Shown: piece by piece, positions 1-64,000 of the stretch
Layout: every line of letters starts with the position of its first letter
Position numbering within the stretch: position 1 is the first letter of the stretch
Source of the DNA: Stenotrophomonas sp. SAM-B
GTDB taxonomy: Bacteria > Pseudomonadota > Gammaproteobacteria > Xanthomonadales > Xanthomonadaceae
DNA: 64,000 nt
Reading direction: 5' to 3'
NCBI RefSeq assembly: GCF_013387485.1
Contig: NZ_JABBXB010000001.1
Location: 702,001 to 766,000, forward strand
Notes under the pieces: generated by a model
Told to the model about the DNA's origin: nothing
Databases searched by the model: none
The model's input: the letters and a program-made list of their open reading frames with translations, nothing else
Position numbers and translations under genes: made by a program

Positions 1-1
1 A

Positions 2-1279
2 TGGATCCTGCGCGGCCTGTACTCGGCCGTGCTGTACCTGCTGTTGCCGATCACCGTGTACCACCTGGTCTGGCGGGGCTTCCGGGTGCGCGAGTACTTC
101 CAGCGCTGGGATGAGCGCTATGCCTCCTATCCGCACTCCAGCGGCCAGCCGCGGGTATGGCTGCACGCGGTCTCGGTGGGCGAGGTGAACGCCGCCGCGC
201 CGCTGGTGAACGCCCTGCGCACGCTGCGTCCGGACATCCGCTGGGTGATAACCACCATCACCCCGACCGGCTCCGAGCGCGTGCGCGCGCTGTGGGGCGA
301 TGCGGTCGACCACGTGTATCTGCCTTACGACGTGCCGGGCAGCGTCGGTCGTTTCCTGGGCCACTTCAAGCCCAGCCTGGCCCTGATCCTGGAAACCGAA
401 CTGTGGCCGAACCTGCTGTTCGGCTGCCGCGACCGCCGGATTCCGGTCTACATCCTCAACGCCCGGCTGTCGGCGCGTTCGCTGCGCGGCTATCGCCTGC
501 TGCGGCCGTTGATCGGTCGCGCGCTGCGCACCGTGACCTGCGTGGCCGCGCAGTCGGCCGACGATGCCGATCGCTTCATCCAGCTCGGCGCCCGTCCGGA
601 TCAGGTGCAGCCGCTGGGCAATCTGAAATTCGATATCGCCACGCCGAACGTGCAGGAGTTCATCGCGCGCTTCCACGACCTGGTGCCCGCCGAGCGCCCG
701 GTCTGGATTGCCGCCAGCACGCACGAGGGCGAGGAGCAGGCCACCATCGATCTGCACCGCCGCCTGCGCGAGGCGGTGCCGGGGCTGCTGCTGTTGTGGG
801 CGCCACGGCATCCCGAGCGCTTCCCGCGGGTGGAGGCGCTGGCCCGCGAGCAGGGCTGGAAGGTCGCCACGCGCCGCCAGCAGCAATGGCCGCAGGCCGA
901 TACCGATGTGTTCGTGATCGATACCCTCGGTGAGCTGATGTCGTTCTATGGCTGCGCACAGGTGGCCTTCGTCGGTGGCAGCCTGCAGGCCATCGGCGGG
1001 CACAACCTGCTGGAACCGGCGGCGATGGGCACCGCTGCGGTCACCGGGCCGCACCTGCACAACTTCGCCGAGATTTCCCGGCGCATGCGCGAAGCAGGGG
1101 CCGTGGTGATCGCGGAGGATGCCAACGGTGTCGGCGACGCGTTGCTGACCCTGCTGCGCGATCCCCAGGCGCGCGAAGACATGGCCCGCGCCGGCTGTGC
1201 CCTGGTGAGCAACGGCCGTGGCGCGTTGAAGCGCACCGTGGCCCTGATCGCGCCGCAGCTGCCGCCGCCGGTGGCCTGA
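2..1279 (+). CDS. waaA: 3-deoxy-D-manno-octulosonic acid (Kdo) transferase, 5' end cut by window
   Basis: Membrane-anchored GT30 glycosyltransferase that moves Kdo from CMP-Kdo to lipid IVA on the cytoplasmic face of the inner membrane, the first step of LPS core assembly. The reading frame is open to the left edge and the first visible residues (WILRGLYSAVLYLLLP) already form the N-terminal anchor, so only a few codons are missing. Visible landmarks are HAVSVGEVNAA, which carries the catalytic Glu of the family, a GGHNLLEPAAMG nucleotide-sugar loop near the C-terminus, and about 425 codons, the usual length. It converges on mgtE with 48 nt between stop codons. The GTG at 29 would be only an internal start. 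Confidence 0.95.
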   Translation, partial: WILRGLYSAVLYLLLPITVYHLVWRGFRVREYFQRWDERYASYPHSSGQPRVWLHAVSVGEVNAAAPLVNALRTLRPDIRWVITTITPTGSERVRALWGDAVDHVYLPYDVPGSVGRFLGHFKPSLALILETELWPNLLFGCRDRRIPVYILNARLSARSLRGYRLLRPLIGRALRTVTCVAAQSADDADRFIQLGARPDQVQPLGNLKFDIATPNVQEFIARFHDLVPAERPVWIAASTHEGEEQATIDLHRRLREAVPGLLLLWAPRHPERFPRVEALAREQGWKVATRRQQQWPQADTDVFVIDTLGELMSFYGCAQVAFVGGSLQAIGGHNLLEPAAMGTAAVTGPHLHNFAEISRRMREAGAVVIAEDANGVGDALLTLLRDPQAREDMARAGCALVSNGRGALKRTVALIAPQLPPPVA

Positions 1280-1327
1280 CCGGCGCAGGCCTGATCGCCC
1301 TGCCGGGTGACCAGACCTGACCACGCC

Positions 1328-2710
1328 TCAGCCTGCCGCGACCAGCAGGTCGCCCAGGAAGGCGTACGCAAACCCGAAGTAGATGAACACCCCGATCAGA
1401 TCCATGACCGAGGTGATCATCGGTGCCGACAGCGTGGCCGGGTCCGCGCCGATGCGGCGTGCGGCGAACGGCAGCAGCGCGCCGATGATGCCGCCCAGCG
1501 CGGTGCACACCAGCATGCTCGAGCCCACCACCAGCAGCACGTCCATGCCCACGCCTTTGCTGAAGTACGCCAGGATCGCTTCGAGCAGGGCGATGGTGAT
1601 GCCCAGCGCCGCGGCCACCGGCAGTTCGCGCTTGATGACGAAGCCCACATCGCGCCAGCGCAGTTTCAGCTCGCCCAGCGCCATGCTGCGGATCACCAGC
1701 GTGGCCGACTGGCTGCCGGTGTTGCCGCCCATGTCCACGATCGGGGCGATGAAGGCGGCGAGCACGATCACCTGCGACAGCAGTTCCTCCTGCGCGGCGA
1801 CAAAGGTGCTGGTGACGATGCCGAAGCAGGTCAGGATCGCCAGCCAGAACACACGCACCCGGAACATCTGCTTCAGCGGCGTGCTGCGCACGTCCAGATC
1901 GTTGCCATGCGCACTCACAGTGCCGCCGAAGCGGGCCAGCTGCGAAGCAGCCTGTTCCTTCTCGATGTCCATCGCATCGTCGACGGTGACGATGCCGATC
2001 ATGCGATCGCCGCCGTTGGTCACCGGCAGGGCCAACAGATCGTAGCGGCGGATCAGCTCGGCGGCCTGCAGCCGTGGCCAGTGCGCCTGCGCGGACACCG
2101 GCTGCTTCTGCATGATCGAGGCGACCGTACTGTTCTCGTTGGCCAGTACCAGGTCGCGCAGCGCCACGGTACCGCGCAGGCGCAGCGTGCGGTCGAGCAC
2201 GAACAGGGTGTTCACCGTTTCGCTGTGCAGCGCGGTGGCGCGGATATGCGTGAGAGCCTGCGCCACGGTCATTTCCGGAGATACCCAGACATAGTCGGAG
2301 GTGGTCGCCGAGCCGACCGTGCCTTCGGGATAGGACGCCATCTTGAGGATGTCATCGCGTTCCGCCTTGGTCAGCGCGGGCAGCAGTTTCTGCTTGGCGT
2401 CATCCCCCAGCCGGTTGAACAGATCGGCGCGATCATCCGATGGCATGTGCTCGAACAACTGCACCACCGCCTCGCGCGTCATCGCGGCCAGCAGCTGATC
2501 CTGGCGGATCTCGGCGAAGTGCGCGAACAGCTCGGCGCGTGCCTGGGGATCGAGCAGCATCAGCAATGGCAGTGTCTTCTCCACGCTCAGTGCATCGAAT
2601 GCATCAACCAGATCGGAGGGGGGCGTGGTCGCGGCGATGCTGACGAAGCCAGCCGCGTCGAGGGAGAGCGAGAGGGTGCGGATCGAGAACAGGAGGTCTT
2701 CGCGGTTCAT
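1328..2710 (-). CDS. mgtE: MgtE-family magnesium transporter
   Basis: Inner-membrane Mg2+ channel/transporter of the MgtE/SLC41 family, 460 aa, the usual size. An acidic helical N domain (about 1-125, with a PSDDRADLF segment) precedes a CBS pair (about 135-255) that senses cytosolic Mg2+ in characterised members. The C-terminal membrane domain (about 280-455) contains PIVDMGGNTGSQS, the conserved pore-region motif, and several hydrophobic helices. The ATG is preceded by GGAG at a spacing of 8. No Mg2+-sensing leader could be recognised in the 90 nt before it. It stands alone between waaA (convergent) and a secreted-protein gene on the same strand. Confidence 0.95.
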   Translation of the reverse strand: MNREDLLFSIRTLSLSLDAAGFVSIAATTPPSDLVDAFDALSVEKTLPLLMLLDPQARAELFAHFAEIRQDQLLAAMTREAVVQLFEHMPSDDRADLFNRLGDDAKQKLLPALTKAERDDILKMASYPEGTVGSATTSDYVWVSPEMTVAQALTHIRATALHSETVNTLFVLDRTLRLRGTVALRDLVLANENSTVASIMQKQPVSAQAHWPRLQAAELIRRYDLLALPVTNGGDRMIGIVTVDDAMDIEKEQAASQLARFGGTVSAHGNDLDVRSTPLKQMFRVRVFWLAILTCFGIVTSTFVAAQEELLSQVIVLAAFIAPIVDMGGNTGSQSATLVIRSMALGELKLRWRDVGFVIKRELPVAAALGITIALLEAILAYFSKGVGMDVLLVVGSSMLVCTALGGIIGALLPFAARRIGADPATLSAPMITSVMDLIGVFIYFGFAYAFLGDLLVAAG

Positions 2711-2797
2711 GGTGGTGCTCCAACAGGCGGCGCAGTGCAGTAGCGATGCGCGGTAAACACGGATGCGGTTGTGTCAGTCGATGAGGTCAGCCGGCAG

Positions 2798-3466
2798 TCA
2801 CGGCGCAGCGGCGAGAGTGATGCCGAGCGTGATCCAGTGGCCGTCGCGCTGGTGATGGACGCGTCCAGCGAGCAGGTCCACGCTGGCACCCCGCCAGAGC
2901 GCATGGCGCACGCCGAACTGACTGCTGCGCTGGCGCGTGGCATCGCGCGCGGTTTCAGCCAGCAGCGACCACTGCGGGGCGGTGTTGATTTCCATGCCGA
3001 TGCCCTCGGTGCGACCGCGTGCCGCGGCCGTGCGCGCCCAGCCCAGGTTGACGTGCAGCAGGGTGTGATCGCTGGCCCCGAGTGCGATGGTCAACGGCGC
3101 ATTGATGCCCCAGTCGTCGCCACGCAGGCGGTGCCAGTCGTTGCCGACACCGGCACTGAGCGCCATGCCCCAGCGTCGCTGGTCGATGTCGCGCAGCACG
3201 CGCTTGGCACCCAGCGCCCATTGCGTGTCCGAAGCAGCGCGTTGATGGCTGACACCGAGCGACCATTCGGTATCGGCGAAGGTGCAGGCTGGTACGGCGG
3301 TCCACTCGGCCCCGGCATGGGTATGACGGCCCCAGCTTTCCAGCTGGCAACGACCGACATCGGTGATGGAGGCGTCGTCCACCATCAGGCTGGCGGCGGC
3401 GCGGGTGTCGAACGGAAGCATCGCCACGGCCACGAGCGGCAGGGCGAACAGACGGGAAGCGTGCAT
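2798..3466 (-). CDS. secreted protein of unknown function, possibly outer-membrane
   Basis: 222 aa starting MHASRLFALPLVAVAML, with a signal peptide ending near TRAAA. The ATG at 3466 is chosen over a GTG 12 codons upstream because GGAG lies 7 nt before it. The mature part has alternating polar and hydrophobic stretches rich in W, G and H (WRDVG-like turns such as GVGNDWHRLRGDDW) and ends LGITLAAAP, which looks like a small beta-barrel or periplasmic beta protein. I do not recognise the family. It has its own candidate promoter about 240 nt upstream and no co-transcribed partner is evident; mgtE follows 88 nt downstream. Confidence 0.75.
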   Translation of the reverse strand: MHASRLFALPLVAVAMLPFDTRAAASLMVDDASITDVGRCQLESWGRHTHAGAEWTAVPACTFADTEWSLGVSHQRAASDTQWALGAKRVLRDIDQRRWGMALSAGVGNDWHRLRGDDWGINAPLTIALGASDHTLLHVNLGWARTAAARGRTEGIGMEINTAPQWSLLAETARDATRQRSSQFGVRHALWRGASVDLLAGRVHHQRDGHWITLGITLAAAP

Positions 3467-3704
3467 GGGCAATCTCCAGGCAATCGGAAACGCCAGCGGC
3501 ACCCCTCTCTTGGGGTCGGATGGAACTGCGGTGCGGATGATGCGAGGCGGGCGAGCGTGTCAGCTGCGCCGGAAGGCCCCGTCCTGTGCGGACGGAACCG
3601 ACCTTGGGGTCAGTGGGTCCGTCGGCTCAGGAGCAGCAACGAGATCGACTATGACTGTCCAAGGAGGGCGCCTCTGGAGGGAAAGGGAAGGTGGTGCGGG
3701 GCGG

Positions 3705-3733
3705 ACCATAGTCGTCCCCCGCCGAAGGGTCAA
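3705..3733 (-). promoter_or_regulatory. candidate sigma-70 promoter for the secreted-protein gene
   Basis: On the minus strand TTGACC (3728-3733) and TATGGT (3705-3710) are separated by exactly 17 nt. This would give a 5' untranslated region of about 230 nt for the gene starting at 3466. The 460 nt from 3467 to 3928 otherwise hold only the tolC terminator; no gene or RNA was recognised in them. Confidence 0.5.
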
Positions 3734-3874
3734 GCCATTTTCCACGACAGGTGCCGGGCGGTGGACCGGTTCACGGCGGAGAGTGTGCACGGGCAGTCGT
3801 TGCACGCGGCATCCTGCGTGGCGTTGATCGCGTGTGCGCCGCGTGCGGTGTGTCGCGATCGGCATGTTGCACGC

Positions 3875-3906
3875 AAAAAAAAACCACCCGCAAGCGGGTG
3901 GTTTTT
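3875..3906 (-). terminator. intrinsic terminator of the pcm-tolC transcript
   Basis: CCACCCG/CGGGTGG stem with a four-base loop, flanked by an A8 run that becomes a U tract on the minus strand, 23 nt after the tolC stop codon. T residues on the other flank mean it could also work for plus-strand transcripts. Confidence 0.9.
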
Positions 3907-3928
3907 CTGTCTCGCCGTGCGCCGTCGA

Positions 3929-5287
3929 TCAGTTGACGGTGGTGCTCGGCGTGGCGGCCTTCTGCGTCAGCAGGCGGTTGATGTCCTGCAGTTCGGCGAT
4001 GTCCAGCGTGCCGACGGCCTGGCCCAGCTGCAGGCGGTTCTGCAGGAAGGTGTAGCGGGCGTTGGCGTAGTCCAGCTGCGCGGAGAACAGGATGCGCTGG
4101 TTCTGGATCACGTCCAGCACGGTACGCGTACCGACTTCCAGGCCGACCTGCGAGGCGTCATAGGCGCTCTGTGCCGAGACCACCGCCAGGCGACGCGCTT
4201 CCACTTCGCTGATGCCCGCGACCAGGGTCTGGTAGGCATTGCGGGTGTTGCGGTCCAAGGCACGCTTCTGCTGCTCGTAACCGTCCTGGGCGATGTCGCG
4301 CTGGGCCAGGGCCTGGCGCACGCCGGACTGGGTGGCGCCACCGGAGAAGATCGGCACGTTCAAGGTCAGGCCGACGCTGTTGGTGCGACGGTCCGGGCTG
4401 AAGCTGTCAGCGCCGACCACATCACCCCAGCTGGCCGACTTGCCGGCGGTGGCACCGAGCGACAGGGTCGGGTAGTGCGCGCCGCGGGCGGCCGAGACGC
4501 CGGATTCGGCGGCGTTGACCTTCAGTTCCTGCGCCTTCAGCGCCGGGTTCTGCGCGACGGCTTCGGACACCAGCGTATCGATGGTGGCGTACTTGGCCGG
4601 CAGCTCCGGACGGAAATCGGCGGGCAGGGCGCGCAGGTCGGTGACCGGCTGGCCGGTCAGCTCGGTCAGCGCCTGGTAGGCGTCGGCCAGCGTGTTCTGC
4701 GCGATGATCGTGTTGGCGCGTGCCTGGTCGTACTGGGCGCGGGCTTCGTGCACGTCGGTGATCGGGGCCAGGCCTACTTCCAGGCGCTTGTCGGCGAAGT
4801 CGAACTGCTTCTTCGCCGCCGCTTCGTTGGTCTGCGCGGCCGACAGCGATTCGATGCCCACCAGCACGTTGAAGTACGCCGCCGAGGTGCGCACGATCAG
4901 GTCGTCGTTGGCCGAATCCAGGGTGAAGTCGGCCGCCTGGCTCAGCTCGCGCTGCGAACGCAGGTTGGCGAACTGGGTGAAGTTGAAGACCGTCTGGCTG
5001 CCGTTGATCGTGTAGTTCCGGCTCTTGGTGGTGAACGAGCTGGAGGTCAGATCATGGTTCGGGTTGGTGCGGGTGCGGTTGAGCGAGGCCTCGCCGTTGA
5101 GCTGCGGCAGCAGGGCGGCACGCGCCTGCACGGCGCCTTCCTTGTCGTACAGGCGGGTCGACTCGGCAGCCGAGAGCTGCGGATCGCCATTGCGCGCCAT
5201 TTCGTAGACCTGCAGCAGGTCGGCGGCAGAGGCGGTCATCGGCAGCAGGGCGGCGGCCAGCGCAAGGGCGAGGGATCGGCGGATCAT
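3929..5287 (-). CDS. tolC: TolC-family outer membrane efflux channel
   Basis: Outer-membrane and periplasmic duct used by tripartite efflux pumps. 452 aa from MIRRSLALALAAALLPM, with a signal peptide cleaved near SAADLLQV. ATG 5287 is preferred to upstream codons because AAGGAAG lies just before it and the signal peptide begins there. The mature protein shows the duplicated TolC layout: two coiled-coil and beta halves, the first with QVYEMARNGDPQL and the second with NPALKAQELKVNAAESG. It lies 16 nt after pcm, so the two are probably co-transcribed; in S. maltophilia a pcm-tolC operon serving the SmeOP pump has been described. A strong terminator follows. Confidence 0.95.
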   Translation of the reverse strand: MIRRSLALALAAALLPMTASAADLLQVYEMARNGDPQLSAAESTRLYDKEGAVQARAALLPQLNGEASLNRTRTNPNHDLTSSSFTTKSRNYTINGSQTVFNFTQFANLRSQRELSQAADFTLDSANDDLIVRTSAAYFNVLVGIESLSAAQTNEAAAKKQFDFADKRLEVGLAPITDVHEARAQYDQARANTIIAQNTLADAYQALTELTGQPVTDLRALPADFRPELPAKYATIDTLVSEAVAQNPALKAQELKVNAAESGVSAARGAHYPTLSLGATAGKSASWGDVVGADSFSPDRRTNSVGLTLNVPIFSGGATQSGVRQALAQRDIAQDGYEQQKRALDRNTRNAYQTLVAGISEVEARRLAVVSAQSAYDASQVGLEVGTRTVLDVIQNQRILFSAQLDYANARYTFLQNRLQLGQAVGTLDIAELQDINRLLTQKAATPSTTVN

Positions 5288-5303
5288 TGCGGCTTCCTTG
5301 GAC

Positions 5304-5951
5304 TCAGAGTTGGAACTGGGGTGCCGGGGCGGCACCGCGCAGGTAATCGATATCGGTTTCGAACAGCGATTCAGTGGTGCCGTCCGCCTTGACCAGCACC
5401 GCTTCCATGACCGGCGACAGGCCACGGATCACGAACAGTCGACCGCCGGGACGCAGCCACTGGGTGAAACGTGACGGGATGACATCCACCGCGCCGGTGA
5501 CGCAGATCGTATCGAAGCGTCGCTCGGTGTCCCAGGTCAGTGCGTCGGCGGTTTCGATGCGGACGTTGTTGCCCAGGCCGGCCGCGTCCAGGCGCGCGCG
5601 CGCGGTCGTGGCCAGGTCGGCATCGATTTCCAGGCTCAGCACTTCGCGGGCCAGCTCGCCCATGCAGGCGCTCAGGTAGCCGCTGCCGGTGCCGATTTCC
5701 AGCACTTCATCACCCGGCTGCAGATCCAGCGCCTGCAGGGTGCGGCCTTCGATGACCGGCTTCATCATCTTCTGGCCGTTGCCCAGCGGCAGCTCGATAT
5801 CGGCGTAGGCCAGGGCCCGGTGCGATTCAGCGACGAACGCCTCCCGCGGCAAGCGTGCAAGTACATCGAGCACGCGGATTTCCAGCACATCCCAGGGGCG
5901 GATCTGCTGTTCGACCATCAGTTCGCGGGCGTGGGAGTAATCGATCGTCAT
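5304..5951 (-). CDS. pcm: protein-L-isoaspartate O-methyltransferase
   Basis: SAM-dependent repair enzyme that methylates isoaspartyl residues in damaged proteins so that they can revert to aspartate. 215 aa, normal for the family. MVEQQIRPWDVLEIRVLDVL is the usual N-terminal substrate region; VLEIGTGSGYLSA (about 82-94) is the SAM-binding motif I, and FDTICVTGA and LRPGGRLFVI correspond to later SAM motifs. It sits between the TetR gene (131 nt upstream) and tolC (16 nt downstream), all on the same strand, which ties it to the efflux locus by transcription rather than by obvious function. Confidence 0.95.
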   Translation of the reverse strand: MTIDYSHARELMVEQQIRPWDVLEIRVLDVLARLPREAFVAESHRALAYADIELPLGNGQKMMKPVIEGRTLQALDLQPGDEVLEIGTGSGYLSACMGELAREVLSLEIDADLATTARARLDAAGLGNNVRIETADALTWDTERRFDTICVTGAVDVIPSRFTQWLRPGGRLFVIRGLSPVMEAVLVKADGTTESLFETDIDYLRGAAPAPQFQL

Positions 5952-6082
5952 GAGGTTCTATATCCAGCGCAGTGGGCCGGCCATTTTACCGGTGCCGGGA
6001 GCCGGCGGCGCGCTGAGAGCATCGCTGCCGTCGCGCCGGGGTCGCAGTGCCGGAAGTCACCGCGACCTCCGGTCCATTCAGT

Positions 6083-6748
6083 TTAGTGCCGCCGGGCATA
6101 CGCCCGCAGGAAAAACTCGACGCTGGCGCTCACGTGGGCGTCGGCATCGCACTCGGCCGGGGCCGGCCGCAACCCGCACATCATATGCGTATGCAGCTCG
6201 CCCTTGATCAAGGTCAGGAACTGGATCGCGGCGGTCGGGAAGTCGGTGATCTCCAGCTCGCCGCGGGCGGTACGGGCACGCAGGAACTCGGCCAGCGCAT
6301 CGGTGGTCCGCTGCGGGCCGGCCAGCCAGAACATCTCGCGGATCCGGTCGTCGGTATCGGGCGACATCATCACCCGCTGCACCGCCACCGCCGCATCGGA
6401 GGTGATCAGGCCGAAAAAGGCGTGGCCAATGCCCATCAACTGGTCGCGCAGCGGGCCTTCGATGTCGGTGACGAACAGTTCGTCAGGCAGCATCTCGGCG
6501 CACTTGGACTGCACAGCTTCGGTGAACAAGGTCTCTTTGTCGCCGAAATGGCTGTAAACGGTCAGTTTGGAGACGCCTGCCTGGGCGGCGATGCTGTCCA
6601 TGCTCACGCCGTTGTAGCCTTGGTCGACGAACAGGGATTTCGCTGCCTCGAGGATGGCCGCACGCTTGCCCAGATCCTTCGGGCGCCCCGGTCCGGCGGC
6701 CTTGGCGGCCGGCTTGGAGGGCGATGTGGAGGAGGTCGGATCAGTCAT
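6083..6748 (-). CDS. smeRo: TetR-family repressor of the smeO-smeP efflux genes
   Basis: 221 aa regulator. A basic, Ala/Pro-rich tail (about 1-28) precedes a TetR helix-turn-helix at about 30-75, with MDSIAAQAGVSKLTVYSHF as the turn and recognition helix; the C-terminal ligand domain resembles the AcrR/TetR_C group. It is divergent from smeO with a 122 nt AT-rich gap, the usual arrangement for a repressor acting on a neighbouring pump. The symbol follows the S. maltophilia locus in which this gene precedes pcm-tolC and diverges from smeOP. The ligand cannot be read from sequence. No clear ribosome binding site precedes the ATG. Confidence 0.85.
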   Translation of the reverse strand: MTDPTSSTSPSKPAAKAAGPGRPKDLGKRAAILEAAKSLFVDQGYNGVSMDSIAAQAGVSKLTVYSHFGDKETLFTEAVQSKCAEMLPDELFVTDIEGPLRDQLMGIGHAFFGLITSDAAVAVQRVMMSPDTDDRIREMFWLAGPQRTTDALAEFLRARTARGELEITDFPTAAIQFLTLIKGELHTHMMCGLRPAPAECDADAHVSASVEFFLRAYARRH

Positions 6749-6870
6749 CCAATCAATACTAGACCAATCGGTTCGATATTTATACTATACCGGCTGGTTC
6801 AATATTGAAGCGTTTGGAACAGAGCGTTTCCAGCCGCTTTTCCCGGGTTACTTTTCAGGTCCAGGATCTC
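6749..6870. promoter_or_regulatory. divergent smeRo/smeO control region with repeats and a palindrome
   Basis: An AT-rich island in GC-rich surroundings. GGTTC(G/A)ATATT occurs twice as a direct repeat (6770-6780 and 6796-6806), and TTCAATATTGAA (6798-6809) is a perfect 12-bp palindrome, a plausible TetR operator. TATACT (6781-6786) could serve as a -10 box for smeO. Operator assignment is inference. Confidence 0.55.
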
Positions 6871-8007
6871 ATGAACAACATGCGATGGATGGGTGGTGGG
6901 TTGCTGGCGATCGCGCTGGCAGCATGTGGCAAGCAGGACGCCGAGCCGGTGGCGCCGATCCCGGTGCTGGTGGTCCACCCCGGCACCGTGGCCGGACAGG
7001 AACTCGCCGCGTTTCCCGGTGAGATCCGGGCCCGCCAGGAGAGCCCGCTGTCGTTCCGGGTCGGGGGCAACCTGATCAAGCGTCATGTCGATGCCGGCCA
7101 GCGCGTGCGCAAGGGGCAGCTGCTGGCCGAGCTGGATGCCGCCGACTACGCCTCCCAGGCCAGTGCCTCGCAGGCCCAGCTCGCTGCCGCCGAAGCCGAT
7201 CTGATCCGCGCCCGCGATGATCAGAAGCGTTACGCGACACTTGCCGAGCAGCAGCTGGTCAGCCAATCCGCGCTGGACAGCCAGACCGCCGCGTTCAAGG
7301 CCGCGCAGGGCCAGGCCAATGCCGCCCGCGCGAATCTGGCCGTGGCCCGCAACCAGGCCGAGTACGCGCAGCTGCGCGCGCCGGCCGACGGCGTGATCGC
7401 CAGCCGCCAGGCCGAAGCCGGGCAGGTGGTCAGCGCCGGGCAGACCGTGTTCACCCTGGCCGCTGATGGTGGACGCGAAGTCGTGATCGCCCTGCCGGAA
7501 AGCAACATCCGCGATTACGAGGTCGGCCAGCCGGTGCAGGTGGAACTGTGGAACCGCCCGGGCCAGCTGCTGGCCGGCACGATCCGTGAGATCGCCCCGG
7601 CCGCCGATGCGCAGGCGCGGACCTACGCCGCCCGCGTCAGCCTGGCGCCGGAAGCACTGACCGAAGTAGAGCTGGGCCAGAGCGCACGCGTGTTCGCCGC
7701 GGCCGGCCGCCAGGGCACGCTGCAGCTGCCGCTGGCGGCAGTACAGCGCGGCGCCGATGGACGCAGCAGTGTGTGGGTGGTCGATCCGGCCAAGCGCACG
7801 TTGAAGGCCACGCCGGTGACGGTCGGGGCGTATGCCGTGGAATCCGTTCCGGTGCTGAGCGGGGTGAACGCGAATGATTGGGTGGTGGCCGCCGGCGGCC
7901 ACCTGCTGCGCGAGGGCCAGCCGGTGACGGCGGTGGACCGTCAGAACCGCCCGGTGCTGGCACCGGCCGCCCAGCCTGCCGCGCCTGCCACCGGCAAGGG
8001 GAACTGA
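6871..8007 (+). CDS. smeO: RND efflux periplasmic adaptor lipoprotein
   Basis: Membrane-fusion subunit linking an RND pump to TolC in the periplasm. 378 aa. The ATG at 6871 is used because AGGA precedes it and it opens a lipoprotein signal peptide with lipobox LAAC (Cys about residue 20). Next come a barrel-sandwich segment (SFRVGGNLIKRHVDAGQRVRKGQLLAELD), a long Ala/Gln-rich coiled-coil hairpin, the second lipoyl half (APADGVIASRQAEAGQVV) and a beta-barrel domain. It lies 4 nt before smeP. The TetR gene diverges upstream; the matching outer-membrane channel is tolC at 3.9-5.3 kb. Confidence 0.92.
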   Translation: MNNMRWMGGGLLAIALAACGKQDAEPVAPIPVLVVHPGTVAGQELAAFPGEIRARQESPLSFRVGGNLIKRHVDAGQRVRKGQLLAELDAADYASQASASQAQLAAAEADLIRARDDQKRYATLAEQQLVSQSALDSQTAAFKAAQGQANAARANLAVARNQAEYAQLRAPADGVIASRQAEAGQVVSAGQTVFTLAADGGREVVIALPESNIRDYEVGQPVQVELWNRPGQLLAGTIREIAPAADAQARTYAARVSLAPEALTEVELGQSARVFAAAGRQGTLQLPLAAVQRGADGRSSVWVVDPAKRTLKATPVTVGAYAVESVPVLSGVNANDWVVAAGGHLLREGQPVTAVDRQNRPVLAPAAQPAAPATGKGN

Positions 8008-8011
8008 TCCC

Positions 8012-11000
8012 GTGCGCCGCTTCAATCTCTCCGAATGGGCGCTGGGCAACCGGCCACTGGTGCTGTTTGCGATGCTGGCCTTCGCGATCATCGGCGCGTG
8101 GTCGTACAAGCACCTGGGCCAGTCCGAGGATCCACCGTTCACCTTCAAAGTGATGGTGGTGCGCACGAATTGGCCTGGCGCGACCGCCGAACAGGTCTCA
8201 CGCCAGGTCACCGAACCGATCGAAAAAGCCCTGCTGAACACCGGGCAGTACGAGTTCATCCGTTCCTACTCGCGCCCGGGCGAATCGCAGGTGATCTTCG
8301 TGGCGCGCGACAGCCTGCGTTCCAAGGCGATTCCCGACCTGTGGTACCAGGTGCGCAAACGCGTGGGCGACATCAAGCCGACCCTGCCGCGCGAAATCGT
8401 CGGACCGTTCTTCAACGACGAGTTCGGCGACACCTTCGGCAACATCTACGCGTTGACCGGGCAGGGCTTCGACTACGCGGTGATGCGCGACTACGCCGAT
8501 CGCATCCAGCTGGAACTGCAGCGCGTGCCCGACGTGGGCAAGATCGAGCTGGAAGGCCTGCAGGACGAGAAGGTCTGGATCGAGCTGTCCAACACCAAGC
8601 TGGCCACCCTGGGCGTGTCGCTGCAGCAGGTGCAACAGGCATTGGCCGACCAGAATGCCATTGCCGCCACCAGCTTCTTTGAAACCCCGACCGACCGGGT
8701 GCAGCTGCGCGTCTCCGGCCAGTTCCAGAGCGTGGAGGAGATCCGCAGCTTCCCGATCCAGGCCGGCGACCGCACCGTGCACCTGGGCGACATCGCCGAG
8801 ATCAAACGCGGTTTTGCCGATCCGGCGTCGCCGAAGATGCGCTTCATGGGTGAAGACGCGATCGGCATCGCCGTGGCGATGAAAGACGGCGGCGACATCC
8901 TGAAGCTGGGCAGTACCCTGGATGCCGAGTTCGAACGACTGCAGAAGACGCTGCCGGCCGGCATGCAGCTGCGCAAGGTCTCCGACCAGCCGCATGCGGT
9001 GGAGGAGTCCGTCGGCGAGTTCGTGCAGGTGCTGACCGAAGCGGTGGTGATCGTGCTGCTGGTGAGCTTCTTCTCGCTCGGCCTGCGCACCGGCCTGGTG
9101 GTGGGCGTGACCATTCCGCTGGTGCTGGCGATGACGTTCTTCGTCATGCATTACTTCGGCATCGGCCTGCACAAGATTTCCCTCGGCGCGCTGGTGCTGG
9201 CGCTGGGCCTGCTGGTGGACGATGCGATCATCGCGGTGGAGATGATGGCCACCAAGATGGAGCAGGGCTACGACCGCCTGCGTGCGGCCAGCTTCGCGTG
9301 GGAGTCGACCGCGTTCCCGATGCTGACCGGCACGCTGATCACCGCGGCCGGCTTCCTGCCGATCGCCACGGCCGCCTCCAGCACGGGCGAATACACCCGC
9401 TCGCTGTTCCAGGTGGTGACCATCGCGCTGGTGGTGTCGTGGATCGCCGCGGTGCTGTTCATCCCGTACCTGGGCGACAAGATGTTGCCGGACCTGTTCA
9501 ACCCGCAGCTGCCCAAGCCGGACAGCCTGGCGGGGCGCTGGCACGCCCGTCGCCTCCGGTGGGCCGACCGCCATCCCGCGTTCGCGCGCTGGATCGCGCC
9601 GAAGGTGCATGCGCACGACCACGATCCGTACCAGCGTCCGTTCTACGTGCGCTTCCGCCGTTTCCTCGATGTCTGCCTGCGCCATCGCTGGTGGGTGATC
9701 GCTGCCACGGCCGCCCTGTTCGTGTTCTCGTTGCTGATCTTCCGCTTCGTGCCCCAGCAGTTCTTCCCGGATTCGACCCGCCCGGAACTGATGGTGGACA
9801 TCGAACTGGCCGAGGGTGCCTCGTTGCAGGCGACCCAGGCCCAGGCGGCCAAGCTGGAAAAGCTGCTCAAAGACCGCGAGGGCATCAGCAACTATGTGGC
9901 CTACGTCGGCACCGGCTCGCCGCGCTTCTACCTGCCGTTGGACCAGCAGCTGCCGGCCACCAACTTCTCGCAGTTCGTGGTGCTGACTGAAGATGCCAAA
10001 GCCCGCGAAGCGACCCGCGACTGGCTGCTCAAGGACGTGATTCCGCAGTTCCCGGACGTGCAGATGCGCGTGACCCGCCTGGAGAACGGCCCGCCGGTCG
10101 GCTACCCGGTGCAGATGCGCATCTCCGGCGAGCATATCGCGCAGGTGCAGGCCATTGCCCGGCAGGTGGAAGCCAAGGTGCGCGCAAACCCGCACGTGAT
10201 GAACGTCAACCTGGACTGGAGCGAGCCGAGCAAAGTGGTACGGCTGGTGATCGACCAGGACCGTGCACGCGCACTGGGTGTGAGCAGCGCGCAGGTGAGC
10301 CAGCTACTGGGCACCTCGTTGTCGGGCATGAGCGTGAGCACCTACCGGGAGGGCAACCGCCTGATCGAGATGCTGCTGCGTGGACCGGACAACGAGCGTG
10401 TGCGGCTGGACATGCTGGGCAGCCTGGCCATTCCGACCGCCAGCGGCACCTCGGTGACGCTGTCGCAGGTGGCGCGCCTGGAGTACGTGTTCGAGGACGG
10501 CATCATCTGGCACCGCAACCGCCTGCCGACGGTGACCGTGCGCGCCGACATTGCCGACGCGAAGCAGCCGCTGGACGTGGTGCAGCAGATCCTGCCGACA
10601 CTGGAGGGCATCCGTGCCGAGCTGCCGTCCGGCTACCTGCTTGAAACCGGCGGCACGGTGGAGGATTCCACCCGCGGCCAGGATTCGATCAAGGCCGGCA
10701 TGCCGCTGTTCCTGATCGTGGTGGCCACGCTGCTGATGCTGCAGCTGCGCAGCTTCTCGCGTGCGGCGATGGTGCTGGTCACCGCGCCGCTGGGCATCAT
10801 CGGCGCGACCCTGTTCCTGCTGCTGTTCCGCGCGCCGTTCGGCTTCGTGGCGCTGCTGGGGACGATCGCGCTGGCCGGCATGATCATGCGCAACTCGGTG
10901 ATCCTGATCGATCAGATCCAGCAGGACATCGATGCCGGGCATGATCGCTGGCACGCGATCATCGATGCCACCGTGCGCCGCTTCCGCCCGATCGTGCTGA

Positions 11001-11182
11001 CCGCGCTGGCCGCGGTGCTGGCGATGATCCCGCTGTCGCGCAGTGCGTTCTACGGCTCGATGGCGATCTCGATCATGGGCGGCCTGATCGTCGGCACCGT
11101 GCTGACCCTGGTGTTCCTGCCGGCGCTGTATGCCGCGTGGTTCCGGGTAAAGCCGGACGAGGCGAAGACCAGCGAAGGCTGA
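8012..11182 (+). CDS. smeP: RND multidrug efflux transporter
   Basis: Proton-driven inner-membrane pump, 1056 aa, with the RND plan of 12 helices and two large periplasmic loops. It starts at GTG (MRRFNLSEWALGNRPL), 4 nt after smeO. The TM4 sequence GLLVDDAIIAVEMM keeps the paired aspartates of the proton relay; PGATAEQVSRQVTEPIEKAL is the usual first porter-domain signature. The sequence looks closer to the MexK/TriC/CzcA-like side of the hydrophobe/amphiphile exporters than to AcrB, judged by eye. With SmeO and TolC it forms the SmeOP-TolC pump implicated in S. maltophilia drug resistance. An intrinsic terminator follows. Confidence 0.93.
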   Translation: MRRFNLSEWALGNRPLVLFAMLAFAIIGAWSYKHLGQSEDPPFTFKVMVVRTNWPGATAEQVSRQVTEPIEKALLNTGQYEFIRSYSRPGESQVIFVARDSLRSKAIPDLWYQVRKRVGDIKPTLPREIVGPFFNDEFGDTFGNIYALTGQGFDYAVMRDYADRIQLELQRVPDVGKIELEGLQDEKVWIELSNTKLATLGVSLQQVQQALADQNAIAATSFFETPTDRVQLRVSGQFQSVEEIRSFPIQAGDRTVHLGDIAEIKRGFADPASPKMRFMGEDAIGIAVAMKDGGDILKLGSTLDAEFERLQKTLPAGMQLRKVSDQPHAVEESVGEFVQVLTEAVVIVLLVSFFSLGLRTGLVVGVTIPLVLAMTFFVMHYFGIGLHKISLGALVLALGLLVDDAIIAVEMMATKMEQGYDRLRAASFAWESTAFPMLTGTLITAAGFLPIATAASSTGEYTRSLFQVVTIALVVSWIAAVLFIPYLGDKMLPDLFNPQLPKPDSLAGRWHARRLRWADRHPAFARWIAPKVHAHDHDPYQRPFYVRFRRFLDVCLRHRWWVIAATAALFVFSLLIFRFVPQQFFPDSTRPELMVDIELAEGASLQATQAQAAKLEKLLKDREGISNYVAYVGTGSPRFYLPLDQQLPATNFSQFVVLTEDAKAREATRDWLLKDVIPQFPDVQMRVTRLENGPPVGYPVQMRISGEHIAQVQAIARQVEAKVRANPHVMNVNLDWSEPSKVVRLVIDQDRARALGVSSAQVSQLLGTSLSGMSVSTYREGNRLIEMLLRGPDNERVRLDMLGSLAIPTASGTSVTLSQVARLEYVFEDGIIWHRNRLPTVTVRADIADAKQPLDVVQQILPTLEGIRAELPSGYLLETGGTVEDSTRGQDSIKAGMPLFLIVVATLLMLQLRSFSRAAMVLVTAPLGIIGATLFLLLFRAPFGFVALLGTIALAGMIMRNSVILIDQIQQDIDAGHDRWHAIIDATVRRFRPIVLTALAAVLAMIPLSRSAFYGSMAISIMGGLIVGTVLTLVFLPALYAAWFRVKPDEAKTSEG

Positions 11183-11187
11183 GGGAC

Positions 11188-11220
11188 GATGAAGCCGGCC
11201 GATGGCCGGCTTCATTCTTT
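11188..11220 (+). terminator. intrinsic terminator after smeP
   Basis: GAAGCCGGCC/GGCCGGCTTC stem with a GAT loop and a short T-rich tail, 10 nt after the smeP stop codon. Confidence 0.75.
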
Positions 11221-11296
11221 CGGCGCGACGTGACTGCCTGCCGTCTTCGCGATAGTGGCAAGCGTAAAATGCACATCGGATTCTCTTCGGTCGCGC

Positions 11297-12340
11297 ATGA
11301 TGCTGCTACGTTTTTTCTCTCCGCTCGCTGCTGCCGCGGCCGTCGCCATGTCGATGGCCGGTGCGCCGCCAGCGCAGGCGAACACCGCTGCCAGCTTCCA
11401 GCGCGATCTTATCGAGCTGCTCGAATGCCGCGCCTCACCGGCGGCAATGCAGGCGGTGACGACGTCGCTGCGTGGCGCACTGTACGGAACGCCGCGGGAG
11501 CGTCCGGCCCATCTGCAGGGCTGGGGCTTCACGCGCAGCGGTGACGGGGACGACACGACGACTTTCATCGACATGCCGGACGCGTTGACGGTGCACGGCA
11601 TCACAACGCACCGCGTGGTGGCCGATGACACGGGCTTCTCGATTCCCGTCGACGCCGGGCAGCGTGCGCGCATCGTCAGTGGGAACGGGCTGCGGCTGCG
11701 GTCGAGCAACCTGCGTGAGCCGTTCCAGGTCTGGTCGGCACCAGAGGCATCGGGCGATGCGTCATTGCCTGCCGCACTCGTGGTGCGCAGCGATGGGGAG
11801 GGCTATCGGGTGGGATGTGACTACCCCGGTCCGATGCGCGAGGCGCGTGTTCCCCCTCGATTGCGGGAGACTGCCTCGGCCAGTGATGTTGGCGCCGCGC
11901 TCGAATGTCGGGCGGACGACGCTGCCATGCAGCGCATCGCGAACACGTGGGAGCGTGTTTCGGAACTGTCGCCGCTGGCGTGGCCGGACAATGTCAGCGC
12001 GGTGGCCGAGCGTGAGTACGGTGTCGGCGGACAGACGATGTCTCTCCTCGCCGTCACGCTGGACCACCCTGTGATGCTGCAGGGGCTGCCCGTACAGTCG
12101 CTCGGCATCGCCCAAGGGGGCTATTTCGCGGCGGACATGGGCGATGCGCCGCTGAAGGCGGTGCTCGATGCCACGCGCCTGGGGGTGGCGGATCGACAGG
12201 TAGAGGGGTATTGGATGCGCGAAGCAACGCGGGAGGCGTCCTCCGGATACACGCGCGTGCGGGCATTCAGCGTGATACCCACCGACAGCGGTGCCGTGCT
12301 GGCCGGCTGCATGACGAGCGAGGTCCGCTCGGCGGACTGA
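11297..12340 (+). CDS. secreted protein of unknown function with two similar halves
   Basis: 347 aa beginning MMLLRFFSPLAAAAAVAM with a signal peptide ending at PAQA. There is no strong ribosome binding site, so the exact ATG (11297 or 11300) is uncertain. Two parts echo each other: LLECRASPAAMQAV near the mature N-terminus and ALECRADDAAMQRI about 160 residues later. Each is followed by a region that names a polypeptide W/F-rich turn and ends with a cysteine (VGCDYPGP and LAGCMTSE). This suggests an internal duplication with one disulfide per half. I do not recognise the family. Convergent with gdhA 27 nt away. Confidence 0.75.
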   Translation: MMLLRFFSPLAAAAAVAMSMAGAPPAQANTAASFQRDLIELLECRASPAAMQAVTTSLRGALYGTPRERPAHLQGWGFTRSGDGDDTTTFIDMPDALTVHGITTHRVVADDTGFSIPVDAGQRARIVSGNGLRLRSSNLREPFQVWSAPEASGDASLPAALVVRSDGEGYRVGCDYPGPMREARVPPRLRETASASDVGAALECRADDAAMQRIANTWERVSELSPLAWPDNVSAVAEREYGVGGQTMSLLAVTLDHPVMLQGLPVQSLGIAQGGYFAADMGDAPLKAVLDATRLGVADRQVEGYWMREATREASSGYTRVRAFSVIPTDSGAVLAGCMTSEVRSAD

Positions 12341-12367
12341 TCGCTGCGCCCGTTCATCGGTCTGCCC

Positions 12368-13711
12368 TCAGTAAACACCCTGCGCCAGCATCGCGTCGGC
12401 CACCTTCACGAAACCGGCGATATTGGCGCCGTCCACGTAGTTCACGCTGCCGTCGGCGCGCTTGCCGTGGCGCACGCAGTTGGCGTGGATGTCCTTCATG
12501 ATCCCGTGCAGGCGCTCGTCGACATCGGCGTGATGCCAGGACAGGCGCTGCGCGTTCTGGCTCATTTCCAGCCCCGAGGTGGCCACGCCGCCGGCATTGC
12601 TGGCCTTGCCCGGTGCGTACAGGGTGCCGGACGCGAGGAAGACGTCCACCGCCTCCAGCGTGGCGGGCATGTTGGCGCCTTCGGCCACGCACAGCACACC
12701 GTTGTCGACCAGGGCGCGGGCATCGTCTTCGTCCAGTTCATTCTGGGTGGCGCAGGGCAGGGCGATCTCGGCCGGGATGTGCCAGGGACGCTTGCCCTCC
12801 AGGTACTCGAAGCGTTTGTCGTCGGCCAGCTCGGACAAGCAACCACGGCGCTCGTTGCGCAGTTCCACCACCTCCTGCAGCGCCGCTTCATCGAAGCCAT
12901 CGCGGGCGTACAGCGTGCCGCCGGAATCGGAGAGCGTGAGCACTGTCGCGCCCAGCTCGATGGCCTTGATCGCGGCATGCTGGGCGACGTTGCCGGCGCC
13001 GGAAATCAACACCTTCGCGCCATCGGTATCGCGACGGGCATGGTGCAGCATCTGCTCGACGAAGTAGACGGTGCCGAAGCCGGTCGCTTCCGGACGCATC
13101 AGGCTGCCACCGTAGGAGAGGCCCTTGCCGGTGAACACGCAGGAGGCATCGTTGGTGATCTTCTTCATCATGCCGGTCATGTAGCCGACCTCGCGCGCGC
13201 CGACGCCGATGTCGCCGGCCGGCACGTCAGTATCGGCACCGAGGTGGCGGTGCAGTTCCAGCATCAAGGCCTGGCAGAAGCGCATCACTTCGGCATCGCT
13301 GCGGCCTTTCGGATTGAAATCCGCGCCGCCCTTGCCACCGCCCATCGGCAGAGTCGTCAGCGCGTTCTTCAGGGTCTGCTCGAAGGCAAGGAACTTCAGG
13401 ATTGACTGGTTGACCGACGGATGGAAGCGCATGCCGCCCTTGAACGGGCCTATCGCCGAACTGTGCTGCACGCGCCAGCCGCGATTCACATGGGTCCTGC
13501 CGGCGTCATCAGCCCAGGCCACGCGGAACTGGATCACCCGCTCCGGCTCCACCAGCCGCTCCAGCAGCCCTTGTTCGAAGTAGCGGGGATGACGCTCCAG
13601 GAACGGCCACAGGCTCTGGATCACTTCTTTCACGGCCTGCAGGAATTCCGGCTGATGCGGATCGCGCTGGGCCACGTGGTTGAGAAATTCGGCAGCGGAA
13701 CGAGAGTTCAA
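12368..13711 (-). CDS. gdhA: NADP-type glutamate dehydrogenase
   Basis: Cytoplasmic enzyme making glutamate from 2-oxoglutarate and ammonium. 447 aa, the length of the hexameric bacterial form. Landmarks: GGMRFHPSVN, the catalytic lysine loop TLPMGGGKGGADF, VPAGDIGVGAREVGYM, and the dinucleotide fold around ISGAGNVAQHAA. NADP preference is inferred from the subfamily. Translation starts at TTG (13711) behind AAGGAAAG; no ATG lies suitably nearby. It stands alone on the minus strand directly upstream of nothing else in its transcript; the branched-chain operon ends 108 nt before its start codon. Confidence 0.95.
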   Translation of the reverse strand: MNSRSAAEFLNHVAQRDPHQPEFLQAVKEVIQSLWPFLERHPRYFEQGLLERLVEPERVIQFRVAWADDAGRTHVNRGWRVQHSSAIGPFKGGMRFHPSVNQSILKFLAFEQTLKNALTTLPMGGGKGGADFNPKGRSDAEVMRFCQALMLELHRHLGADTDVPAGDIGVGAREVGYMTGMMKKITNDASCVFTGKGLSYGGSLMRPEATGFGTVYFVEQMLHHARRDTDGAKVLISGAGNVAQHAAIKAIELGATVLTLSDSGGTLYARDGFDEAALQEVVELRNERRGCLSELADDKRFEYLEGKRPWHIPAEIALPCATQNELDEDDARALVDNGVLCVAEGANMPATLEAVDVFLASGTLYAPGKASNAGGVATSGLEMSQNAQRLSWHHADVDERLHGIMKDIHANCVRHGKRADGSVNYVDGANIAGFVKVADAMLAQGVY

Positions 13712-13790
13712 AGGCTTTCCTTGTTGGGGGCCAGCCGCTGGCAGCGACGTGGCCGACGGGACAGGGAGGCCGTGCGGGATGTACAGACAG

Positions 13791-13813
13791 GAACGCGGCC
13801 TCAGGCCGCGTTC
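13791..13813 (-). terminator. hairpin ending the ilv-leu operon
   Basis: GAACGCGGCC/GGCCGCGTTC perfect 10-bp stem 7 nt past the leuB stop codon on the minus strand. The following bases are only weakly T-rich, so termination is likely but not certain. Confidence 0.65.
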
Positions 13814-13819
13814 GTACGA

Positions 13820-14881
13820 TCATTGCAGCTTGGCAAGGACCGCGTCGGTGGCTGCGGCGGTACTCACCGCAAAACCCTTGGCGGCAAGATCGGCAGTGAA
13901 TACGCCGTCATCCAGCACGGCATATACCGCTGCCTCGACCGTAGCAGCCTCTTCGTCCAGCCCCAGTGAATGGCGCAGCAGCATGGCCGCGCTGAAGATG
14001 GTGGCGTAGGGATTGGCGATGCCCTTGCCGGCGATGTCCGGCGCGGAGCCGTGGATAGGCTCGTAGATGCCGACCGCACCCGGTTCGCCCAGCGAGGCCG
14101 AGGGCAGCAGGCCGAGCGAGCCGGCCAGCATCGAGGCTTCGTCGGTGAGGATGTCGCCGAACATGTTCTCGGTCACGATCACGTCGTACTCGCGCGGCTT
14201 GGCCAGCAGGTGCATGGCCATCGAATCGACCAGCTGGTGCTCCAGCGCGATCTCCGGGAATTCTTCGCGGCCGATCCGCGCGGCGACGTCGCGCCACAGG
14301 CGCGAGGTTTCCAGCACGTTGGCCTTGTCCACCGAGGTGACCTTGCCGCGTCGGGTCTGTGCCAGCCGGAACGCGGTGCGCATGACGCGCTCGATCTCGC
14401 CCACGCTGTAGCTGCACAGGTCGCTGGCGGTGTCGGCGGTGCGGGTCTTCTCACCGAAATAGATGCCGCCGGTCAGTTCCCGCACGACGACGAAGTCCAC
14501 GCCTTCCAGCAGTTCGGCCTTGATCGGCGAGGCGCCGAGCGCGGCCGCGTGCGTGCGTACCGGACGCAGGTTGGCGTACAGCCCCAGCGCCTTGCGGATC
14601 GCCAGCAGGCCTTGTTCCGGCCGGACCTTGGCGTTGGGATCGGACCACTTCGGCCCGCCCACCGCACCGAGCAGGATGGCGTCCGCCTTGCGGCAGGCCT
14701 CCAGCGTGGTGGCCGGCAGCGGCTCGCCGTGGCGATCGATGGCGATGCCACCGATGTCGTGTTCCTGGAACCCGAAGGTGTGCCCGAAACGGGTGGCGAC
14801 GGCCTCCAGCACCGCCACGGCGGCGGCGGCGACTTCCGGACCGATGCCGTCACCCGGCAATACGACAATCTCAGCGTGCAT
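13820..14881 (-). CDS. leuB: 3-isopropylmalate dehydrogenase
   Basis: NAD-dependent oxidative decarboxylation of 3-isopropylmalate in leucine synthesis. 353 aa from MHAEIVVLPGDGIGPEV. The start at 14881 fixes the conserved N-terminus, and the coding region overlaps the end of leuD by 11 nt, so translation is probably coupled. Substrate and metal residues lie in VDSMAMHLLAKP and MFGDILTDEASMLAGSLG; GSAPDIAGKGIANP is the cofactor-side signature. It is the last gene of the eight-gene branched-chain operon. Confidence 0.95.
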   Translation of the reverse strand: MHAEIVVLPGDGIGPEVAAAAVAVLEAVATRFGHTFGFQEHDIGGIAIDRHGEPLPATTLEACRKADAILLGAVGGPKWSDPNAKVRPEQGLLAIRKALGLYANLRPVRTHAAALGASPIKAELLEGVDFVVVRELTGGIYFGEKTRTADTASDLCSYSVGEIERVMRTAFRLAQTRRGKVTSVDKANVLETSRLWRDVAARIGREEFPEIALEHQLVDSMAMHLLAKPREYDVIVTENMFGDILTDEASMLAGSLGLLPSASLGEPGAVGIYEPIHGSAPDIAGKGIANPYATIFSAAMLLRHSLGLDEEAATVEAAVYAVLDDGVFTADLAAKGFAVSTAAATDAVLAKLQ

Positions 14882-15449
14882 GTTCACTCTCGTAACGTTC
14901 AATGTCTGGGGTACGGCCCAACAGATACCCCAATTGGTCCACGCCTTCCAGCAGGCAGGTCTGCGAGAAGCCATCCAGCGGGAAGACATACACGCGCCCA
15001 TCGGGCGTGCGCAGTTCGCGCGCGGCCACATCGATGGTCAGTGCGTCATCCGGGCGCTGCATCAGCGTCTGCACATCGGCTTCGTCCAGCACGATCGGCA
15101 GCAGGCCGTTCTTCAGCGAATTGCCGCGGAAGATGTCGGCGATCTCGCTGCTGACGATGGCGCGCAGGCCCAGGTCGGTCAGTGCCCACGGTGCATGCTC
15201 ACGCGACGAGCCGCAGCCGAAGTTGCGCCCGGCCAGCAGGATGCTGCGGCCGGCGTTGTGCGGCTGGTTGAAGGCGAACGCCGGGTTCGGCACGCCCTCG
15301 CTCTGCCAGCGCCAATCATTGAAGGCGTACTTGCCCAGGCCGACGCGTTCGGTGGTGGACAGAAAGCGCGCCGGAATGATCTGGTCGGTATCGATGTTGG
15401 TCTCGCGCAGCACCACGCTGGTCGAGGTCAGGGTACGGAAGCCGCTCAT
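14871..15449 (-). CDS. leuD: 3-isopropylmalate dehydratase, small subunit
   Basis: Swivelling subunit of the isopropylmalate isomerase; works with LeuC. 192 aa, beginning [31 protein letters not shown] and GRNFGCGSSREHAPWAL are the family signatures. Its ATG overlaps the leuC stop codon (TGATG) and its own end overlaps leuB by 11 nt, giving a tightly coupled leuC-leuD-leuB block. The same frame reads on upstream inside leuC, but that part is out of frame with LeuC and is not coding. Confidence 0.95.
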   Translation of the reverse strand: MSGFRTLTSTSVVLRETNIDTDQIIPARFLSTTERVGLGKYAFNDWRWQSEGVPNPAFAFNQPHNAGRSILLAGRNFGCGSSREHAPWALTDLGLRAIVSSEIADIFRGNSLKNGLLPIVLDEADVQTLMQRPDDALTIDVAARELRTPDGRVYVFPLDGFSQTCLLEGVDQLGYLLGRTPDIERYESEHAR

Positions 15450-16870
15450 CAGGCCACCTCCAGCGTGGCATACAGTTCGCGTGGGTCGGCCACGCGGCCG
15501 TTCACCGCGGCCCAGGCGGCCGTCATCGGCGAGGCCAGCAGGGTGCGCGAACCGGGCCCTTGGCGGCCTTCGAAATTGCGGTTGCTGGTGCTGACCGCCA
15601 GTTGGCCCGGCGCGACCAGATCGCCGTTCATGGCGATGCACATCGAGCAGCCCGGCTCGCGCCATTCGGCACCGGCCGCGCGCACGATCACATCGATGCC
15701 TTCGGCTTCGGCCTGGCGCTTGACGATTTCCGAGCCCGGCACCACCAGCATGCGCACGCTCGGGGCGACGCGGCGGCCCTGCAGCACCTGCGCCACTTCG
15801 CGCATGTCGCTCAGGCGGCCGTTGGTGCAGGAGCCGACGAAGACCACATCCACCGGCGTGCCGGCCAGGGTCTGCCCGGCGTGGAAGTGCATGTAGTCCA
15901 GGCCCTTCTGCGCGGCAGCGTCGTTGGCGGCCGGAATCGGCTGGTCCACGGCGATGGCGGTACCGGGGTGGGTGCCCCAGGTCAGGGTCGGGCGGATGTC
16001 GGCGGCCTCGATGTGGACCTCCACGTCGAAGCGCGCACCGGCATCGCTGCGCAGCTGCGACCACGCGTTGACGGCGGCATCGAAGTCGGCGCCCTTGGGG
16101 CCACGCGGGGTGGCGGCCACCCAGTCGAAGGTGATCTGGTCGGGGGCGACCATGCCGGCACGCGCGCCAGCTTCGATGGACATGTTGCACAACGTCATGC
16201 GCTGCTCCATGTCCATCGCTTCGATCGCGCTGCCGCGGAACTCCAGCACATGACCGGTGCCGCCGTTGACGCCGATCACTCCGATGATGTGCAGCACCAC
16301 ATCCTTGGCACCGACGCCCTGGGCCAGCACGCCATCGACCGTGATGGCCATGGTCCTGGCTTTGCGCTGCAGCAGGCACTGGGTGGCCAGCACATGGCCG
16401 ACCTCGCTGGTGCCGATACCAAAGGCCAGTGCGCCGAACGCCCCGTGCGTGGAGGTGTGGCTGTCGCCGCAGACGATGGTCATGCCCGGCTGGGTGAAGC
16501 CCTGCTCGGGGGCGATCACGTGCACGATGCCGCGGCTGGCCGACTGCAGGTCGAACAGTTCGATGCCATGTTCCGCGCAGTTGGCGGCCAGCATCGCCAC
16601 CTGTGCTTCGGAGGCGGCGCTGGCGTAGGGCAGCTTGCCGTCGGCACCGGCCGGCAGGGTCGGGGTGGAGTGGTCCATCGTCGCCTTGGTCCGGTCCGGC
16701 CGGCGCGGGGAGAGGCCGCGCTCGCGCAGTTCGGTGAAGGCCTGCGGGGAGGTCACTTCATGGATCAGGTGCAGGTCGATGTACAGCACGGCGGGCGCGC
16801 TGTCGGTCTCGGGAACGACGACGTGGGCATCCCACAGTTTGTCGTACAGGGTGCGGGGAGCTGGGGTCAT
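15449..16870 (-). CDS. leuC: 3-isopropylmalate dehydratase, large subunit
   Basis: Aconitase-family [4Fe-4S] subunit that interconverts 2- and 3-isopropylmalate. 473 aa from [21 protein letters not shown] 16870 is chosen because AAGG lies 8 nt upstream and homologues start near TLYDKLW; an in-frame ATG at 16903, 6 nt after the leuA stop, would add 11 residues. Cluster cysteines are in [14 protein letters not shown] and in [23 protein letters not shown] is the substrate signature. Overlaps leuD by one base. Confidence 0.94.
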
Positions 16871-16909
16871 GGACTGGCCTTGCTGCGGTTCGGGGTGCTT
16901 CATGGGTGC

Positions 16910-18457
16910 TCAGGCCGCGGCGGTGGCCGCGGGCTGTTCGGTCGTCGCGTTGCGCTGGCGCAGCAGGCGGTTGGCCACTTCCAGCCACGCCAGCGCGGAG
17001 GCTTCGATGATGTCGCGGCTGGTGCCGGTGCCTTCGTACTCCACGCCCTCGTGGCGCACGCTCAGGTTGGCTTCGCCGCGCGCATCGGCGCCGATGCCCA
17101 CACTGTGCACGTGGTAGCTGTCCAGCATCAACTGCACGCCGGTGGCGGCCGACAGTGCACCGAACAACGCATCGACCGGACCATCGCCCTGCGCCGTCTC
17201 GGCGACGCGGTTGCCCTCCGGGTCGGACAGCTCGACCAGGGCATTGGCGCGGCTGCCGACATCGCTGATCGTCATCGAGGCCAGGCGGTAGCCGTTCTGG
17301 GTGGCGCTGCCCTGCATCAGGGTCTGCAGGTCGGCATCGGTCACCACGCGCTGCTGCTCGCACAGCGCCTTGAACTGCTCGAAGACCAGCTTCAGTTCTT
17401 CCTCTTCCAGCCAGAAGCCCAGCGCACGCAGGCGCTGGTCGACCGCGGCGCGGCCACTGTGGCGGCCCAGCACCATCTGCGAGGACTCCCAGCCCACGTC
17501 CTCCGGACGCATGATTTCGTAGGTGCCACGGTGGCGCAGCATGCCGTGCTGGTGGATGCCCGACTCATGCGCGAAGGCGTTGGCGCCGACGATCGCCTTG
17601 TTGCGCTGGACCGGCATGCCGACCAGGCGCTGCAGCAGCTGCGAGGTGCCGACGATGCGCGGCGTATTGATCCGCGTGTCTTCTTCGTAGAAGGCGTTGC
17701 GTACCTTCAGCACCATGGCGATCTCTTCCAGCGAGCAGTTGCCCGCGCGCTCGCCGATGCCGTTGATGGTGCATTCGACCTGGCGCGCGCCGCCTTCGAT
17801 GGCGGCCAGCGAGTTGGCCACGGCCAGGCCCAGATCGTTGTGGCAGTGCGCGCTGAAGATGATGCGGTCGCTGTCCGGCACGCCGGCGATCACGCGCTGG
17901 AACATCCCGCGGATCTCTTCCGGCGTGGTGAAGCCCACGGTATCGGGCAGGTTGATGGTGGTCGCGCCGGCGGCCACGGCCACGCGGGCGACCTCGATCA
18001 GGAAGTCCTCCTCGGTGCGCGTGGCGTCTTCCGCGGAAAACTCGACGTCATCCACATAGCCACGGGCCAGGCTGACGTGCCTGTGCACCGATTCCAGCAC
18101 CTGCTCGCGGCTCATGCGCAGCTTGTGCTCGCGATGCAGCGGGCTGGTCGACAGGAAGACATGCAGGCGCGCGTTCGCCGCGGCCTCCAGCGCCTTGGCC
18201 GAGGTTTCGATGTCGGCGGCCAGGCAGCGCGACAGCACGGCCAAGGTCGGGCGGCGCACTTCGCGGGCGATCATCGCCATGGCTTCGCGGTCCGACTGGG
18301 AGCTGGCCGGGAAGCCGGTTTCCATGACATCCACGCCCAGTTCGTCCAGCGCGCGGGCCATCACCAGCTTCTGCTGCGGGCTCATGCTGCAGCCGGGCGA
18401 TTGCTCGCCATCGCGCAGGGTGGTGTCGAAAATTCTAATTCGGGGGGAGTTGGGCAT
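16910..18457 (-). CDS. leuA: 2-isopropylmalate synthase
   Basis: First committed enzyme of leucine synthesis, condensing acetyl-CoA with 2-ketoisovalerate. 515 aa, the LeuA type-1 length. The catalytic TIM barrel (about 1-270) opens with [14 protein letters not shown] and includes [13 protein letters not shown]; the C-terminal LeuA dimer/allosteric domain (about 390-515) should bind leucine. The ATG lies 2 nt after the ilvA stop codon and any Shine-Dalgarno sits inside ilvA, so expression looks translationally coupled. A GTG two codons upstream is an alternative start. Control probably combines attenuation at the operon head and leucine feedback, the latter from family knowledge. Confidence 0.95.
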
Positions 18458-18459
18458 GG

Positions 18460-19719
18460 TCACCAGGAGGTCTCCTCGACAGCAATGTCGGATGGAATGG
18501 CAGAGGTAGGAATCGAAACGGATATCGGGGGTGTCGCGAGCACGGTGGGTAGGGGCGGGCGTGTTCGCTCGCTGGCGCGGCGGCGCGGTTTGCGCGGGGG
18601 ACGGGGGCGGATGTCGGCCAGCAGCTGGGCCAGTACCAGTGCATCGATGTTGCCGCCGGAGACCACCGCGCACTTGCGTTTGCCGGCCACGCGGCGGCCG
18701 GCGGCCAGCGCCAGCGCACCAGCCCCTTCGGCGATCACGTGTTCTTCCAGCGCCAGCCGCACCAGGGTTTCGCGCAGCTCGGCTTCACGCACGATCACCA
18801 CGTCGTCCAGCAGCGCACTGCAGAGCCGGCGGGTCAGGAAACCGGGGATCTTTACCTTGACGCCGTCGGCCAGGGTGGCGACCGGGGCGATCTCGCGTAC
18901 GTCGCCGCGCATGGCGCGGGCCATCGAATCGACGCCCTCGACCTGCGCACCGACGATACGCACGCCCTGCGATTTCAGCGCCAGCGCCACGCCGGACGCC
19001 AATCCACCGCCGCCGATCGGCACGATCACCACGTCCGGTGCGTGCGGCGCCAGCTCGATGCCCAGGGTGCCCTGGCCGGCGATCACGTCGGGGTCGTCGA
19101 AGGCGGACAGGAAGCGGTAGCCATGCTGGTCGGCCAGCGCGCGGGCGAAGGCGTAAGCCTCGTCGTAGCTCTCCCCGTGCTGGCGGACGGTGGCGCCCCA
19201 ATGCGCCACGCCGGCGATCTTGGTGGCCGGCGCGCCGTGCGGCATCACCGTGATCGCGGGGATGTTCAAGCGGTAGGCGGCCCAGGCCACGCCCTGGGCG
19301 TGGTTGCCGGCCGAGGCACAGATGACCGGGCGGTCATCGCCGCGTTCACGGCCGGCCAGCAGGGCGTTCAGTGCGCCGCGTACCTTGTAGGAGCCGGTGC
19401 GCTGCAGGTTCTCCAGCTTCAGCCACACGCCGAAGCGCTCGGCGTAATGCAGCGGCGTGGGCGGCAGGAAGCGGCGCAGCCGTGCCTGCGCGGCCAGCAC
19501 ATCGGCGACGCTTACGTCGCCTACATCCGGTTCCTGCGGGGTACGGCTAGCCGGCATCATGCACCCGGCCATGGTGATCGTCGCGGAGCGACGCGCGCTG
19601 CCACGGCGCACGGTGCGACGTCGTGCCTCCTGCAGCGCGGTGCGACGTTGTGCATCCTGCAGCGCGGTGCGACGTTGTGCATCCTGCACGCGCACCATTT
19701 GCACATCCATGTGCTGCAA
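18460..19719 (-). CDS. ilvA: threonine dehydratase with a repeat-encoded N-terminal extension
   Basis: PLP enzyme that turns threonine into 2-ketobutyrate for isoleucine. The core starts near [22 protein letters not shown]; the PLP lysine is in [10 protein letters not shown], the glycine loop is [10 protein letters not shown], and [10 protein letters not shown] lies near the end. A Pro/Arg-rich tail follows, with no full ACT regulatory domain, so it is the short form; ACT protein IlvM is encoded just upstream. The start is uncertain: GGAGGTG lies 7 nt before TTG 19719, favouring a product with about 55 extra residues, three of whose segments repeat (D/E-A-Q/R-RRTAL/V). Without that extension the enzyme would start near 19575-19560. 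Confidence 0.85.
19612..19692. repeat. three tandem 27-bp repeats at the ilvA 5' end
   Basis: Units 19612-19638, 19639-19665 and 19666-19692. The last two differ at only their final bases; the first has two changes. 27 bp is nine codons, so copy number can change without shifting the ilvA frame. Confidence 0.85.
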
Positions 19720-19761
19720 GAAGACACCTCCGTACCGGCACCGATGCAACGGTGCGGGCGT

Positions 19762-20016
19762 TCATGCGGATACTCCGGGTTCCAGCGCGCTGATGCGCAC
19801 CGAAACACAGTCGTAGATCTTCTCGATCTGGCGGCGCAGCGTTTCCGGCGGACGCGTGCTGTCCACCACCAGCTGCAGGTGCCAGCGGCCGTCATCGGCG
19901 GCATTGGGCGCACCGGCGATCGCGCGCGGCGCGAAGCCGCGGCGTTCGGCCATGCCGATCACGCGCAGCAGCGCGCCTTCGGCGGGGGTCAGCACCAGGT
20001 CAAGCCGGTATTGCAT
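19762..20016 (-). CDS. ilvM: acetolactate synthase regulatory (small) subunit, ACT domain
   Basis: 84 aa ACT-domain protein (MQYRLDLVLTPAEGALLRVIG) of the IlvM type, which binds the large subunit IlvG and tunes activity and valine feedback in related enzymes. ATG 20016 has GGAG 8 nt upstream, inside ilvG, whose end it overlaps by 17 nt, so the two subunits are probably made in a coupled way. The ACT fold spans nearly the whole protein. The next gene, ilvA, starts about 40 nt after its stop. Confidence 0.9.
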   Translation of the reverse strand: MQYRLDLVLTPAEGALLRVIGMAERRGFAPRAIAGAPNAADDGRWHLQLVVDSTRPPETLRRQIEKIYDCVSVRISALEPGVSA

Positions 20017-21733
20017 TGGGGAACTCCTGGGACTGATGGGCGGGGTTGCTTTCCAGCATCGTGCTGTTGGCGTTGTTGGGCGGCACCAGCGGCCACACGT
20101 TGGCACGCGCATCGATGGCGACATGCAGCAGCGCCGGGCCGGGCTGGGCCAGCATCGCGGCCAGGCCACCTTCGACATCGTCACGTGCTTCGATGCGCGT
20201 GGCCGGAATGCCGAACACCTGGGCCAGCGCGGCGAAGTCCGGGTTGTCGGACAGATCGATCTCGCTGTAGCGCTCGGCGAAGAACAGCTCCTGCCACTGG
20301 CGGACCATGCCCAGCGAGCTGTTGTCCAGCAGCACGATCTTCACCGGCAGGCGGCAGCGGGCGATGGTGACCAGCTCCTGCACGTTCATCATGAAACTGC
20401 CGTCACCGGAGACCAGCACCACGGTGCGGTCGGGGCAGGCGAACTGCGCGCCCATCGCCGCCGGCAGGCCAAAGCCCATGGTGCCCAGCGCGCCGCTGGT
20501 CAGGTGGTTGCGCGGGTGGTTGAAGCGGCAATGCTGGGCGACCCACATCTGATGCTGGCCGACATCGCAGGCGATGATCGCGTCGCTCGGCGCCAGCTCG
20601 CTCAGGCGCTTCAGCAGCGCCGGGGCGTAGATGTGCTTGCCCGGTGCGTCGTAGCGCGGGGCGAAGCGTTCACGATGGCCCTGGCAGCGCTGGCGCCAGG
20701 CGTCCTGCGCGGCCGGTACCGTGGCGGCCGCCGTCAGCGCACGCAATGCGGTGCCGACGTTGCCGGGCACCGCGATGTCGGCGGTGCGCAGTTTGGAGAT
20801 CTCGTAGGCATCGGCATCGATGTGCACGACGCGCGCAAACGGGGCGAACTCGTTCAACTTTCCGGTGGCGCGGTCATCGAACCGCGCGCCGACCACGACC
20901 AGCAGATCGCTTTCCTGCACGGCCATGTTGGCCGCGCGGGTGCCGTGCATGCCCAGCATGCCCAGGTAATGCGGATGCTGCGGCGGCAGCGCACCCAGCC
21001 CGCGCAGGGTCAGCACGGTCGGAATACGGGTCGCCTCGACGAAGGCACGGAAGTCCTCCACCGCATCGCCCAGCGCCACCCCACCACCGGCATAGATCAC
21101 CGGCTTCTCTGCCTCGGCGATCGCCGCGATGGTCTGCGCGATGGCCTCGTCCTGCGGTGCAGGCGGTGCCACCACGGTGGAGGGCACGTGGTCGGGCAGG
21201 TGCGACGCATCGGCCACCTGCACGTCCTTGGGCAGATCGATCAGCACCGGGCCGGGACGGCCCTCGCGGGCGATCCGGAACGCATCGGCAACCACCTGCG
21301 GCAGGTCTTCGACGCGGCGCACCAGCCAGCTGTGCTTGACGATCGGCAGGGTCAGCCCGAACACGTCCAGTTCCTGGAACGCGTCGGTGCCCAGCAGCGG
21401 GGTGGCGACCTGGCCGGTGATGCAGACCATCGGCACCGAATCCAGCATCGCGTCGGCGATGCCGGTGACCAGGTTGGAGGCGCCCGGGCCGGAAGTGGCG
21501 ACGCAGACGCCGACCCGGCCACTGGCGCGGGCGAAGCCGTTGGCGGCCAGGGCCGCGCCCTGCTCGTGGCGGACCAGGATGTGCTTCAGCCCGGAATCCA
21601 CCAGGGCGTCATAGAACGGCATGATGGTGCCGCCCGGATAGCCGAACAGCGTATGCACGCCCTCGGCTTCCAGGGCCTGCGTCAACCAGCGTGCGCCGTT
21701 GCGGGGCGCGGTGCTGTGGGCGGAGGTATTCAT
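20000..21733 (-). CDS. ilvG: acetolactate synthase, large (catalytic) subunit
   Basis: TPP- and FAD-dependent enzyme starting valine/leucine and isoleucine synthesis. 577 aa. LFGYPGGTIMPFYDAL and the catalytic Glu in VRHEQGAALAANGFAR lie in the N-terminal pyrimidine domain, the FAD domain has VVVGARFDDRATGKL, and the C-terminal TPP motif runs from SGDGSFMMNVQEL to DNSSLG. AAGG stands 8 nt before the ATG. It follows ilvC by 40 nt and overlaps ilvM. Confidence 0.95.
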   Translation of the reverse strand: MNTSAHSTAPRNGARWLTQALEAEGVHTLFGYPGGTIMPFYDALVDSGLKHILVRHEQGAALAANGFARASGRVGVCVATSGPGASNLVTGIADAMLDSVPMVCITGQVATPLLGTDAFQELDVFGLTLPIVKHSWLVRRVEDLPQVVADAFRIAREGRPGPVLIDLPKDVQVADASHLPDHVPSTVVAPPAPQDEAIAQTIAAIAEAEKPVIYAGGGVALGDAVEDFRAFVEATRIPTVLTLRGLGALPPQHPHYLGMLGMHGTRAANMAVQESDLLVVVGARFDDRATGKLNEFAPFARVVHIDADAYEISKLRTADIAVPGNVGTALRALTAAATVPAAQDAWRQRCQGHRERFAPRYDAPGKHIYAPALLKRLSELAPSDAIIACDVGQHQMWVAQHCRFNHPRNHLTSGALGTMGFGLPAAMGAQFACPDRTVVLVSGDGSFMMNVQELVTIARCRLPVKIVLLDNSSLGMVRQWQELFFAERYSEIDLSDNPDFAALAQVFGIPATRIEARDDVEGGLAAMLAQPGPALLHVAIDARANVWPLVPPNNANSTMLESNPAHQSQEFPNAIPA

Positions 21734-21773
21734 GCGGTGACCTTTACGAAAGCGGGTGGGGGAGCCGCGCGTT

Positions 21774-22748
21774 TTACGCGGCTTGACTTTGCAACCAGAC
21801 CATCTTGGCGCGCAGTTCCTTGCCTACCTTCTCGATCGGGTGCTCCAGGTCGGCCTGCTTGAATTTGTTGTAGTTCGGCAGGCCCGCTTCGTATTCGGCG
21901 ACCCAGTTCTTGGTGAAGGTGCCGTTCTGGATATCGGTCAGCACGTCCTTCATGCGCGCCTTGGTGCCGGCATCGATCACGCGCGGGCCACTGACGTAGT
22001 CGCCGTACTGCGCGGTCTCGGAGATGAATTCCAGCATGCGGGTGATGCCGCCTTCGTAGAACAGGTCCACGATCAGCTTCAGTTCGTGCAGCACTTCGTA
22101 GTAAGCGATCTCCGGCTGGTAGCCGGCTTCGACCAGGGTTTCGAAACCGGCCTGCACCAGGGCCGAGGCACCGCCGCACAGCACCGCCTGTTCGCCGAAC
22201 AGATCGGTTTCGGTCTCTTCCTTGAAGGTGGTCTGGATCAGGTTGGCGCGGGCGCCACCCAGGCCACCGGCGTAGGCGAGGGCGAACTCGGCGGCCTTGC
22301 CGCTCTTGTCCTGGTAGACCGCCCAGATGCACGGCACGCCGCGGCCGATCTCGTACTCGCGACGGACCAGCGCACCCGGGCCCTTCGGCGCGACCAGCAC
22401 CACGTCCAGATCCTCGCGCGGTTTGATCATGTCGAAATGCACGTTCAGGCCATGCGCGAACAGCAGCACCGCCCCCTGTTTCATGTTCGGCGCAAGCACG
22501 TCTTCGTAGAGCTTCTTCTGCACCATGTCCGGGGTCAGCACGGCGACCAGGTCGGCGTCCTTGACCGCTTCGGCCGGGGCTTTGACGGTGAAGCCGTCGG
22601 CCTGGGCCTTGACCTCGGTCGGACCGCCCGGGCGCAGCCCGACGACGACATCGAAGCCGGATTCACGCAGATTCAGCGCGTGCGCGCGGCCCTGGCTGCC
22701 GTAGCCGACAACAGCGATCTTGATCTGGGGCAGGTCGTTGGTGCTCAT
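21774..22748 (-). CDS. ilvC: ketol-acid reductoisomerase, class I
   Basis: Mg2+/NADPH enzyme converting acetolactates to dihydroxy acids. 324 aa, class I. Cofactor fold [15 protein letters not shown] at the N-terminus; the active-site metal ligands fall in the knotted C-terminal domain around [12 protein letters not shown] and [17 protein letters not shown] lies 9 nt before the ATG. It is the first structural gene after the attenuator, 212 nt downstream of the terminator hairpin on the minus strand, so it and all seven downstream genes would be governed by that switch. Confidence 0.95.
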
Positions 22749-22960
22749 GGGGGAGGTCCTTTGGAGGCAAGAAAAAAAGAGGGCCGACGGTCAGCGACGC
22801 GTCGGCCCATCAGGGGAAGGGGGGGCGCCGGCCTGGCCGCGACCACACGCCAACGCACCCGCCGTGGGGGCGGTGGGCATCGGCTGGCTCGCGGTGGGCT
22901 GGCGGGTCATGGTGGAAGGCAGCTCGGAGGGGAGGATGGAAATCGAAGGGTTCTGAAACG

Positions 22961-22994
22961 AAAAAACCCGCACCTGGTCGGGTGCGGGTTTTGA
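22961..22994 (-). terminator. attenuator terminator (segments 3:4) of the ilv-leu operon
   Basis: AACCCGCACC (22981-22990 read on minus) and GGTGCGGGTT (22965-22974) form a perfect 10-bp stem with a six-base loop followed by U6. It lies between the leader peptide and ilvC, so full transcription of the operon needs it to be melted. Confidence 0.92.
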
Positions 22995-23014
22995 TGGATA
23001 CCTGGCAGTCTTGC

Positions 23015-23140
23015 TTACACGCCGGTCCGTCCCGCACCTGTTGGTTGGGTAATAAGTACGAGGACGAGAAGCGAATGGACGGAGGCCGCGCCGTGGTCGG
23101 CGTGCTCGGTGGATTCGCGGGTGGCTGTGCGCTGCAACAT
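23015..23140 (-). CDS. ilvL: ilv operon leader peptide (41 aa) with LLVLVLI control run
   Basis: Short coding region with seven consecutive branched-chain residues at codons 24-30 (CTT CTC GTC CTC GTA CTT ATT, 23051-23071), followed 8 nt past its TAA by the attenuator. Ribosome stalling on these codons when Leu, Val or Ile-tRNA is scarce would leave segment 2 (GGTGCGGG, 23031-23038) free to pair with CCCGCACC of the terminator arm (22981-22988). When translation proceeds, segment 2 is masked, and CACGCCG upstream (23098-23104) can also pair with it (23018-23024). All pairings are visible in the sequence; function follows from classical ilv attenuation. No Shine-Dalgarno is seen before the ATG. 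Confidence 0.9.
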   Translation of the reverse strand: MLQRTATRESTEHADHGAASVHSLLVLVLITQPTGAGRTGV

Positions 23141-23148
23141 GAGATCGA

Positions 23149-23177
23149 GAAAACCACACGGGTTTTGGCGGTGTCAA
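23149..23177 (-). promoter_or_regulatory. candidate promoter of the ilv-leu operon
   Basis: A consensus -35 TTGACA (23172-23177 on minus) lies 17-18 nt before a poor -10 (GTTTTC or TTTTCT, about 23148-23154). Transcription would then start within a few bases of the leader ATG at 23140, giving a nearly leaderless message, which fits the absence of a ribosome binding site. Confidence 0.55.
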
Positions 23178-23407
23178 CCCTGGGAACGCAATTTCCATCA
23201 GTTTCGCCTGCATCCACTGCAAGCCCCCGCCCTGCAAGGATGGTTGCGGTTGAAAGCGTTCGGGTGAACCGGAATTCAGCATTTTGGGGCGCCGTTCTGC
23301 GCGGATTTGAGGCCTCGTTACGCCGGCACATGACCATGGTGGGATGTCATCTGGGGGCATCTGCCGCCACCATCGGGGGGCTGCTACCACCCATCAGGAA
23401 CCACCCC

Positions 23408-25126
23408 GTGTCCTCACGCCTTGCCCGCGGCCTGCTCGCCGCCGCCGTCCTGTGTACGCTGCCCGTCGCCGCGATCGCCGCCGACCGGATCACCGGCCAC
23501 ACCTTCGCCACCCGCTCGGAGGTGATCGCCCCGCACGCGATGGCCGCCACCTCCCAGCCCCTTGCCACGCAGATCGCGCTGGACGTGATGAAGTCCGGCG
23601 GCTCGGCGGTCGATGCCGCGATCGCCGCCAATGCCGCGCTCGGCTTGATGGAGCCGACCGGCAACGGCGTCGGCGGTGACCTGTTCGCGATCGTGTGGGA
23701 CCCCAGGACGCAGAAGCTCTACGGTTACAACGGCTCGGGCCGCTCGCCGAAGTCGCTGACCCTGGCCGAGTTCCAGCGCCGCGGGCTCAAGGAGATCCCG
23801 GCCACGGGTCCGCTGCCGGTCTCGGTGCCCGGCGCGGTCGACGGCTGGTTCGCCCTGCACGAACGCTTCGGCCGCAAGCCGATGGCCGACAACCTCGCCC
23901 CGGCGATCCGCTACGCCCGCGAAGGCCACCCGGTCGCCGAGGTCATCGCCTACTACTGGGACCGCTCGGTCCCGCGGCTGTCCAAGTATCCCGGCTTCAC
24001 CGAGCAGTTCACGATCGATGGCCATGCCCCGCGCAAGGGCGAGCTGTGGAAGAACCCGAACCTGGCGCACACCCTCGAGCAGATTGCCCAGGGCGGCCGC
24101 GACGCCTTCTACAAGGGTGACATTGCCCGCACCATCGGTACCTACTTCAAGGCCAACGGCGGCTACCTGAGCTACGACGACCTGGCCAGCCATCATGGCG
24201 AGTGGGTCGAGCCGGTGAGCAGCAATTACCGCGGCTACGATGTGTGGGAGCTGCCGCCGAACAGCCAGGGCATCGCCGCGCTGCAGATCCTCAACGTGCT
24301 GGAAGGCTACGACTTCTCGAAGATTCCCTTCGGTTCACCCGAACATGTGCATCTGTTCGTGGAGGCCAAGAAGCTGGCCTTCGCCGACCGTGCGCGCTTC
24401 TACACCGACCCGGCCTTCCATCCGGCGCCGGTCGATAGACTGATTTCCAAGGGTTACGCCGCCGAGCGCCGCAAACTGATTTCGATGGACAAGGCCCTGA
24501 GCGAAGTGCAGCCGGGCACGCCGAAGCAGCTGAAGGAGGGCGACACGATTTACCTGACCGTCGCCGATGCAGACGGCATGATGGTCTCGCTGATCCAGTC
24601 CAATTACCGCGGCATGGGCAGCGGCATGGCGCCCCCGGGCCTGGGCTTCATCCTGCAGGACCGCGGCGAGATGTTCGTGCTGCAGAAGGATCACCCGAAT
24701 GGCTATGCCCCGGGCAAGCGGCCGTTCCAGACGATCATCCCGGGTTTCGTCACCAAGGATGGCAAGCCGTGGATGAGCTTCGGGGTGATGGGCGGTGCGA
24801 TGCAGCCGCAGGGGCATGCGCAGATCGTGATGAACATGGTCGACTTCGGGATGAATCTGCAGGAAGCGGGTGACGCGCCGCGCATCCAGCATGAGGGGTC
24901 GACGGAGCCGACCGGGCAGGCGACGGCGATGAGCGACGGGGGCGAGGTGAATCTGGAAACCGGCTTCCCGTATGAGACGGTGCGCGCGCTGATGCGCAAG
25001 GGCCACCGGGTGGTGTTCGCGGATGGTCCGTACGGTGGGTATCAGGCGATCCTGCGTGATCCGGAGACCGGGGTGTACTACGGCGCTTCGGAGAGCCGCA
25101 AGGATGGGCAGGCTGCGGGGTACTGA
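23408..25126 (+). CDS. ggt: gamma-glutamyltransferase family protein (periplasmic)
   Basis: Ntn-hydrolase that cleaves gamma-glutamyl bonds such as in glutathione; matures by self-cleavage. 572 aa. GTG 23408 is chosen because AGGA lies 8 nt upstream and a signal peptide (MSSRLARGLLAAAVLC to AIAAD) follows at once. Large-subunit signatures NGVGGDLFAIVWD and PLPVSVPGAVDGWF are present; the self-cleavage threonine should be in EGDTIYLTVADADGMMVS, and YRGMGSGMAPPGLGF follows. The form resembles the YwrD-like branch rather than E. coli Ggt, judged by eye. Its upstream region is shared with the divergent ilv leader promoter. Confidence 0.88.
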   Translation: MSSRLARGLLAAAVLCTLPVAAIAADRITGHTFATRSEVIAPHAMAATSQPLATQIALDVMKSGGSAVDAAIAANAALGLMEPTGNGVGGDLFAIVWDPRTQKLYGYNGSGRSPKSLTLAEFQRRGLKEIPATGPLPVSVPGAVDGWFALHERFGRKPMADNLAPAIRYAREGHPVAEVIAYYWDRSVPRLSKYPGFTEQFTIDGHAPRKGELWKNPNLAHTLEQIAQGGRDAFYKGDIARTIGTYFKANGGYLSYDDLASHHGEWVEPVSSNYRGYDVWELPPNSQGIAALQILNVLEGYDFSKIPFGSPEHVHLFVEAKKLAFADRARFYTDPAFHPAPVDRLISKGYAAERRKLISMDKALSEVQPGTPKQLKEGDTIYLTVADADGMMVSLIQSNYRGMGSGMAPPGLGFILQDRGEMFVLQKDHPNGYAPGKRPFQTIIPGFVTKDGKPWMSFGVMGGAMQPQGHAQIVMNMVDFGMNLQEAGDAPRIQHEGSTEPTGQATAMSDGGEVNLETGFPYETVRALMRKGHRVVFADGPYGGYQAILRDPETGVYYGASESRKDGQAAGY

Positions 25127-25262
25127 TTCTCTCGTGCTCCACAGCGCCGGCCGCCGGCCGCTGGTCGGCAGGAGCGCAGGGCAGTGCGCAGGGCAGAAGC
25201 GTAGAGCAGGGCGGAAGCGTAGAGCAGGGCGCGTTCGAGGGTGGGGGTAGTGGGCCGGCCTG

Positions 25263-25348
25263 GGTGGGTTTGCGGGACACGCCGTGAATCCATCCATGGA
25301 GGCTCATGTCGCCGCATCCATGCGGCTCATGGTCCCGCCGACCCACCC
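25263..25348. repeat. intergenic palindromic repeat, copy A
   Basis: About 86 bp bounded by GGTGGGTT and AACCCACC-like ends, with internal palindromic steps. It is an inverted near-copy of the element at 25615-25699 (shared core GGGACACGCCGTGAATCC). The block 25127-25771 holds no recognisable gene, only this pair and three SMAG units. Confidence 0.8.
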
Positions 25349-25391
25349 TGGCCGACCCACCCACAGTGGGTCGGTGCGCATGGCAAAAGCG

Positions 25392-25508
25392 GTAGAGCCA
25401 CGCCATGCGTGGCTGCTCTTCTCGTGCAATGATCCGACGTAGAGCCACGCCATGCGTGGCTGCTCTTCTCGTGCAATGATCCGACGTAGAGCCACGCCAT
25501 GCGTGGCT
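25392..25508. repeat. three SMAG-type elements in a 47-bp tandem array
   Basis: GTAG followed by the palindrome AGCCACGCCATGCGTGGCT begins at 25392, 25439 and 25486. The first two 47-bp periods are identical; the third diverges after the palindrome. GTAG-headed palindromes are the hallmark of the S. maltophilia SMAG family. Confidence 0.85.
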
Positions 25509-25614
25509 GCTTTTCCTCAACCAGGATCCAAGGCGTCAGATGCACGCTGCGACACCGAGCTTCGCCCGGCGGCTCTCCCCAACACCACCTTGAAACCGTG
25601 AGCGGGACGGGGCG

Positions 25615-25699
25615 GGTGGGTTGTCGGGACCATGAGCGCCATGGATGGCGCGACATGAGCCTCCAAGGACGGATTCACGGCGTGTCCCGCCAACCCACC
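25615..25699. repeat. intergenic palindromic repeat, copy B (inverted)
   Basis: About 85 bp, the reverse complement of copy A at 25263-25348 with scattered differences; same GGTGGGTT...AACCCACC ends. The pair could fold into one very large hairpin across the SMAG trio. Confidence 0.8.
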
Positions 25700-25771
25700 C
25701 GTCCCGGCCCGCCCACCGATAGCCCGGGAAGCGTGCCGCTCTAGGCGACCAATCCGACCAACCCGACCACC

Positions 25772-27340
25772 CTAAGGCGCTCGAGCCGCCTCGTCGCGCG
25801 TCTCTTCCTGCGCCGCGATCTCCCGCTCGATCCACTCGTCCATCAACCGTCGCGCACGCTGCGCACGGCGGCGCTGCAACGCATGCTCCATGTCCAGCAC
25901 CCGGTACAACGACCACATCACCGCCAGCATCAACAACGCGAACGGCAACGCCGCGATCGTGATCATCCCCTGCAGCGCATTGAGTCCGCCGGCCAACAAC
26001 AGCACGCCCGCGATCAACGCAATCGCCACGCCCCACACCATCCGGCGCGCCAACGGCGGATCGCCGGCCTCCTCCGTCGACATCGTCGCCAGCACCAGCA
26101 CCGCCGAATCGGCCGAGGTCACGAAGAAGATCATCAGCAATACCAGCGCGATCACCGACAACACCGTCGGCATCGGCAGGCTGTCGAACATCGTGAACAA
26201 CACCGTCTCGTAGCCATTGCCCAGCGCCTGCGCCAGGTCCACGTGGCCGAAGATCTGCGACCACAGCGCCGTGCCGCCGAACACCGAGAACCACAGGAAG
26301 CCCAGCACGCTCGGTGCGATCACCACGCCCAGCACGAACTCGCGGATGCTGCGCCCTCGCGACACGCGCGCGATGAACGAGCCCACGAACGGCGCCCACG
26401 CGATCCACCAGGCCCAGTAGAAGATCGTCCAGTCGGCCACCCAGGTGCTGCCCGAGAACGGCGACATCCGCAGGCTCATCGTCACCAGCGAATTGAGGTA
26501 CGAACCGATGGTCGTGGTGAAGGTATCGAAGATGAAGCCGGTCGGTCCCAGCACCAGGATCAGCGCCAGTAGCAATGCCGCCAGGCCGAGATTGAAGTTG
26601 GACAACCACTTGATGCCGCGGTGGACACCGCTGGTGGTGGAGGCCATGTACAGCACGAACGCCACCGCGATGATGGTCAGCTGCACCGGCACCGAGGCCT
26701 GGATGCCGAACACGCGCTCGAGACCGGCCGCGATCTGGATCGTGCCGAAGCCCAGCGTCGTTGCCACACCGATCGCCGTGGCGACGACTGCAGCGACGTT
26801 GACGACCGTGCCCATCCAGCCACGGTGATGCGCACCGATGATCGGCTGCAGCAGATCGCTGATCAGACCGCGGCCATTGCGGTTGAACTGGAACCACGCC
26901 ATCGCCAGGCCGATCAACGCATAGATCGCCCACGGATGCAGGCCCCAATGGAAGAACGCATAGCGCATCGATGCGCGCGCCGCCTCCATGCTCTGCGGCG
27001 CCAACCCTTCCGGCGGTTTCACGAAGTGCGAGATCGGTTCGGCCGCGCCCCAGAACACCAGGCCGATGCCCATGCCCGCGGCGAACAGCATCGACATCCA
27101 GCTCGCATTGGAAAAATCGGGTTCGGCGTCTTCGCCGCCGATGCGCAGTGAACCGAAGCGGCCGAAGGCCAGGTACATCAGGAACGACAGGGTGATGAAC
27201 ACCACCAGCAGGTACAGCCAGCCAGTGCTGCGGATGATGGTGGACAGGCCGCTCTGGACGACCTCGTTGAAGGGGCCTGGCGCGAGGCCGGCGATCAGCA
27301 CCAGCAGTGCGACCAGTGCGATGGAAATGCGGAACACCAT
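25772..27340 (-). CDS. BCCT-family betaine/carnitine/choline transporter
   Basis: Inner-membrane secondary transporter for quaternary ammonium osmolytes, 522 aa with about 12 helices. The family signature is clear: MGIGLVFWGAAEPISHF and the tryptophan-rich WTIFYWAWWIAWAPFVGSF. Start MVFRISIALVALL (27340) places the first helix at the N-terminus; GGAGA lies about 10 nt upstream. A charged 55-residue C-terminal tail (RRRAQRARRLMDEW) could be the osmosensing/regulatory segment known from BetP and BetT. The substrate cannot be fixed from sequence. It is monocistronic, divergent from thiC. Confidence 0.92.
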   Translation of the reverse strand: MVFRISIALVALLVLIAGLAPGPFNEVVQSGLSTIIRSTGWLYLLVVFITLSFLMYLAFGRFGSLRIGGEDAEPDFSNASWMSMLFAAGMGIGLVFWGAAEPISHFVKPPEGLAPQSMEAARASMRYAFFHWGLHPWAIYALIGLAMAWFQFNRNGRGLISDLLQPIIGAHHRGWMGTVVNVAAVVATAIGVATTLGFGTIQIAAGLERVFGIQASVPVQLTIIAVAFVLYMASTTSGVHRGIKWLSNFNLGLAALLLALILVLGPTGFIFDTFTTTIGSYLNSLVTMSLRMSPFSGSTWVADWTIFYWAWWIAWAPFVGSFIARVSRGRSIREFVLGVVIAPSVLGFLWFSVFGGTALWSQIFGHVDLAQALGNGYETVLFTMFDSLPMPTVLSVIALVLLMIFFVTSADSAVLVLATMSTEEAGDPPLARRMVWGVAIALIAGVLLLAGGLNALQGMITIAALPFALLMLAVMWSLYRVLDMEHALQRRRAQRARRLMDEWIEREIAAQEETRDEAARAP

Positions 27341-27637
27341 GAAGGCGTGTCTCCGATCAGTAGGGGCGAGCCGAGGCTTGCAATCTCCAGCGGCACAGCG
27401 GCAACGACTGGGGCGGATCAAGCCGGTCGAGGCCGGTCAGTACGGACGTCAATGGCGTCGAGCAGTGCGTGGTGCGCGCACGATCCGGGGTGTTCACCCC
27501 GGTATCGCACCGCATACCGCGCCGCAGCATGGTAGTGCATCGGGTGTCGGCGCTTTGTTCACATCAAACCCATACCCGCCAGCGTGCGTCTTCGCCCGGG
27601 TGCCCCTCGCGCTTGCCTTTGTGGTCTAATTCGCCCC

Positions 27638-27722
27638 GAAGCGGGGGTACCGCGGCCCAGTGGCCAAGGTTGAGACAGTCCCTTCGAACCTGATCCGGTT
27701 GATACCGGCGTAGGGAAGCTTC
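27638..27722 (+). promoter_or_regulatory. TPP riboswitch (THI element) upstream of thiC
   Basis: The closing stem GAAGC/GCTTC encloses the two conserved arms: TTGAGA in the pyrimidine-sensing arm and the CTGATCCGGTTGATACCGG hairpin followed by GCGTAGGGAA in the pyrophosphate-sensing arm. It lies 150 nt before thiC. Downstream hairpins GCATCTGCAGATGC (about 27724-27737) and CCGCACAG/CTGTGCGG (about 27832-27850) may form the expression platform; the latter is close to the thiC ribosome binding site, which suggests translational control. The 27341-27637 gap to the BCCT gene shows nothing else recognisable. Confidence 0.93.
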
Positions 27723-27863
27723 GCATCTGCAGATGCATTGCGCCGTAGGGCCACCGCGCCCGGAGACCGCCCGCAATCCGTCCGTCGAGCGCCGCCGTTT
27801 CGTCCCTCCCATGCGAATCCCTCGCATAGAACCGCACAGTCCCTGTGCGGGGATTGAACCTAG

Positions 27864-29753
<1,890 letters not shown>

Positions 29754-29759
29754 GGCAGC

Positions 29760-29787
29760 GGCCGGGGCGGTGTGCGCCGCCCCGGCC
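29760..29787 (+). terminator. strong hairpin after thiC
   Basis: GGCCGGGGCGG/CCGCCCCGGCC perfect 11-bp stem 7 nt after the stop codon. No U tract follows, so it may stabilise the 3' end rather than terminate by itself. Confidence 0.45.
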
Positions 29788-29850
29788 ATCATCCAGTGCC
29801 CGCGCGATTCCGGCTAAGCTCGGCGCGACCAGGCAGGGGTGGGGACAACG

Positions 29851-30528
29851 ATGGCGATAGCACGCAGCACCAAATGGTTGGCGATCGCGCGCCGGCATCC
29901 CTCGGCGTGGCTGCTGGCGGTGCAGCTGCTGGGCGTGCTGCTGTACCCGGCGATGGACGAGGCCGGCGCAAGCCGCGCGCTGTTCGGTGCGTTCGGGATC
30001 GCGGTGCTCGGTCTGGCCCTGTGGGTGGTACGCCGCAGCCCGTTGGGGATGTGGGTGGCGCTGGTGCTGGCGATCCCCTCGGTGGTGTTCTCGATCTCGG
30101 GGGCGCTGTTGGGGCGTCCGGCGCTGGTCACCACCGCCCAGCTGCTCGAATGCCTGCTGTACTTCTATACCGCCGGCAGCCTGATCGCCTACATGCTGCA
30201 GGACCACAAGGTCACCCGTGACGAGCTGTTCGCCGCGGGGGCCACCTTCACGCTGTTGGCCTGGGCATTCGCCTTCGCATTCGCGGTGTGCCAGCAGTGG
30301 TACCCGGGCAGTTTCGTGGCCACCAGCGAGAGCGAACTGCGCACCTGGATGGAGTTGCTTTATCTGAGCTTCAGCTTGCTCTCCGGGGTCGGACTGAGCG
30401 ATGTGGTGCCCATCCATGCGCAGGCACGGGCGCTGGTGATGCTGGAACAGTTCGCCGGCGTGATGTACGTAGCGCTGGTGGTCTCGCGCCTGGTCGGGCT
30501 CACGATGATCCGTCGCATACAAAGCTGA
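29851..30528 (+). CDS. small ion-channel-like membrane protein
   Basis: 225 aa inner-membrane protein with about six hydrophobic helices. The C-terminal part (LYLSFSLLSGVGLSDVVP followed by the helix LEQFAGVMYVALVVSRLVG) looks like the pore loop and last helix of two-TM potassium-channel-like (Ion_trans_2) proteins, but the selectivity filter TVGYGD is replaced by SGVGLSD, so ion specificity is doubtful. ATG 29851 is used; a GTG 12 nt upstream is an alternative. No partner gene. Confidence 0.75.
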   Translation: MAIARSTKWLAIARRHPSAWLLAVQLLGVLLYPAMDEAGASRALFGAFGIAVLGLALWVVRRSPLGMWVALVLAIPSVVFSISGALLGRPALVTTAQLLECLLYFYTAGSLIAYMLQDHKVTRDELFAAGATFTLLAWAFAFAFAVCQQWYPGSFVATSESELRTWMELLYLSFSLLSGVGLSDVVPIHAQARALVMLEQFAGVMYVALVVSRLVGLTMIRRIQS

Positions 30529-30536
30529 ATCGCGCA

Positions 30537-30564
30537 TAAAAAATTCGCGCCCGAAGGCGCGAAT
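30537..30564 (-). terminator. GC hairpin with A-tract between two plus-strand genes
   Basis: ATTCGCGCC/GGCGCGAAT stem with a CGAA loop, preceded by A6 on the plus strand, so the U tract is on the minus strand. No convincing minus-strand gene precedes it; it may insulate the channel gene in both directions. Nothing else is recognised between 30565 and 30736, which is rather AT-rich. Confidence 0.6.
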
Positions 30565-30736
30565 GCTGAATCAATTTATGTGGATTCGTCGGCGAGAGAG
30601 AGCCTGGTGTTGGCCACACGCACAGGTGCGGTTAACCCACATAGGCTAGTATTCGCGCGCTTCAGTGTTTTTGCGCTTTGCGCTGATGCCTTGTGCGGAA
30701 TCTGGCGGTTCGTTCGGTCGTTGTCGATTGTGATGA

Positions 30737-33118
30737 ATGCTGCGTTCCAGTAGTCCTGCATTCACTCGTGTCACCGGAATGATCATCAACGACAGTGAGC
30801 GAACGTCAGCCGATGTAGTTCGAATCGGCGATTGCACCGTCATTCTTTCCTCGCGGGAAGTGATGGTGGTGGGCGTGCGTCGCCCGCGTCGGTTGACGCC
30901 CAAGGCGCTGGGCGTACTGAAGGCATTGATGCGCTCGCCGGGCGCCGTGGTGACCCGCGACGAACTGTTCGCCGAGGTCTGGCCGGATACGCTGCCCACC
31001 AACGACGTGCTGACCCAGGCCGTCACCCAGCTGCGCAAGGCCTTCGCCACCGACGAAGAGGCCGGTACCGCCTATATCGAAACCATCGCCAAGACCGGCT
31101 ATCGCCTGCTCGTGCCCGTGAGTGCGGTCGAGGACGTGCGGGGCCTGGCGGCGATGGACGGCGTCGACCCGGATGCGCTGGAGGCCACCCCGGTGCTGCC
31201 CCCGGCCACCGCGCCGTCGCGCAGGCGTGTTGACGGCCCGCTGCGTCGGCAGTGGCGCCGCACCCGGCGTTACATCCTGCTCGCCATCGGCGTGGCGATG
31301 TTGATCGCCCTGCTGGTCATGGCGGCCCTGCTGGTACAGCGCGAACGGCCCGCCACGGCGGTGGACGCCGCGATCGAGGACGGCACCCGGGTGATCGGCA
31401 GCCCGCAGCGGCCGTACCGGCTGATCACCGCCACCTCGGGCTTCGAGACGTATCCCACGCTGTCCCCGGATGGTTCGCAGGTCGCCTACGAGGCCGATAC
31501 GCCGGCACGCCAGGGCAGTGTCATCAAGGTGCAGACCTCCGGCAACGCGCCGGCACGCGTCCTGATGGATACGCCGGCCACGTATTCCGACCGGTTCCCG
31601 AACTGGTCGCCCAACGGGCGCGACATCGCCTTCGCCAGGTTCGGTCCGGACGGCAGCGGCAGCTGCGAGGTCATCATCGCCAGCGCCACCGGCGGTGCCC
31701 TGCGTCATGTCACCCGCTGCGATGGCACCGAGCTGCTCAGCTTCGACTGGACCTCGGACGGTCGCGGCCTGCTGTTCGGCTCACTGTCGGGCAAGTACGC
31801 GCATCGCGGCATCCGTACCCTGAACATCGCCAGCGGCAGCTGGACCGCGCTCGACTACACGATCGATGCGGACAGCTTCGAGTACGCGCCGCGCTATTCG
31901 CCCGACGGGCGCTGGATCGTGTTCGTGCGCAATCCGCAGGTCGGCGACCTGTGGCGGATCCCGGCAGAGGGCGGTACGCCGGAACAGCTCACCAACGATT
32001 CCGCCGAAATCCGCGGCTGGGCCTGGCGCAGCGACAGCCGCCACATCGTGTTCGGCCGCCGCGTGGACAGCGAAGCGCGCCTGTATGAACTGGACACGCG
32101 CACGCGCACGCTGCGCGACCTGGGGCTCGACGATGCGCAGGCGCCGGCGTTGTCGCGCAGCAACAACATGCTGGCCTTCATGCACCGCCGGGCGCAGTTC
32201 GGGCTGTTCAAAGTGCCGATCAACGCCGACGGCCCGGGCGCGCCCGAACGCCTGTTCGCCTCGGGCGGGCGCGATGCACAACCCATGATCGCGCCGGACG
32301 GCCGGCAGCTGGTCTTCAGCTCCAACCGCTCCGGCAGCTATGCGCTGTGGTGGGCGGACCTGCAGCGGCCTGAATCGCTGCGGCCGATCGAAGGCCTGCG
32401 CCCGGAAACCCGCCAGATTCCGGACTGGTCGCGCGACGCCCGCCATCTGCTGGTGCTGGGGCGTGATGAACACGCCAATCCGGCCATCTTCGAAGTGTCC
32501 CCGCGCGACGAGCAGACCGTGCGCCTGGCAGTGCCGGTGGCGCAGCCACTGCAGGCCCTGTATGGGCAGCGGCCGGAACAGCTGCTGGTGGTCGAGCGCG
32601 ATCGCGACGAACGCATGCGTCTGTCGCTGTTCGATCGCACCGCCACGCCCTGGCGCTTGCTCGGCAGTATCGATGGCGTCTCCCAGGCACGCTATGACGT
32701 GGCGGGCGAACGCGTGCTGTTCACCCGCCTGTCGGCCAGTGGCCTGTGGTCGGCCGATGCCGCGCTGACGCCGCAGAGCATCCGCCAGGTCCGCAGCGAT
32801 CAGCCCTCGCGATGGCGGTACCGCGCGTGGACGGTCTCCGGCACGGGGCAGATCGATTACCTCTCCAACCGCGCCGACTGCGCCACCGTGTTTGCCCGGC
32901 TCAGCGCGACCTCGGGCGACGGCGCGCACTGCCTGGACGCGGATCGGCTGGGCACCGGCAATGGATTCAGCGCAAGTCCGGACGGCAGTGCGGTGTATGT
33001 GGCCCTTGCCGTGGCCGATGGGTCCGACATCGGGGTCATGAGCCTGCCTGAAGCGACCTCGTCGTTCTTCCCGGCATTCTCCAACCTGCTGTTTATGAAG
33101 GGAAAAGACCCTTCGTAA
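30737..33118 (+). CDS. CadC-like membrane regulator with winged-helix and TolB-type beta-propeller
   Basis: 793 aa (an ATG at 30779 is an alternative start). A cytoplasmic OmpR-type winged helix covers about 25-130 (LTPKALGVLKALMRSPG, VTQLRKAF and IAKTGYRLLVP), a single membrane helix about 178-200 (YILLAIGVAMLIALLVMAAL) and a large periplasmic part with repeated PD40/TolB blades (YPTLSPDGSQVAYE, FPNWSPNGRDIAFA, YSPDGRWIVFV). This is the layout of ToxR/CadC one-component sensors that bind DNA from the membrane. There is no phosphoacceptor domain. It stands 114 nt before an AraC gene and a large TonB receptor, which are plausible targets. Confidence 0.85.
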   Translation: MLRSSSPAFTRVTGMIINDSERTSADVVRIGDCTVILSSREVMVVGVRRPRRLTPKALGVLKALMRSPGAVVTRDELFAEVWPDTLPTNDVLTQAVTQLRKAFATDEEAGTAYIETIAKTGYRLLVPVSAVEDVRGLAAMDGVDPDALEATPVLPPATAPSRRRVDGPLRRQWRRTRRYILLAIGVAMLIALLVMAALLVQRERPATAVDAAIEDGTRVIGSPQRPYRLITATSGFETYPTLSPDGSQVAYEADTPARQGSVIKVQTSGNAPARVLMDTPATYSDRFPNWSPNGRDIAFARFGPDGSGSCEVIIASATGGALRHVTRCDGTELLSFDWTSDGRGLLFGSLSGKYAHRGIRTLNIASGSWTALDYTIDADSFEYAPRYSPDGRWIVFVRNPQVGDLWRIPAEGGTPEQLTNDSAEIRGWAWRSDSRHIVFGRRVDSEARLYELDTRTRTLRDLGLDDAQAPALSRSNNMLAFMHRRAQFGLFKVPINADGPGAPERLFASGGRDAQPMIAPDGRQLVFSSNRSGSYALWWADLQRPESLRPIEGLRPETRQIPDWSRDARHLLVLGRDEHANPAIFEVSPRDEQTVRLAVPVAQPLQALYGQRPEQLLVVERDRDERMRLSLFDRTATPWRLLGSIDGVSQARYDVAGERVLFTRLSASGLWSADAALTPQSIRQVRSDQPSRWRYRAWTVSGTGQIDYLSNRADCATVFARLSATSGDGAHCLDADRLGTGNGFSASPDGSAVYVALAVADGSDIGVMSLPEATSSFFPAFSNLLFMKGKDPS

Positions 33119-33232
33119 GTTCTTCGTGAGGTTGTCGTGGCGAATTCGGATCAATCTCGCCAAGACGTCCTGAGGGCAGTCGCCTGATTTGGCAAAACTG
33201 CACGCCAGCAAAGGCAAACTCACGGTGCAGTC

Positions 33233-34114
33233 ATGCGTCAGCTCTCCCTGGCCGATCGCGGTCAATCTCTTTCCCTGGACAAGGCCATCGACGATGGCGC
33301 GTTGCCGAACTGCCTGGGCGTTGCCCGGTTGGGCAGCCTGCAGACCGCCGGCACGACGTTCACGGTCTGGATGCAGGTGCGTGGCAGCGCATGGGTGGAA
33401 TCCAAGGAGGGCAAGTTCCGTCTGCGCCAGCGTGAGTGGATCGCCTTCGAGAAGGACTCCAAGCCGATGGTGCAGGCCGGACGTGATGGCCTGTGCATCG
33501 GGTTGAGCCTGTCGCCGGACGCGCTGCGCGCGCTGGGCGAACTGGCCGACTGCAATCTCTACGCGGGCCGCGGCACGATGACGCGCGGCGAAATGCGCGT
33601 GGCGATGCGCCTGTGGCGTGACGCACTGACCAGCGACCGGCCGATGCAGGGCCTGCGCCCGGCGTTGCTGCACCTGGCTGCGCTGCAGCAGGGCATGGCC
33701 ACCGGCGTGCAGCGTTGCCCGGGCCGTTCGCGCAGCCGCAAGCGCCAGGTGTTCGGGCGCATGCAGCGTGCGCGCCTCTATCTGGAAGGCAACAGCCACC
33801 GCGTGGTGCGCATCGGTGAACTGGCCGAGCTCACCAACTTTTCCAGCTGGTACCTGTCCAAGACCTTCCAGAGCCTGTACGCGGAGAGCCCGCAGTCGCT
33901 CTCGGCGCGCCTGCGTCTGGAGCGTGCGGCCGATCTGCTGCGTGATACCGACATGATGGTGGGCGAGGTGGCCGCGGCCAGCGGGTTTGACAACTGCTGC
34001 AGCTTCGCACGGGCGTTTCGGGCCCGTTTCGGGTTGTCCGCGTCACGCTACCGTGAGGCAGGTGCGAACCTGTCGCCAGAGTCGGCAAAGTCTTTGGTTG
34101 CATCACGCAAATAA
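33233..34114 (+). CDS. AraC-family transcriptional regulator
   Basis: 293 aa. The N-terminal sensing half (about 1-165) has no recognised ligand motif; a basic linker (GRSRSRKRQVFGRM) leads to the AraC DNA-binding domain (about 185-280) with two helix-turn-helix units, IGELAELTNFSSWYLSKTF and VGEVAAASGFDNCCSFARAF, followed by FRARFGLSASRYR. It lies 68 nt upstream of the large TonB-dependent receptor in the same direction, so it is a likely local regulator of that gene; this is inferred from position. Confidence 0.88.
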   Translation: MRQLSLADRGQSLSLDKAIDDGALPNCLGVARLGSLQTAGTTFTVWMQVRGSAWVESKEGKFRLRQREWIAFEKDSKPMVQAGRDGLCIGLSLSPDALRALGELADCNLYAGRGTMTRGEMRVAMRLWRDALTSDRPMQGLRPALLHLAALQQGMATGVQRCPGRSRSRKRQVFGRMQRARLYLEGNSHRVVRIGELAELTNFSSWYLSKTFQSLYAESPQSLSARLRLERAADLLRDTDMMVGEVAAASGFDNCCSFARAFRARFGLSASRYREAGANLSPESAKSLVASRK

Positions 34115-34182
34115 TTAGCTGCAACGCAATCGTAACTTTCCGAGGCGGTTTAACACGCTACTAACGTACCTCGGAGAGATAA

Positions 34183-37035
34183 ATGAATTTTCGTACTCCT
34201 GCAGTGCGGCTGGGCCTTCTGCCCGCCGGCATTGCGCTCGCGCTCGTGCCGAGCTTTGCCTCGGCGCAGGAAGCTGCTGCCGGCACCACTGACCTGGACC
34301 GTATTTCGGTCACCGGCTCGCGCATCCGCGGCGCCAACATGGAGACCCAGCAGCCGATCCTGACGATGACCCGTGAAGCCCTGGAAAAGCAGGGTTTCTC
34401 GAGCGTCGCGGACGTGCTGAACAACCTGACCTCGGCCGGTTCCCCGGCCATCTCGCGTTCGGATTCGCTGTCCTCCGGCGAGAACGTGGGCGGCTACTAC
34501 GTCGACATCCGTAACCTGGGCGCCCAGCGCACGCTGGTGCTGATGAACGGCAAGCGCCTCGGCGCGTCCACCTCCGGCCTGCAGGATCTGAGCCAGATCC
34601 CGATGTCGGCGGTCGAGCGCATCGAGATCCTGAAGGACGGCGCGTCCTCGATCTACGGTTCGGACGCCATCGCCGGCGTGGTCAACGTGATCACCCGCAA
34701 GAACATCGACGGCGGCGAAGCCAGCGTCCGTGTTGGCCAGTTCGGCAACGGCGACGGTGACGAGCAGCAGTACTCGATGACCCTCGGTGCAAAGGGCGAG
34801 CGCGGCAGCCTGACGCTGTCTGCCGAGTACTCCAAGCAGGATCCGGTGTGGGCCAAGGACCGCTGGTACAGCCGTGACGGCTCGCTGGGTCCGAACTCGA
34901 CCAGCGAAGACTGGAGCCCGATCAGCCAGAATGGCAGCTGGTGCAACCCGACCCTGTTCGACTGCACCAAGGGCACTGCCGTGTGGCAGACCCTGAACGC
35001 GGGCGGCAACCCGAAGAACGCCGGCGATTACCACGAGCTGACCTCCGACGAATTCGCCAACGCCAATGAGCAGATGACCCTGCTGACCGGCGTCAAGCGC
35101 AAGTCGGTGTACATCAACGGCACCTACGACTTCACCGATTCCATCAGCCTGAACACCGACCTGCTCTACAACGAGCGTCAGACGTTCCAGCAGATTGCCG
35201 GTTACCCGTACCAGTCCGCTGCATCGAACATCAACACCCCGCTGTCCGGTTCCAGTGCGTTCAACCCGCTGAGCCAGGACATCAGCTTCCGCCGTCGCCT
35301 GTGGGAAATGCCGCGTACCAGCGAAAGCCAGCTGAAGACCCTGCGCTTCGCGCCGACCGTCAGCGGCTACTTCGAGCTGGCCGGCAAGACCTTTGACTGG
35401 GACGTGGGTGCCCTGTGGAACCGCAACGAGTCGATCGTGACCCAGCGCGGCGACATGAGCCTGATCGCTTCCCAGCAGGCCCTCGGCCCGTCGTTCGTCG
35501 ACGCCGGTGGCGTTGCCCGTTGCGGCACCGCCGCCAACCCGATCCTGGGCGATTGCCGCCCGTGGAATCCGCTGCTGCCGTACGGCGTTGCGGGCCAGGG
35601 TTCGCTGGCTGACCAGGAACTGCAGGAATTCCTGTTCCCGACCTTCACCACCCGTGGCGTGACCAAGACCACCAGCTTCACCGCCAACCTGGCCGGTTCC
35701 ATCGTGACCCTGCCGGCCGGCGACCTGGGCTTCGCCATGGGCGTGGAGCACCGCAAGGAAGAAGGCAACTATGTGCCGGACGCCTTCGCGCAGTCGGGCA
35801 AGTCCACCGGCCTGGGCCAGAAGCCGACCCAGGGTGAGTACGATCTGAACGAGGTCTACCTCGAACTGAACGTGCCGATCCTGGCCGACATGGCGTTTGC
35901 CAAGGAACTGACCTTCAACGTTGCCAGCCGTTATTCGGACTACAGCAACTTCGGTGGCACCACCAACAGCAAGTTCGGCCTGACCTGGCGTCCGATGGAC
36001 GAGCTGCTGGTCCGCGGTACCTATGCGGAAGGCTTCCGCGCTCCGACCATCTCCGATCTGTACGGTGGCCTGAGCTCGAGCTTCGAGTCGTACATCGATC
36101 CGTGCGGCGTCACCGCGCCGGGCAGCGTTGCCGGCAACGGCCCGTGCTCGGCCGCTGGCGTTCCGGCCAACTACACCCAGATCGGCCAGGGCAACAAGGT
36201 CTGCTCGACCCTGCCGTGCCAGTCGGGTGACCAGTTCGTTTCGGGTGCCAACCCGAACCTGACCCCGGAAACCTCCAAGAGCAAGACCGTCGGTCTGGTC
36301 TGGAGCCCGCGTTGGGTGCAGGGCCTGGACGTCTCGCTGGATTGGTACCGCTACGAGATCAGCGACATGATCATCGAAGACAGCGTCGACCGCATCCTGC
36401 GTGACTGCTACGTGCTGGGCAACTCGGCCCGCTGCGAAGGCGTCGTTCGTGCACCGGACGGCCACGTGAGCGCGCTGACCTACGGCACCGCCAACCTCGG
36501 CAAGATGGAAACCGAAGGTTACGACCTGGGCATCAAGTACCGCCTGCCGGAGCTGGCCATCGGCCAGTTCAACATCGATTGGCAGACCAGCTACCTGTCC
36601 AAGTACGACGAAGCCGGTGAAAACAGCAACGGCGACCCGATCATGATCGGCATGGTCGGCCAGTCGGGTGACACCACGCTGTTCCGCGTGCGCTCGAACC
36701 TGGGCGTCAACTGGGCGATGGGTGACTTCGGTGTCAACTACACCGCGCGTTACTACTCGGGCCTGAGCGAGTCGTGCATCTCGATCGGCTGCACCGACCC
36801 GAACCGCTTCGCCAACGGTGAAGCCGCTCCGCTGCGCAAGACTGGCTCCAACACCTTCCACGACCTGCAGGTCAGCTGGCAGGCTCCGTGGGATGCCACC
36901 ATCGCAGTGGGCGCCAACAACGTGTTCGACCACAAGGGCCCGCTGATGTACTCGGCACCGAACTCGAGCTTCGCCTACTACGGCGGTTTCGATATCGGCC
37001 GCTTCCTGTACATGAAGTACACCCAGCGCTTCTGA
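34183..37035 (+). CDS. TonB-dependent outer membrane receptor, substrate unknown
   Basis: 950 aa. Signal peptide ending SFASAQ, a TonB box-like stretch (DLDRISVTGSRI), a plug domain with MTREALEKQGF, VDIRNLGAQRTLVLMNG and ILKDGASSIYGSDAIAGVV, then a 22-strand barrel ending FLYMKYTQRF with the terminal Phe. There is no N-terminal signalling (STN) domain, unlike the receptor at 42.4 kb. The barrel loops hold several cysteine pairs (WCNPTLFDC, CSTLPCQ). GGAG lies 8 nt before the ATG. It follows the AraC gene and ends at a strong terminator. Its substrate cannot be read from sequence. Confidence 0.92.
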   Translation: MNFRTPAVRLGLLPAGIALALVPSFASAQEAAAGTTDLDRISVTGSRIRGANMETQQPILTMTREALEKQGFSSVADVLNNLTSAGSPAISRSDSLSSGENVGGYYVDIRNLGAQRTLVLMNGKRLGASTSGLQDLSQIPMSAVERIEILKDGASSIYGSDAIAGVVNVITRKNIDGGEASVRVGQFGNGDGDEQQYSMTLGAKGERGSLTLSAEYSKQDPVWAKDRWYSRDGSLGPNSTSEDWSPISQNGSWCNPTLFDCTKGTAVWQTLNAGGNPKNAGDYHELTSDEFANANEQMTLLTGVKRKSVYINGTYDFTDSISLNTDLLYNERQTFQQIAGYPYQSAASNINTPLSGSSAFNPLSQDISFRRRLWEMPRTSESQLKTLRFAPTVSGYFELAGKTFDWDVGALWNRNESIVTQRGDMSLIASQQALGPSFVDAGGVARCGTAANPILGDCRPWNPLLPYGVAGQGSLADQELQEFLFPTFTTRGVTKTTSFTANLAGSIVTLPAGDLGFAMGVEHRKEEGNYVPDAFAQSGKSTGLGQKPTQGEYDLNEVYLELNVPILADMAFAKELTFNVASRYSDYSNFGGTTNSKFGLTWRPMDELLVRGTYAEGFRAPTISDLYGGLSSSFESYIDPCGVTAPGSVAGNGPCSAAGVPANYTQIGQGNKVCSTLPCQSGDQFVSGANPNLTPETSKSKTVGLVWSPRWVQGLDVSLDWYRYEISDMIIEDSVDRILRDCYVLGNSARCEGVVRAPDGHVSALTYGTANLGKMETEGYDLGIKYRLPELAIGQFNIDWQTSYLSKYDEAGENSNGDPIMIGMVGQSGDTTLFRVRSNLGVNWAMGDFGVNYTARYYSGLSESCISIGCTDPNRFANGEAAPLRKTGSNTFHDLQVSWQAPWDATIAVGANNVFDHKGPLMYSAPNSSFAYYGGFDIGRFLYMKYTQRF

Positions 37036-37063
37036 TCCATCGAAGCAGTGGTGCAAAACAAAG

Positions 37064-37094
37064 GAGGGCGGACCGCAAGGTCCGCCCTCTTTTC
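37064..37094 (+). terminator. intrinsic terminator after the TonB receptor gene
   Basis: GAGGGCGGACC/GGTCCGCCCTC 11-bp stem with a GCAA loop and a T4 tail. Confidence 0.92.
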
Positions 37095-37208
37095 ATTGTG
37101 GGGTAAGAAAATTCTGAGTTTTAGCGGATGGTGATCTGCTTCACATTATTGGGTGAATTTCAGTTGATACCGTCAATCGGTCCAATGACGGACGATGGAG
37201 GGCTCGAT

Positions 37209-37415
37209 ATGAAAATGACGTTCGCTCAGAAACTCGCCGGCGTGTTCCTCGGCACACTGGCTGTGGCGGGAAGTGCATCGGCCGGCCTCATTGTCTGCAA
37301 GGGAGGCCGCTACTGCGACACGCTGCGCATCGAGTGCGTCAACTCTGGCGAACTGCCCGCCGCCTGCGAGCAGATGTGGCGCCTGTGCGTGCTGGACGCC
37401 TGTCCGCAGCGCTGA
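37209..37415 (+). CDS. small secreted six-cysteine peptide
   Basis: 68 aa: a signal peptide (MKMTFAQKLAGVFLGTLAV to SASAG) and a mature peptide of about 43 residues with six cysteines (IVC, RYC, IEC, AAC, RLC, DAC), enough for three disulfides. GGAGG stands 8 nt before the ATG at 37209, which is why the longer upstream reading is rejected. A strong terminator follows the stop codon, so it is a self-contained unit. No family is recognised; a periplasmic or exported small protein is likely. It is compact and cysteine-rich in the manner of bacteriocin-like or inhibitor peptides, but nothing shows such a role. Confidence 0.75.
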   Translation: MKMTFAQKLAGVFLGTLAVAGSASAGLIVCKGGRYCDTLRIECVNSGELPAACEQMWRLCVLDACPQR

Positions 37416-37421
37416 AGCGAC

Positions 37422-37455
37422 GATGGCGCGCCATGACGGCGCGCCATCCTTTTTA
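37422..37455 (+). terminator. intrinsic terminator after the six-cysteine peptide gene
   Basis: GATGGCGCGCC/GGCGCGCCATC 11-bp stem, five-base loop and CTTTTT tail; it also separates the convergent HDOD gene. Confidence 0.92.
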
Positions 37456-37470
37456 CATACCCTCGCGCGC

Positions 37471-38589
37471 TCAGGCGTCGCTGGCAACCAACCCCATCAA
37501 TCCATTGGCGTGATCGCGCCACTGCGGCAGCTTGTTGAGCACGCCGGCGCGCTGCAGGTATTCCTCGTCGACCGGGTCGCCATTGATCAGCGCCAGCGCC
37601 ACGTGCACCGCGCCGGTTACCCAGAAGCTGCGGGTGTTCGAGCGTTGCGGCTGCAGGTGGAAGGCCACGGCCTCGATGATCGGCATCGGTAGGCCCCACA
37701 GCCCCAGCAGATAGGCGCCCGCCTCGGCGTGGCCCGGGCGATCGTCGGCCGCGTCGTCCGGCGTGCGCTCGTTGCGCACACCCGGCAGCAGCAGGCCAAT
37801 GTCCGCCAGCAGGGCGGCGGTGGCGCCGAGTTCCGCGCTGGAGTCGGGCAGCAGCTTGGCGGCCAGGCGCGAAGCCAGCAGCGCGCGCTGCTGCAGTGAG
37901 TTGCGCTCGGCCCCGGACAGTGGCTGGGCGGAAAACACTTCGCTGGCCAGTACCAGGTCGCGCAGCGTCGACAGCCCCAGGCGGGTCACCGCCGTGCGCA
38001 GGTCGGAGATGATCCGGCCATTGTTGAAGAAGGCGGAGTTGGACAACTGCAGCACCTTGGCCGCGATGGCCGGGTCGGCCGCGACCAGCTTGGCCACGTC
38101 GGCGGTATTGGTGTCGTCGTCGTGTTCCAGCGCCTGGGTGAGGGTCAGGTACAGATGCGGCGGGGAGGGCAGCTTCTCGATCCGGCCGATGGCGCTGCGC
38201 AGGCGCGCGCTGTCGAGCAGTTCGCGCAGCTCTTCCAGGCTGGTCAGGGCCTCGAGCAGTACTTCCGGGGCCAGCGGCATCGGCAGGAAGCGATGGGCCA
38301 CGCCGATCAGGCGTGCCGGCGGCGGGCGGTTACCGTGCTCGGCATCCACCAGCGCGATGCGGATGGTCTCAGGGCGCAGCGTGCGGATCTGGCCGAGCAG
38401 CGTGGTGGCGTTGAGATCGGGCAACTGCGGGCACACGATCACCGCATCCACGGGCGAACCGGCGACGATGCCCATGGCGCTCTGGCCATCGGTAGCGGTC
38501 AGTGGTTGCCACTCTTCCCCAAGATCGGCAATGAATTCCAACAGCTCAGCCGACAGGCTGGCTTCGTCCCCAACAAGCAGAATGCGCAC
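37471..38589 (-). CDS. HDOD-domain protein with degenerate response-regulator receiver
   Basis: 372 aa from a GTG start (AGGGG about 9 nt upstream). The N-terminal CheY-like domain (about 1-120) begins MRILLVGDEASLS, but the usual phospho-Asp after VIV is a Cys (DAVIVCPQLPDLNA), so phosphorylation is doubtful. The HDOD domain (about 140-340) has LVAADPAIAAKVLQLSNSAFF and ISDLRTAVTRLGLSTLRDLV, and HAEAGAYLLGLWGLP is the hydrolase-like remnant. Such proteins act in signalling without clear enzyme activity. No sensor kinase lies nearby. Confidence 0.88.
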   Translation of the reverse strand: MRILLVGDEASLSAELLEFIADLGEEWQPLTATDGQSAMGIVAGSPVDAVIVCPQLPDLNATTLLGQIRTLRPETIRIALVDAEHGNRPPPARLIGVAHRFLPMPLAPEVLLEALTSLEELRELLDSARLRSAIGRIEKLPSPPHLYLTLTQALEHDDDTNTADVAKLVAADPAIAAKVLQLSNSAFFNNGRIISDLRTAVTRLGLSTLRDLVLASEVFSAQPLSGAERNSLQQRALLASRLAAKLLPDSSAELGATAALLADIGLLLPGVRNERTPDDAADDRPGHAEAGAYLLGLWGLPMPIIEAVAFHLQPQRSNTRSFWVTGAVHVALALINGDPVDEEYLQRAGVLNKLPQWRDHANGLMGLVASDA

Positions 38590-38703
38590 GACACGGTCCC
38601 CTGGCTGACCACGGTGAAACGCACCGTGGACGGTGTGAAGAGACGCAATGTACCCAATCCGGCACGAATAGTGATGTGCCGCATTGAAAAAACGTGATGC
38701 GCA

Positions 38704-38732
38704 TCGCTCCGGCAGCGCTGTGCCGGAGCGAC
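38704..38732 (-). terminator. hairpin downstream of ppa
   Basis: CTCCGGCA/TGCCGGAG stem about 15 nt past the ppa stop codon on the minus strand. There is no U tract directly after the stem, so termination is uncertain. Confidence 0.4.
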
Positions 38733-38742
38733 GGGGTCATTC

Positions 38743-39279
38743 TCAGGCGATGTTGCCGAGGTAGCGCTGGTGCGCTTCGACCAGGATCTTCTTGGCTTCG
38801 GCGGCGCCGCCCCAGCCGTCGAGCTTGACCCACTTGCCCTTTTCCAGGTCCTTGTAGTGCTCGAAGAAGTGGCCGATGCGCTCCAGCCAGTGGCTGGACA
38901 CCTGCTCGATGTCCTCGACGTGGGCATAGCCACTGAACACCTTGGAGATCGGCACGGCCAGGATCTTCTCGTCGCTGCCGGCTTCATCGCTCATCTTGAG
39001 CACGCCGACCGGACGGCAACGCACCACCGAGCCCGGGACCAGCGGCAGCGGCAGCACCACCAGCACGTCGGCCGGATCGCCGTCGCCACACAGGGTGCTC
39101 GGCACGTAGCCGTAGTTGCACGGGTAGCGCATCGGGGTGGAGAGGATGCGGTCGACGAAGATCGCGCCGGTTTCCTTGTCCACTTCGTACTTCACCGGCT
39201 CGGAATCCTTCGGGATCTCGATGATGACGTTGATTTCTTCCGGCGGGTTCTTGCCCGGCGAAACGAGTTCCAGACCCAT
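38743..39279 (-). CDS. ppa: inorganic pyrophosphatase, soluble family I
   Basis: Cytosolic Mg2+-dependent hydrolase of pyrophosphate, 178 aa, the family I length. The key acidic motif is CGDGDPADVLVV; KYEVDKETGAIFVDR and PCNYGYVPSTL are the other conserved blocks. GGAG lies 7 nt before the ATG. It is monocistronic. The proton-pumping pyrophosphatase (49.9 kb) and the PPi-dependent phosphofructokinase (53.0 kb) share its substrate. Confidence 0.96.
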   Translation of the reverse strand: MGLELVSPGKNPPEEINVIIEIPKDSEPVKYEVDKETGAIFVDRILSTPMRYPCNYGYVPSTLCGDGDPADVLVVLPLPLVPGSVVRCRPVGVLKMSDEAGSDEKILAVPISKVFSGYAHVEDIEQVSSHWLERIGHFFEHYKDLEKGKWVKLDGWGGAAEAKKILVEAHQRYLGNIA

Positions 39280-39504
39280 GGGTGTGCTCCAGCTGAGAGG
39301 GGGTAGGGCGCAAAGTCCGCCATTTTATGCCTTTGCCGGCCGCCGTGCAGCGGCCGGCGGCGCAAAGGGTGTTTCACCGACCCTGCCGCGGGCGGGAGAG
39401 CCGGCACCACTGCCTGAAATCCCCACCCAGCGGCGCGGTTGGCGCCGATGTCCCCGCCCGGCGCGGCCGCCGATCATGGCAGCCAACCCGTCTGGAGCCT
39501 GGTG

Positions 39505-39999
39505 ATGATGCTGATGAACCCGCTGGCGACCGTATCGCTGGCTTTGGGACTGCTGCTGGCAACCGGCGCCTGTGGCGCCTCCGGCCGGCAGGACGCCTAT
39601 GTCGACCTGGTCGACTTCCCGCACCAGGAGGCCAACTGGGATCGCTTCTATGCCCTCGAAGACCACCTGATCCGCGCATTCCACGATATCTGTGGCGACA
39701 CCTACTGCGAGGGCGAGTACAGCAACCACATTGCGCTGCAGTTCCGCTGCTCGGTCCATGCGCCCAGCGGCACGGTCCATGCCTGCAGCCTGGTGATCGG
39801 CGCCGGCAACCTCGAGGTGGACGGCGGCACCGGCCAGGTAGTCCCTGACAGCCGGACCTGGGCCTGCGCCACGCCATTGGGGGCCAACACGCCGGTGGAG
39901 GCGCTGCATGCGGTCCTGGCGCTGGGCGACCCGTTGCGCAGACCGTTGCCCGGGTCGGGCCGATCCATGCACGACGCCCTGATCGACTGCCTCAACTGA
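39505..39999 (+). CDS. predicted lipoprotein, tandem paralogue 1
   Basis: 164 aa starting MMLMNPLATVSLALG (GGAG 8 nt upstream); LATGAC looks like a lipobox, so it may be lipidated. The mature part contains FHDICGDTYCEGEYSN and ALQFRCSV, closely repeated in the next gene (FDDICGDTFCEGEYHN, ALRFRCSV), and both end with a Cys near the C-terminus (LIDCLN and LTECL). The cysteines in CGDxxC and FRC, and those in ACS/TWAC, suggest disulfides in the envelope. No known family is recognised. The two genes are 42 nt apart in one transcript. Confidence 0.8.
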   Translation: MMLMNPLATVSLALGLLLATGACGASGRQDAYVDLVDFPHQEANWDRFYALEDHLIRAFHDICGDTYCEGEYSNHIALQFRCSVHAPSGTVHACSLVIGAGNLEVDGGTGQVVPDSRTWACATPLGANTPVEALHAVLALGDPLRRPLPGSGRSMHDALIDCLN

Positions 40000-40041
40000 C
40001 CGGTTGGGGCGTCCCTCTCACTTCGTACAGGAAGACTGCCC

Positions 40042-40518
40042 ATGAAGAGCTTCATTCCGCGCGTGCTGCTGGTGCTTGCCAGCTGTACTGCCGTCGCCAC
40101 CGGCCATGCTGCTGGCCCCTACGTCGATGCCCGGGTATACCCGACCCAGTCCGAAGGCTGGGAACGCTTCCGTGCGGTGGAAGCGCGGCTGCTGCGCGGC
40201 TTCGATGACATCTGTGGCGACACCTTCTGCGAAGGCGAATACCACAACCTGCAGGCGTTGCGTTTCCGCTGTTCGGTGGAGGCCGACACGGGGCGGGTGG
40301 GGGAATGCCTGTGGACGTTTACCGGCAGCACCGCCCGCGTGGACACCGCCACCGGCCGCATCGCGGTCGACGCACGGACCTGGGCCTGCCGGGCACCGCT
40401 GCAGGTCGACACGCTGCTCCCGGTTCTGCTGCAGACCCTGGAGGCGGGCGACGCACTGCATGTCGCGTTGCCGGGAACCTCGGACAGCATCTATGACGGG
40501 CTGACCGAGTGCCTGTAG
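40042..40518 (+). CDS. predicted secreted protein, tandem paralogue 2
   Basis: 158 aa with a signal peptide MKSFIPRVLLVLASCTAVATGHA; ASC is not a clear lipobox, so it is probably periplasmic. It shares the CGDxxCEGEY core, the FRCSV block, the TWAC motif and the DALxxxLPG-S C-terminal pattern with the preceding gene, so the pair arose by tandem duplication. Function unknown. It ends 100 nt before the ECF sigma factor gene, with a possible Fur box in between. Confidence 0.8.
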   Translation: MKSFIPRVLLVLASCTAVATGHAAGPYVDARVYPTQSEGWERFRAVEARLLRGFDDICGDTFCEGEYHNLQALRFRCSVEADTGRVGECLWTFTGSTARVDTATGRIAVDARTWACRAPLQVDTLLPVLLQTLEAGDALHVALPGTSDSIYDGLTECL

Positions 40519-40535
40519 TGCCAAGCGCTCAAACG

Positions 40536-40555
40536 TGACGCATTCTCATTTGGGG
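40536..40555. promoter_or_regulatory. candidate Fur box before the ECF sigma gene
   Basis: Read on the minus strand the site contains AAATGAGAATGC, close to the AATGAGAAT half of the Fur consensus. It lies about 65-80 nt before the FecI-like sigma gene, where iron control is usual. Only one good half is visible. Confidence 0.45.
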
Positions 40556-40617
40556 AGTAACATGCCGCGCCTTACGGATGGCCGCCCTCCGGCGGTCCCG
40601 CTTCGTGCATCGGCCTC

Positions 40618-41118
40618 ATGTCCTCCAACGCCACCACCCTCACCGAGCTGTTGATCCGCGAGCGCCCGGCCCTGCTGCGTCTGGTCCAGCGCATCCTGGG
40701 CAGTGACGGCGGCGCAGAGGATGTGATCCAGTCGATCTGGTTCAAGGCCCGCAGCGTGGACGGCGGCCAGTCGATCAGCAATCCCCGCGCCTACCTGTAT
40801 CGGTTGGCGGCGAACCTGGCGACCGATCATGGCCGTGAGCGGACCCGGCGCTCGCGGCTGTTGGCCGACCACTATCTGTGGGGGCCGGACGAAGTGCTCT
40901 CGACCGAAGAGCAGGCGATGGCGCAGGACGAACTGCAACGCGTGCTGGAGGCGGCCGAGCATCTTCCCGAGCCCACCCGTACCATCTTCCGTCTCAACCG
41001 GTTGCAGGGCATGACCCAGGTCGAGGTCGCCAGACGCCAGGGCGTGTCGGTGACAACCGTCGAGAACCACGTGCGCAGCGCGCTGCAGCGGCTGGCCTGG
41101 GCACGCAGCGGGCGCTGA
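40618..41118 (+). CDS. ECF sigma factor, FecI-like
   Basis: 166 aa extracytoplasmic-function sigma factor. Region 2 covers about 20-85 (AEDVIQSIWFKAR, PRAYLYRLAANLATDHGRER) and region 4 about 105-160 (LPEPTRTIFRLNRLQG, EVARRQGVSVTTVENHV). The FecI type is inferred from the next gene being FecR-like, followed by a TonB receptor with a signalling domain: cell-surface signalling would release this sigma to transcribe the receptor. 112 nt to fecR. Confidence 0.92.
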   Translation: MSSNATTLTELLIRERPALLRLVQRILGSDGGAEDVIQSIWFKARSVDGGQSISNPRAYLYRLAANLATDHGRERTRRSRLLADHYLWGPDEVLSTEEQAMAQDELQRVLEAAEHLPEPTRTIFRLNRLQGMTQVEVARRQGVSVTTVENHVRSALQRLAWARSGR

Positions 41119-41229
41119 GCGTCATGCACGCGGGCTTGGGGAAGCCCGTTTCCCATCCGTCTTGATCATAATGCCGTCCCTTCCGGCATCTTCCCTCGTC
41201 CGCGCGCGACCGCGCGACTCCCGCCAGCC

Positions 41230-42210
41230 ATGAGCCCGCACGAACCGCCTCCGATGTCCCGACCCTTGCCGCCGTCCGATCCTGCTGCCGTCCAGGCCCG
41301 TGCCTGGATTGCCTGGCTGGCCTCCGGGGCGGTCGAACCGACGCAGATGCAGGCGTTCGAGCAGTGGCTGGCCGAGCCGGACAACCGCCGCACCTTCGAA
41401 TACGAGCGCCAGCTGTGGCGCAGCCTCGGGCCGCGCCCGGCATCGGCCCCGGCAGGGGCACGGTCGCGGCGTCGCGGGCGCTGGCCCGTCGCTGCGGCGG
41501 CCACCGCAGCGCTGCTCGCACTGACCTGGGTGGCACCGGAGGCGTGGCTGCGGCTGCAGGCGGATCACCGCAGCGGGACGGGCATCCAGTCCGTGGCGCT
41601 GCCCGATGGCAGCCGCGCCGTGCTCGATGCCGACAGCGCGATCGCGGTCCGCTACGACGGCCAGGTGCGCCGCATCGCGCTGCTGCGCGGGCAGGCCTGG
41701 TTCCAGGTGACGCCTGATCCGGCGCGTCCGTTCCAGGTGGATGCGCAGGGCGGCGTGATCGAAGACATCTCCACGGCGTTCGCGGTTGCGCGCGAAGACG
41801 ATCACGTGGAGACGATCGTCGAACAGGGACGGGTTCGCGTCGCGGCGGCCGATCGCACTGGCTGGACCTACCTGGATGCCGGCCAGCGCGCGCGTTTCGC
41901 AGCGGGCGAGCGGGTGACGCGGCAGGAGGACGTGGCGCTGGACCGGATCGCCGCCTGGCGTGAGGGTGAACTGTTGATCGAGGCGGCCGGTGTCGAGGAT
42001 GCGGTCCGGCGCATTGCGCGCTATCGGCCCGGCGCTACGTTCGTGCGCGGGGATCTGTCGACCCTGCCGTCGGTCAATGCGGCCTTCCGCATCGACCGGC
42101 CAGAGCAGGCCCTGGACGCGCTGGCGGTGAGCGCTGGACTGACCGTCACCCGGCTGCCGATGGGCGTGGCGATCGTCGCACCCGCCACGACTACGACTAC
42201 GACGGAGTAA
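41230..42210 (+). CDS. FecR-type anti-sigma/sigma regulator
   Basis: 326 aa inner-membrane regulator. The cytoplasmic N-terminal anti-sigma part (about 20-75) contains ARAWIAWLASGAVEP and FEQWLAEPDNRRTFEYE, followed by one membrane helix (about 88-105, WPVAAAATAALLALTW) and a periplasmic FecR domain (about 115-215; VALPDGSRAVLDADS, LLRGQAWFQV). It relays the state of the TonB receptor to the sigma factor. It lies between that sigma and the receptor. A second in-frame ATG lies at 41254. Confidence 0.92.
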   Translation: MSPHEPPPMSRPLPPSDPAAVQARAWIAWLASGAVEPTQMQAFEQWLAEPDNRRTFEYERQLWRSLGPRPASAPAGARSRRRGRWPVAAAATAALLALTWVAPEAWLRLQADHRSGTGIQSVALPDGSRAVLDADSAIAVRYDGQVRRIALLRGQAWFQVTPDPARPFQVDAQGGVIEDISTAFAVAREDDHVETIVEQGRVRVAAADRTGWTYLDAGQRARFAAGERVTRQEDVALDRIAAWREGELLIEAAGVEDAVRRIARYRPGATFVRGDLSTLPSVNAAFRIDRPEQALDALAVSAGLTVTRLPMGVAIVAPATTTTTTE

Positions 42211-42401
42211 TACCGCACGCGGTGCCGTCATGGCATCCGCGCGCCAGACACGTCACGCACGCGCATTGGTCTTGGGGCTGCGCCCCGTTCGTTCGTCTTA
42301 TCCGGCATAACGTACCCGCCGCCGCCACGTACGTCCGCTGCATCCGCACCTGCGTGCGGGTGACCCGCCTCTGCGGCACTGATCCTCTGACAGGTTTTTC
42401 C

Positions 42402-45317
42402 ATGCGCATTTCCACCCGCGCGGGCCATCGTCCGCGCCCGTCACGTCTCTGCATCGCCCTGCTCACTGCCGGCCTGGCGGCCGCGCCCGCACTCCCGGCA
42501 CTGGCCCAGTCCGGCCCGACGTCCGCTGCGGCGACCCTGCGTTTCGACATTCCCGCCCAGCCGCTGTCCGATGCGCTGCGCGCCTACATGCGCCAGTCCG
42601 GGATGCAGGTCGCCTATCCCGCCGCGCTGGCCGAGGGTGTGATCTCCAGCCCGGTGACCGGGCAGATGGACGCCCCGGCGGCGTTGCTGCGCCTGCTGCA
42701 GGGCAGTGGGCTGAGCATGCGCCCGGTGGGCCCCGACGCGGTGACCCTGGAGCGCGCGGCGGTGGCGGCCAGTGGCGATGGCCTGATCGTCACCGACGCG
42801 CTGAGCGTGGCCGGTGACCGCATCGACGGCGGCAGCGATACCGAGCGCGCGCTGGATGTGTACCGCACCGCCGGCTCCAGCGCCTACATCGCGCGCGCCA
42901 CCATCGAACGCTTCCGCGGCACCTCCACTGCGGACATCGTCAAGGGCGTCGCCGGCGTCACCGCGGGTGACCCGCGTACCGCCAACGCGCTGGACGTGAA
43001 CATCCGCGGCATCCAGGGCCAGAGCCGCATCCCGGTGATCATCGATGGCGGGCAGTCGACCATGGACACCTACCGCGGTTACGCGGGGCAGTCGCAGCGC
43101 ACGTATCTCGATCCGGACCTGATCTCCAACATCACCATCACCAAGGGCCCGAGCCTGGGCGTCAACGCCTCCGGCGGCATCGGTGGCGTGGTCGAGATGG
43201 AGACGCTGAAGATCGAGGACGTGCTGCGCGACGGCCGCGATGCCGGCCTGCGCGTGCGCACCGGCATGGCCAATGCCAGCGCCAACAACGTACCCGCCTA
43301 CGACGCCGCACCGCGTACCGACCGCAGCGCGTTGGGCAGCCAGTTCTTCAACATCGCCACCGCCAAGCACCGGGATCGTTTCGACCTGGTGGCGGCCTAC
43401 GCATGGCGCGAGAACGGCAACTATTTCTCGGGCAAGCACGGCTACGACGATTTCCCGCAGACCCGCCGCACCCTGGCGCCGTTGAATCCGCCGGACACCG
43501 AAGTGTTCAACACCTCCTCGCGCTCGGAGTCGTTCCTGCTGAAGGGCACCTGGCGCATCGACGACAACCAGACGCTGGAAGCCGGTTATCGCCGCTATGA
43601 AGGCACCGCCGGCGAGATCATGGCCTCGCAGATCATCCGCGTCGACCGCGACCGCGTGCCGCAGTGGGATCCGGGCCATGTCGACATGGATGCCTACAAC
43701 CTGCGCTACCGCTTCAACCCGGACAACGAGCTGATCGATCTGAAGGCCAACCTCTGGTACACCGACGCCGACAGCCTGATGTACAACGGCCTGACCGGAA
43801 TCACGCCGTGGTACTTCGATCGCCGCACCGAGTGGTACGACGGTCCGTCGTTCAACACCGATCCGGGCTACAAGGATGCTTATCGCAACGAGCTGACCCA
43901 GACCCGGCTCGGCTTCGACGTGGGCAACACCACGCACCTGGATTCCGGTGCCGGCCTGTTCACGCTGGACTACGGCCTGTCCTTCAGCGACGAGGACGTC
44001 GGCCCCGGCCCGCACTCGCCGGCGATGCACGACGACCTGGTCAACAACCGCTTCCTGCGCAACGCCGAGCGCAAGGAATACAGCGCGGTGGCCTCGATCA
44101 AATGGCAACCGGACGAGCATTGGGAAGTGGTGCTCGGCGGGCGCTACAACCGCGTCAACGTGCATGACCGCAACCGCCTGGCCACGCCGGATAGCTACGG
44201 CGTGATCGGTCAGTACCGCTACACCCAGCTGCTGGATGGCAACCCGAACCTGCCGGCATGGCGGGCCAAGCGCATCGCCATGCTGAACTGGTATCCGGAT
44301 GCCAATGGCCAGTTCACCGAGGCCTCGCTGCTGGCCTCGCCGTACGAGAAGGGCACGGTCGGCGACATCACCGGCTGGAACTTCTACGATGCGGATGACG
44401 CCGAAGATCTGCGCGTGCCGGTCAGCTGGACCTGGTCGCAGCCGATCCGTCGCCGCGACAGTGCCTTCATGCCCAGCGCGAGTGTTGCCTACCGCTTCGA
44501 CGAAGACACGATGGTGTATGTGAAGTACGCCGAAGGCGTGAAGCTGCCCAGCCTGTTCGAAACCACGCTGGGCCTGTTCACCGCGGCCAAGCCGACCGGT
44601 GAGCTCAAGCCGGAGCGGGCAGGGACCTGGGAAATCGGCGCGAGCACGGTGCGGCACGGCCTGTTCACCGAGGGCGACCAGGCCGGGTTCAAGCTGGCCT
44701 ACTTCAATACGCGCATCGATGATCTGATCACCCGCGACTACCGCACCTTGTCGGCCGGCCTGATCCGCAACGTGGACCGCTTCAAGGTCTCCGGCGTGGA
44801 GTTCCAGTCCAGCTATGACAGCGGCACGGTGTTCGCCGATCTGTCCGCGCATTACTACATCGAGGCCAAGACCTGTGCGCCGGACATCGCCGCCGAGCGC
44901 CGCGCCTACGGTATCCAGCGGAAGATCGAGGAACTGAAGAACACGCCGGACTGTGTCGATGGTGGCTTCGAAGGGTCGTACAGCAACACCCAGAACCCGC
45001 CGCGCTACAACGTCAACCTGACCTTGGGTTCGCGGCTGTTCGACCAGCGCCTGAGCTTTGGCACCCGGGTGATCCACAACGCCGGCCCGATCAGCAGGCT
45101 GGACAAGGAATGGAACGTCGGCCTGTCGGCGATCCAGCAGCTGTACCGCCCGGCGACCATCGTCGACCTGTTCGCCAGCTGGCAGGCCAGCGAGCAGTTC
45201 GCGGTGGACCTCAACGTGGACAACCTGACCGATCGCTACTATCTCGATCCGCTGGCGCTGGGTGTGATGCCCGCACCGGGCCGGACCGTGCGGCTGGCGC
45301 TGACCTACCGCTACTGA
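42402..45317 (+). CDS. TonB-dependent receptor with STN signalling domain, probable heme receptor
   Basis: 971 aa. Signal peptide to ALPALAQ; secretin/TonB N-terminal (STN) domain at about 45-110 (LRFDIPAQPLSDALRAY, VTGQMDAPAALLRLLQG), which contacts FecR; plug at about 155-290 (VNIRGIQGQSRIPVIIDGG, ITITKGPSLGVNASGGIGG); barrel ending ALTYRY. CAGG lies 8 nt before the ATG. Placement after sigma-fecR and before heme oxygenase and exbBD-tonB makes heme or hemoprotein the likely substrate; the barrel resembles HasR-type receptors by eye. An iron-siderophore substrate is not excluded. Confidence 0.88.
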   Translation: MRISTRAGHRPRPSRLCIALLTAGLAAAPALPALAQSGPTSAAATLRFDIPAQPLSDALRAYMRQSGMQVAYPAALAEGVISSPVTGQMDAPAALLRLLQGSGLSMRPVGPDAVTLERAAVAASGDGLIVTDALSVAGDRIDGGSDTERALDVYRTAGSSAYIARATIERFRGTSTADIVKGVAGVTAGDPRTANALDVNIRGIQGQSRIPVIIDGGQSTMDTYRGYAGQSQRTYLDPDLISNITITKGPSLGVNASGGIGGVVEMETLKIEDVLRDGRDAGLRVRTGMANASANNVPAYDAAPRTDRSALGSQFFNIATAKHRDRFDLVAAYAWRENGNYFSGKHGYDDFPQTRRTLAPLNPPDTEVFNTSSRSESFLLKGTWRIDDNQTLEAGYRRYEGTAGEIMASQIIRVDRDRVPQWDPGHVDMDAYNLRYRFNPDNELIDLKANLWYTDADSLMYNGLTGITPWYFDRRTEWYDGPSFNTDPGYKDAYRNELTQTRLGFDVGNTTHLDSGAGLFTLDYGLSFSDEDVGPGPHSPAMHDDLVNNRFLRNAERKEYSAVASIKWQPDEHWEVVLGGRYNRVNVHDRNRLATPDSYGVIGQYRYTQLLDGNPNLPAWRAKRIAMLNWYPDANGQFTEASLLASPYEKGTVGDITGWNFYDADDAEDLRVPVSWTWSQPIRRRDSAFMPSASVAYRFDEDTMVYVKYAEGVKLPSLFETTLGLFTAAKPTGELKPERAGTWEIGASTVRHGLFTEGDQAGFKLAYFNTRIDDLITRDYRTLSAGLIRNVDRFKVSGVEFQSSYDSGTVFADLSAHYYIEAKTCAPDIAAERRAYGIQRKIEELKNTPDCVDGGFEGSYSNTQNPPRYNVNLTLGSRLFDQRLSFGTRVIHNAGPISRLDKEWNVGLSAIQQLYRPATIVDLFASWQASEQFAVDLNVDNLTDRYYLDPLALGVMPAPGRTVRLALTYRY

Positions 45318-45330
45318 TGCCCGGACACGA

Positions 45331-45355
45331 CAGGGGCCGGCATTGCCGGCCCCTG
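45331..45355. terminator. GC hairpin after the STN receptor gene
   Basis: CAGGGGCCGGC/GCCGGCCCCTG stem with a tiny loop, between convergent genes, and without a U tract. Confidence 0.5.
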
Positions 45356-45410
45356 CGTGCATCCGGCCGGCACACACCGTGCCCGGCCGCTGTCAGCATC
45401 GCGCGACCGA

Positions 45411-45668
45411 TCAGCCGGCGTTGGCCTGCTGGGTCGCATCGGCGTGCAGGGCTTCGCTGAGCTCATCGACCACGATCGCCCATTCCGCATCCGAGCGCAG
45501 CTGCTCGGTGAGGAACTGGCGCTGTCCGTCGTTCCAGTACGGCGCTTCGATCAGGCGGATGTCGTTGGAGAGCTGGTGGTCGCGGATGAAGGCCGCGATC
45601 GCCGCCTCGCTGGCGTCCAGCCCGAGCTGCAGGAACAGGTTGGTCATGCGCGGTTCGGTCGTGATCAT
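45411..45668 (-). CDS. DUF2789-family small protein
   Basis: 85 aa cytoplasmic protein. MTNLFLQLGLDASEAAIAAF, DIRLIEAPYWNDGQ and a C-terminal DAEWAIVVDELSEAL match the DUF2789 pattern. ATG 45668 is used (GGA upstream); ATG 45647 is possible. It is on the opposite strand to the iron cluster that surrounds it. Function unknown. Confidence 0.82.
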   Translation of the reverse strand: MITTEPRMTNLFLQLGLDASEAAIAAFIRDHQLSNDIRLIEAPYWNDGQRQFLTEQLRSDAEWAIVVDELSEALHADATQQANAG

Positions 45669-45831
45669 CGTGTCATTCCAGTGGCAGGGCGTGGTCCGTA
45701 TTATCGGGGCAACGCCGTGACGGTGGCATGTGACGGACGCAACACGGATCCACGCTAAACGGGCTTGGGGTTGCACCCGTGCCAGACGTCTTCAACAGAG
45801 AACCGCGCCCACTTCCCCTGCAAGCACTGCC

Positions 45832-46419
45832 ATGATCGTCATCGATACTCCCGAAGCCACCCGCAGCCAACGCCTCAAGGCCGCCACCCGCGACAGCCAT
45901 GGCGCGCTGGACAAGCGCATCATGGCCGGCGACATCTTCGCCAGCCGCGACCTGTTCGCAAAATTCCTGCGCGTGCAGTACCGCTTCCACCGCGATATCG
46001 ATGCGCTCTACGGCAACCCCGCGCTGGACGCGCTGCTGCCCGATCTGGATGAGCGCCGCCGTCTGCCGCTGATCGCCCGCGATCTGGCCGACCTGGAACA
46101 GACCCTGCCGCTGCCGGCGTCGACGCGCCTGGATGGCGATCTGCCGCTGCCGGCCGCGCTGGGCTGGCTGTACGTGGCCGAAGGCTCCAACCTCGGTGGC
46201 ACCGTGCTGTACAAGATGGCGGCCAGGCTTGGTCTGGACAGCGATTTTGGCGCGCGCCATCTGGCCGCGCACCCGGATGGCGCGGCCCGCCACTGGCGCG
46301 AGTTCACCGCCGCACTGGATGGTGTGGCGCTGACCGCCGCGCAGGAGCAGCAGGTGATCGATGCGGCCGATGCAGCCTTCCGCAGCGTGCACGGCCATGT
46401 CGAGGAAGAATTCGCATGA
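45832..46419 (+). CDS. hemO: heme oxygenase, biliverdin-producing
   Basis: 195 aa cytoplasmic enzyme that opens heme to biliverdin, Fe2+ and CO. The proximal His is in ATRDSHGALDKRIM (near residue 23) and the distal helix glycines in YVAEGSNLGGTVL, as in HemO/PigA enzymes. Start MIVIDTPEATRSQRL matches that family. The gene follows the candidate heme receptor and precedes a DUF454 gene, so it would release iron from imported heme. Regiospecificity cannot be predicted. Confidence 0.9.
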   Translation: MIVIDTPEATRSQRLKAATRDSHGALDKRIMAGDIFASRDLFAKFLRVQYRFHRDIDALYGNPALDALLPDLDERRRLPLIARDLADLEQTLPLPASTRLDGDLPLPAALGWLYVAEGSNLGGTVLYKMAARLGLDSDFGARHLAAHPDGAARHWREFTAALDGVALTAAQEQQVIDAADAAFRSVHGHVEEEFA

Positions 46420-46468
46420 TCGCCGCCCGCGCCACGCCCGCGGTGCCGGACCCCCACGGCCGCCCGTG

Positions 46469-46861
46469 ATGCGCTGGCTCTGGTTCGGCCTGGGCTGGAT
46501 CATGGTGGCGCTGGGCGTCATCGGCGCCCTGCTGCCGGTGATGCCGACCACGATCTTCCTGATCCTGGCCGTCAGCTGTTTCGCGCGCAGCTCGCCGACA
46601 TTCGAACGCCGGCTGCTCGAGCATCCGCGTTACGGGCCCCCGCTGCGCCTGTGGCGCGAGCAGGGCGCCATCAGCCGCAAGGGCAAGGCCTTCGCCGGCG
46701 CCGGCATGGCGTTCGGCTTCGTCATGTTCTGCTGGGGCGCGCATCCGTCCTGGCCGCTGCTGCTTGGCGTCGGGGTGTTCTTCGCGGCCAGCGCGGCATA
46801 TGTGCTGTCGCGGCCCGCGCCGCGGCCGCCCGGCGTGCCGGTTCCCCCGTCGGAGCGCTGA
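46469..46861 (+). CDS. DUF454 (YbaN-like) inner membrane protein
   Basis: 130 aa with three or four hydrophobic helices: MRWLWFGLGWIMVALGVIG, then LLPVMPTTIFLILAVSCFA (the family signature) and FERRLLEHPRYGPPLRLW. ATG 46469 lies 49 nt after hemO in the same direction; a GTG one codon upstream is possible. DUF454 genes often sit beside heme oxygenase or iron-uptake genes; their function is unknown. Confidence 0.88.
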   Translation: MRWLWFGLGWIMVALGVIGALLPVMPTTIFLILAVSCFARSSPTFERRLLEHPRYGPPLRLWREQGAISRKGKAFAGAGMAFGFVMFCWGAHPSWPLLLGVGVFFAASAAYVLSRPAPRPPGVPVPPSER

Positions 46862-46985
46862 ACGCGGTGCCTCGCCTGCGCGGATCCACACCGCAACACC
46901 CCGATACTTCTCCGCCTCCCTCTCGCCTCCCTCTCGCCTCCGGCGCTGCCCCGCGCCGCGACGCCCCTGACAGACGACCCTGCTG

Positions 46986-47717
46986 ATGACCTTGCCGATC
47001 GATGTTCCTGCCGCCGTGGCGGCATTGCCGCATGACCTGACCCCCTGGGGCATGTACCAGGCCGCCGATGGCGTGGTGCAGACCGTGATGATCGGGCTGG
47101 CACTCGCCTCGATCGCCACCTGGACGGTGCTGGTCGCCAAGACCTGGGAGCTGGGCCGGCAGCGCACGCGACTGCGCCAGGCCCGCGCGCTGCTGCTGCA
47201 GTCGGCGCACCTGCCGGCGCCCCGGACGCATGCGCTGCTCGACGAGGGCGCGGCCCACGCGCTGATCGACGCGGCCCGCACCGAGCTGCGCCTGTCGCAG
47301 GACGCGCACGATCCGGTCGGCATCAAGGAGCGCGTCGCCTCGCGGCTGGAACGCATCGAACTGGCGCACGCGCGGCAGTTGCGCACCGGGGTCGGCCTGC
47401 TCGCCAGCATCGGCGCGATCGCGCCGTTCGTCGGCCTGTTCGGCACGGTGTGGGGGATCATGAACAGTTTCATCGGCATCGCCCACGCCAACACCACCAA
47501 CCTGGCCGTGGTCGCCCCGGGCATCGCCGAGGCGCTGCTCGCGACCGCCCTGGGCCTGGTCGCGGCGATTCCCGCCGTGGTGATCTACAACCACTTCACC
47601 CGCGTGCTGGGCGGCATCCGCGGCCTGCTGGGCGATCTGTCCGCCGGGGTGCAGCAACTGGTGTCGCGCGATCTGGACCGGCGCGGCAACGCCCCTGCCG
47701 TGCGCGACGCGCGCTGA
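46986..47717 (+). CDS. exbB: ExbB-type TonB energiser, MotA/TolQ/ExbB family
   Basis: 243 aa inner-membrane proton-channel subunit. Three helices: VQTVMIGLALASIATWTVL, then LLASIGAIAPFVGLFGTVWGI and ALLATALGLVAAIPAVVIY. The GLFGTVWGI and ALLATALGLVAAIPA motifs are diagnostic. It is followed at 9 nt by exbD and tonB, forming a complete energising operon. The 124 nt before it contain a short CT-rich tandem repeat (CGCCTCCCTCT) and no gene. Confidence 0.95.
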   Translation: MTLPIDVPAAVAALPHDLTPWGMYQAADGVVQTVMIGLALASIATWTVLVAKTWELGRQRTRLRQARALLLQSAHLPAPRTHALLDEGAAHALIDAARTELRLSQDAHDPVGIKERVASRLERIELAHARQLRTGVGLLASIGAIAPFVGLFGTVWGIMNSFIGIAHANTTNLAVVAPGIAEALLATALGLVAAIPAVVIYNHFTRVLGGIRGLLGDLSAGVQQLVSRDLDRRGNAPAVRDAR

Positions 47718-47726
47718 GGAGCGGCC

Positions 47727-48152
47727 ATGGCCATCAAGACCGCCCGCCACGACGACGACGCGCTGGAAGAAAGCCACGAGATCAACGTCACCCCCTTCAT
47801 CGATGTGATGCTGGTGCTGCTGATCATCTTCATGGTCGCCGCGCCGCTGGCCACGGTGGATACGCCGGTGGACCTGCCGGCCAGTACCGCAAAGCCGCAG
47901 CCGCGCGATGGGGAACCGGTGTTCCTCTCGGTGCGGGCCGATCTGTCGCTGAGCATCAATGACGTGCCGGTCGGCACGGACGGGCTGAACGCCACGCTGG
48001 AACGGCTGACCGCCGGTGATCACGAGCAGCGCATCTACCTGCGCGCCGACCAGGCCGTGCCCTATGGCGAGCTGATGCAGACCATGAACGCGCTGCGCGC
48101 CGCCGGGTATCGCCGGATCGCACTGGTTGGCGTCGAGCAGCGCAGCGAATGA
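47727..48152 (+). CDS. exbD: ExbD-type TonB energiser, TolR/ExbD family
   Basis: 141 aa. One N-terminal membrane helix with the essential proton-carrying Asp in INVTPFIDVMLVLLIIFMV, and a periplasmic domain. Its stop overlaps the tonB start (ATGA, 48149-48152), so expression is coupled. Confidence 0.95.
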   Translation: MAIKTARHDDDALEESHEINVTPFIDVMLVLLIIFMVAAPLATVDTPVDLPASTAKPQPRDGEPVFLSVRADLSLSINDVPVGTDGLNATLERLTAGDHEQRIYLRADQAVPYGELMQTMNALRAAGYRRIALVGVEQRSE

Positions 48153-48877
48153 GCCGCGACACCCCTGCATCGCTGCGTTGGGCGGGCAGCCTGGCCCTGG
48201 TGCTGGCCGCGCATGCGCTGCTGATCGGCGGCGCGGTGTGGTGGCAGCAGCGCGCGCCGGTGCTGGTCAGTGATATGCCGGTGGAAGCGGTGATGGTGGA
48301 GCTGGCGCCGGTCCCGGAGGCGCCGACCGCGCCACCGAAGGAGATGCCGCCCGGGCCGTTGCAGCAGGAGCAGCATCGGCCCGAGCCCACGCCGGTGCCC
48401 AAGGTCGATCTCCCGCCGGACGACACGCCGGACGCGCAGGACGTCCTGCGTCGCGAGACACCCCGCGAAGAAGAACCGACCGACCAGCGCAACGTGGAGC
48501 AGACGCTGGCACCGCCGGATGTGCCGGCGCGCCCGTCCGAGCGCTACGCCGCCACGCAGACCATTGCCGGCCGCCAGGGCCCTGCGGCCGTCACCTGGCA
48601 GGGCCTGCTGCTGGGCCATCTGGAACAGTACCGCCGCTACCCGCGCCAGGCCGAGCGCCTGCGCCAGCAGGGCGTGGCCTATGTGCGCTTCTCGGTGGAC
48701 CGGCAGGGCAACGCCTCCAACATCCGGCTGGGACAGAGCAGCGGCCATGCGCTGCTGGATGAGGAGACCCTGGCCACGGTGCGCCGCGGCAGCCCGTTGC
48801 CACCGCCGCCCGCGGAGATCACCGGCGATCCGGTGGAGGTGATGGTGCCGGTGACGTTCTTCCTCCGGCGTCGTTGA
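48149..48877 (+). CDS. tonB: TonB energy-transducing protein
   Basis: 242 aa. One membrane anchor (about 10-32, SLALVLAAHALLIGGAVWW), a Pro/Glu-rich spacer (about 50-120) and a C-terminal TonB domain (YRRYPRQAERLRQQGVAYV, FSVDRQGNASNIRL, DEETLATVRR) that contacts receptor TonB boxes. Co-operonic with exbB-exbD. Serves the STN receptor and probably the receptor at 34 kb as well. Confidence 0.94.
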   Translation: MSRDTPASLRWAGSLALVLAAHALLIGGAVWWQQRAPVLVSDMPVEAVMVELAPVPEAPTAPPKEMPPGPLQQEQHRPEPTPVPKVDLPPDDTPDAQDVLRRETPREEEPTDQRNVEQTLAPPDVPARPSERYAATQTIAGRQGPAAVTWQGLLLGHLEQYRRYPRQAERLRQQGVAYVRFSVDRQGNASNIRLGQSSGHALLDEETLATVRRGSPLPPPPAEITGDPVEVMVPVTFFLRRR

Positions 48878-48985
48878 GGCGTGTGTCACGTCGGCAATGA
48901 CTTTCGACCCGCGTGCAAATGGTGACTGCGTTGCAACACTCGAGCAACACCGGTACGCCCTGATCAATAGCATGGAGCACGTCGT

Positions 48986-49843
48986 ATGGCCTGGAGGCAC
49001 ACCGTCTTATCCCTCTTCGTAGCTGCCGCATTCATGAGCGGCGTGGCTCACGCGCAAAGCACTGACGGCCGTCCGATTGCCGACTACCTGCTGATCGGTA
49101 GTTATCACATGAGCAATCCTGGCCGTGATCTGCAGAACATGACGGCCGACGACGTGTTGGGCGAAAAGCGTCAACAGGAAATAGCCGAGGTCACCCGGCT
49201 GTTGGAACGCTATCGACCAACCAAGATCATGGTCGAGGTCGACTCAGCTCGCCAAGCTACGCTCCAGGACAACTTTGCCGCTTCCTGTGCCGGCGAACGC
49301 GCGCTGTCGCGCAGTGAATCCGAACAGCTGGGCTTTCGTATCGCCTGCGCGCGGGACTTGGACAAGGTGTATGCCGTGGACTGGAACGGGCAGGGGCCGA
49401 TCACCGACAAGGCGCGCATCGACTACACCGCCGCAGCCGACACGTACGGCCAGCAGGAAGAGTACGCTGCCTTCAAGGCAATGTTGAAGGCGCAGGTAGA
49501 CAAGGATCAACGCCTGCTCGACAACGGAACCGTGGCGGAGGCGCTGCGCCACTTCAATGGCGCGCCTTGGCTGAATTGGAACGCCACCACGTATTACCGT
49601 CTTGGCCTGCTGGGCACGCCGGAAGATCCGGCCGGTGCCAACTGGGTGCAGTCGTGGTACGGGCGCAATCTTATGATCTTCAATGCAATCGCGCGTGCTA
49701 CCAACCCCGGTGATCGCGTGTTGGTGATCTATGGAGCGGGACATGGCAACTTGCTTCGCCAATTGGCGGAGGATTCGGGCCTTTACCGTGTCCACGATCC
49801 TGCCCGGTGGCTGTCGGACACGGGGCTGGCTGCATCGCCCTGA
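48986..49843 (+). CDS. secreted DUF5694-type protein
   Basis: 285 aa with a signal peptide (MAWRHTVLSLFVAAAFM to VAHAQ). The mature sequence has LIGSYHMSNPGRDLQN and a late GDRVLVIYGAGHGNLLRQL, with a central EVTRLLERYRPTKIMVEVD, which matches the DUF5694 pattern and the TraB/GumN-like hydrolase fold. Paired histidines in the N- and C-terminal motifs could bind metal. GGAG lies 9 nt before the ATG. Base composition looks lower in GC than in neighbouring genes. Catalytic activity is not established. Confidence 0.8.
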   Translation: MAWRHTVLSLFVAAAFMSGVAHAQSTDGRPIADYLLIGSYHMSNPGRDLQNMTADDVLGEKRQQEIAEVTRLLERYRPTKIMVEVDSARQATLQDNFAASCAGERALSRSESEQLGFRIACARDLDKVYAVDWNGQGPITDKARIDYTAAADTYGQQEEYAAFKAMLKAQVDKDQRLLDNGTVAEALRHFNGAPWLNWNATTYYRLGLLGTPEDPAGANWVQSWYGRNLMIFNAIARATNPGDRVLVIYGAGHGNLLRQLAEDSGLYRVHDPARWLSDTGLAASP

Positions 49844-49866
49844 CTGGAACGGCACGCACGCACCAC

Positions 49867-49899
49867 ACGGACGCGCTGGCATGAGGCCAGCGCGTCCGT
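49867..49899. terminator. bidirectional hairpin between DUF5694 gene and hppA
   Basis: A perfect 14-bp stem (ACGGACGCGCTGGC/GCCAGCGCGTCCGT) with a five-base loop, placed between two convergent genes. The flanks are only mildly T/A-rich. Confidence 0.7.
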
Positions 49900-49905
49900 C
49901 ATTCC

Positions 49906-51933
49906 TCAGAGCAGCGGCACCAGCAGCAGGGCCACGATGTTGATGATCTTGATCAGCGGATTGATCGCCGGACCGGCGGTGTCCTTGTAAGGATCGCCGA
50001 CGGTATCGCCGGTCACCGCGGCCTTGTGCGCCTCGCTGCCCTTGCCGCCGAAGTGGCCATCCTCGATGTACTTCTTGGCGTTGTCCCACGCGCCGCCGCC
50101 GGTGGTCATCGAGATCGCCACGAACAGGCCGGTGACGATGGTGCCGATCAGCAGGCCGCCGAGCGCACGCGGCCCGAGCAGCAGGCCGACCACCACCGGT
50201 ACCGCGACCGGCAACAACGACGGGATGATCATTTCCCGGATCGCCGAGCGGGTCAGCAGGTCCACCGCGCGGTCGTACTGCGGCTTGCCGGTGCCGTCCA
50301 TGATCCCGGGAATCTCGCGGAACTGGCGACGTACTTCCTCCACCACCGCCCCCGCCGCGCGACCCACCGCTTCCATCGCCATCGCGCCGAACAGATAGGG
50401 AATCAGGCCGCCGATCAGCAGGCCGATGATCACCTCATGGTTGGACAGGTCGAAGGCGAAGACCTCGCCGGGATTGGCGGCCTGCAGGTTGTGCGTGTAA
50501 TCGGCGAACAGCACCAGCGCGGCCAGGGCGGCCGAGCCGATCGCATAGCCCTTGGTCACCGCCTTGGTGGTGTTGCCGACCGCATCCAGCGGATCGGTGA
50601 TGTCGCGGATTTCCGGCGGCAGTTCGGCCATCTCGGCGATGCCACCGGCGTTGTCGGTGATCGGGCCGTAGGCATCCAGCGCCACGATCATGCCGGCCAT
50701 CGAGAGCATCGCGGTCGCGGCGATGGCGATGCCGTACAGGCCACCGAAATAGTGCGCCAGCCAGATCGCCACGCACACCGCGATCACCGGCAGGGCAGTG
50801 GACTTCATCGAGACACCGAGGCCGGCGATGATGTTGGTGCCGTGCCCGGTGGTGGAGGCCTGCGCCACGTGCTGCACCGGCTTGTACTGGGTGCCGGTGT
50901 AGTACTCGGTGATCCACACGATCAGCCCGGTCAGCACCAGCCCGATCAAGGCGCAGAAATACAGGTTCAGCGCACCATGCGCGTTGTCCGGCATCAACTG
51001 CGTGGTGATCGGGTAGAACGCGATCGCCGCCAGCACGCCGGACACGATCACGCCCTTGTACAGCGCGCCCATGATCGAGCCGCCGGGCTTCACCTTGACG
51101 AACAGCGCGCCGACGATCGAGGCGATGATCGACACGCCTCCCAGCACCAGCGGATACAGCACCGCGTTGGCACCGGCCTCGGCGATCATCAGGTTGCCAA
51201 GCAGCATCGTCGCGATCACCGTGACCGCATAGGTTTCGAACAGGTCGGCGGCCATGCCGGCGCAGTCGCCGACGTTGTCGCCCACGTTGTCGGCGATCAC
51301 CGCCGGGTTGCGCGGATCATCTTCGGGAATGCCGGCCTCGACCTTGCCCACCAGGTCCGCGCCGACGTCGGCGCCCTTGGTGAAGATGCCGCCGCCCAGT
51401 CGCGCGAAGATGGAAATCAGCGATGAGCCGAACGCCAGCCCGACCAGCGCATGCAGCGTCTGCGCCACATCCAGGCCCAGCTTCAGCAGCAGCGCGTAAT
51501 ACCCGGCCACGCCCAGCAGGCCGAGGCCGACCACCAGCATGCCGGTGATCGCACCGCCGCGGAAGGCGACGTCCATGGCCGCGCTCAGGCCGTTGCGGGC
51601 GGCTTCGGCCGTGCGCACGTTGGCACGCACGGACACGTTCATGCCGATGTAGCCGGCCGCGCCGGAGAGCACGGCCCCGATCGCGAAGCCGATCGCGGTG
51701 TACCAGCTGAGGAAGAAGCCGACCAGCACGAACAGCACGGCACCGGCGATGGCGATGGTCAGGTATTGACGGTTGAGATAGGCGCGCGCGCCTTCCTGGA
51801 TGGCGGCGGCGATTTCCTGCATGCGGGCATTGCCAGCCGGTTGCCGGAGGATCCAGCGTGCCGACACGATGCCGTAGAGAATCGCGAGAATGGCGCAGAA
51901 CAGCGCCAGAGAAAGCCCGTAACGTTCCAGCAT
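49906..51933 (-). CDS. hppA: membrane proton-translocating pyrophosphatase, K+-independent type
   Basis: 675 aa with about 16 helices; couples PPi hydrolysis to proton export. Start [13 protein letters not shown] (51933) is chosen since GGAGGGG lies just before it. Catalytic acidic motifs: [37 protein letters not shown] and [33 protein letters not shown] carries a Lys where K+-dependent enzymes have Ala, so the K+-independent type is inferred. It shares substrate chemistry with ppa and pfp nearby. Confidence 0.95.
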
Positions 51934-52158
51934 GTCCCCTCCCGGGTGATGGAATGACATCCAGTGAACGGATGAACTTCTCCACGCGGGGGCACAACGG
52001 GCTGCAACCATGAACCAACCCGTTCAGACCGTGCCCGGTCTTCAAGCGTGTGGCGGTGTTCAGCAATCCCTGGTGACCCGAGTATGCGGGCAAATCCTCG
52101 ATGCATGCCAGCAAGGATTGCAAACCGCGTGCGCGTGCCCGGATCGCCAACGACGGAG

Positions 52159-52206
52159 GTAGTGCCGGCCGCTGGCATCGGTAGTGGCGGCCGCTGGCCG
52201 GCAACC
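52159..52206. repeat. two SMAG-type elements
   Basis: GTAG-headed GCCGGCCGCTGGC palindromes starting at 52159 and 52181. The remaining bases between 51934 and 52295 show no gene or RNA. Confidence 0.75.
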
Positions 52207-52295
52207 AAGCAGATCCGGACGAAGAGCCGCCTTTGCCACGCCGTTCAGCCACCCACTGGCAGCCTCGGCCCATCCCCAGCCGTTGGAGCCCTGCC

Positions 52296-52799
52296 ATGTC
52301 CCCCCGTCATCTGTTGTGGCTGGCCCTGTTGCCCGCCGTGTCCTCTTTCGCCGCCGAGACCCCCGAACTGCAGCGCGCTGCGGGCACCCCGCAGGCGGTG
52401 GGCGCGGCCCACACCCTGCGCCAGATTCCCGAAGCCTGCGCGCGGCTGGAAGGCGTGTTCACCGGCGAAGCGGCCCAGCCATACAAATTCGCCGTGGTGC
52501 GCACCAGCGAGCAGTGCCAGCCGCGTGCCCGTTTCGTCGACTACGACAAGGCGCAGCCCAGCGAAGCCAAGGGCTGGAAACTCAACGATGTGATCCGCGT
52601 GCCGAATGCGTCGTGCCCGGCGCAGCAGGCCGTCGTCCGTGTGTGGCGCATGCCGGTCACCACCAAGCCCGAGCTGGATGGCCAGGGCCAGTCGCGCATC
52701 TATCTGGAAGACGCCAAGAAGCAGGCTGCGGCCGGCAAGATCGCCCAGGTGCCGATGTTCGCCGCGCAGATGATGGTCGAAGGCAAGGCCTGCAACTGA
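52296..52799 (+). CDS. secreted protein of unknown function
   Basis: 167 aa with a signal peptide MSPRHLLWLALLPAVSSFA; ATG 52296 has GGAG 8 nt before it. The mature protein has four cysteines (EACARL, SEQCQP, NASCPA, KACN), a charged stretch (ARFVDYDKAQPSEAKGWKL) and no domain I recognise. It lies between two SMAG clusters and is divergent from hppA; no co-transcribed gene. Confidence 0.75.
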   Translation: MSPRHLLWLALLPAVSSFAAETPELQRAAGTPQAVGAAHTLRQIPEACARLEGVFTGEAAQPYKFAVVRTSEQCQPRARFVDYDKAQPSEAKGWKLNDVIRVPNASCPAQQAVVRVWRMPVTTKPELDGQGQSRIYLEDAKKQAAAGKIAQVPMFAAQMMVEGKACN

Positions 52800-52814
52800 C
52801 TTGACCACACACCG

Positions 52815-53025
52815 GTAGTGCCGGCCGCTGGCCGGCTCCACGCGGACCGTCAGATTCCTGATGAAACCGGCCACTGGCCGGCTCCACGGAGTCGTGGCGG
52901 ACACCGCGATGCCGGCCAGCGGCCGGCACTACCCGAGCGCCGGACAGCCCCAAGGTGCCGGCCAGCGGCCGGCAGTACCCGAGCGCCGGACAGCCCCAAG
53001 GTACCGGCCAGCGGCCGGCACCACC
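52815..53025. repeat. array of five SMAG-type palindromes
   Basis: GCCGGCC-(G/A)-CTGGCCGGC units at about 52815-52836, 52867-52881, 52911-52933, 52957-52977 and 53001-53025, in mixed orientation. The last three are separated by repeated 25-bp GAGCGCCGGACAGCCCCAAG spacers. It lies directly downstream of pfp, which ends 9 nt away, and may serve as its 3' end. Confidence 0.85.
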
Positions 53026-53033
53026 GGGCTCGT

Positions 53034-54290
53034 TCATGCCTCGAAAGCAGGCAGCTTCTTCTTGACCGCCACGTTCTTCAGCGTCACGTACTTCGGCAGT
53101 CCATCGGGGCCGTACGGCAACGGCGCTTCCCCCTTGATCAGCGGAGCAAGGTAGGCGCGGGCCTTCTCGGTGATGCCGAAGCCATCGCGCCGGATGAAGC
53201 CGGCCGGCATCTTCTTCTCGTGATTGGCCACCTTGTGCAGCGGCGCGGCCTCGATCTTCCAGCGATACGGTGTATCGCTGGTGCGCACGATCACCGGCAT
53301 CACCGCGTTCTGGCCTTTCAGCGCGAACTGCACCGCGGCCTTGCCGACCGCCTGCGCCTGCTCCCAGTCGGTCTTCGAGGCGATGTGCCGCGCCGAGCGC
53401 TGCAGGTAATCGGGCAGGGTCCAGTGGACCTTGTAGCCCAGCGCATCCTTGACCCGCGCCGCCAGCTGCGAAGCGACGCCGCCCAGCTGGGTATGCCCGA
53501 ACGAATCGGTGCCGCCGCCCGCATCGGCGACGAAGCGCCCATCGGCGGTCTGGATGCCTTCGGAAGCCACCACCACGCAATAGCCCACGCGCTCGACCAC
53601 CTGCTTCACCTTGGCCAGGAACGCGGCCTCGTCATAGGCGCGCTCGGGCAGCAGGATGATGTGCGGGGCGTCGTCGACGCCCTGGCCGGCCAGGCCCGCG
53701 GCGGCGGCGAGCCAGCCGGCGTGGCGGCCCATGGCCTCGTAGACGAACACCTTGGTCGAGGTCTCGGCCATCGCGGCCACGTCGAGCGCAGCTTCGCGCA
53801 CGGAGACCGCGGTGTATTTGGCCGCCGAGCCGAAGCCCGGGCAGGTGTCGGTCACGGCCAGATCGTTGTCGATCGTCTTGGGCACGCCGATGCAGGTCAG
53901 GTCGTAGTCGAAGGCCTTGGCCAGCTGGGAGACCTTCCAGGCGGTATCGGCCGAATCGTTGCCGCCGTTGTAGAGGAACCAGCGCACGTCATGGGCGCGC
54001 AGCACCTCGAGCAGGCGCTCGTACTTGCCGCGGTCGGCCTCCAGCGACTTGAGCTTGTAGCGGCACGAGCCGAACGCACCGCCCGGGGTGTGGGCGAGGG
54101 CGGCGATGGCGGCGGCGGTCTCCCGGGAGGTGTCGATCAGGTCTTCGCGGAGCGCACCGAGGATGCCGTTGCGCGCGGCCAAGACCTTGATTCCTTTGGC
54201 CCTGGCCGTGCTGATGACCGCCGAGGCGGTGGCATTGATGACGGCGGTGACGCCGCCTGACTGGGCGTAGAGCAGGGTACCGTTGGGCAT
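53034..54290 (-). CDS. pfp: 6-phosphofructokinase, pyrophosphate-dependent
   Basis: 418 aa; reversible phosphorylation of fructose 6-phosphate using PPi. FLYNGGNDSADTA has Asp where ATP enzymes have Gly in GGDGS, and VPKTIDNDL carries the PPi-type Lys; both predict PPi use. EAMGRHAGWLAAAAG and CPGFGSAAKYTAVS are the sugar-phosphate motifs. AAGG precedes the ATG by 8 nt. Diverges from adk. It probably replaces or supplements ATP-PFK in glycolysis or gluconeogenesis. Confidence 0.93.
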   Translation of the reverse strand: MPNGTLLYAQSGGVTAVINATASAVISTARAKGIKVLAARNGILGALREDLIDTSRETAAAIAALAHTPGGAFGSCRYKLKSLEADRGKYERLLEVLRAHDVRWFLYNGGNDSADTAWKVSQLAKAFDYDLTCIGVPKTIDNDLAVTDTCPGFGSAAKYTAVSVREAALDVAAMAETSTKVFVYEAMGRHAGWLAAAAGLAGQGVDDAPHIILLPERAYDEAAFLAKVKQVVERVGYCVVVASEGIQTADGRFVADAGGGTDSFGHTQLGGVASQLAARVKDALGYKVHWTLPDYLQRSARHIASKTDWEQAQAVGKAAVQFALKGQNAVMPVIVRTSDTPYRWKIEAAPLHKVANHEKKMPAGFIRRDGFGITEKARAYLAPLIKGEAPLPYGPDGLPKYVTLKNVAVKKKLPAFEA

Positions 54291-54431
54291 GGTGCGACCT
54301 TGGTCTGGGGGAAGGACATTGCAGAGACATTACCGGTATGGGGTAAAGTGCGCGTATTGCGGTGCAGCGTGATTGTGGACAATCCCGGGGCGCGCGCCCT
54401 TCCATTTTCTTACCAAGTTGGAGTCAGGTTG

Positions 54432-54995
54432 ATGCGATTGGTTCTGTTGGGACCGCCCGGTTCGGGCAAGGGGACACAGGCGACGCGCCTGAAGGAACAC
54501 CTGTCGATTGCGCACATTTCCACCGGCGACCTGCTGCGTGCCGAAGTGGCCGCCGGCACCGAGCTGGGCAAGCAGGCCAAGGCCGTGATGGATGCCGGTA
54601 ACCTGGTGTCCGATGACATCCTGCTGGGCATGCTCGAGTCGCGCCTGGGCCAGGACGACGTGGCCAAGGGCTTCATCCTCGACGGTTACCCGCGCAACGT
54701 GGCCCAGGCCAACGCGCTGGACGCCCTGCTGGCCAAGATCGGCCAGCCGCTGGATGCCGTCGTGCAGCTGGACGTGCCGACCGAACTGCTGGTCGAGCGC
54801 ATCGCCGGCCGCGCCGCCGAACAGGGCCGCGCCGATGACAACCCCGAATCCGTGCGCCAGCGCCTGCAGGTCTACAACGACCAGACCGCGCCGGTGGTGG
54901 ATTTCTATGCCGGCCGCGGCACGCTCGCACGCGTGGATGGCGTGGGCGAACTGAACGATGTGGAAGCGCGCATCCGCGCCGCGATCCAGGCCTGA
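54432..54995 (+). CDS. adk: adenylate kinase, short form
   Basis: 187 aa (MRLVLLGPPGSGKGTQATRL). P-loop GPPGSGKGT, NMP-binding HISTGDLLR and GFILDGYPRN are visible. The LID region is replaced by a short Asp/Glu-Arg loop (GRADDNPESVRQRL), with no zinc cysteines. Buffers AMP/ADP/ATP. The true ATG lies 132 nt inside a longer open frame; the coding sequence before it is not adk-like. Confidence 0.95.
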   Translation: MRLVLLGPPGSGKGTQATRLKEHLSIAHISTGDLLRAEVAAGTELGKQAKAVMDAGNLVSDDILLGMLESRLGQDDVAKGFILDGYPRNVAQANALDALLAKIGQPLDAVVQLDVPTELLVERIAGRAAEQGRADDNPESVRQRLQVYNDQTAPVVDFYAGRGTLARVDGVGELNDVEARIRAAIQA

Positions 54996-55050
54996 GCCGG
55001 TCGGTGCCGCTGCGGCGGCACCGTACCCGCGCCGGGTGTGCAGGATCCCT

Positions 55051-55208
55051 GAAACACACACGCCCGGCCCCCGAAGGGACCAGGCGCGTGGTTTGAAGGT
55101 GCCAGCGAGCGGGCTTGCTCAGAGCCCCGCAGCATGAGCCCCCCTGGGGATGGCCTCTTGGGGAGTAGGACCAATGGGGTACTGCGGCTGGCCACGCGAA
55201 TTGTGTCC
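55051..55208 (-). ncRNA. ssrS: candidate 6S-like structured RNA
   Basis: The 334 nt between adk and mpl has no credible gene but a minus-strand fold: GGACACA pairs with TGTGTTT at the ends, CGCGTGG (55192-55198) with CCACGCG (55085-55091), and CCAGC (55187-55191) with GCTGG (55102-55106), leaving a large internal bubble. The 5' side TTCGC...GGCCAG and 3' side CACCTTCAAACCA resemble matching sites of enterobacterial 6S RNA. A TACTGT box lies 7 nt before the proposed 5' end. The name is a proposal from structure and short matches only. Confidence 0.45.
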
Positions 55209-55329
55209 GTCTTCACAGTACGGCGCTATCGGGAATTCCCCGACACCCTGCTGGATTTTTCTGATAGTCGACTAGGAGTTGTCTGACGGCGATCTCCATC
55301 GACGCTGGTGATCGGCGACAATCGTACGC

Positions 55330-56694
55330 ATGAGCACGATCCATATTCTTGGCATTGCAGGCACTTTCATGGGCGGCGTCGCCGCGCTGGCACGCGAGAA
55401 GGGCCATACGGTCCGCGGCAGCGACCAGGCGATCTATCCGCCGATGTCCACCCAGCTCGAACGCCTGGGCATCGCGCTGGATCCCGGCTACCGCGCCGAC
55501 AGCGTGGCGCCCGACTGCGACGAGGTGGTGATCGGCAATGCCCTGTCGCGTGGCAATCCCGCCGTGGAAGCGGTGCTGGACACCGGTCAGCGCTACATCT
55601 CCGGCGCCCAGTGGCTGTCCGAGCAGGTGCTGCCGGGCCGCGACACGCTGGCCGTGGCCGGCACCCACGGCAAGACCACCACCACCACCATCCTGACCTG
55701 GCTGCTGCACAGCGCCGGGCGCGAACCGGGCTTTCTGATCGGCGGAGTGGCCGAGGATTTCGGCGTGTCCGCGCGCGTGGGCAGCGGCCGCGAGTTCGTG
55801 GTCGAGGCCGACGAGTACGACACCGCGTTCTTCGACAAGCGCAGCAAGTTCGTGCACTACCGGCCGCTGGTGGCGATCCTCAACAATCTCGAATACGACC
55901 ACGCCGACATCTTCCCGGACGTGGCCGCGATCCAGCGCCAGTTCCACCACCTGATCCGTACCGTGCCCGCGCGCGGGCGCCTGATCGTCAATGGCGAAGA
56001 TGCCTATCTCGCCGAGGTGCTGGCGATGGGCTGCTGGACCCCGGTGGAGCGCTTCGGATTCGATCCGTCGCTGGAATGGCACGCCGAACTGGTGGAAGCC
56101 GATGGCAGCGTGTTCGTCGTGCACCATCGCGGCGCACGGGTCGGTGAAGTGCGCTGGTCGCTGCTCGGCCGCCACAACGTCCTCAACGGCCTGGCCGCCC
56201 TGGCCGCCGCGCATGCGGTCGGCGTCGAGCTGGCCACGGTGATCCCGGCGCTGGCCGCGTTCCGCAGCGTCAAGCGCCGGTTGGAAGTGATCGGCCAGGC
56301 GCGCGATATCACCATCTACGACGATTTCGCGCACCACCCGACTGCGATACGCACCACGCTGGACGGCCTGCGTGCCAAGGTCGGCGATGCCCGCATCGTG
56401 GTGGCGATGGAGCCGCGCAGCAATTCAATGCGGCTGGGCGCACACGCGCAGGCCCTGGCGCCGTCGCTGGACGGGGCCGACGCGGTGGTGTTCCTGCATC
56501 GCCCCGAGCTGGCCTGGGATGCCGCCGCCGTGATCGCCGCCGTGCGGGGTGAGGCGCATGCGGTGGCGGACACCGATGCGCTGCTGGCCCAGCTGGGCGC
56601 GATCGCCGCGCCGGGCGACCATGTGGTGTTCATGTCCAACGGCGGGTTCGACGGCGCCCCGCGTCGTTTCCTGGCGCAGCTTCAGCAGCCCTGA
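55330..56694 (+). CDS. mpl: UDP-MurNAc:L-Ala-gamma-D-Glu-meso-DAP ligase (murein tripeptide recycling)
   Basis: 454 aa Mur-ligase family enzyme that re-attaches recycled murein tripeptide to UDP-MurNAc. MSTIHILGIAGTFMGGVAAL is the Mpl-type N-terminus, VAGTHGKTTTTTIL the ATP loop, EADEYDTAFFDKRSKFVHY the Mpl signature, and NNLEYDHADIFPD and HHPTAIRTTL are further ligase motifs. A GACAAT box lies 7 nt before the ATG with no Shine-Dalgarno, so leaderless translation is possible. Confidence 0.95.
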   Translation: MSTIHILGIAGTFMGGVAALAREKGHTVRGSDQAIYPPMSTQLERLGIALDPGYRADSVAPDCDEVVIGNALSRGNPAVEAVLDTGQRYISGAQWLSEQVLPGRDTLAVAGTHGKTTTTTILTWLLHSAGREPGFLIGGVAEDFGVSARVGSGREFVVEADEYDTAFFDKRSKFVHYRPLVAILNNLEYDHADIFPDVAAIQRQFHHLIRTVPARGRLIVNGEDAYLAEVLAMGCWTPVERFGFDPSLEWHAELVEADGSVFVVHHRGARVGEVRWSLLGRHNVLNGLAALAAAHAVGVELATVIPALAAFRSVKRRLEVIGQARDITIYDDFAHHPTAIRTTLDGLRAKVGDARIVVAMEPRSNSMRLGAHAQALAPSLDGADAVVFLHRPELAWDAAAVIAAVRGEAHAVADTDALLAQLGAIAAPGDHVVFMSNGGFDGAPRRFLAQLQQP

Positions 56695-56706
56695 GTGCCG
56701 CTGGCC

Positions 56707-57285
56707 ATGACCGAGACCGCTTCGCTGCCCCTGTTCCCGCTGCACACCGTGCTGCTGCCCGGTGCGGCGCTGGGCCTGCGGGTGTTCGAGCGCCGCTATC
56801 TGGACATGCTGCGCGAATGCAGCCGGGCGGGCACCGCGTTCGGTGTCTGCCTGATCCTGGACGGCGAGGAGGTCGGTGCGCCGGCCTTGCCCGCCGCCTA
56901 CGGGGTCGAGGCGCGCATCGAGGATTTCGACGTGGGTGCCGATGGCGTGCTGGTGCTGCGCCTGCGCGGCCAGCGCCGCTTCCATGTCGAACGGACCCGG
57001 GTGCGCGACAACGGCCTGATCATCGCCGAGGTGACCTGGTGCGCGCCCGACAGCGACGACGAGCTGCAGCCCGAGCACGCGCTGATGGCGACCGTGCTCG
57101 AGCACATCATCGAGCAGGCGGGCGCCGCGTTCGCCCCGGTCAGCCCGGCGCAGATGGAGCAGGCCAGCTGGGTCGGCTGGCGCCTGGCCGAACTGCTGCC
57201 GCTCCAGGATGCTCAGCGCCTGCAACTGCTGCAGCGCGATGATCCGCACCAGCGCCTGCAGGCGCTGCTGGACTGGATGCCGTAA
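56707..57285 (+). CDS. LON N-terminal (substrate-binding) domain protein
   Basis: 192 aa protein consisting almost only of the Lon N-terminal domain: LPLFPLHTVLLPGAALGLRVFERRYLDML, then GVEARIEDFD and RRFHVERTR. It has no ATPase or protease domain. ATG 56707 is used, 12 nt after mpl; a GTG at 56695 overlaps nothing useful. Such single-domain proteins resemble the adaptor-like LON domain proteins of uncertain function. Probably co-transcribed with mpl. Confidence 0.85.
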   Translation: MTETASLPLFPLHTVLLPGAALGLRVFERRYLDMLRECSRAGTAFGVCLILDGEEVGAPALPAAYGVEARIEDFDVGADGVLVLRLRGQRRFHVERTRVRDNGLIIAEVTWCAPDSDDELQPEHALMATVLEHIIEQAGAAFAPVSPAQMEQASWVGWRLAELLPLQDAQRLQLLQRDDPHQRLQALLDWMP

Positions 57286-57336
57286 CGCGCGGCGTGGCTC
57301 CGCTCCACGATCGGCCGGGGATGCCCCGGCGCTGCC

Positions 57337-59340
57337 TCATTCCGCCGGGGGCATGCGCACGCGCAGTACCGGCATCTCCGTGTCCGGATGGGTATCGACC
57401 TGCTGCGGCAGGCCCTCCAAGGCCTGGCGGACCGCATTGAGCGACGGGTCGATGCCGCGCATCGGCCGCCACATCCCGATCAGCTTGAAGTGCTGCTGGT
57501 AATGCAGCGTCTGCGCACTGCCCAGCCACAGCGGTTCGTTGTCCGGCGCCGCCAGACGTGCCGGTGCCGGCCACAGGCGCAGCGCGAAGATCTCGTTGGG
57601 CGCATTGCCCGCGCGCAGCATCAGCAGCGACTCGACCTGCGTGTCCAGGGTGGCCGGCAGTACCGGCACGGTGTCCTTGTCGCCGGACTTGTCGAGCATC
57701 AACAGCGCCTGCTCCCAACCGGCCTGCGGCTGCACGCGCCAGCCCTGGCTTTCCAGCCGACGCTGCAGCGGCGCCAACGGACCGGCCACCTGCACATCCA
57801 GCGGCCAGCGCTGATCGTCATCGAACTCATTGCGGCGCGAGGGCAGGTTCTGCCATTCGGTTGTCCACCAGGCCTGTGCATCGAGCGGCGCCGGGGTCGG
57901 CTGGGCCGGCTCGAAACGCGCCAGCTTGACCGGGATGTTGCGCGGGGCATACCAGAGCGCGGCGATGGCGAAGGTGCCGTAGAACAGCCATGCCACCGGC
58001 TTGACCCAGAACGAGCGGTTGAAGCGCCGACGGTACGCGATGCCCAGCACCAGCAGCCAGAACAGACCGAACAGCATGCCGCCGATCACATCGCTCAGCC
58101 AATGCGCGCCGAGGTAGATGCGCGCGAAGCCGATCAGGCTGACGATGATGCCCGAGAGCAGGTAAGGCCAGACGCGCGTGCGGCCCGGCAGCTCGCGCGC
58201 GATCAGCACGGCGAAGAAGCCGAAGGTGATCGTGGCCATCGTCACCGAGACCGACGGGAAGCCGAAGCCGCTGCTCGCATCCGGCGGGCGGACCACGTCC
58301 ACCGTCGCGCCGAGCAGCTTGCACAGTGCAAGGCCGAAGGCGAGCGCGGCCAGCCAGTGGGCCGCCGCCATCCAGCGCCGGCGCCAGACCAGGTAGCCCA
58401 TGCCGGCGACGGTGGCTGGCAGCAGGACCTGCCACGCGCCCAGCGAGGCCAGGGCGGCCATCGGGTAATCGGCCAGCGGATTGCGCAGCGCCAGCATCGC
58501 GTGGTGCACGGCCAGGTCGACCATCAGCGGCTCGCCGTGGGCGACCACCGCCATCAACAACGCGAACCAGCCCCAGCCGAGCAGCAGCAGCATCACCGCC
58601 AGCATCGCCAACGGCACCGACTCCCGCCGCTGCGGGTCGAACACCGCCACCGAATAGCGGCCCAGGGTCGGGTGCCGCTGCGACCAGGCCAGCAGGCTGG
58701 CGAGCCAGCTGTCCATGCGCGAGGCCGACCAGCGGTAGCCGTACAGGACGATCGCCCAGACCAGGCCCATGATCACGCCGAGCAGGGCCAGCACCATCAC
58801 CAGCCGGCCGGCGACCGCAGCCACTGCGTCATAGGCCTCGCCAAGCACCCAGCCGGGCGCGAGGAACAGCACTGCCCAGGACAGGCTGGCGATGCCGCTG
58901 GCCTGGATGTAGCGCGACAGCGGCATCTTCATCATGCCGGCGATGGCGGGCACGAACGGGCGGATCGCGCCGACATAGCGCGCGACCAGGATGCTCTTGA
59001 ACGCATTGCGGCGGAACATCGTTTCGCCACGGTCGAGCAGCTGGGGGTATTTGCTGAAGGGCCAGAAACCCCGCAGGCGATCGCCCCAGCGCCGACCGAT
59101 CCAGTAGCTGATGCCATCGCCGGCAAACGCGCCGAGGGCTGCGCAGGCCACCGCATACGGTCCGGAGATCTGGCCCAGGCCGATGAACACACCGACCGCG
59201 AACAGCAGCGGCAACGCGGGCACGATCGCGCCCAGCACGATGACCGCATCGCAGAACGCGATGAGGAAAATGACCGCACCGGCAAGCACGGGGTGAGCTG
59301 AGATCCACGCAAGCGTGGCATCGATCCATGACGAGTCCAT
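57337..59340 (-). CDS. DedA-PAP2-LssY fusion membrane protein
   Basis: 667 aa built of three modules: a DedA domain (about 1-200; the usual GAIRPFVPAIAGMMKMP), a PAP2-like domain (about 245-450; VRPPDAS, FPSVSV and RIYLGAHWLSDVIGG) and an LssY-like C-terminal domain (about 500-660). The PAP2 signature R-x5-H-x3-D is present but PSGH reads PSVS, so phosphatase activity is questionable. About ten helices. The ATG at 59340 follows TATAAT by 6 nt with no ribosome binding site. Confidence 0.88.
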   Translation of the reverse strand: MDSSWIDATLAWISAHPVLAGAVIFLIAFCDAVIVLGAIVPALPLLFAVGVFIGLGQISGPYAVACAALGAFAGDGISYWIGRRWGDRLRGFWPFSKYPQLLDRGETMFRRNAFKSILVARYVGAIRPFVPAIAGMMKMPLSRYIQASGIASLSWAVLFLAPGWVLGEAYDAVAAVAGRLVMVLALLGVIMGLVWAIVLYGYRWSASRMDSWLASLLAWSQRHPTLGRYSVAVFDPQRRESVPLAMLAVMLLLLGWGWFALLMAVVAHGEPLMVDLAVHHAMLALRNPLADYPMAALASLGAWQVLLPATVAGMGYLVWRRRWMAAAHWLAALAFGLALCKLLGATVDVVRPPDASSGFGFPSVSVTMATITFGFFAVLIARELPGRTRVWPYLLSGIIVSLIGFARIYLGAHWLSDVIGGMLFGLFWLLVLGIAYRRRFNRSFWVKPVAWLFYGTFAIAALWYAPRNIPVKLARFEPAQPTPAPLDAQAWWTTEWQNLPSRRNEFDDDQRWPLDVQVAGPLAPLQRRLESQGWRVQPQAGWEQALLMLDKSGDKDTVPVLPATLDTQVESLLMLRAGNAPNEIFALRLWPAPARLAAPDNEPLWLGSAQTLHYQQHFKLIGMWRPMRGIDPSLNAVRQALEGLPQQVDTHPDTEMPVLRVRMPPAE

Positions 59341-59346
59341 CGGGGG

Positions 59347-59352
59347 ATTATA
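59347..59352 (-). promoter_or_regulatory. -10 box of a probable leaderless transcript
   Basis: Consensus TATAAT on the minus strand, ending 6 nt before the ATG at 59340. The start point would coincide with the ATG. No good -35 is evident. Confidence 0.6.
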
Positions 59353-59430
59353 GAGGGGGCAAAGTGACTGACTGCCCGCCAGGCGCCGGGAATATGCGGC
59401 ATCTGCAGTGAATGAACGCGATCACCCGCC

Positions 59431-59436
59431 TAGAAT
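59431..59436 (+). promoter_or_regulatory. -10 box of a probable leaderless transcript
   Basis: TAGAAT, again exactly 6 nt before the start codon (59443) and without a ribosome binding site. It mirrors the divergent gene. Confidence 0.55.
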
Positions 59437-59442
59437 GGCGGC

Positions 59443-60105
59443 ATGACACGCCCCGCCGACGCCGCCCCGACCGCCCTCAAAGCCGACAGCTTCGGCCGCA
59501 TCCTGCTGATGGAGCAGGACGGCCAGCGCTTCGTGCGCCGTGATCTGGAAGCCACCCCGTGGTGGCTGCGGCTGCCGGCATGGTGGCTGGCCCGGCGCGA
59601 GGCACGCGCGCTGGCGCATCTGGATGGCATGCCCGACACCCCGCGCCTGCTGGACTGGAACGGGCGCTGGCTGGACCGCAGCTTCATGGCCGGTGATGCC
59701 ATGTACCAGCGTCCGCCGCAGGGCGACCTGGCGTACTTCCGTGCCGCCCGCCGATTGCTGCAGCAGGTGCACCGCCATGGCATCGCGCACAACGACCTGG
59801 CCAAGGAAGCCAACTGGCTGGTACGCGAAGACGGTTCGCCGGCGCTGATCGATTTCCAGCTGGCGGTGATCGGCAACCCGCGCTCGCGCTGGATGCGCTT
59901 GCTGGCCCGCGAAGACCTGCGCCATCTGCTCAAGCACAAGCGCATGTACTGCCGGCAGTACCTGACGCCGGTGGAGAAGCGGCTGCTCAAGCGCACCTCG
60001 TGGGTGCGCGATCTGTGGTTCCGCACCGGCAAGCCGGTCTACCGCTTCGTCACCCGGAAGATCCTGCACTGGGAAGACAACGAAGGGCAGGGGCCGAAGC
60101 CGTGA
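59443..60105 (+). CDS. small kinase-like protein (RIO/Kdo-kinase type fold)
   Basis: 220 aa. The catalytic loop HGIAHNDLAKEANWLV (HxxN-type HND...N) and LIDFQLAVIG, equivalent to the DFG metal site, show a protein-kinase-like fold close to RIO/lipopolysaccharide kinases. Glycine-rich loop residues are weak. A basic C-terminal part (KRLLKRTSWVRDLWFRTGK) is noted. Its end overlaps the next gene (GTGA). The substrate is unknown; small molecules or LPS sugars are possible. Confidence 0.82.
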   Translation: MTRPADAAPTALKADSFGRILLMEQDGQRFVRRDLEATPWWLRLPAWWLARREARALAHLDGMPDTPRLLDWNGRWLDRSFMAGDAMYQRPPQGDLAYFRAARRLLQQVHRHGIAHNDLAKEANWLVREDGSPALIDFQLAVIGNPRSRWMRLLAREDLRHLLKHKRMYCRQYLTPVEKRLLKRTSWVRDLWFRTGKPVYRFVTRKILHWEDNEGQGPKP

Positions 60106-60464
60106 CGGCAGCGCGGGTAGTGATCGCGCCGCCAAGCGCGGCCAGCGTGCTGTGCGCGCAGCTCCCCGGTGCCGACTTCGTGCATGCCTGCCAGGCCAGC
60201 ACCCGCCGCAACGGCCGCAGCGTGCTGCAGGCCTACCGTGACATGGCCGCGACCATACCCGGCTGGTTCGATGGCCTGATGGCGCTGCGCAACCGCGGCA
60301 TGTGCCTGCTCGGCATGAAGGACCTGGGTTCGTTGCGCGCCGTGCAGCAGGCCACCGCGCCGCAGCCGGGCCAGCGGCTGGGCATCTTCACCCTGCAGTC
60401 GCTGGATGAGGACGCCATCGTGCTGGAAGACAACGACCGCCATCTGCGCGTGCAGGAGGGGTAA
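60102..60464 (+). CDS. DUF2867-like protein, apparently C-terminally truncated
   Basis: 120 aa from GTG 60102 overlapping the kinase gene stop. GWFDGLMALRNRGMCLLGMKD, PGQRLGIFTLQSL and VLEDNDRHLRV match the DUF2867 pattern, but members normally continue for about 40 more residues after the HL-V strand. Here the frame stops immediately (QEG*) where an AT-richer cassette begins. The missing end was not found downstream. Function unknown. Confidence 0.72.
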   Translation: MTAARVVIAPPSAASVLCAQLPGADFVHACQASTRRNGRSVLQAYRDMAATIPGWFDGLMALRNRGMCLLGMKDLGSLRAVQQATAPQPGQRLGIFTLQSLDEDAIVLEDNDRHLRVQEG

Positions 60465-60467
60465 GTG

Positions 60468-60953
60468 ATGCCTATGCGTGCAAAGCAGAAGTGGGACATC
60501 GGAAGCGTTTTTCTGCTTCCGCTTGAGGATGGCGATTCGTGTGTTGGCCAGGTCATCGGGCGTGAGGCACACGTTCTGAATAGTGCCGTGATTGCTCTAT
60601 TTGATTTCAAAGGAGATTGGGCCGGGATGGAGATCCCCTCTCTGGAAATGGGTGCATTGTTTTCGGCTGTTTTTGTAACCCGCGACCTACTGGGTTTGGG
60701 GCGTTGGAAGGTGGTCGATCGTCGTGATACTGGTGGCGTGGTCGAAGCTTCCCCATATGAGACGTTGCGCACGAGCGGATTCATCGGTGCCAAAGTTCGA
60801 GGCTCCGGTATTGTGGAAGAGTTTGTAAATGCCTTCTACGGTCTTGCGCCTTGGGATGATTGGTATGTGCCGGACTATCTTGATGCCTTTTTGATGTCGG
60901 CTAACAAGAAACCGTCTGATCGACTTGTGTACTCGGGAAGGCACTCGATGTAG
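60468..60953 (+). CDS. Imm26-like immunity protein
   Basis: 161 aa. KWDIGSVFLLPLEDGDSCVGQVIG and the following ALFDF fit the Imm26 family of polymorphic-toxin immunity proteins. Base composition is clearly lower in GC than in flanking genes. GGAGG lies before the ATG within the end of the preceding gene. No toxin gene is adjacent, so it would be an orphan immunity gene. Confidence 0.75.
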   Translation: MPMRAKQKWDIGSVFLLPLEDGDSCVGQVIGREAHVLNSAVIALFDFKGDWAGMEIPSLEMGALFSAVFVTRDLLGLGRWKVVDRRDTGGVVEASPYETLRTSGFIGAKVRGSGIVEEFVNAFYGLAPWDDWYVPDYLDAFLMSANKKPSDRLVYSGRHSM

Positions 60954-60984
60954 CTCACGGTGGCATCGGATACACGATCTGTTT

Positions 60985-61008
60985 CGTAGCGTCGAGCCTG
61001 CTCGACTG
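60985..61008. repeat. SMAG-type palindrome
   Basis: GTAG followed by CGTCGAGCCTGCTCGAC between the two cassette genes. Confidence 0.65.
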
Positions 61009-61036
61009 CTTCTGGCATTGAATAGCAGGAGGCACC

Positions 61037-61540
61037 ATGGAGGTTCATGTGAAATCAACGGATGTGGCTGCGATCCTGGCGATGTACAGGCGCCTGCTCG
61101 CCGATAGCCATGACGAGGCGCGTATCGCTGACTTCATGGTGTTCTGCTGGCAGACCCTTGATCAGGGGTATGTCGCAACCACGGATCTGCGCGGCGATCT
61201 GTTCGACACCTCCGCCGGGCAGCTCCGCGAACTTCTTCAGTCGGTCGAAAAAACCTGCAGGCCGTGGAGTGCGCCTGCCTTCTGGAAGCGCTACATCGAG
61301 TGGGCTGACTACGCGGCCATGTTCAGCATCGAAGATCAAAGGGAATTCGCTCGGCATGATCCGGGCTATATCGAGCCAGCGTTCTCAGTGTTCTCGTTCA
61401 CCGGAGGGCAGCAGATGCGGGCAGAGGCGATGACAGTGCTCGCCGGTTGTGCGGCGTCCAGCACCATGCGGGCATCGTATGTGAGGTCCGTCGTCGAAAG
61501 CCGCCTTCGCGTTGAAGCATTTGCGGCCCGCTCGCGTTGA
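61037..61540 (+). CDS. hypothetical protein of the immunity cassette
   Basis: 167 aa, no family recognised. It starts MEVHVKSTDVAAILAMY behind AGGAGG and is largely helical with acidic stretches (FSIEDQREFARHDPGYIEP); no signal peptide or membrane helix is seen. Its AT-richer composition and its place between an Imm26-like and a DUF4288 gene suggest a further immunity or accessory role, by context only. Confidence 0.7.
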   Translation: MEVHVKSTDVAAILAMYRRLLADSHDEARIADFMVFCWQTLDQGYVATTDLRGDLFDTSAGQLRELLQSVEKTCRPWSAPAFWKRYIEWADYAAMFSIEDQREFARHDPGYIEPAFSVFSFTGGQQMRAEAMTVLAGCAASSTMRASYVRSVVESRLRVEAFAARSR

Positions 61541-61572
61541 TTTCAGCACCAGTCAATTGATCGGGGTGATCC

Positions 61573-61935
61573 ATGTGGTACTGCGCGCACGCCATCTTCT
61601 ACTACGAAAGCGAAGGCCAGGAGTCATTCCTGGTGCATGAGAACGTCTACCTCCTCAGAGCGGATAGCGAAGGGCAAGCTCTCGACAATGCGAAAGCGCT
61701 TGCTTCTGAGTACGAGGATCTGAGCGGCCTTCTGGTGGGTGATGACGGTAAGCCGTCCTTCTATCGATTCGCCGGAATCCGCAAGCTGATGTCAGTGGAG
61801 ACTGACGAGCACACTGCTGAGGGACGCCTGCACTCCGGTGTGGAGGTAACGTACTCCGTCATGGCGGTGGATACGTTGGACCAGGTGCAGGGTCTTGCCC
61901 GCGGCGATGTCATCGACGTTCTGTACCAGGAATAG
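61573..61935 (+). CDS. DUF4288-family protein
   Basis: 120 aa. MWYCAHAIFYYESEGQES, VHENVYLLRADSE and FAGIRKLMSVE match DUF4288, a family commonly found with immunity genes. No signal peptide. Composition is AT-richer than the chromosome average here. It ends 9 nt before a facing pair of SMAG palindromes that may mark the end of the cassette. Confidence 0.8.
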   Translation: MWYCAHAIFYYESEGQESFLVHENVYLLRADSEGQALDNAKALASEYEDLSGLLVGDDGKPSFYRFAGIRKLMSVETDEHTAEGRLHSGVEVTYSVMAVDTLDQVQGLARGDVIDVLYQE

Positions 61936-61944
61936 ACCAAGACC

Positions 61945-62011
61945 GCCGGGCATGGCCCGGCGCTACCTCAAGGGCACGTTGCGGATCGGTAGCGCCGGGC
62001 CATGCCCGGAG
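61945..62011. repeat. facing pair of SMAG-type palindromes
   Basis: CCGGGCATGGCCCGG and CCGGGCCATGCCCGG units with CTAC and GTAG ends turned inward, forming a long inverted repeat. Part of it overlaps the last codons of the broken lipoprotein gene. Confidence 0.8.
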
Positions 62012-62711
62012 GGCACGCAACGTTCCGGCACTGCGGCGCCGCCGGCACCACCTGCTGGCCGATGAAGTTGCGCTTGCCATCGAAGTCATAACCGATCTGC
62101 AACTGGCCGACATCCGGGCAGGCATGGCAGTCGCGCAGCGGCGTGCGGTACAGCAGGCGGATGCCGCCCCCATCAAGCGGTGCGGTACCTGCCGCCTGTG
62201 CGGGTGCGAACGGGGTGGCCTGCGGATGCGCGGCCAGTACGGCCTGAACGCCAGGATCGGCGCGCAGGGTGTCGTCCAGCTGCACCGCGTCCACATCGAT
62301 GCGCTTGCCACCGGCATCCACCAGTCGCGTGCCTTCGTTGGTGTTGGCGCGGAACGGGTATTCCACCGTGGCCACGCCCAGGCCATCGTGTTCATGCCAG
62401 GCCGTCACGTAGGCCAGCTCGCCGCCGGTGGACAGCTGCTCGGCAGCGGCGACGGCATCGGCGCTGGCGCCGGCGGACTTCATCGTCTCAGCCAGGCATT
62501 CGCGCGTTGCGCTGTTCTACCCCTGGCGGCATGCGTTGAGGTCGCCATCCCAGACCACCGACTCGCTCCAGCGCAGTGAACCATCGGCCGCCTTGTCGGC
62601 GGCAGGCGCATCGCCCGTGGCGGGTTCGGTGCCGGGTTCAGGCGAACGGCCCTGGCAGGCGGTGAGCAGGGCCAGGCCCAAGGCAGGCAGCAGCAGGCGG
62701 GAACGGCGCAT
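61968..62711 (-). pseudogene. lipoprotein gene interrupted by an in-frame amber codon
   Basis: One continuous frame read from ATG 62711 (MRRSRLLLPALGLALLTAC, a clear lipobox) is broken by TAG at 62517-62519, after SVVWDGDLNACRQG. It resumes in frame (NSATRECLAETM...) to 61968, still protein-like (FRANTNEGTRLVDAGGKRID, DCHACPD). A single base change is the simplest cause; no frameshift is needed. Only a 64-residue lipoprotein fragment could be made unless the codon is read through. Its last 15 residues are encoded by SMAG sequence. Confidence 0.85.
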
Positions 62712-62819
62712 GGCGTGTACCTCGTGCGTGTTACCGGGGCGCCAGTATCGTCAACGCGCGGTGAACTCCACGTCGGCGCGGCATACTAGCGGTTCATGGC
62801 ATACGCTGGAGTGTGGAAC

Positions 62820-63638
62820 GTGGGCAGTCTGCAGGGCAAAACCCTTTTCATCACCGGTGCCTCGCGGGGCATCGGCCTGGCCATCGCACTGCGTGCGGCG
62901 CGCGACGGCGCCAACGTCGCGATCGCGGCCAAGTCCTCGGTGCCCAATCCCAAGCTGCCGGGCACCATCCACAGCGCGGCCGAGGCGGTGACTGCCGCGG
63001 GCGGGCAGGGGCTGGCGCTGAAGTGCGACATCCGCGAAGAGGACCAGGTGCGCGCGGCGGTGGCCGCCACGGTGGATACCTTTGGGGGCATCGACATCCT
63101 GGTCAACAACGCCAGCGCGATCTGGCTGCGCGGCACGCTGGATACGCCGATGAAGCGCTTCGACCTGATGCAGCAGGTCAACGCGCGCGGCAGCTTCCTG
63201 TGCGCGCAGGCCTGCGTGCCGCACCTGCTGCAGGCGCCCAATCCGCACATCCTCACCCTCGCGCCGCCGCCGAGCCTGGACCCGAAGTGGTGGGCCCCGC
63301 ACACCGGCTACACGCTGGCGAAGATGGGCATGAGCTTCGTCACCCTCGGGCTGGCCGCCGAGTTCGGTCCGCAGGGCGTAGCAGTCAATGCGCTGTGGCC
63401 GCGCACCATCATCGCTACTGACGCGATCAACATGATTCCCGGCGTGGATCCGGCCGGGTGCCGCACCCCGCAGATCCTGGCCGATGCCGCGCACGCGGTG
63501 CTGACCCGGGAGGCCGCCGGTTTCAGTGGCCAGTTCCTGCTCGATGACGAGGTGCTGGCGCAGGCGGGCATCACCGATCTGAGCGGCTATGCCGTCGATC
63601 CATCGCAGCCGCTGCTGCCGGATCTGTTCCTGGATTGA
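62820..63638 (+). CDS. short-chain dehydrogenase/reductase (HSDL2-like)
   Basis: 272 aa NAD(P)-dependent oxidoreductase. TGASRGIGLAIALRAARDG is the cofactor motif, NNASAIW the NNAG-type motif and YTLAKMGMS the YxxxK catalytic pair. GTG 62820 has GGAG 8 nt before it; ATG 62796 would add eight residues. The C-terminal part (GFSGQFLLDDEVLAQAG) resembles the HSDL2 group of unknown substrate. Confidence 0.88.
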   Translation: MGSLQGKTLFITGASRGIGLAIALRAARDGANVAIAAKSSVPNPKLPGTIHSAAEAVTAAGGQGLALKCDIREEDQVRAAVAATVDTFGGIDILVNNASAIWLRGTLDTPMKRFDLMQQVNARGSFLCAQACVPHLLQAPNPHILTLAPPPSLDPKWWAPHTGYTLAKMGMSFVTLGLAAEFGPQGVAVNALWPRTIIATDAINMIPGVDPAGCRTPQILADAAHAVLTREAAGFSGQFLLDDEVLAQAGITDLSGYAVDPSQPLLPDLFLD

Positions 63639-63728
63639 CCCGCGGCCGGGCCGCGCCGCCCGTGCGATGACAGATGCTGCACACCGCGGGCTGGTATGGT
63701 GCGTGCCCCTCTTTGTATGGACACTCGC

Positions 63729-64000
63729 ATGTCATTTCGCACACGGACCCCGCCGCTTGCCGCCGCCATCGCCTTGATCAGCCTGCTCGGCGCCTGCAGC
63801 AAGGGCCCGGGCAGCGTCGCCGATACCCAGGGCGTGGAAAAGGTGAACGCCTACATCGCCTGCTTCAACGCCGTCGAACAGCCGATCCATGAAGGCTTCC
63901 AGCAGTACATCGGCTGGATGCAGGATCCGGAAGCCGGCCCGACCGGCAACGAGAAAAAGGTGCGTGGGCCGGGTACGGTGCTGTCGCATCGTGTGGACGC
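63729..64000 (+). CDS. DUF3829-type lipoprotein, 3' end beyond the window
   Basis: ATG 63729 opens MSFRTRTPPLAAAIALISL with lipobox LLGAC, then KVNAYIACFNAVEQPIHEGF, typical of the start of DUF3829 (YiiG-like) lipoproteins. The frame is open to the right edge. About 90 codons are visible. Confidence 0.78.
   Translation, partial: MSFRTRTPPLAAAIALISLLGACSKGPGSVADTQGVEKVNAYIACFNAVEQPIHEGFQQYIGWMQDPEAGPTGNEKKVRGPGTVLSHRVD

Follow-up and report, generated by a model that had tools for sequence, protein, structure and literature searches.

The window analysed here, a 64,000-nt stretch of DNA from a genome of the Stenotrophomonas maltophilia complex (its IlvC is 99% identical to that of locus L002, NZ_NIVS01000009), carries eight genes of isoleucine, valine and leucine synthesis in a row on the minus strand. 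The first is ilvC, encoding ketol-acid reductoisomerase (21774-22748; NF004017), followed by ilvG for the large subunit of acetolactate synthase (20000-21733; NF006524) and ilvM for its small subunit (queried frame 19762-20010; NF008362). Next come ilvA for threonine dehydratase (open frame 18460-19749, with the true start inside; NF006455, matched over residues 66-429), leuA for 2-isopropylmalate synthase (open frame 16910-18673; NF002086), leuC (15449-16903; TIGR00170), leuD (queried frame 14871-15500, matched from residue 18, near 15449; TIGR00171) and leuB (open frame 13820-15031; TIGR00169). The gene order ilvC-G-M-A-leuA-C-D-B given in the initial annotation agrees with these NCBIfam models, all of which score above their cut-offs with the exception of IlvM, at 32.4 bits against a cut-off of 68. 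A consensus scan of 13600-23400 detected no terminator-like site on the minus strand inside the operon. The operon does contain three 27-bp tandem repeats at 19611-19693, in the stretch that separates ilvM from the ilvA domain, and in many related loci such as L116, L118-L122, L125-L127 and L131-L156, though not in all of these, some 900-1100 bp that are unmatched by operon proteins separate ilvM from ilvA. Repeats also occur elsewhere in the window, as 2.6 copies of a 47-bp unit with an inverted repeat (GCCACGCCATGCGTGGC) in a REP-like array at 25392-25515, and as a 46-bp unit that contains the palindrome GCCGGCCAGCGGCCGGC and is present in 2.5 copies at 52910-53025.

Upstream of ilvC, and on the same strand, lies a leader open reading frame of 41 codons (23140-23015), with the translation MLQRTATRESTEHADHGAASVHSLLVLVLITQPTGAGRTGV and the C-terminal end SLLVLVLITQPTGAGRTGV immediately before the stop codon; it is probably leaderless. 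The run of control codons for LLVLVLI that had been annotated in this frame is present, reading CTT CTC GTC CTC GTA CTT ATT at 23071-23051, and positions 23067-23064 and 23062-23056 within it double as a putative segment 1. Segment 2 (GGTGCGGGACGG, 23038-23027) is marked by conserved GGA and CGA codons, while segment 3 (22988-22981) is at once the 5' arm of the terminator and the predicted partner in the antiterminator. Segment 4 and the U6 tract complete the attenuator terminator (22974-22961), which was detected in a terminator scan and has compensatory pairs in relatives. Its stem at 22992-22963 and six T residues at 22966-22961 are as initially annotated, and 212 nt separate the T tract from ilvC. 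At gathering thresholds no Rfam family matches the leader region, where Leu_leader (RF00512) reaches 20.0 bits against 50 and Thr_leader (RF00506) 20.5 bits against 55. Between 22500 and 23600 there is no T-box match up to an E-value of 10, and the only riboswitch match there is Xanthine, at 14.1 bits against 36 and inside ilvC. Elsewhere in the window, a TPP riboswitch (RF00059, 27633-27734, plus strand) and the sRNA sX11 (RF02230, 55194-55052, minus strand) score above gathering.

Related leaders were collected in three sets. A total of 144 ilvC loci were examined (24 out of 80, plus 120 more, some of them representing the same strain twice), of which 47 carry a leader before ilvC that matches a peptide pattern; together with the window these make up set A, with 48 rows and 45 distinct leaders. 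A chance match to the pattern at L161 was left out by eye, and the pattern revealed no leader in the remaining 97 loci. A model of the run, segment 2 and the terminator, R1, was built from 40 leaders and matches 124 of 149 family genomes at E <= 0.01, some of these matches being other elements. The 40 R1 matches away from ilvC that constitute set B are followed by ilvD in every case. When the search was extended to the order, 95 of 151 genomes matched at E <= 0.001, and 30 leaders picked from the best R1 scorers in six other families form set C, in which the next gene is leuA (17), ilvD (12) or ilvG (1). A set A3, which also contained matches on the opposite strand, was left out. In an initial scan of loci of the Lysobacter-like and Rhodanobacter-like types, the only leaders detected close to ilvC were the divergent ones at L191 and L201, and in loci of these types read later the switch precedes ilvD or leuA. 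L191 and L201, which are ilvC loci of other families, show TTGACA, an ATG 30 or 29 nt further on, a divergent hydrophobic peptide rich in branched-chain residues, and a terminator. Leaders in sets A and B encode 35-62 amino acids. The design is common to 115 distinct leaders from seven families (45, 40 and 30 in sets A, B and C), although the agreement in run, codons and arms is partly by construction, because the leaders were found by the peptide pattern (A) or by R1 (B and C).

A codon bias has been detected at the control codons. Set A was selected on its peptides, without regard to codons; in it, leucine in the seven codons at -8 to -2 is encoded by 73 CTC, 55 CTT, one TTG and no CTG, and isoleucine by ATT in 47 of 47 cases. 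Over the 8-codon windows of the 115 leaders, CTG accounts for 8 of 408 leucine codons, ATC for 7 of 166 isoleucine codons and GTA for 156 of 261 valine codons; the corresponding shares in the ilvC genes of the set A loci are 85% CTG, 98% ATC and 4% GTA. Genes for the tRNAs Leu-GAG, Val-UAC and Val-GAC are present, and this avoidance of common synonyms fits a sensing of amino acid supply through scarcer isoacceptors. Segment 2 carries GGA in 42 and CGA in 35 of the 45 set A leaders, and each of these codons makes up 0.8% of its amino acid's codons in ilvC, a usage that fits a constraint from RNA pairing. The initial annotation had named loss of the codon run, or a lack of covariation, in relatives as grounds for giving up its reading; the 115 leaders have Leu, Val or Ile at 6-8 of 8 codons, and cognate pairing arms outperform permuted ones, as detailed below.

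The 180-nt leader has a predicted folding energy of -68.5 kcal/mol, which is better than that of all 200 dinucleotide shuffles (z -3.7). Both the minimum-energy and the centroid fold pair the control codons with segment 2 (TCGT.CTCGTAC against GTGCGGGACGG), and in both codons 2-6 pair with the stop region. The latter helix, P0, has its 5' arm at 23137-23123 and its 3' arm, across the stop codon, at 23023-23011; the 5' arm is placed by the fold and by compensatory changes in relatives, the 3' arm by the paired cells over 44 leaders. The two mutually exclusive pairings of segment 3 that had been proposed also stand as far as complementarity is concerned, since GGTGCGGG (23038-23031) and CCCGCACC (22988-22981) are fully complementary and CCCGCACC also pairs with 22974-22967. 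Once the upstream part and segment 4 are removed, segment 2 is predicted to pair with segment 3 at -22.2 kcal/mol.

Conservation of these helices was assessed on an alignment of 44 leaders, namely the 45 distinct ones of set A without L008, which is too divergent. The three P0 helices have 84.7, 88.1 and 68.2% of cells paired, the 1:2 pairing 94.4% and the terminator 94.2%. For the whole structure, changes on both sides of a pair occur in 32 cells, and this count, the covariation score and the percentage paired are each reached by none of 500 shuffles; 34 of 500 shuffles are at least as high in the number of pairs with a double change, and 272 of 500 in further pair types. The 2:3 helix is 96.9% paired among the family leaders, and its pair counts in the family display no excess covariation, the helix being too invariant for counting to show any. 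Duplex energies were also compared with those of arms permuted among leaders, a procedure that ignores kinship: over the 115 leaders, cognate 2:3 duplexes average -17.4 against -15.5 kcal/mol across sets and cognate terminators -20.2 against -17.6 kcal/mol, with none of 1000 permutations as good in either case. The 1:2 signal in the same leaders is weak, with 37 of 1000 permutations as good and a shuffled arm at -16.4 against -17.9. For the 45 leaders of set A, the cognate 2:3 and 3:4 energies are equalled in none of 2000 permutations, whereas the p value is 0.093 for 1:2 and 0.012 for the P0 pairing of codons with the stop region. The 1:2 pairing is the weakest of the pairings. A hairpin with at least three T in the next 7 nt is present in all 115 leaders, the tails of the attenuator terminator being short in some Xanthomonas-type rows. 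The permutation results for 2:3 and 3:4 are those expected of an antiterminator that excludes the terminator and is kept by covariation.

Ahead of the leader frame, a -35 element, TTGACA, is located at 23177-23172 on the minus strand, and this hexamer is exact in 110 of the 115 distinct leaders. When every TTGACA was counted against every in-frame ATG upstream of the run, an ATG 29-33 nt after TTGACA was found in 45/45 leaders of set A, 38/40 of set B and 27/30 of set C, and neither the promoter nor the ATG is contained in the peptide pattern or in R1. Four of the five leaders without an exact TTGACA are one base off, while L362, with at best 3/6 matches, has no clear -35 element. Out-of-frame ATGs have no peak at 29-33 nt and cluster at 13-14 nt, inside the promoter (18 places in set A, 11 in set B). 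In set A, between 15 and 29 codons separate the ATG from the run. In the window, the -10 region (TTTCTC, 23152-23147, placed by eye) is weak; variants in some other families read TACGGT, TAGGGT or TACTGT. A TAnnnT motif ending 4-9 nt before the ATG is found in 21/30 leaders of set C, 5/45 of set A and 1/40 of set B, compared with 10 of 460 control windows. The duplex with the anti-Shine-Dalgarno sequence before the leader averages -1.3, -1.4 and -2.6 kcal/mol in sets A, B and C, the set A value standing against -4.7 kcal/mol at ilvC, and it reaches -4 kcal/mol or better in 12 of the 115 leaders. Most leaders are without a Shine-Dalgarno site, as expected of leaderless leader peptides. With a spacing of 29-33 nt, transcription would be expected to start at the ATG itself, and the spacing, the missing Shine-Dalgarno site and the variable distance from ATG to run together point to a leaderless leader peptide.

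A conventional attenuator, in which the leader frame follows a normal 5' untranslated region, would place the promoter further upstream and the translation start internally, TTGACA being something else. The -10 element is indeed poor in most of the leaders proximal to ilvC and ilvD, a simple promoter scan of 13600-23400 found no sigma-70 site, and TTGACA-N29-33-ATG is not enriched in this genome as a whole (23 sites against 20 for the reversed pattern, with 19 against 17 at a spacing of 39-43 nt). This arrangement is nevertheless improbable in view of the fixed distance from TTGACA to an in-frame ATG, the general lack of anti-Shine-Dalgarno pairing in leaders when compared with ilvC, and the excess of TAnnnT shortly before the ATG in other families. 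Still less credible is the exact three-segment scheme of the initial annotation, in which CACGCCG (23104-23098) serves as segment 1 with CGGCGTG (23024-23018) as its partner. The two heptamers complement each other in the window, yet this pairing is absent from the minimum-energy and centroid folds. L002, L003 and L091 contain both strings as well, and these three and the window are the only 4 of 45 distinct family leaders that have CACGCCG before the run; moreover, the CGGCGTG arm can pair with codons 2-8 instead, with compensatory changes.

Control might also take place in two steps, with a further hairpin before ilvC as a second regulated intrinsic terminator, for example through translation of a small open reading frame. 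This hairpin, T2 (22808-22772, minus strand), consists of a stem at 22808-22781 followed by TCTTTTTTT. Nearly half of the set A rows (23/48) have a long spacer to ilvC, and in 20 of these 23 a T2-like hairpin, at or below -12 kcal/mol and with at least five T in the next 10 nt, lies 28-50 nt before the gene, with stem sequences that differ between clades. The frame in question, ORF2 (22910-22791), ends inside T2, and a stop in or beside T2 is seen in the window and in many among the rows listed. Against these observations, 1 of 15 shuffles of the window's own T2 stretch did as well, T2 went undetected by the automatic test in rows with a short spacer, and Xanthomonas-type rows have weak tails. 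ORF2 was rejected as a second leader peptide, since no excess of third-position changes was seen in the 10 close pairs counted; in L005, L100 and L102 it is cut short or missing altogether, and it probably encodes no conserved peptide. T2 could instead protect an mRNA end or act as a leaky terminator, and two-step control is a possible but rather unlikely arrangement.

The preferred reading, to which a probability of about 0.85 is assigned, is ribosome-mediated attenuation of transcription, with a leader peptide whose first codon lies at the RNA 5' end or no more than one or two bases from it. The frame, its codons, the possible pairings, their conservation and the spacing from promoter to ATG are read from sequence, and the start site, stalling and readthrough are inferred. 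Transcription would begin at the leader AUG, onto which a ribosome would load without a Shine-Dalgarno site. With charged Leu-, Val- and Ile-tRNA in ample supply, the ribosome would reach the stop codon and cover segment 2, so that 3:4 could form and transcription would stop at the U6 tract. If any of the three tRNAs were short, stalling on the CTT, CTC, GTC, GTA or ATT codons would melt segment 1, and the freed segment 2 could pair with segment 3, allowing RNA polymerase to continue into ilvC-ilvG-ilvM-ilvA-leuACDB. Without a ribosome, codons 2-6 would pair with the stop region and the control codons with segment 2, favouring termination. The core of the initial proposal, attenuation of one ilv-leu operon by several amino acids, fits the comparative data, while its assignment of segment 1 is unsupported. 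It had also made no mention of a promoter from which transcription would start at the ATG, the bias towards rare codons, the helix between the 5' end and the stop region, the second hairpin or the position of ilvD as first gene in many relatives.

A similar arrangement has been observed before another gene. Among 20 secondary R1 matches, 12 precede an asnB-like start (L306, L309-L312, L314-L317, L319, L322 and L325), and the other eight (L307, L308, L313, L318, L320, L321, L323 and L324) looked like plain terminators and were left out by eye. L306 belongs to the same genome as the window (G000 contig 5, 47418-47520, minus strand), where the gene encodes asparagine synthase B (NF006949, 754 bits). 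The peptides of the 12 leaders, with start codons chosen by hand, are rich in asparagine (78 of 369 residues), their design of segment 2 and terminator resembles that of the ilv switch, and TAnnGT is found 6-7 nt before the ATG in 11 of the 12. On these grounds the asnB leader is probably leaderless and is a candidate attenuator that would sense asparagine. The analysis of the ilv switch thereby points to an attenuator of a specificity for which no paper, on asnB or on asparagine sensing, was found in the open-access literature.

In enterobacteria, the attenuators of ilvGMEDA, ilvBN and leuABCD combine leader peptides with multiple branched-chain amino acid codons and the logic of 1:2, 2:3 and 3:4 pairing; a 5' untranslated region containing a Shine-Dalgarno site precedes the leader frame, and their ilv and leu switches are separate. 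No description of an ilv attenuator in Xanthomonas or Stenotrophomonas was found in the open-access literature, a search outside which most subscription papers fall, and a comparative study of proteobacterial attenuators from 2004 may have listed Xanthomonas. Leaderless leader peptides have precedents. The ilvBNC attenuator of Corynebacterium glutamicum has a 15-aa leader peptide with branched-chain residues (MTIIRLVVVTARRLP), a three-gene operon, transcription that begins one nucleotide away from the leader's start codon, and a hairpin that shields initiation (PMC11857589). The two systems are alike in the kind of leader and the choice between terminator and antiterminator, and the 5'-proximal start and shielding hairpin are predicted for the present leader too; they differ in the longer family leaders (35-62 aa), the joining of ilv with leu genes and the control codons that can form segment 1 here. 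For trpL of Sinorhizobium meliloti (rnTrpL/peTrpL), a tryptophan system with a 14-aa leader, it is reported that the attenuator RNA starts with the ATG of the leader frame, which is inferred for the present case, and that the released RNA and peptide act in trans (PMC7298713). The ilvB1NC leader of Mycobacterium tuberculosis similarly has LVVI regulatory codons in an upstream frame and a terminator opposed to an antiterminator, and differs in its unusually long leader of 166 nt and in preceding ilvB1NC only (PMC13236596). The mechanism itself is known; no account of the present variant turned up in the open-access literature searched.

A broader reading can be put forward tentatively, at somewhat less than even odds, in which amino acid attenuation throughout the order has been rebuilt around a leaderless RNA. 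Loading at the 5' end would then be a first checkpoint, owing to the predicted pairing of the leader's initial codons with its stop region, and the design would have been reused for asparagine before asnB and supplemented with T2 in part of the group. If the proposed attenuator is correct, it would place eight genes for isoleucine, valine and leucine synthesis under one switch in Stenotrophomonas, and the design would have persisted through a reordering of the operon behind it, with ilvC, ilvD, leuA or ilvG as first gene. It would also offer a natural system for measuring ribosome loading on a 5' AUG, and would indicate that tight coupling of transcription and translation can rest on leaderless translation in this proteobacterial order.
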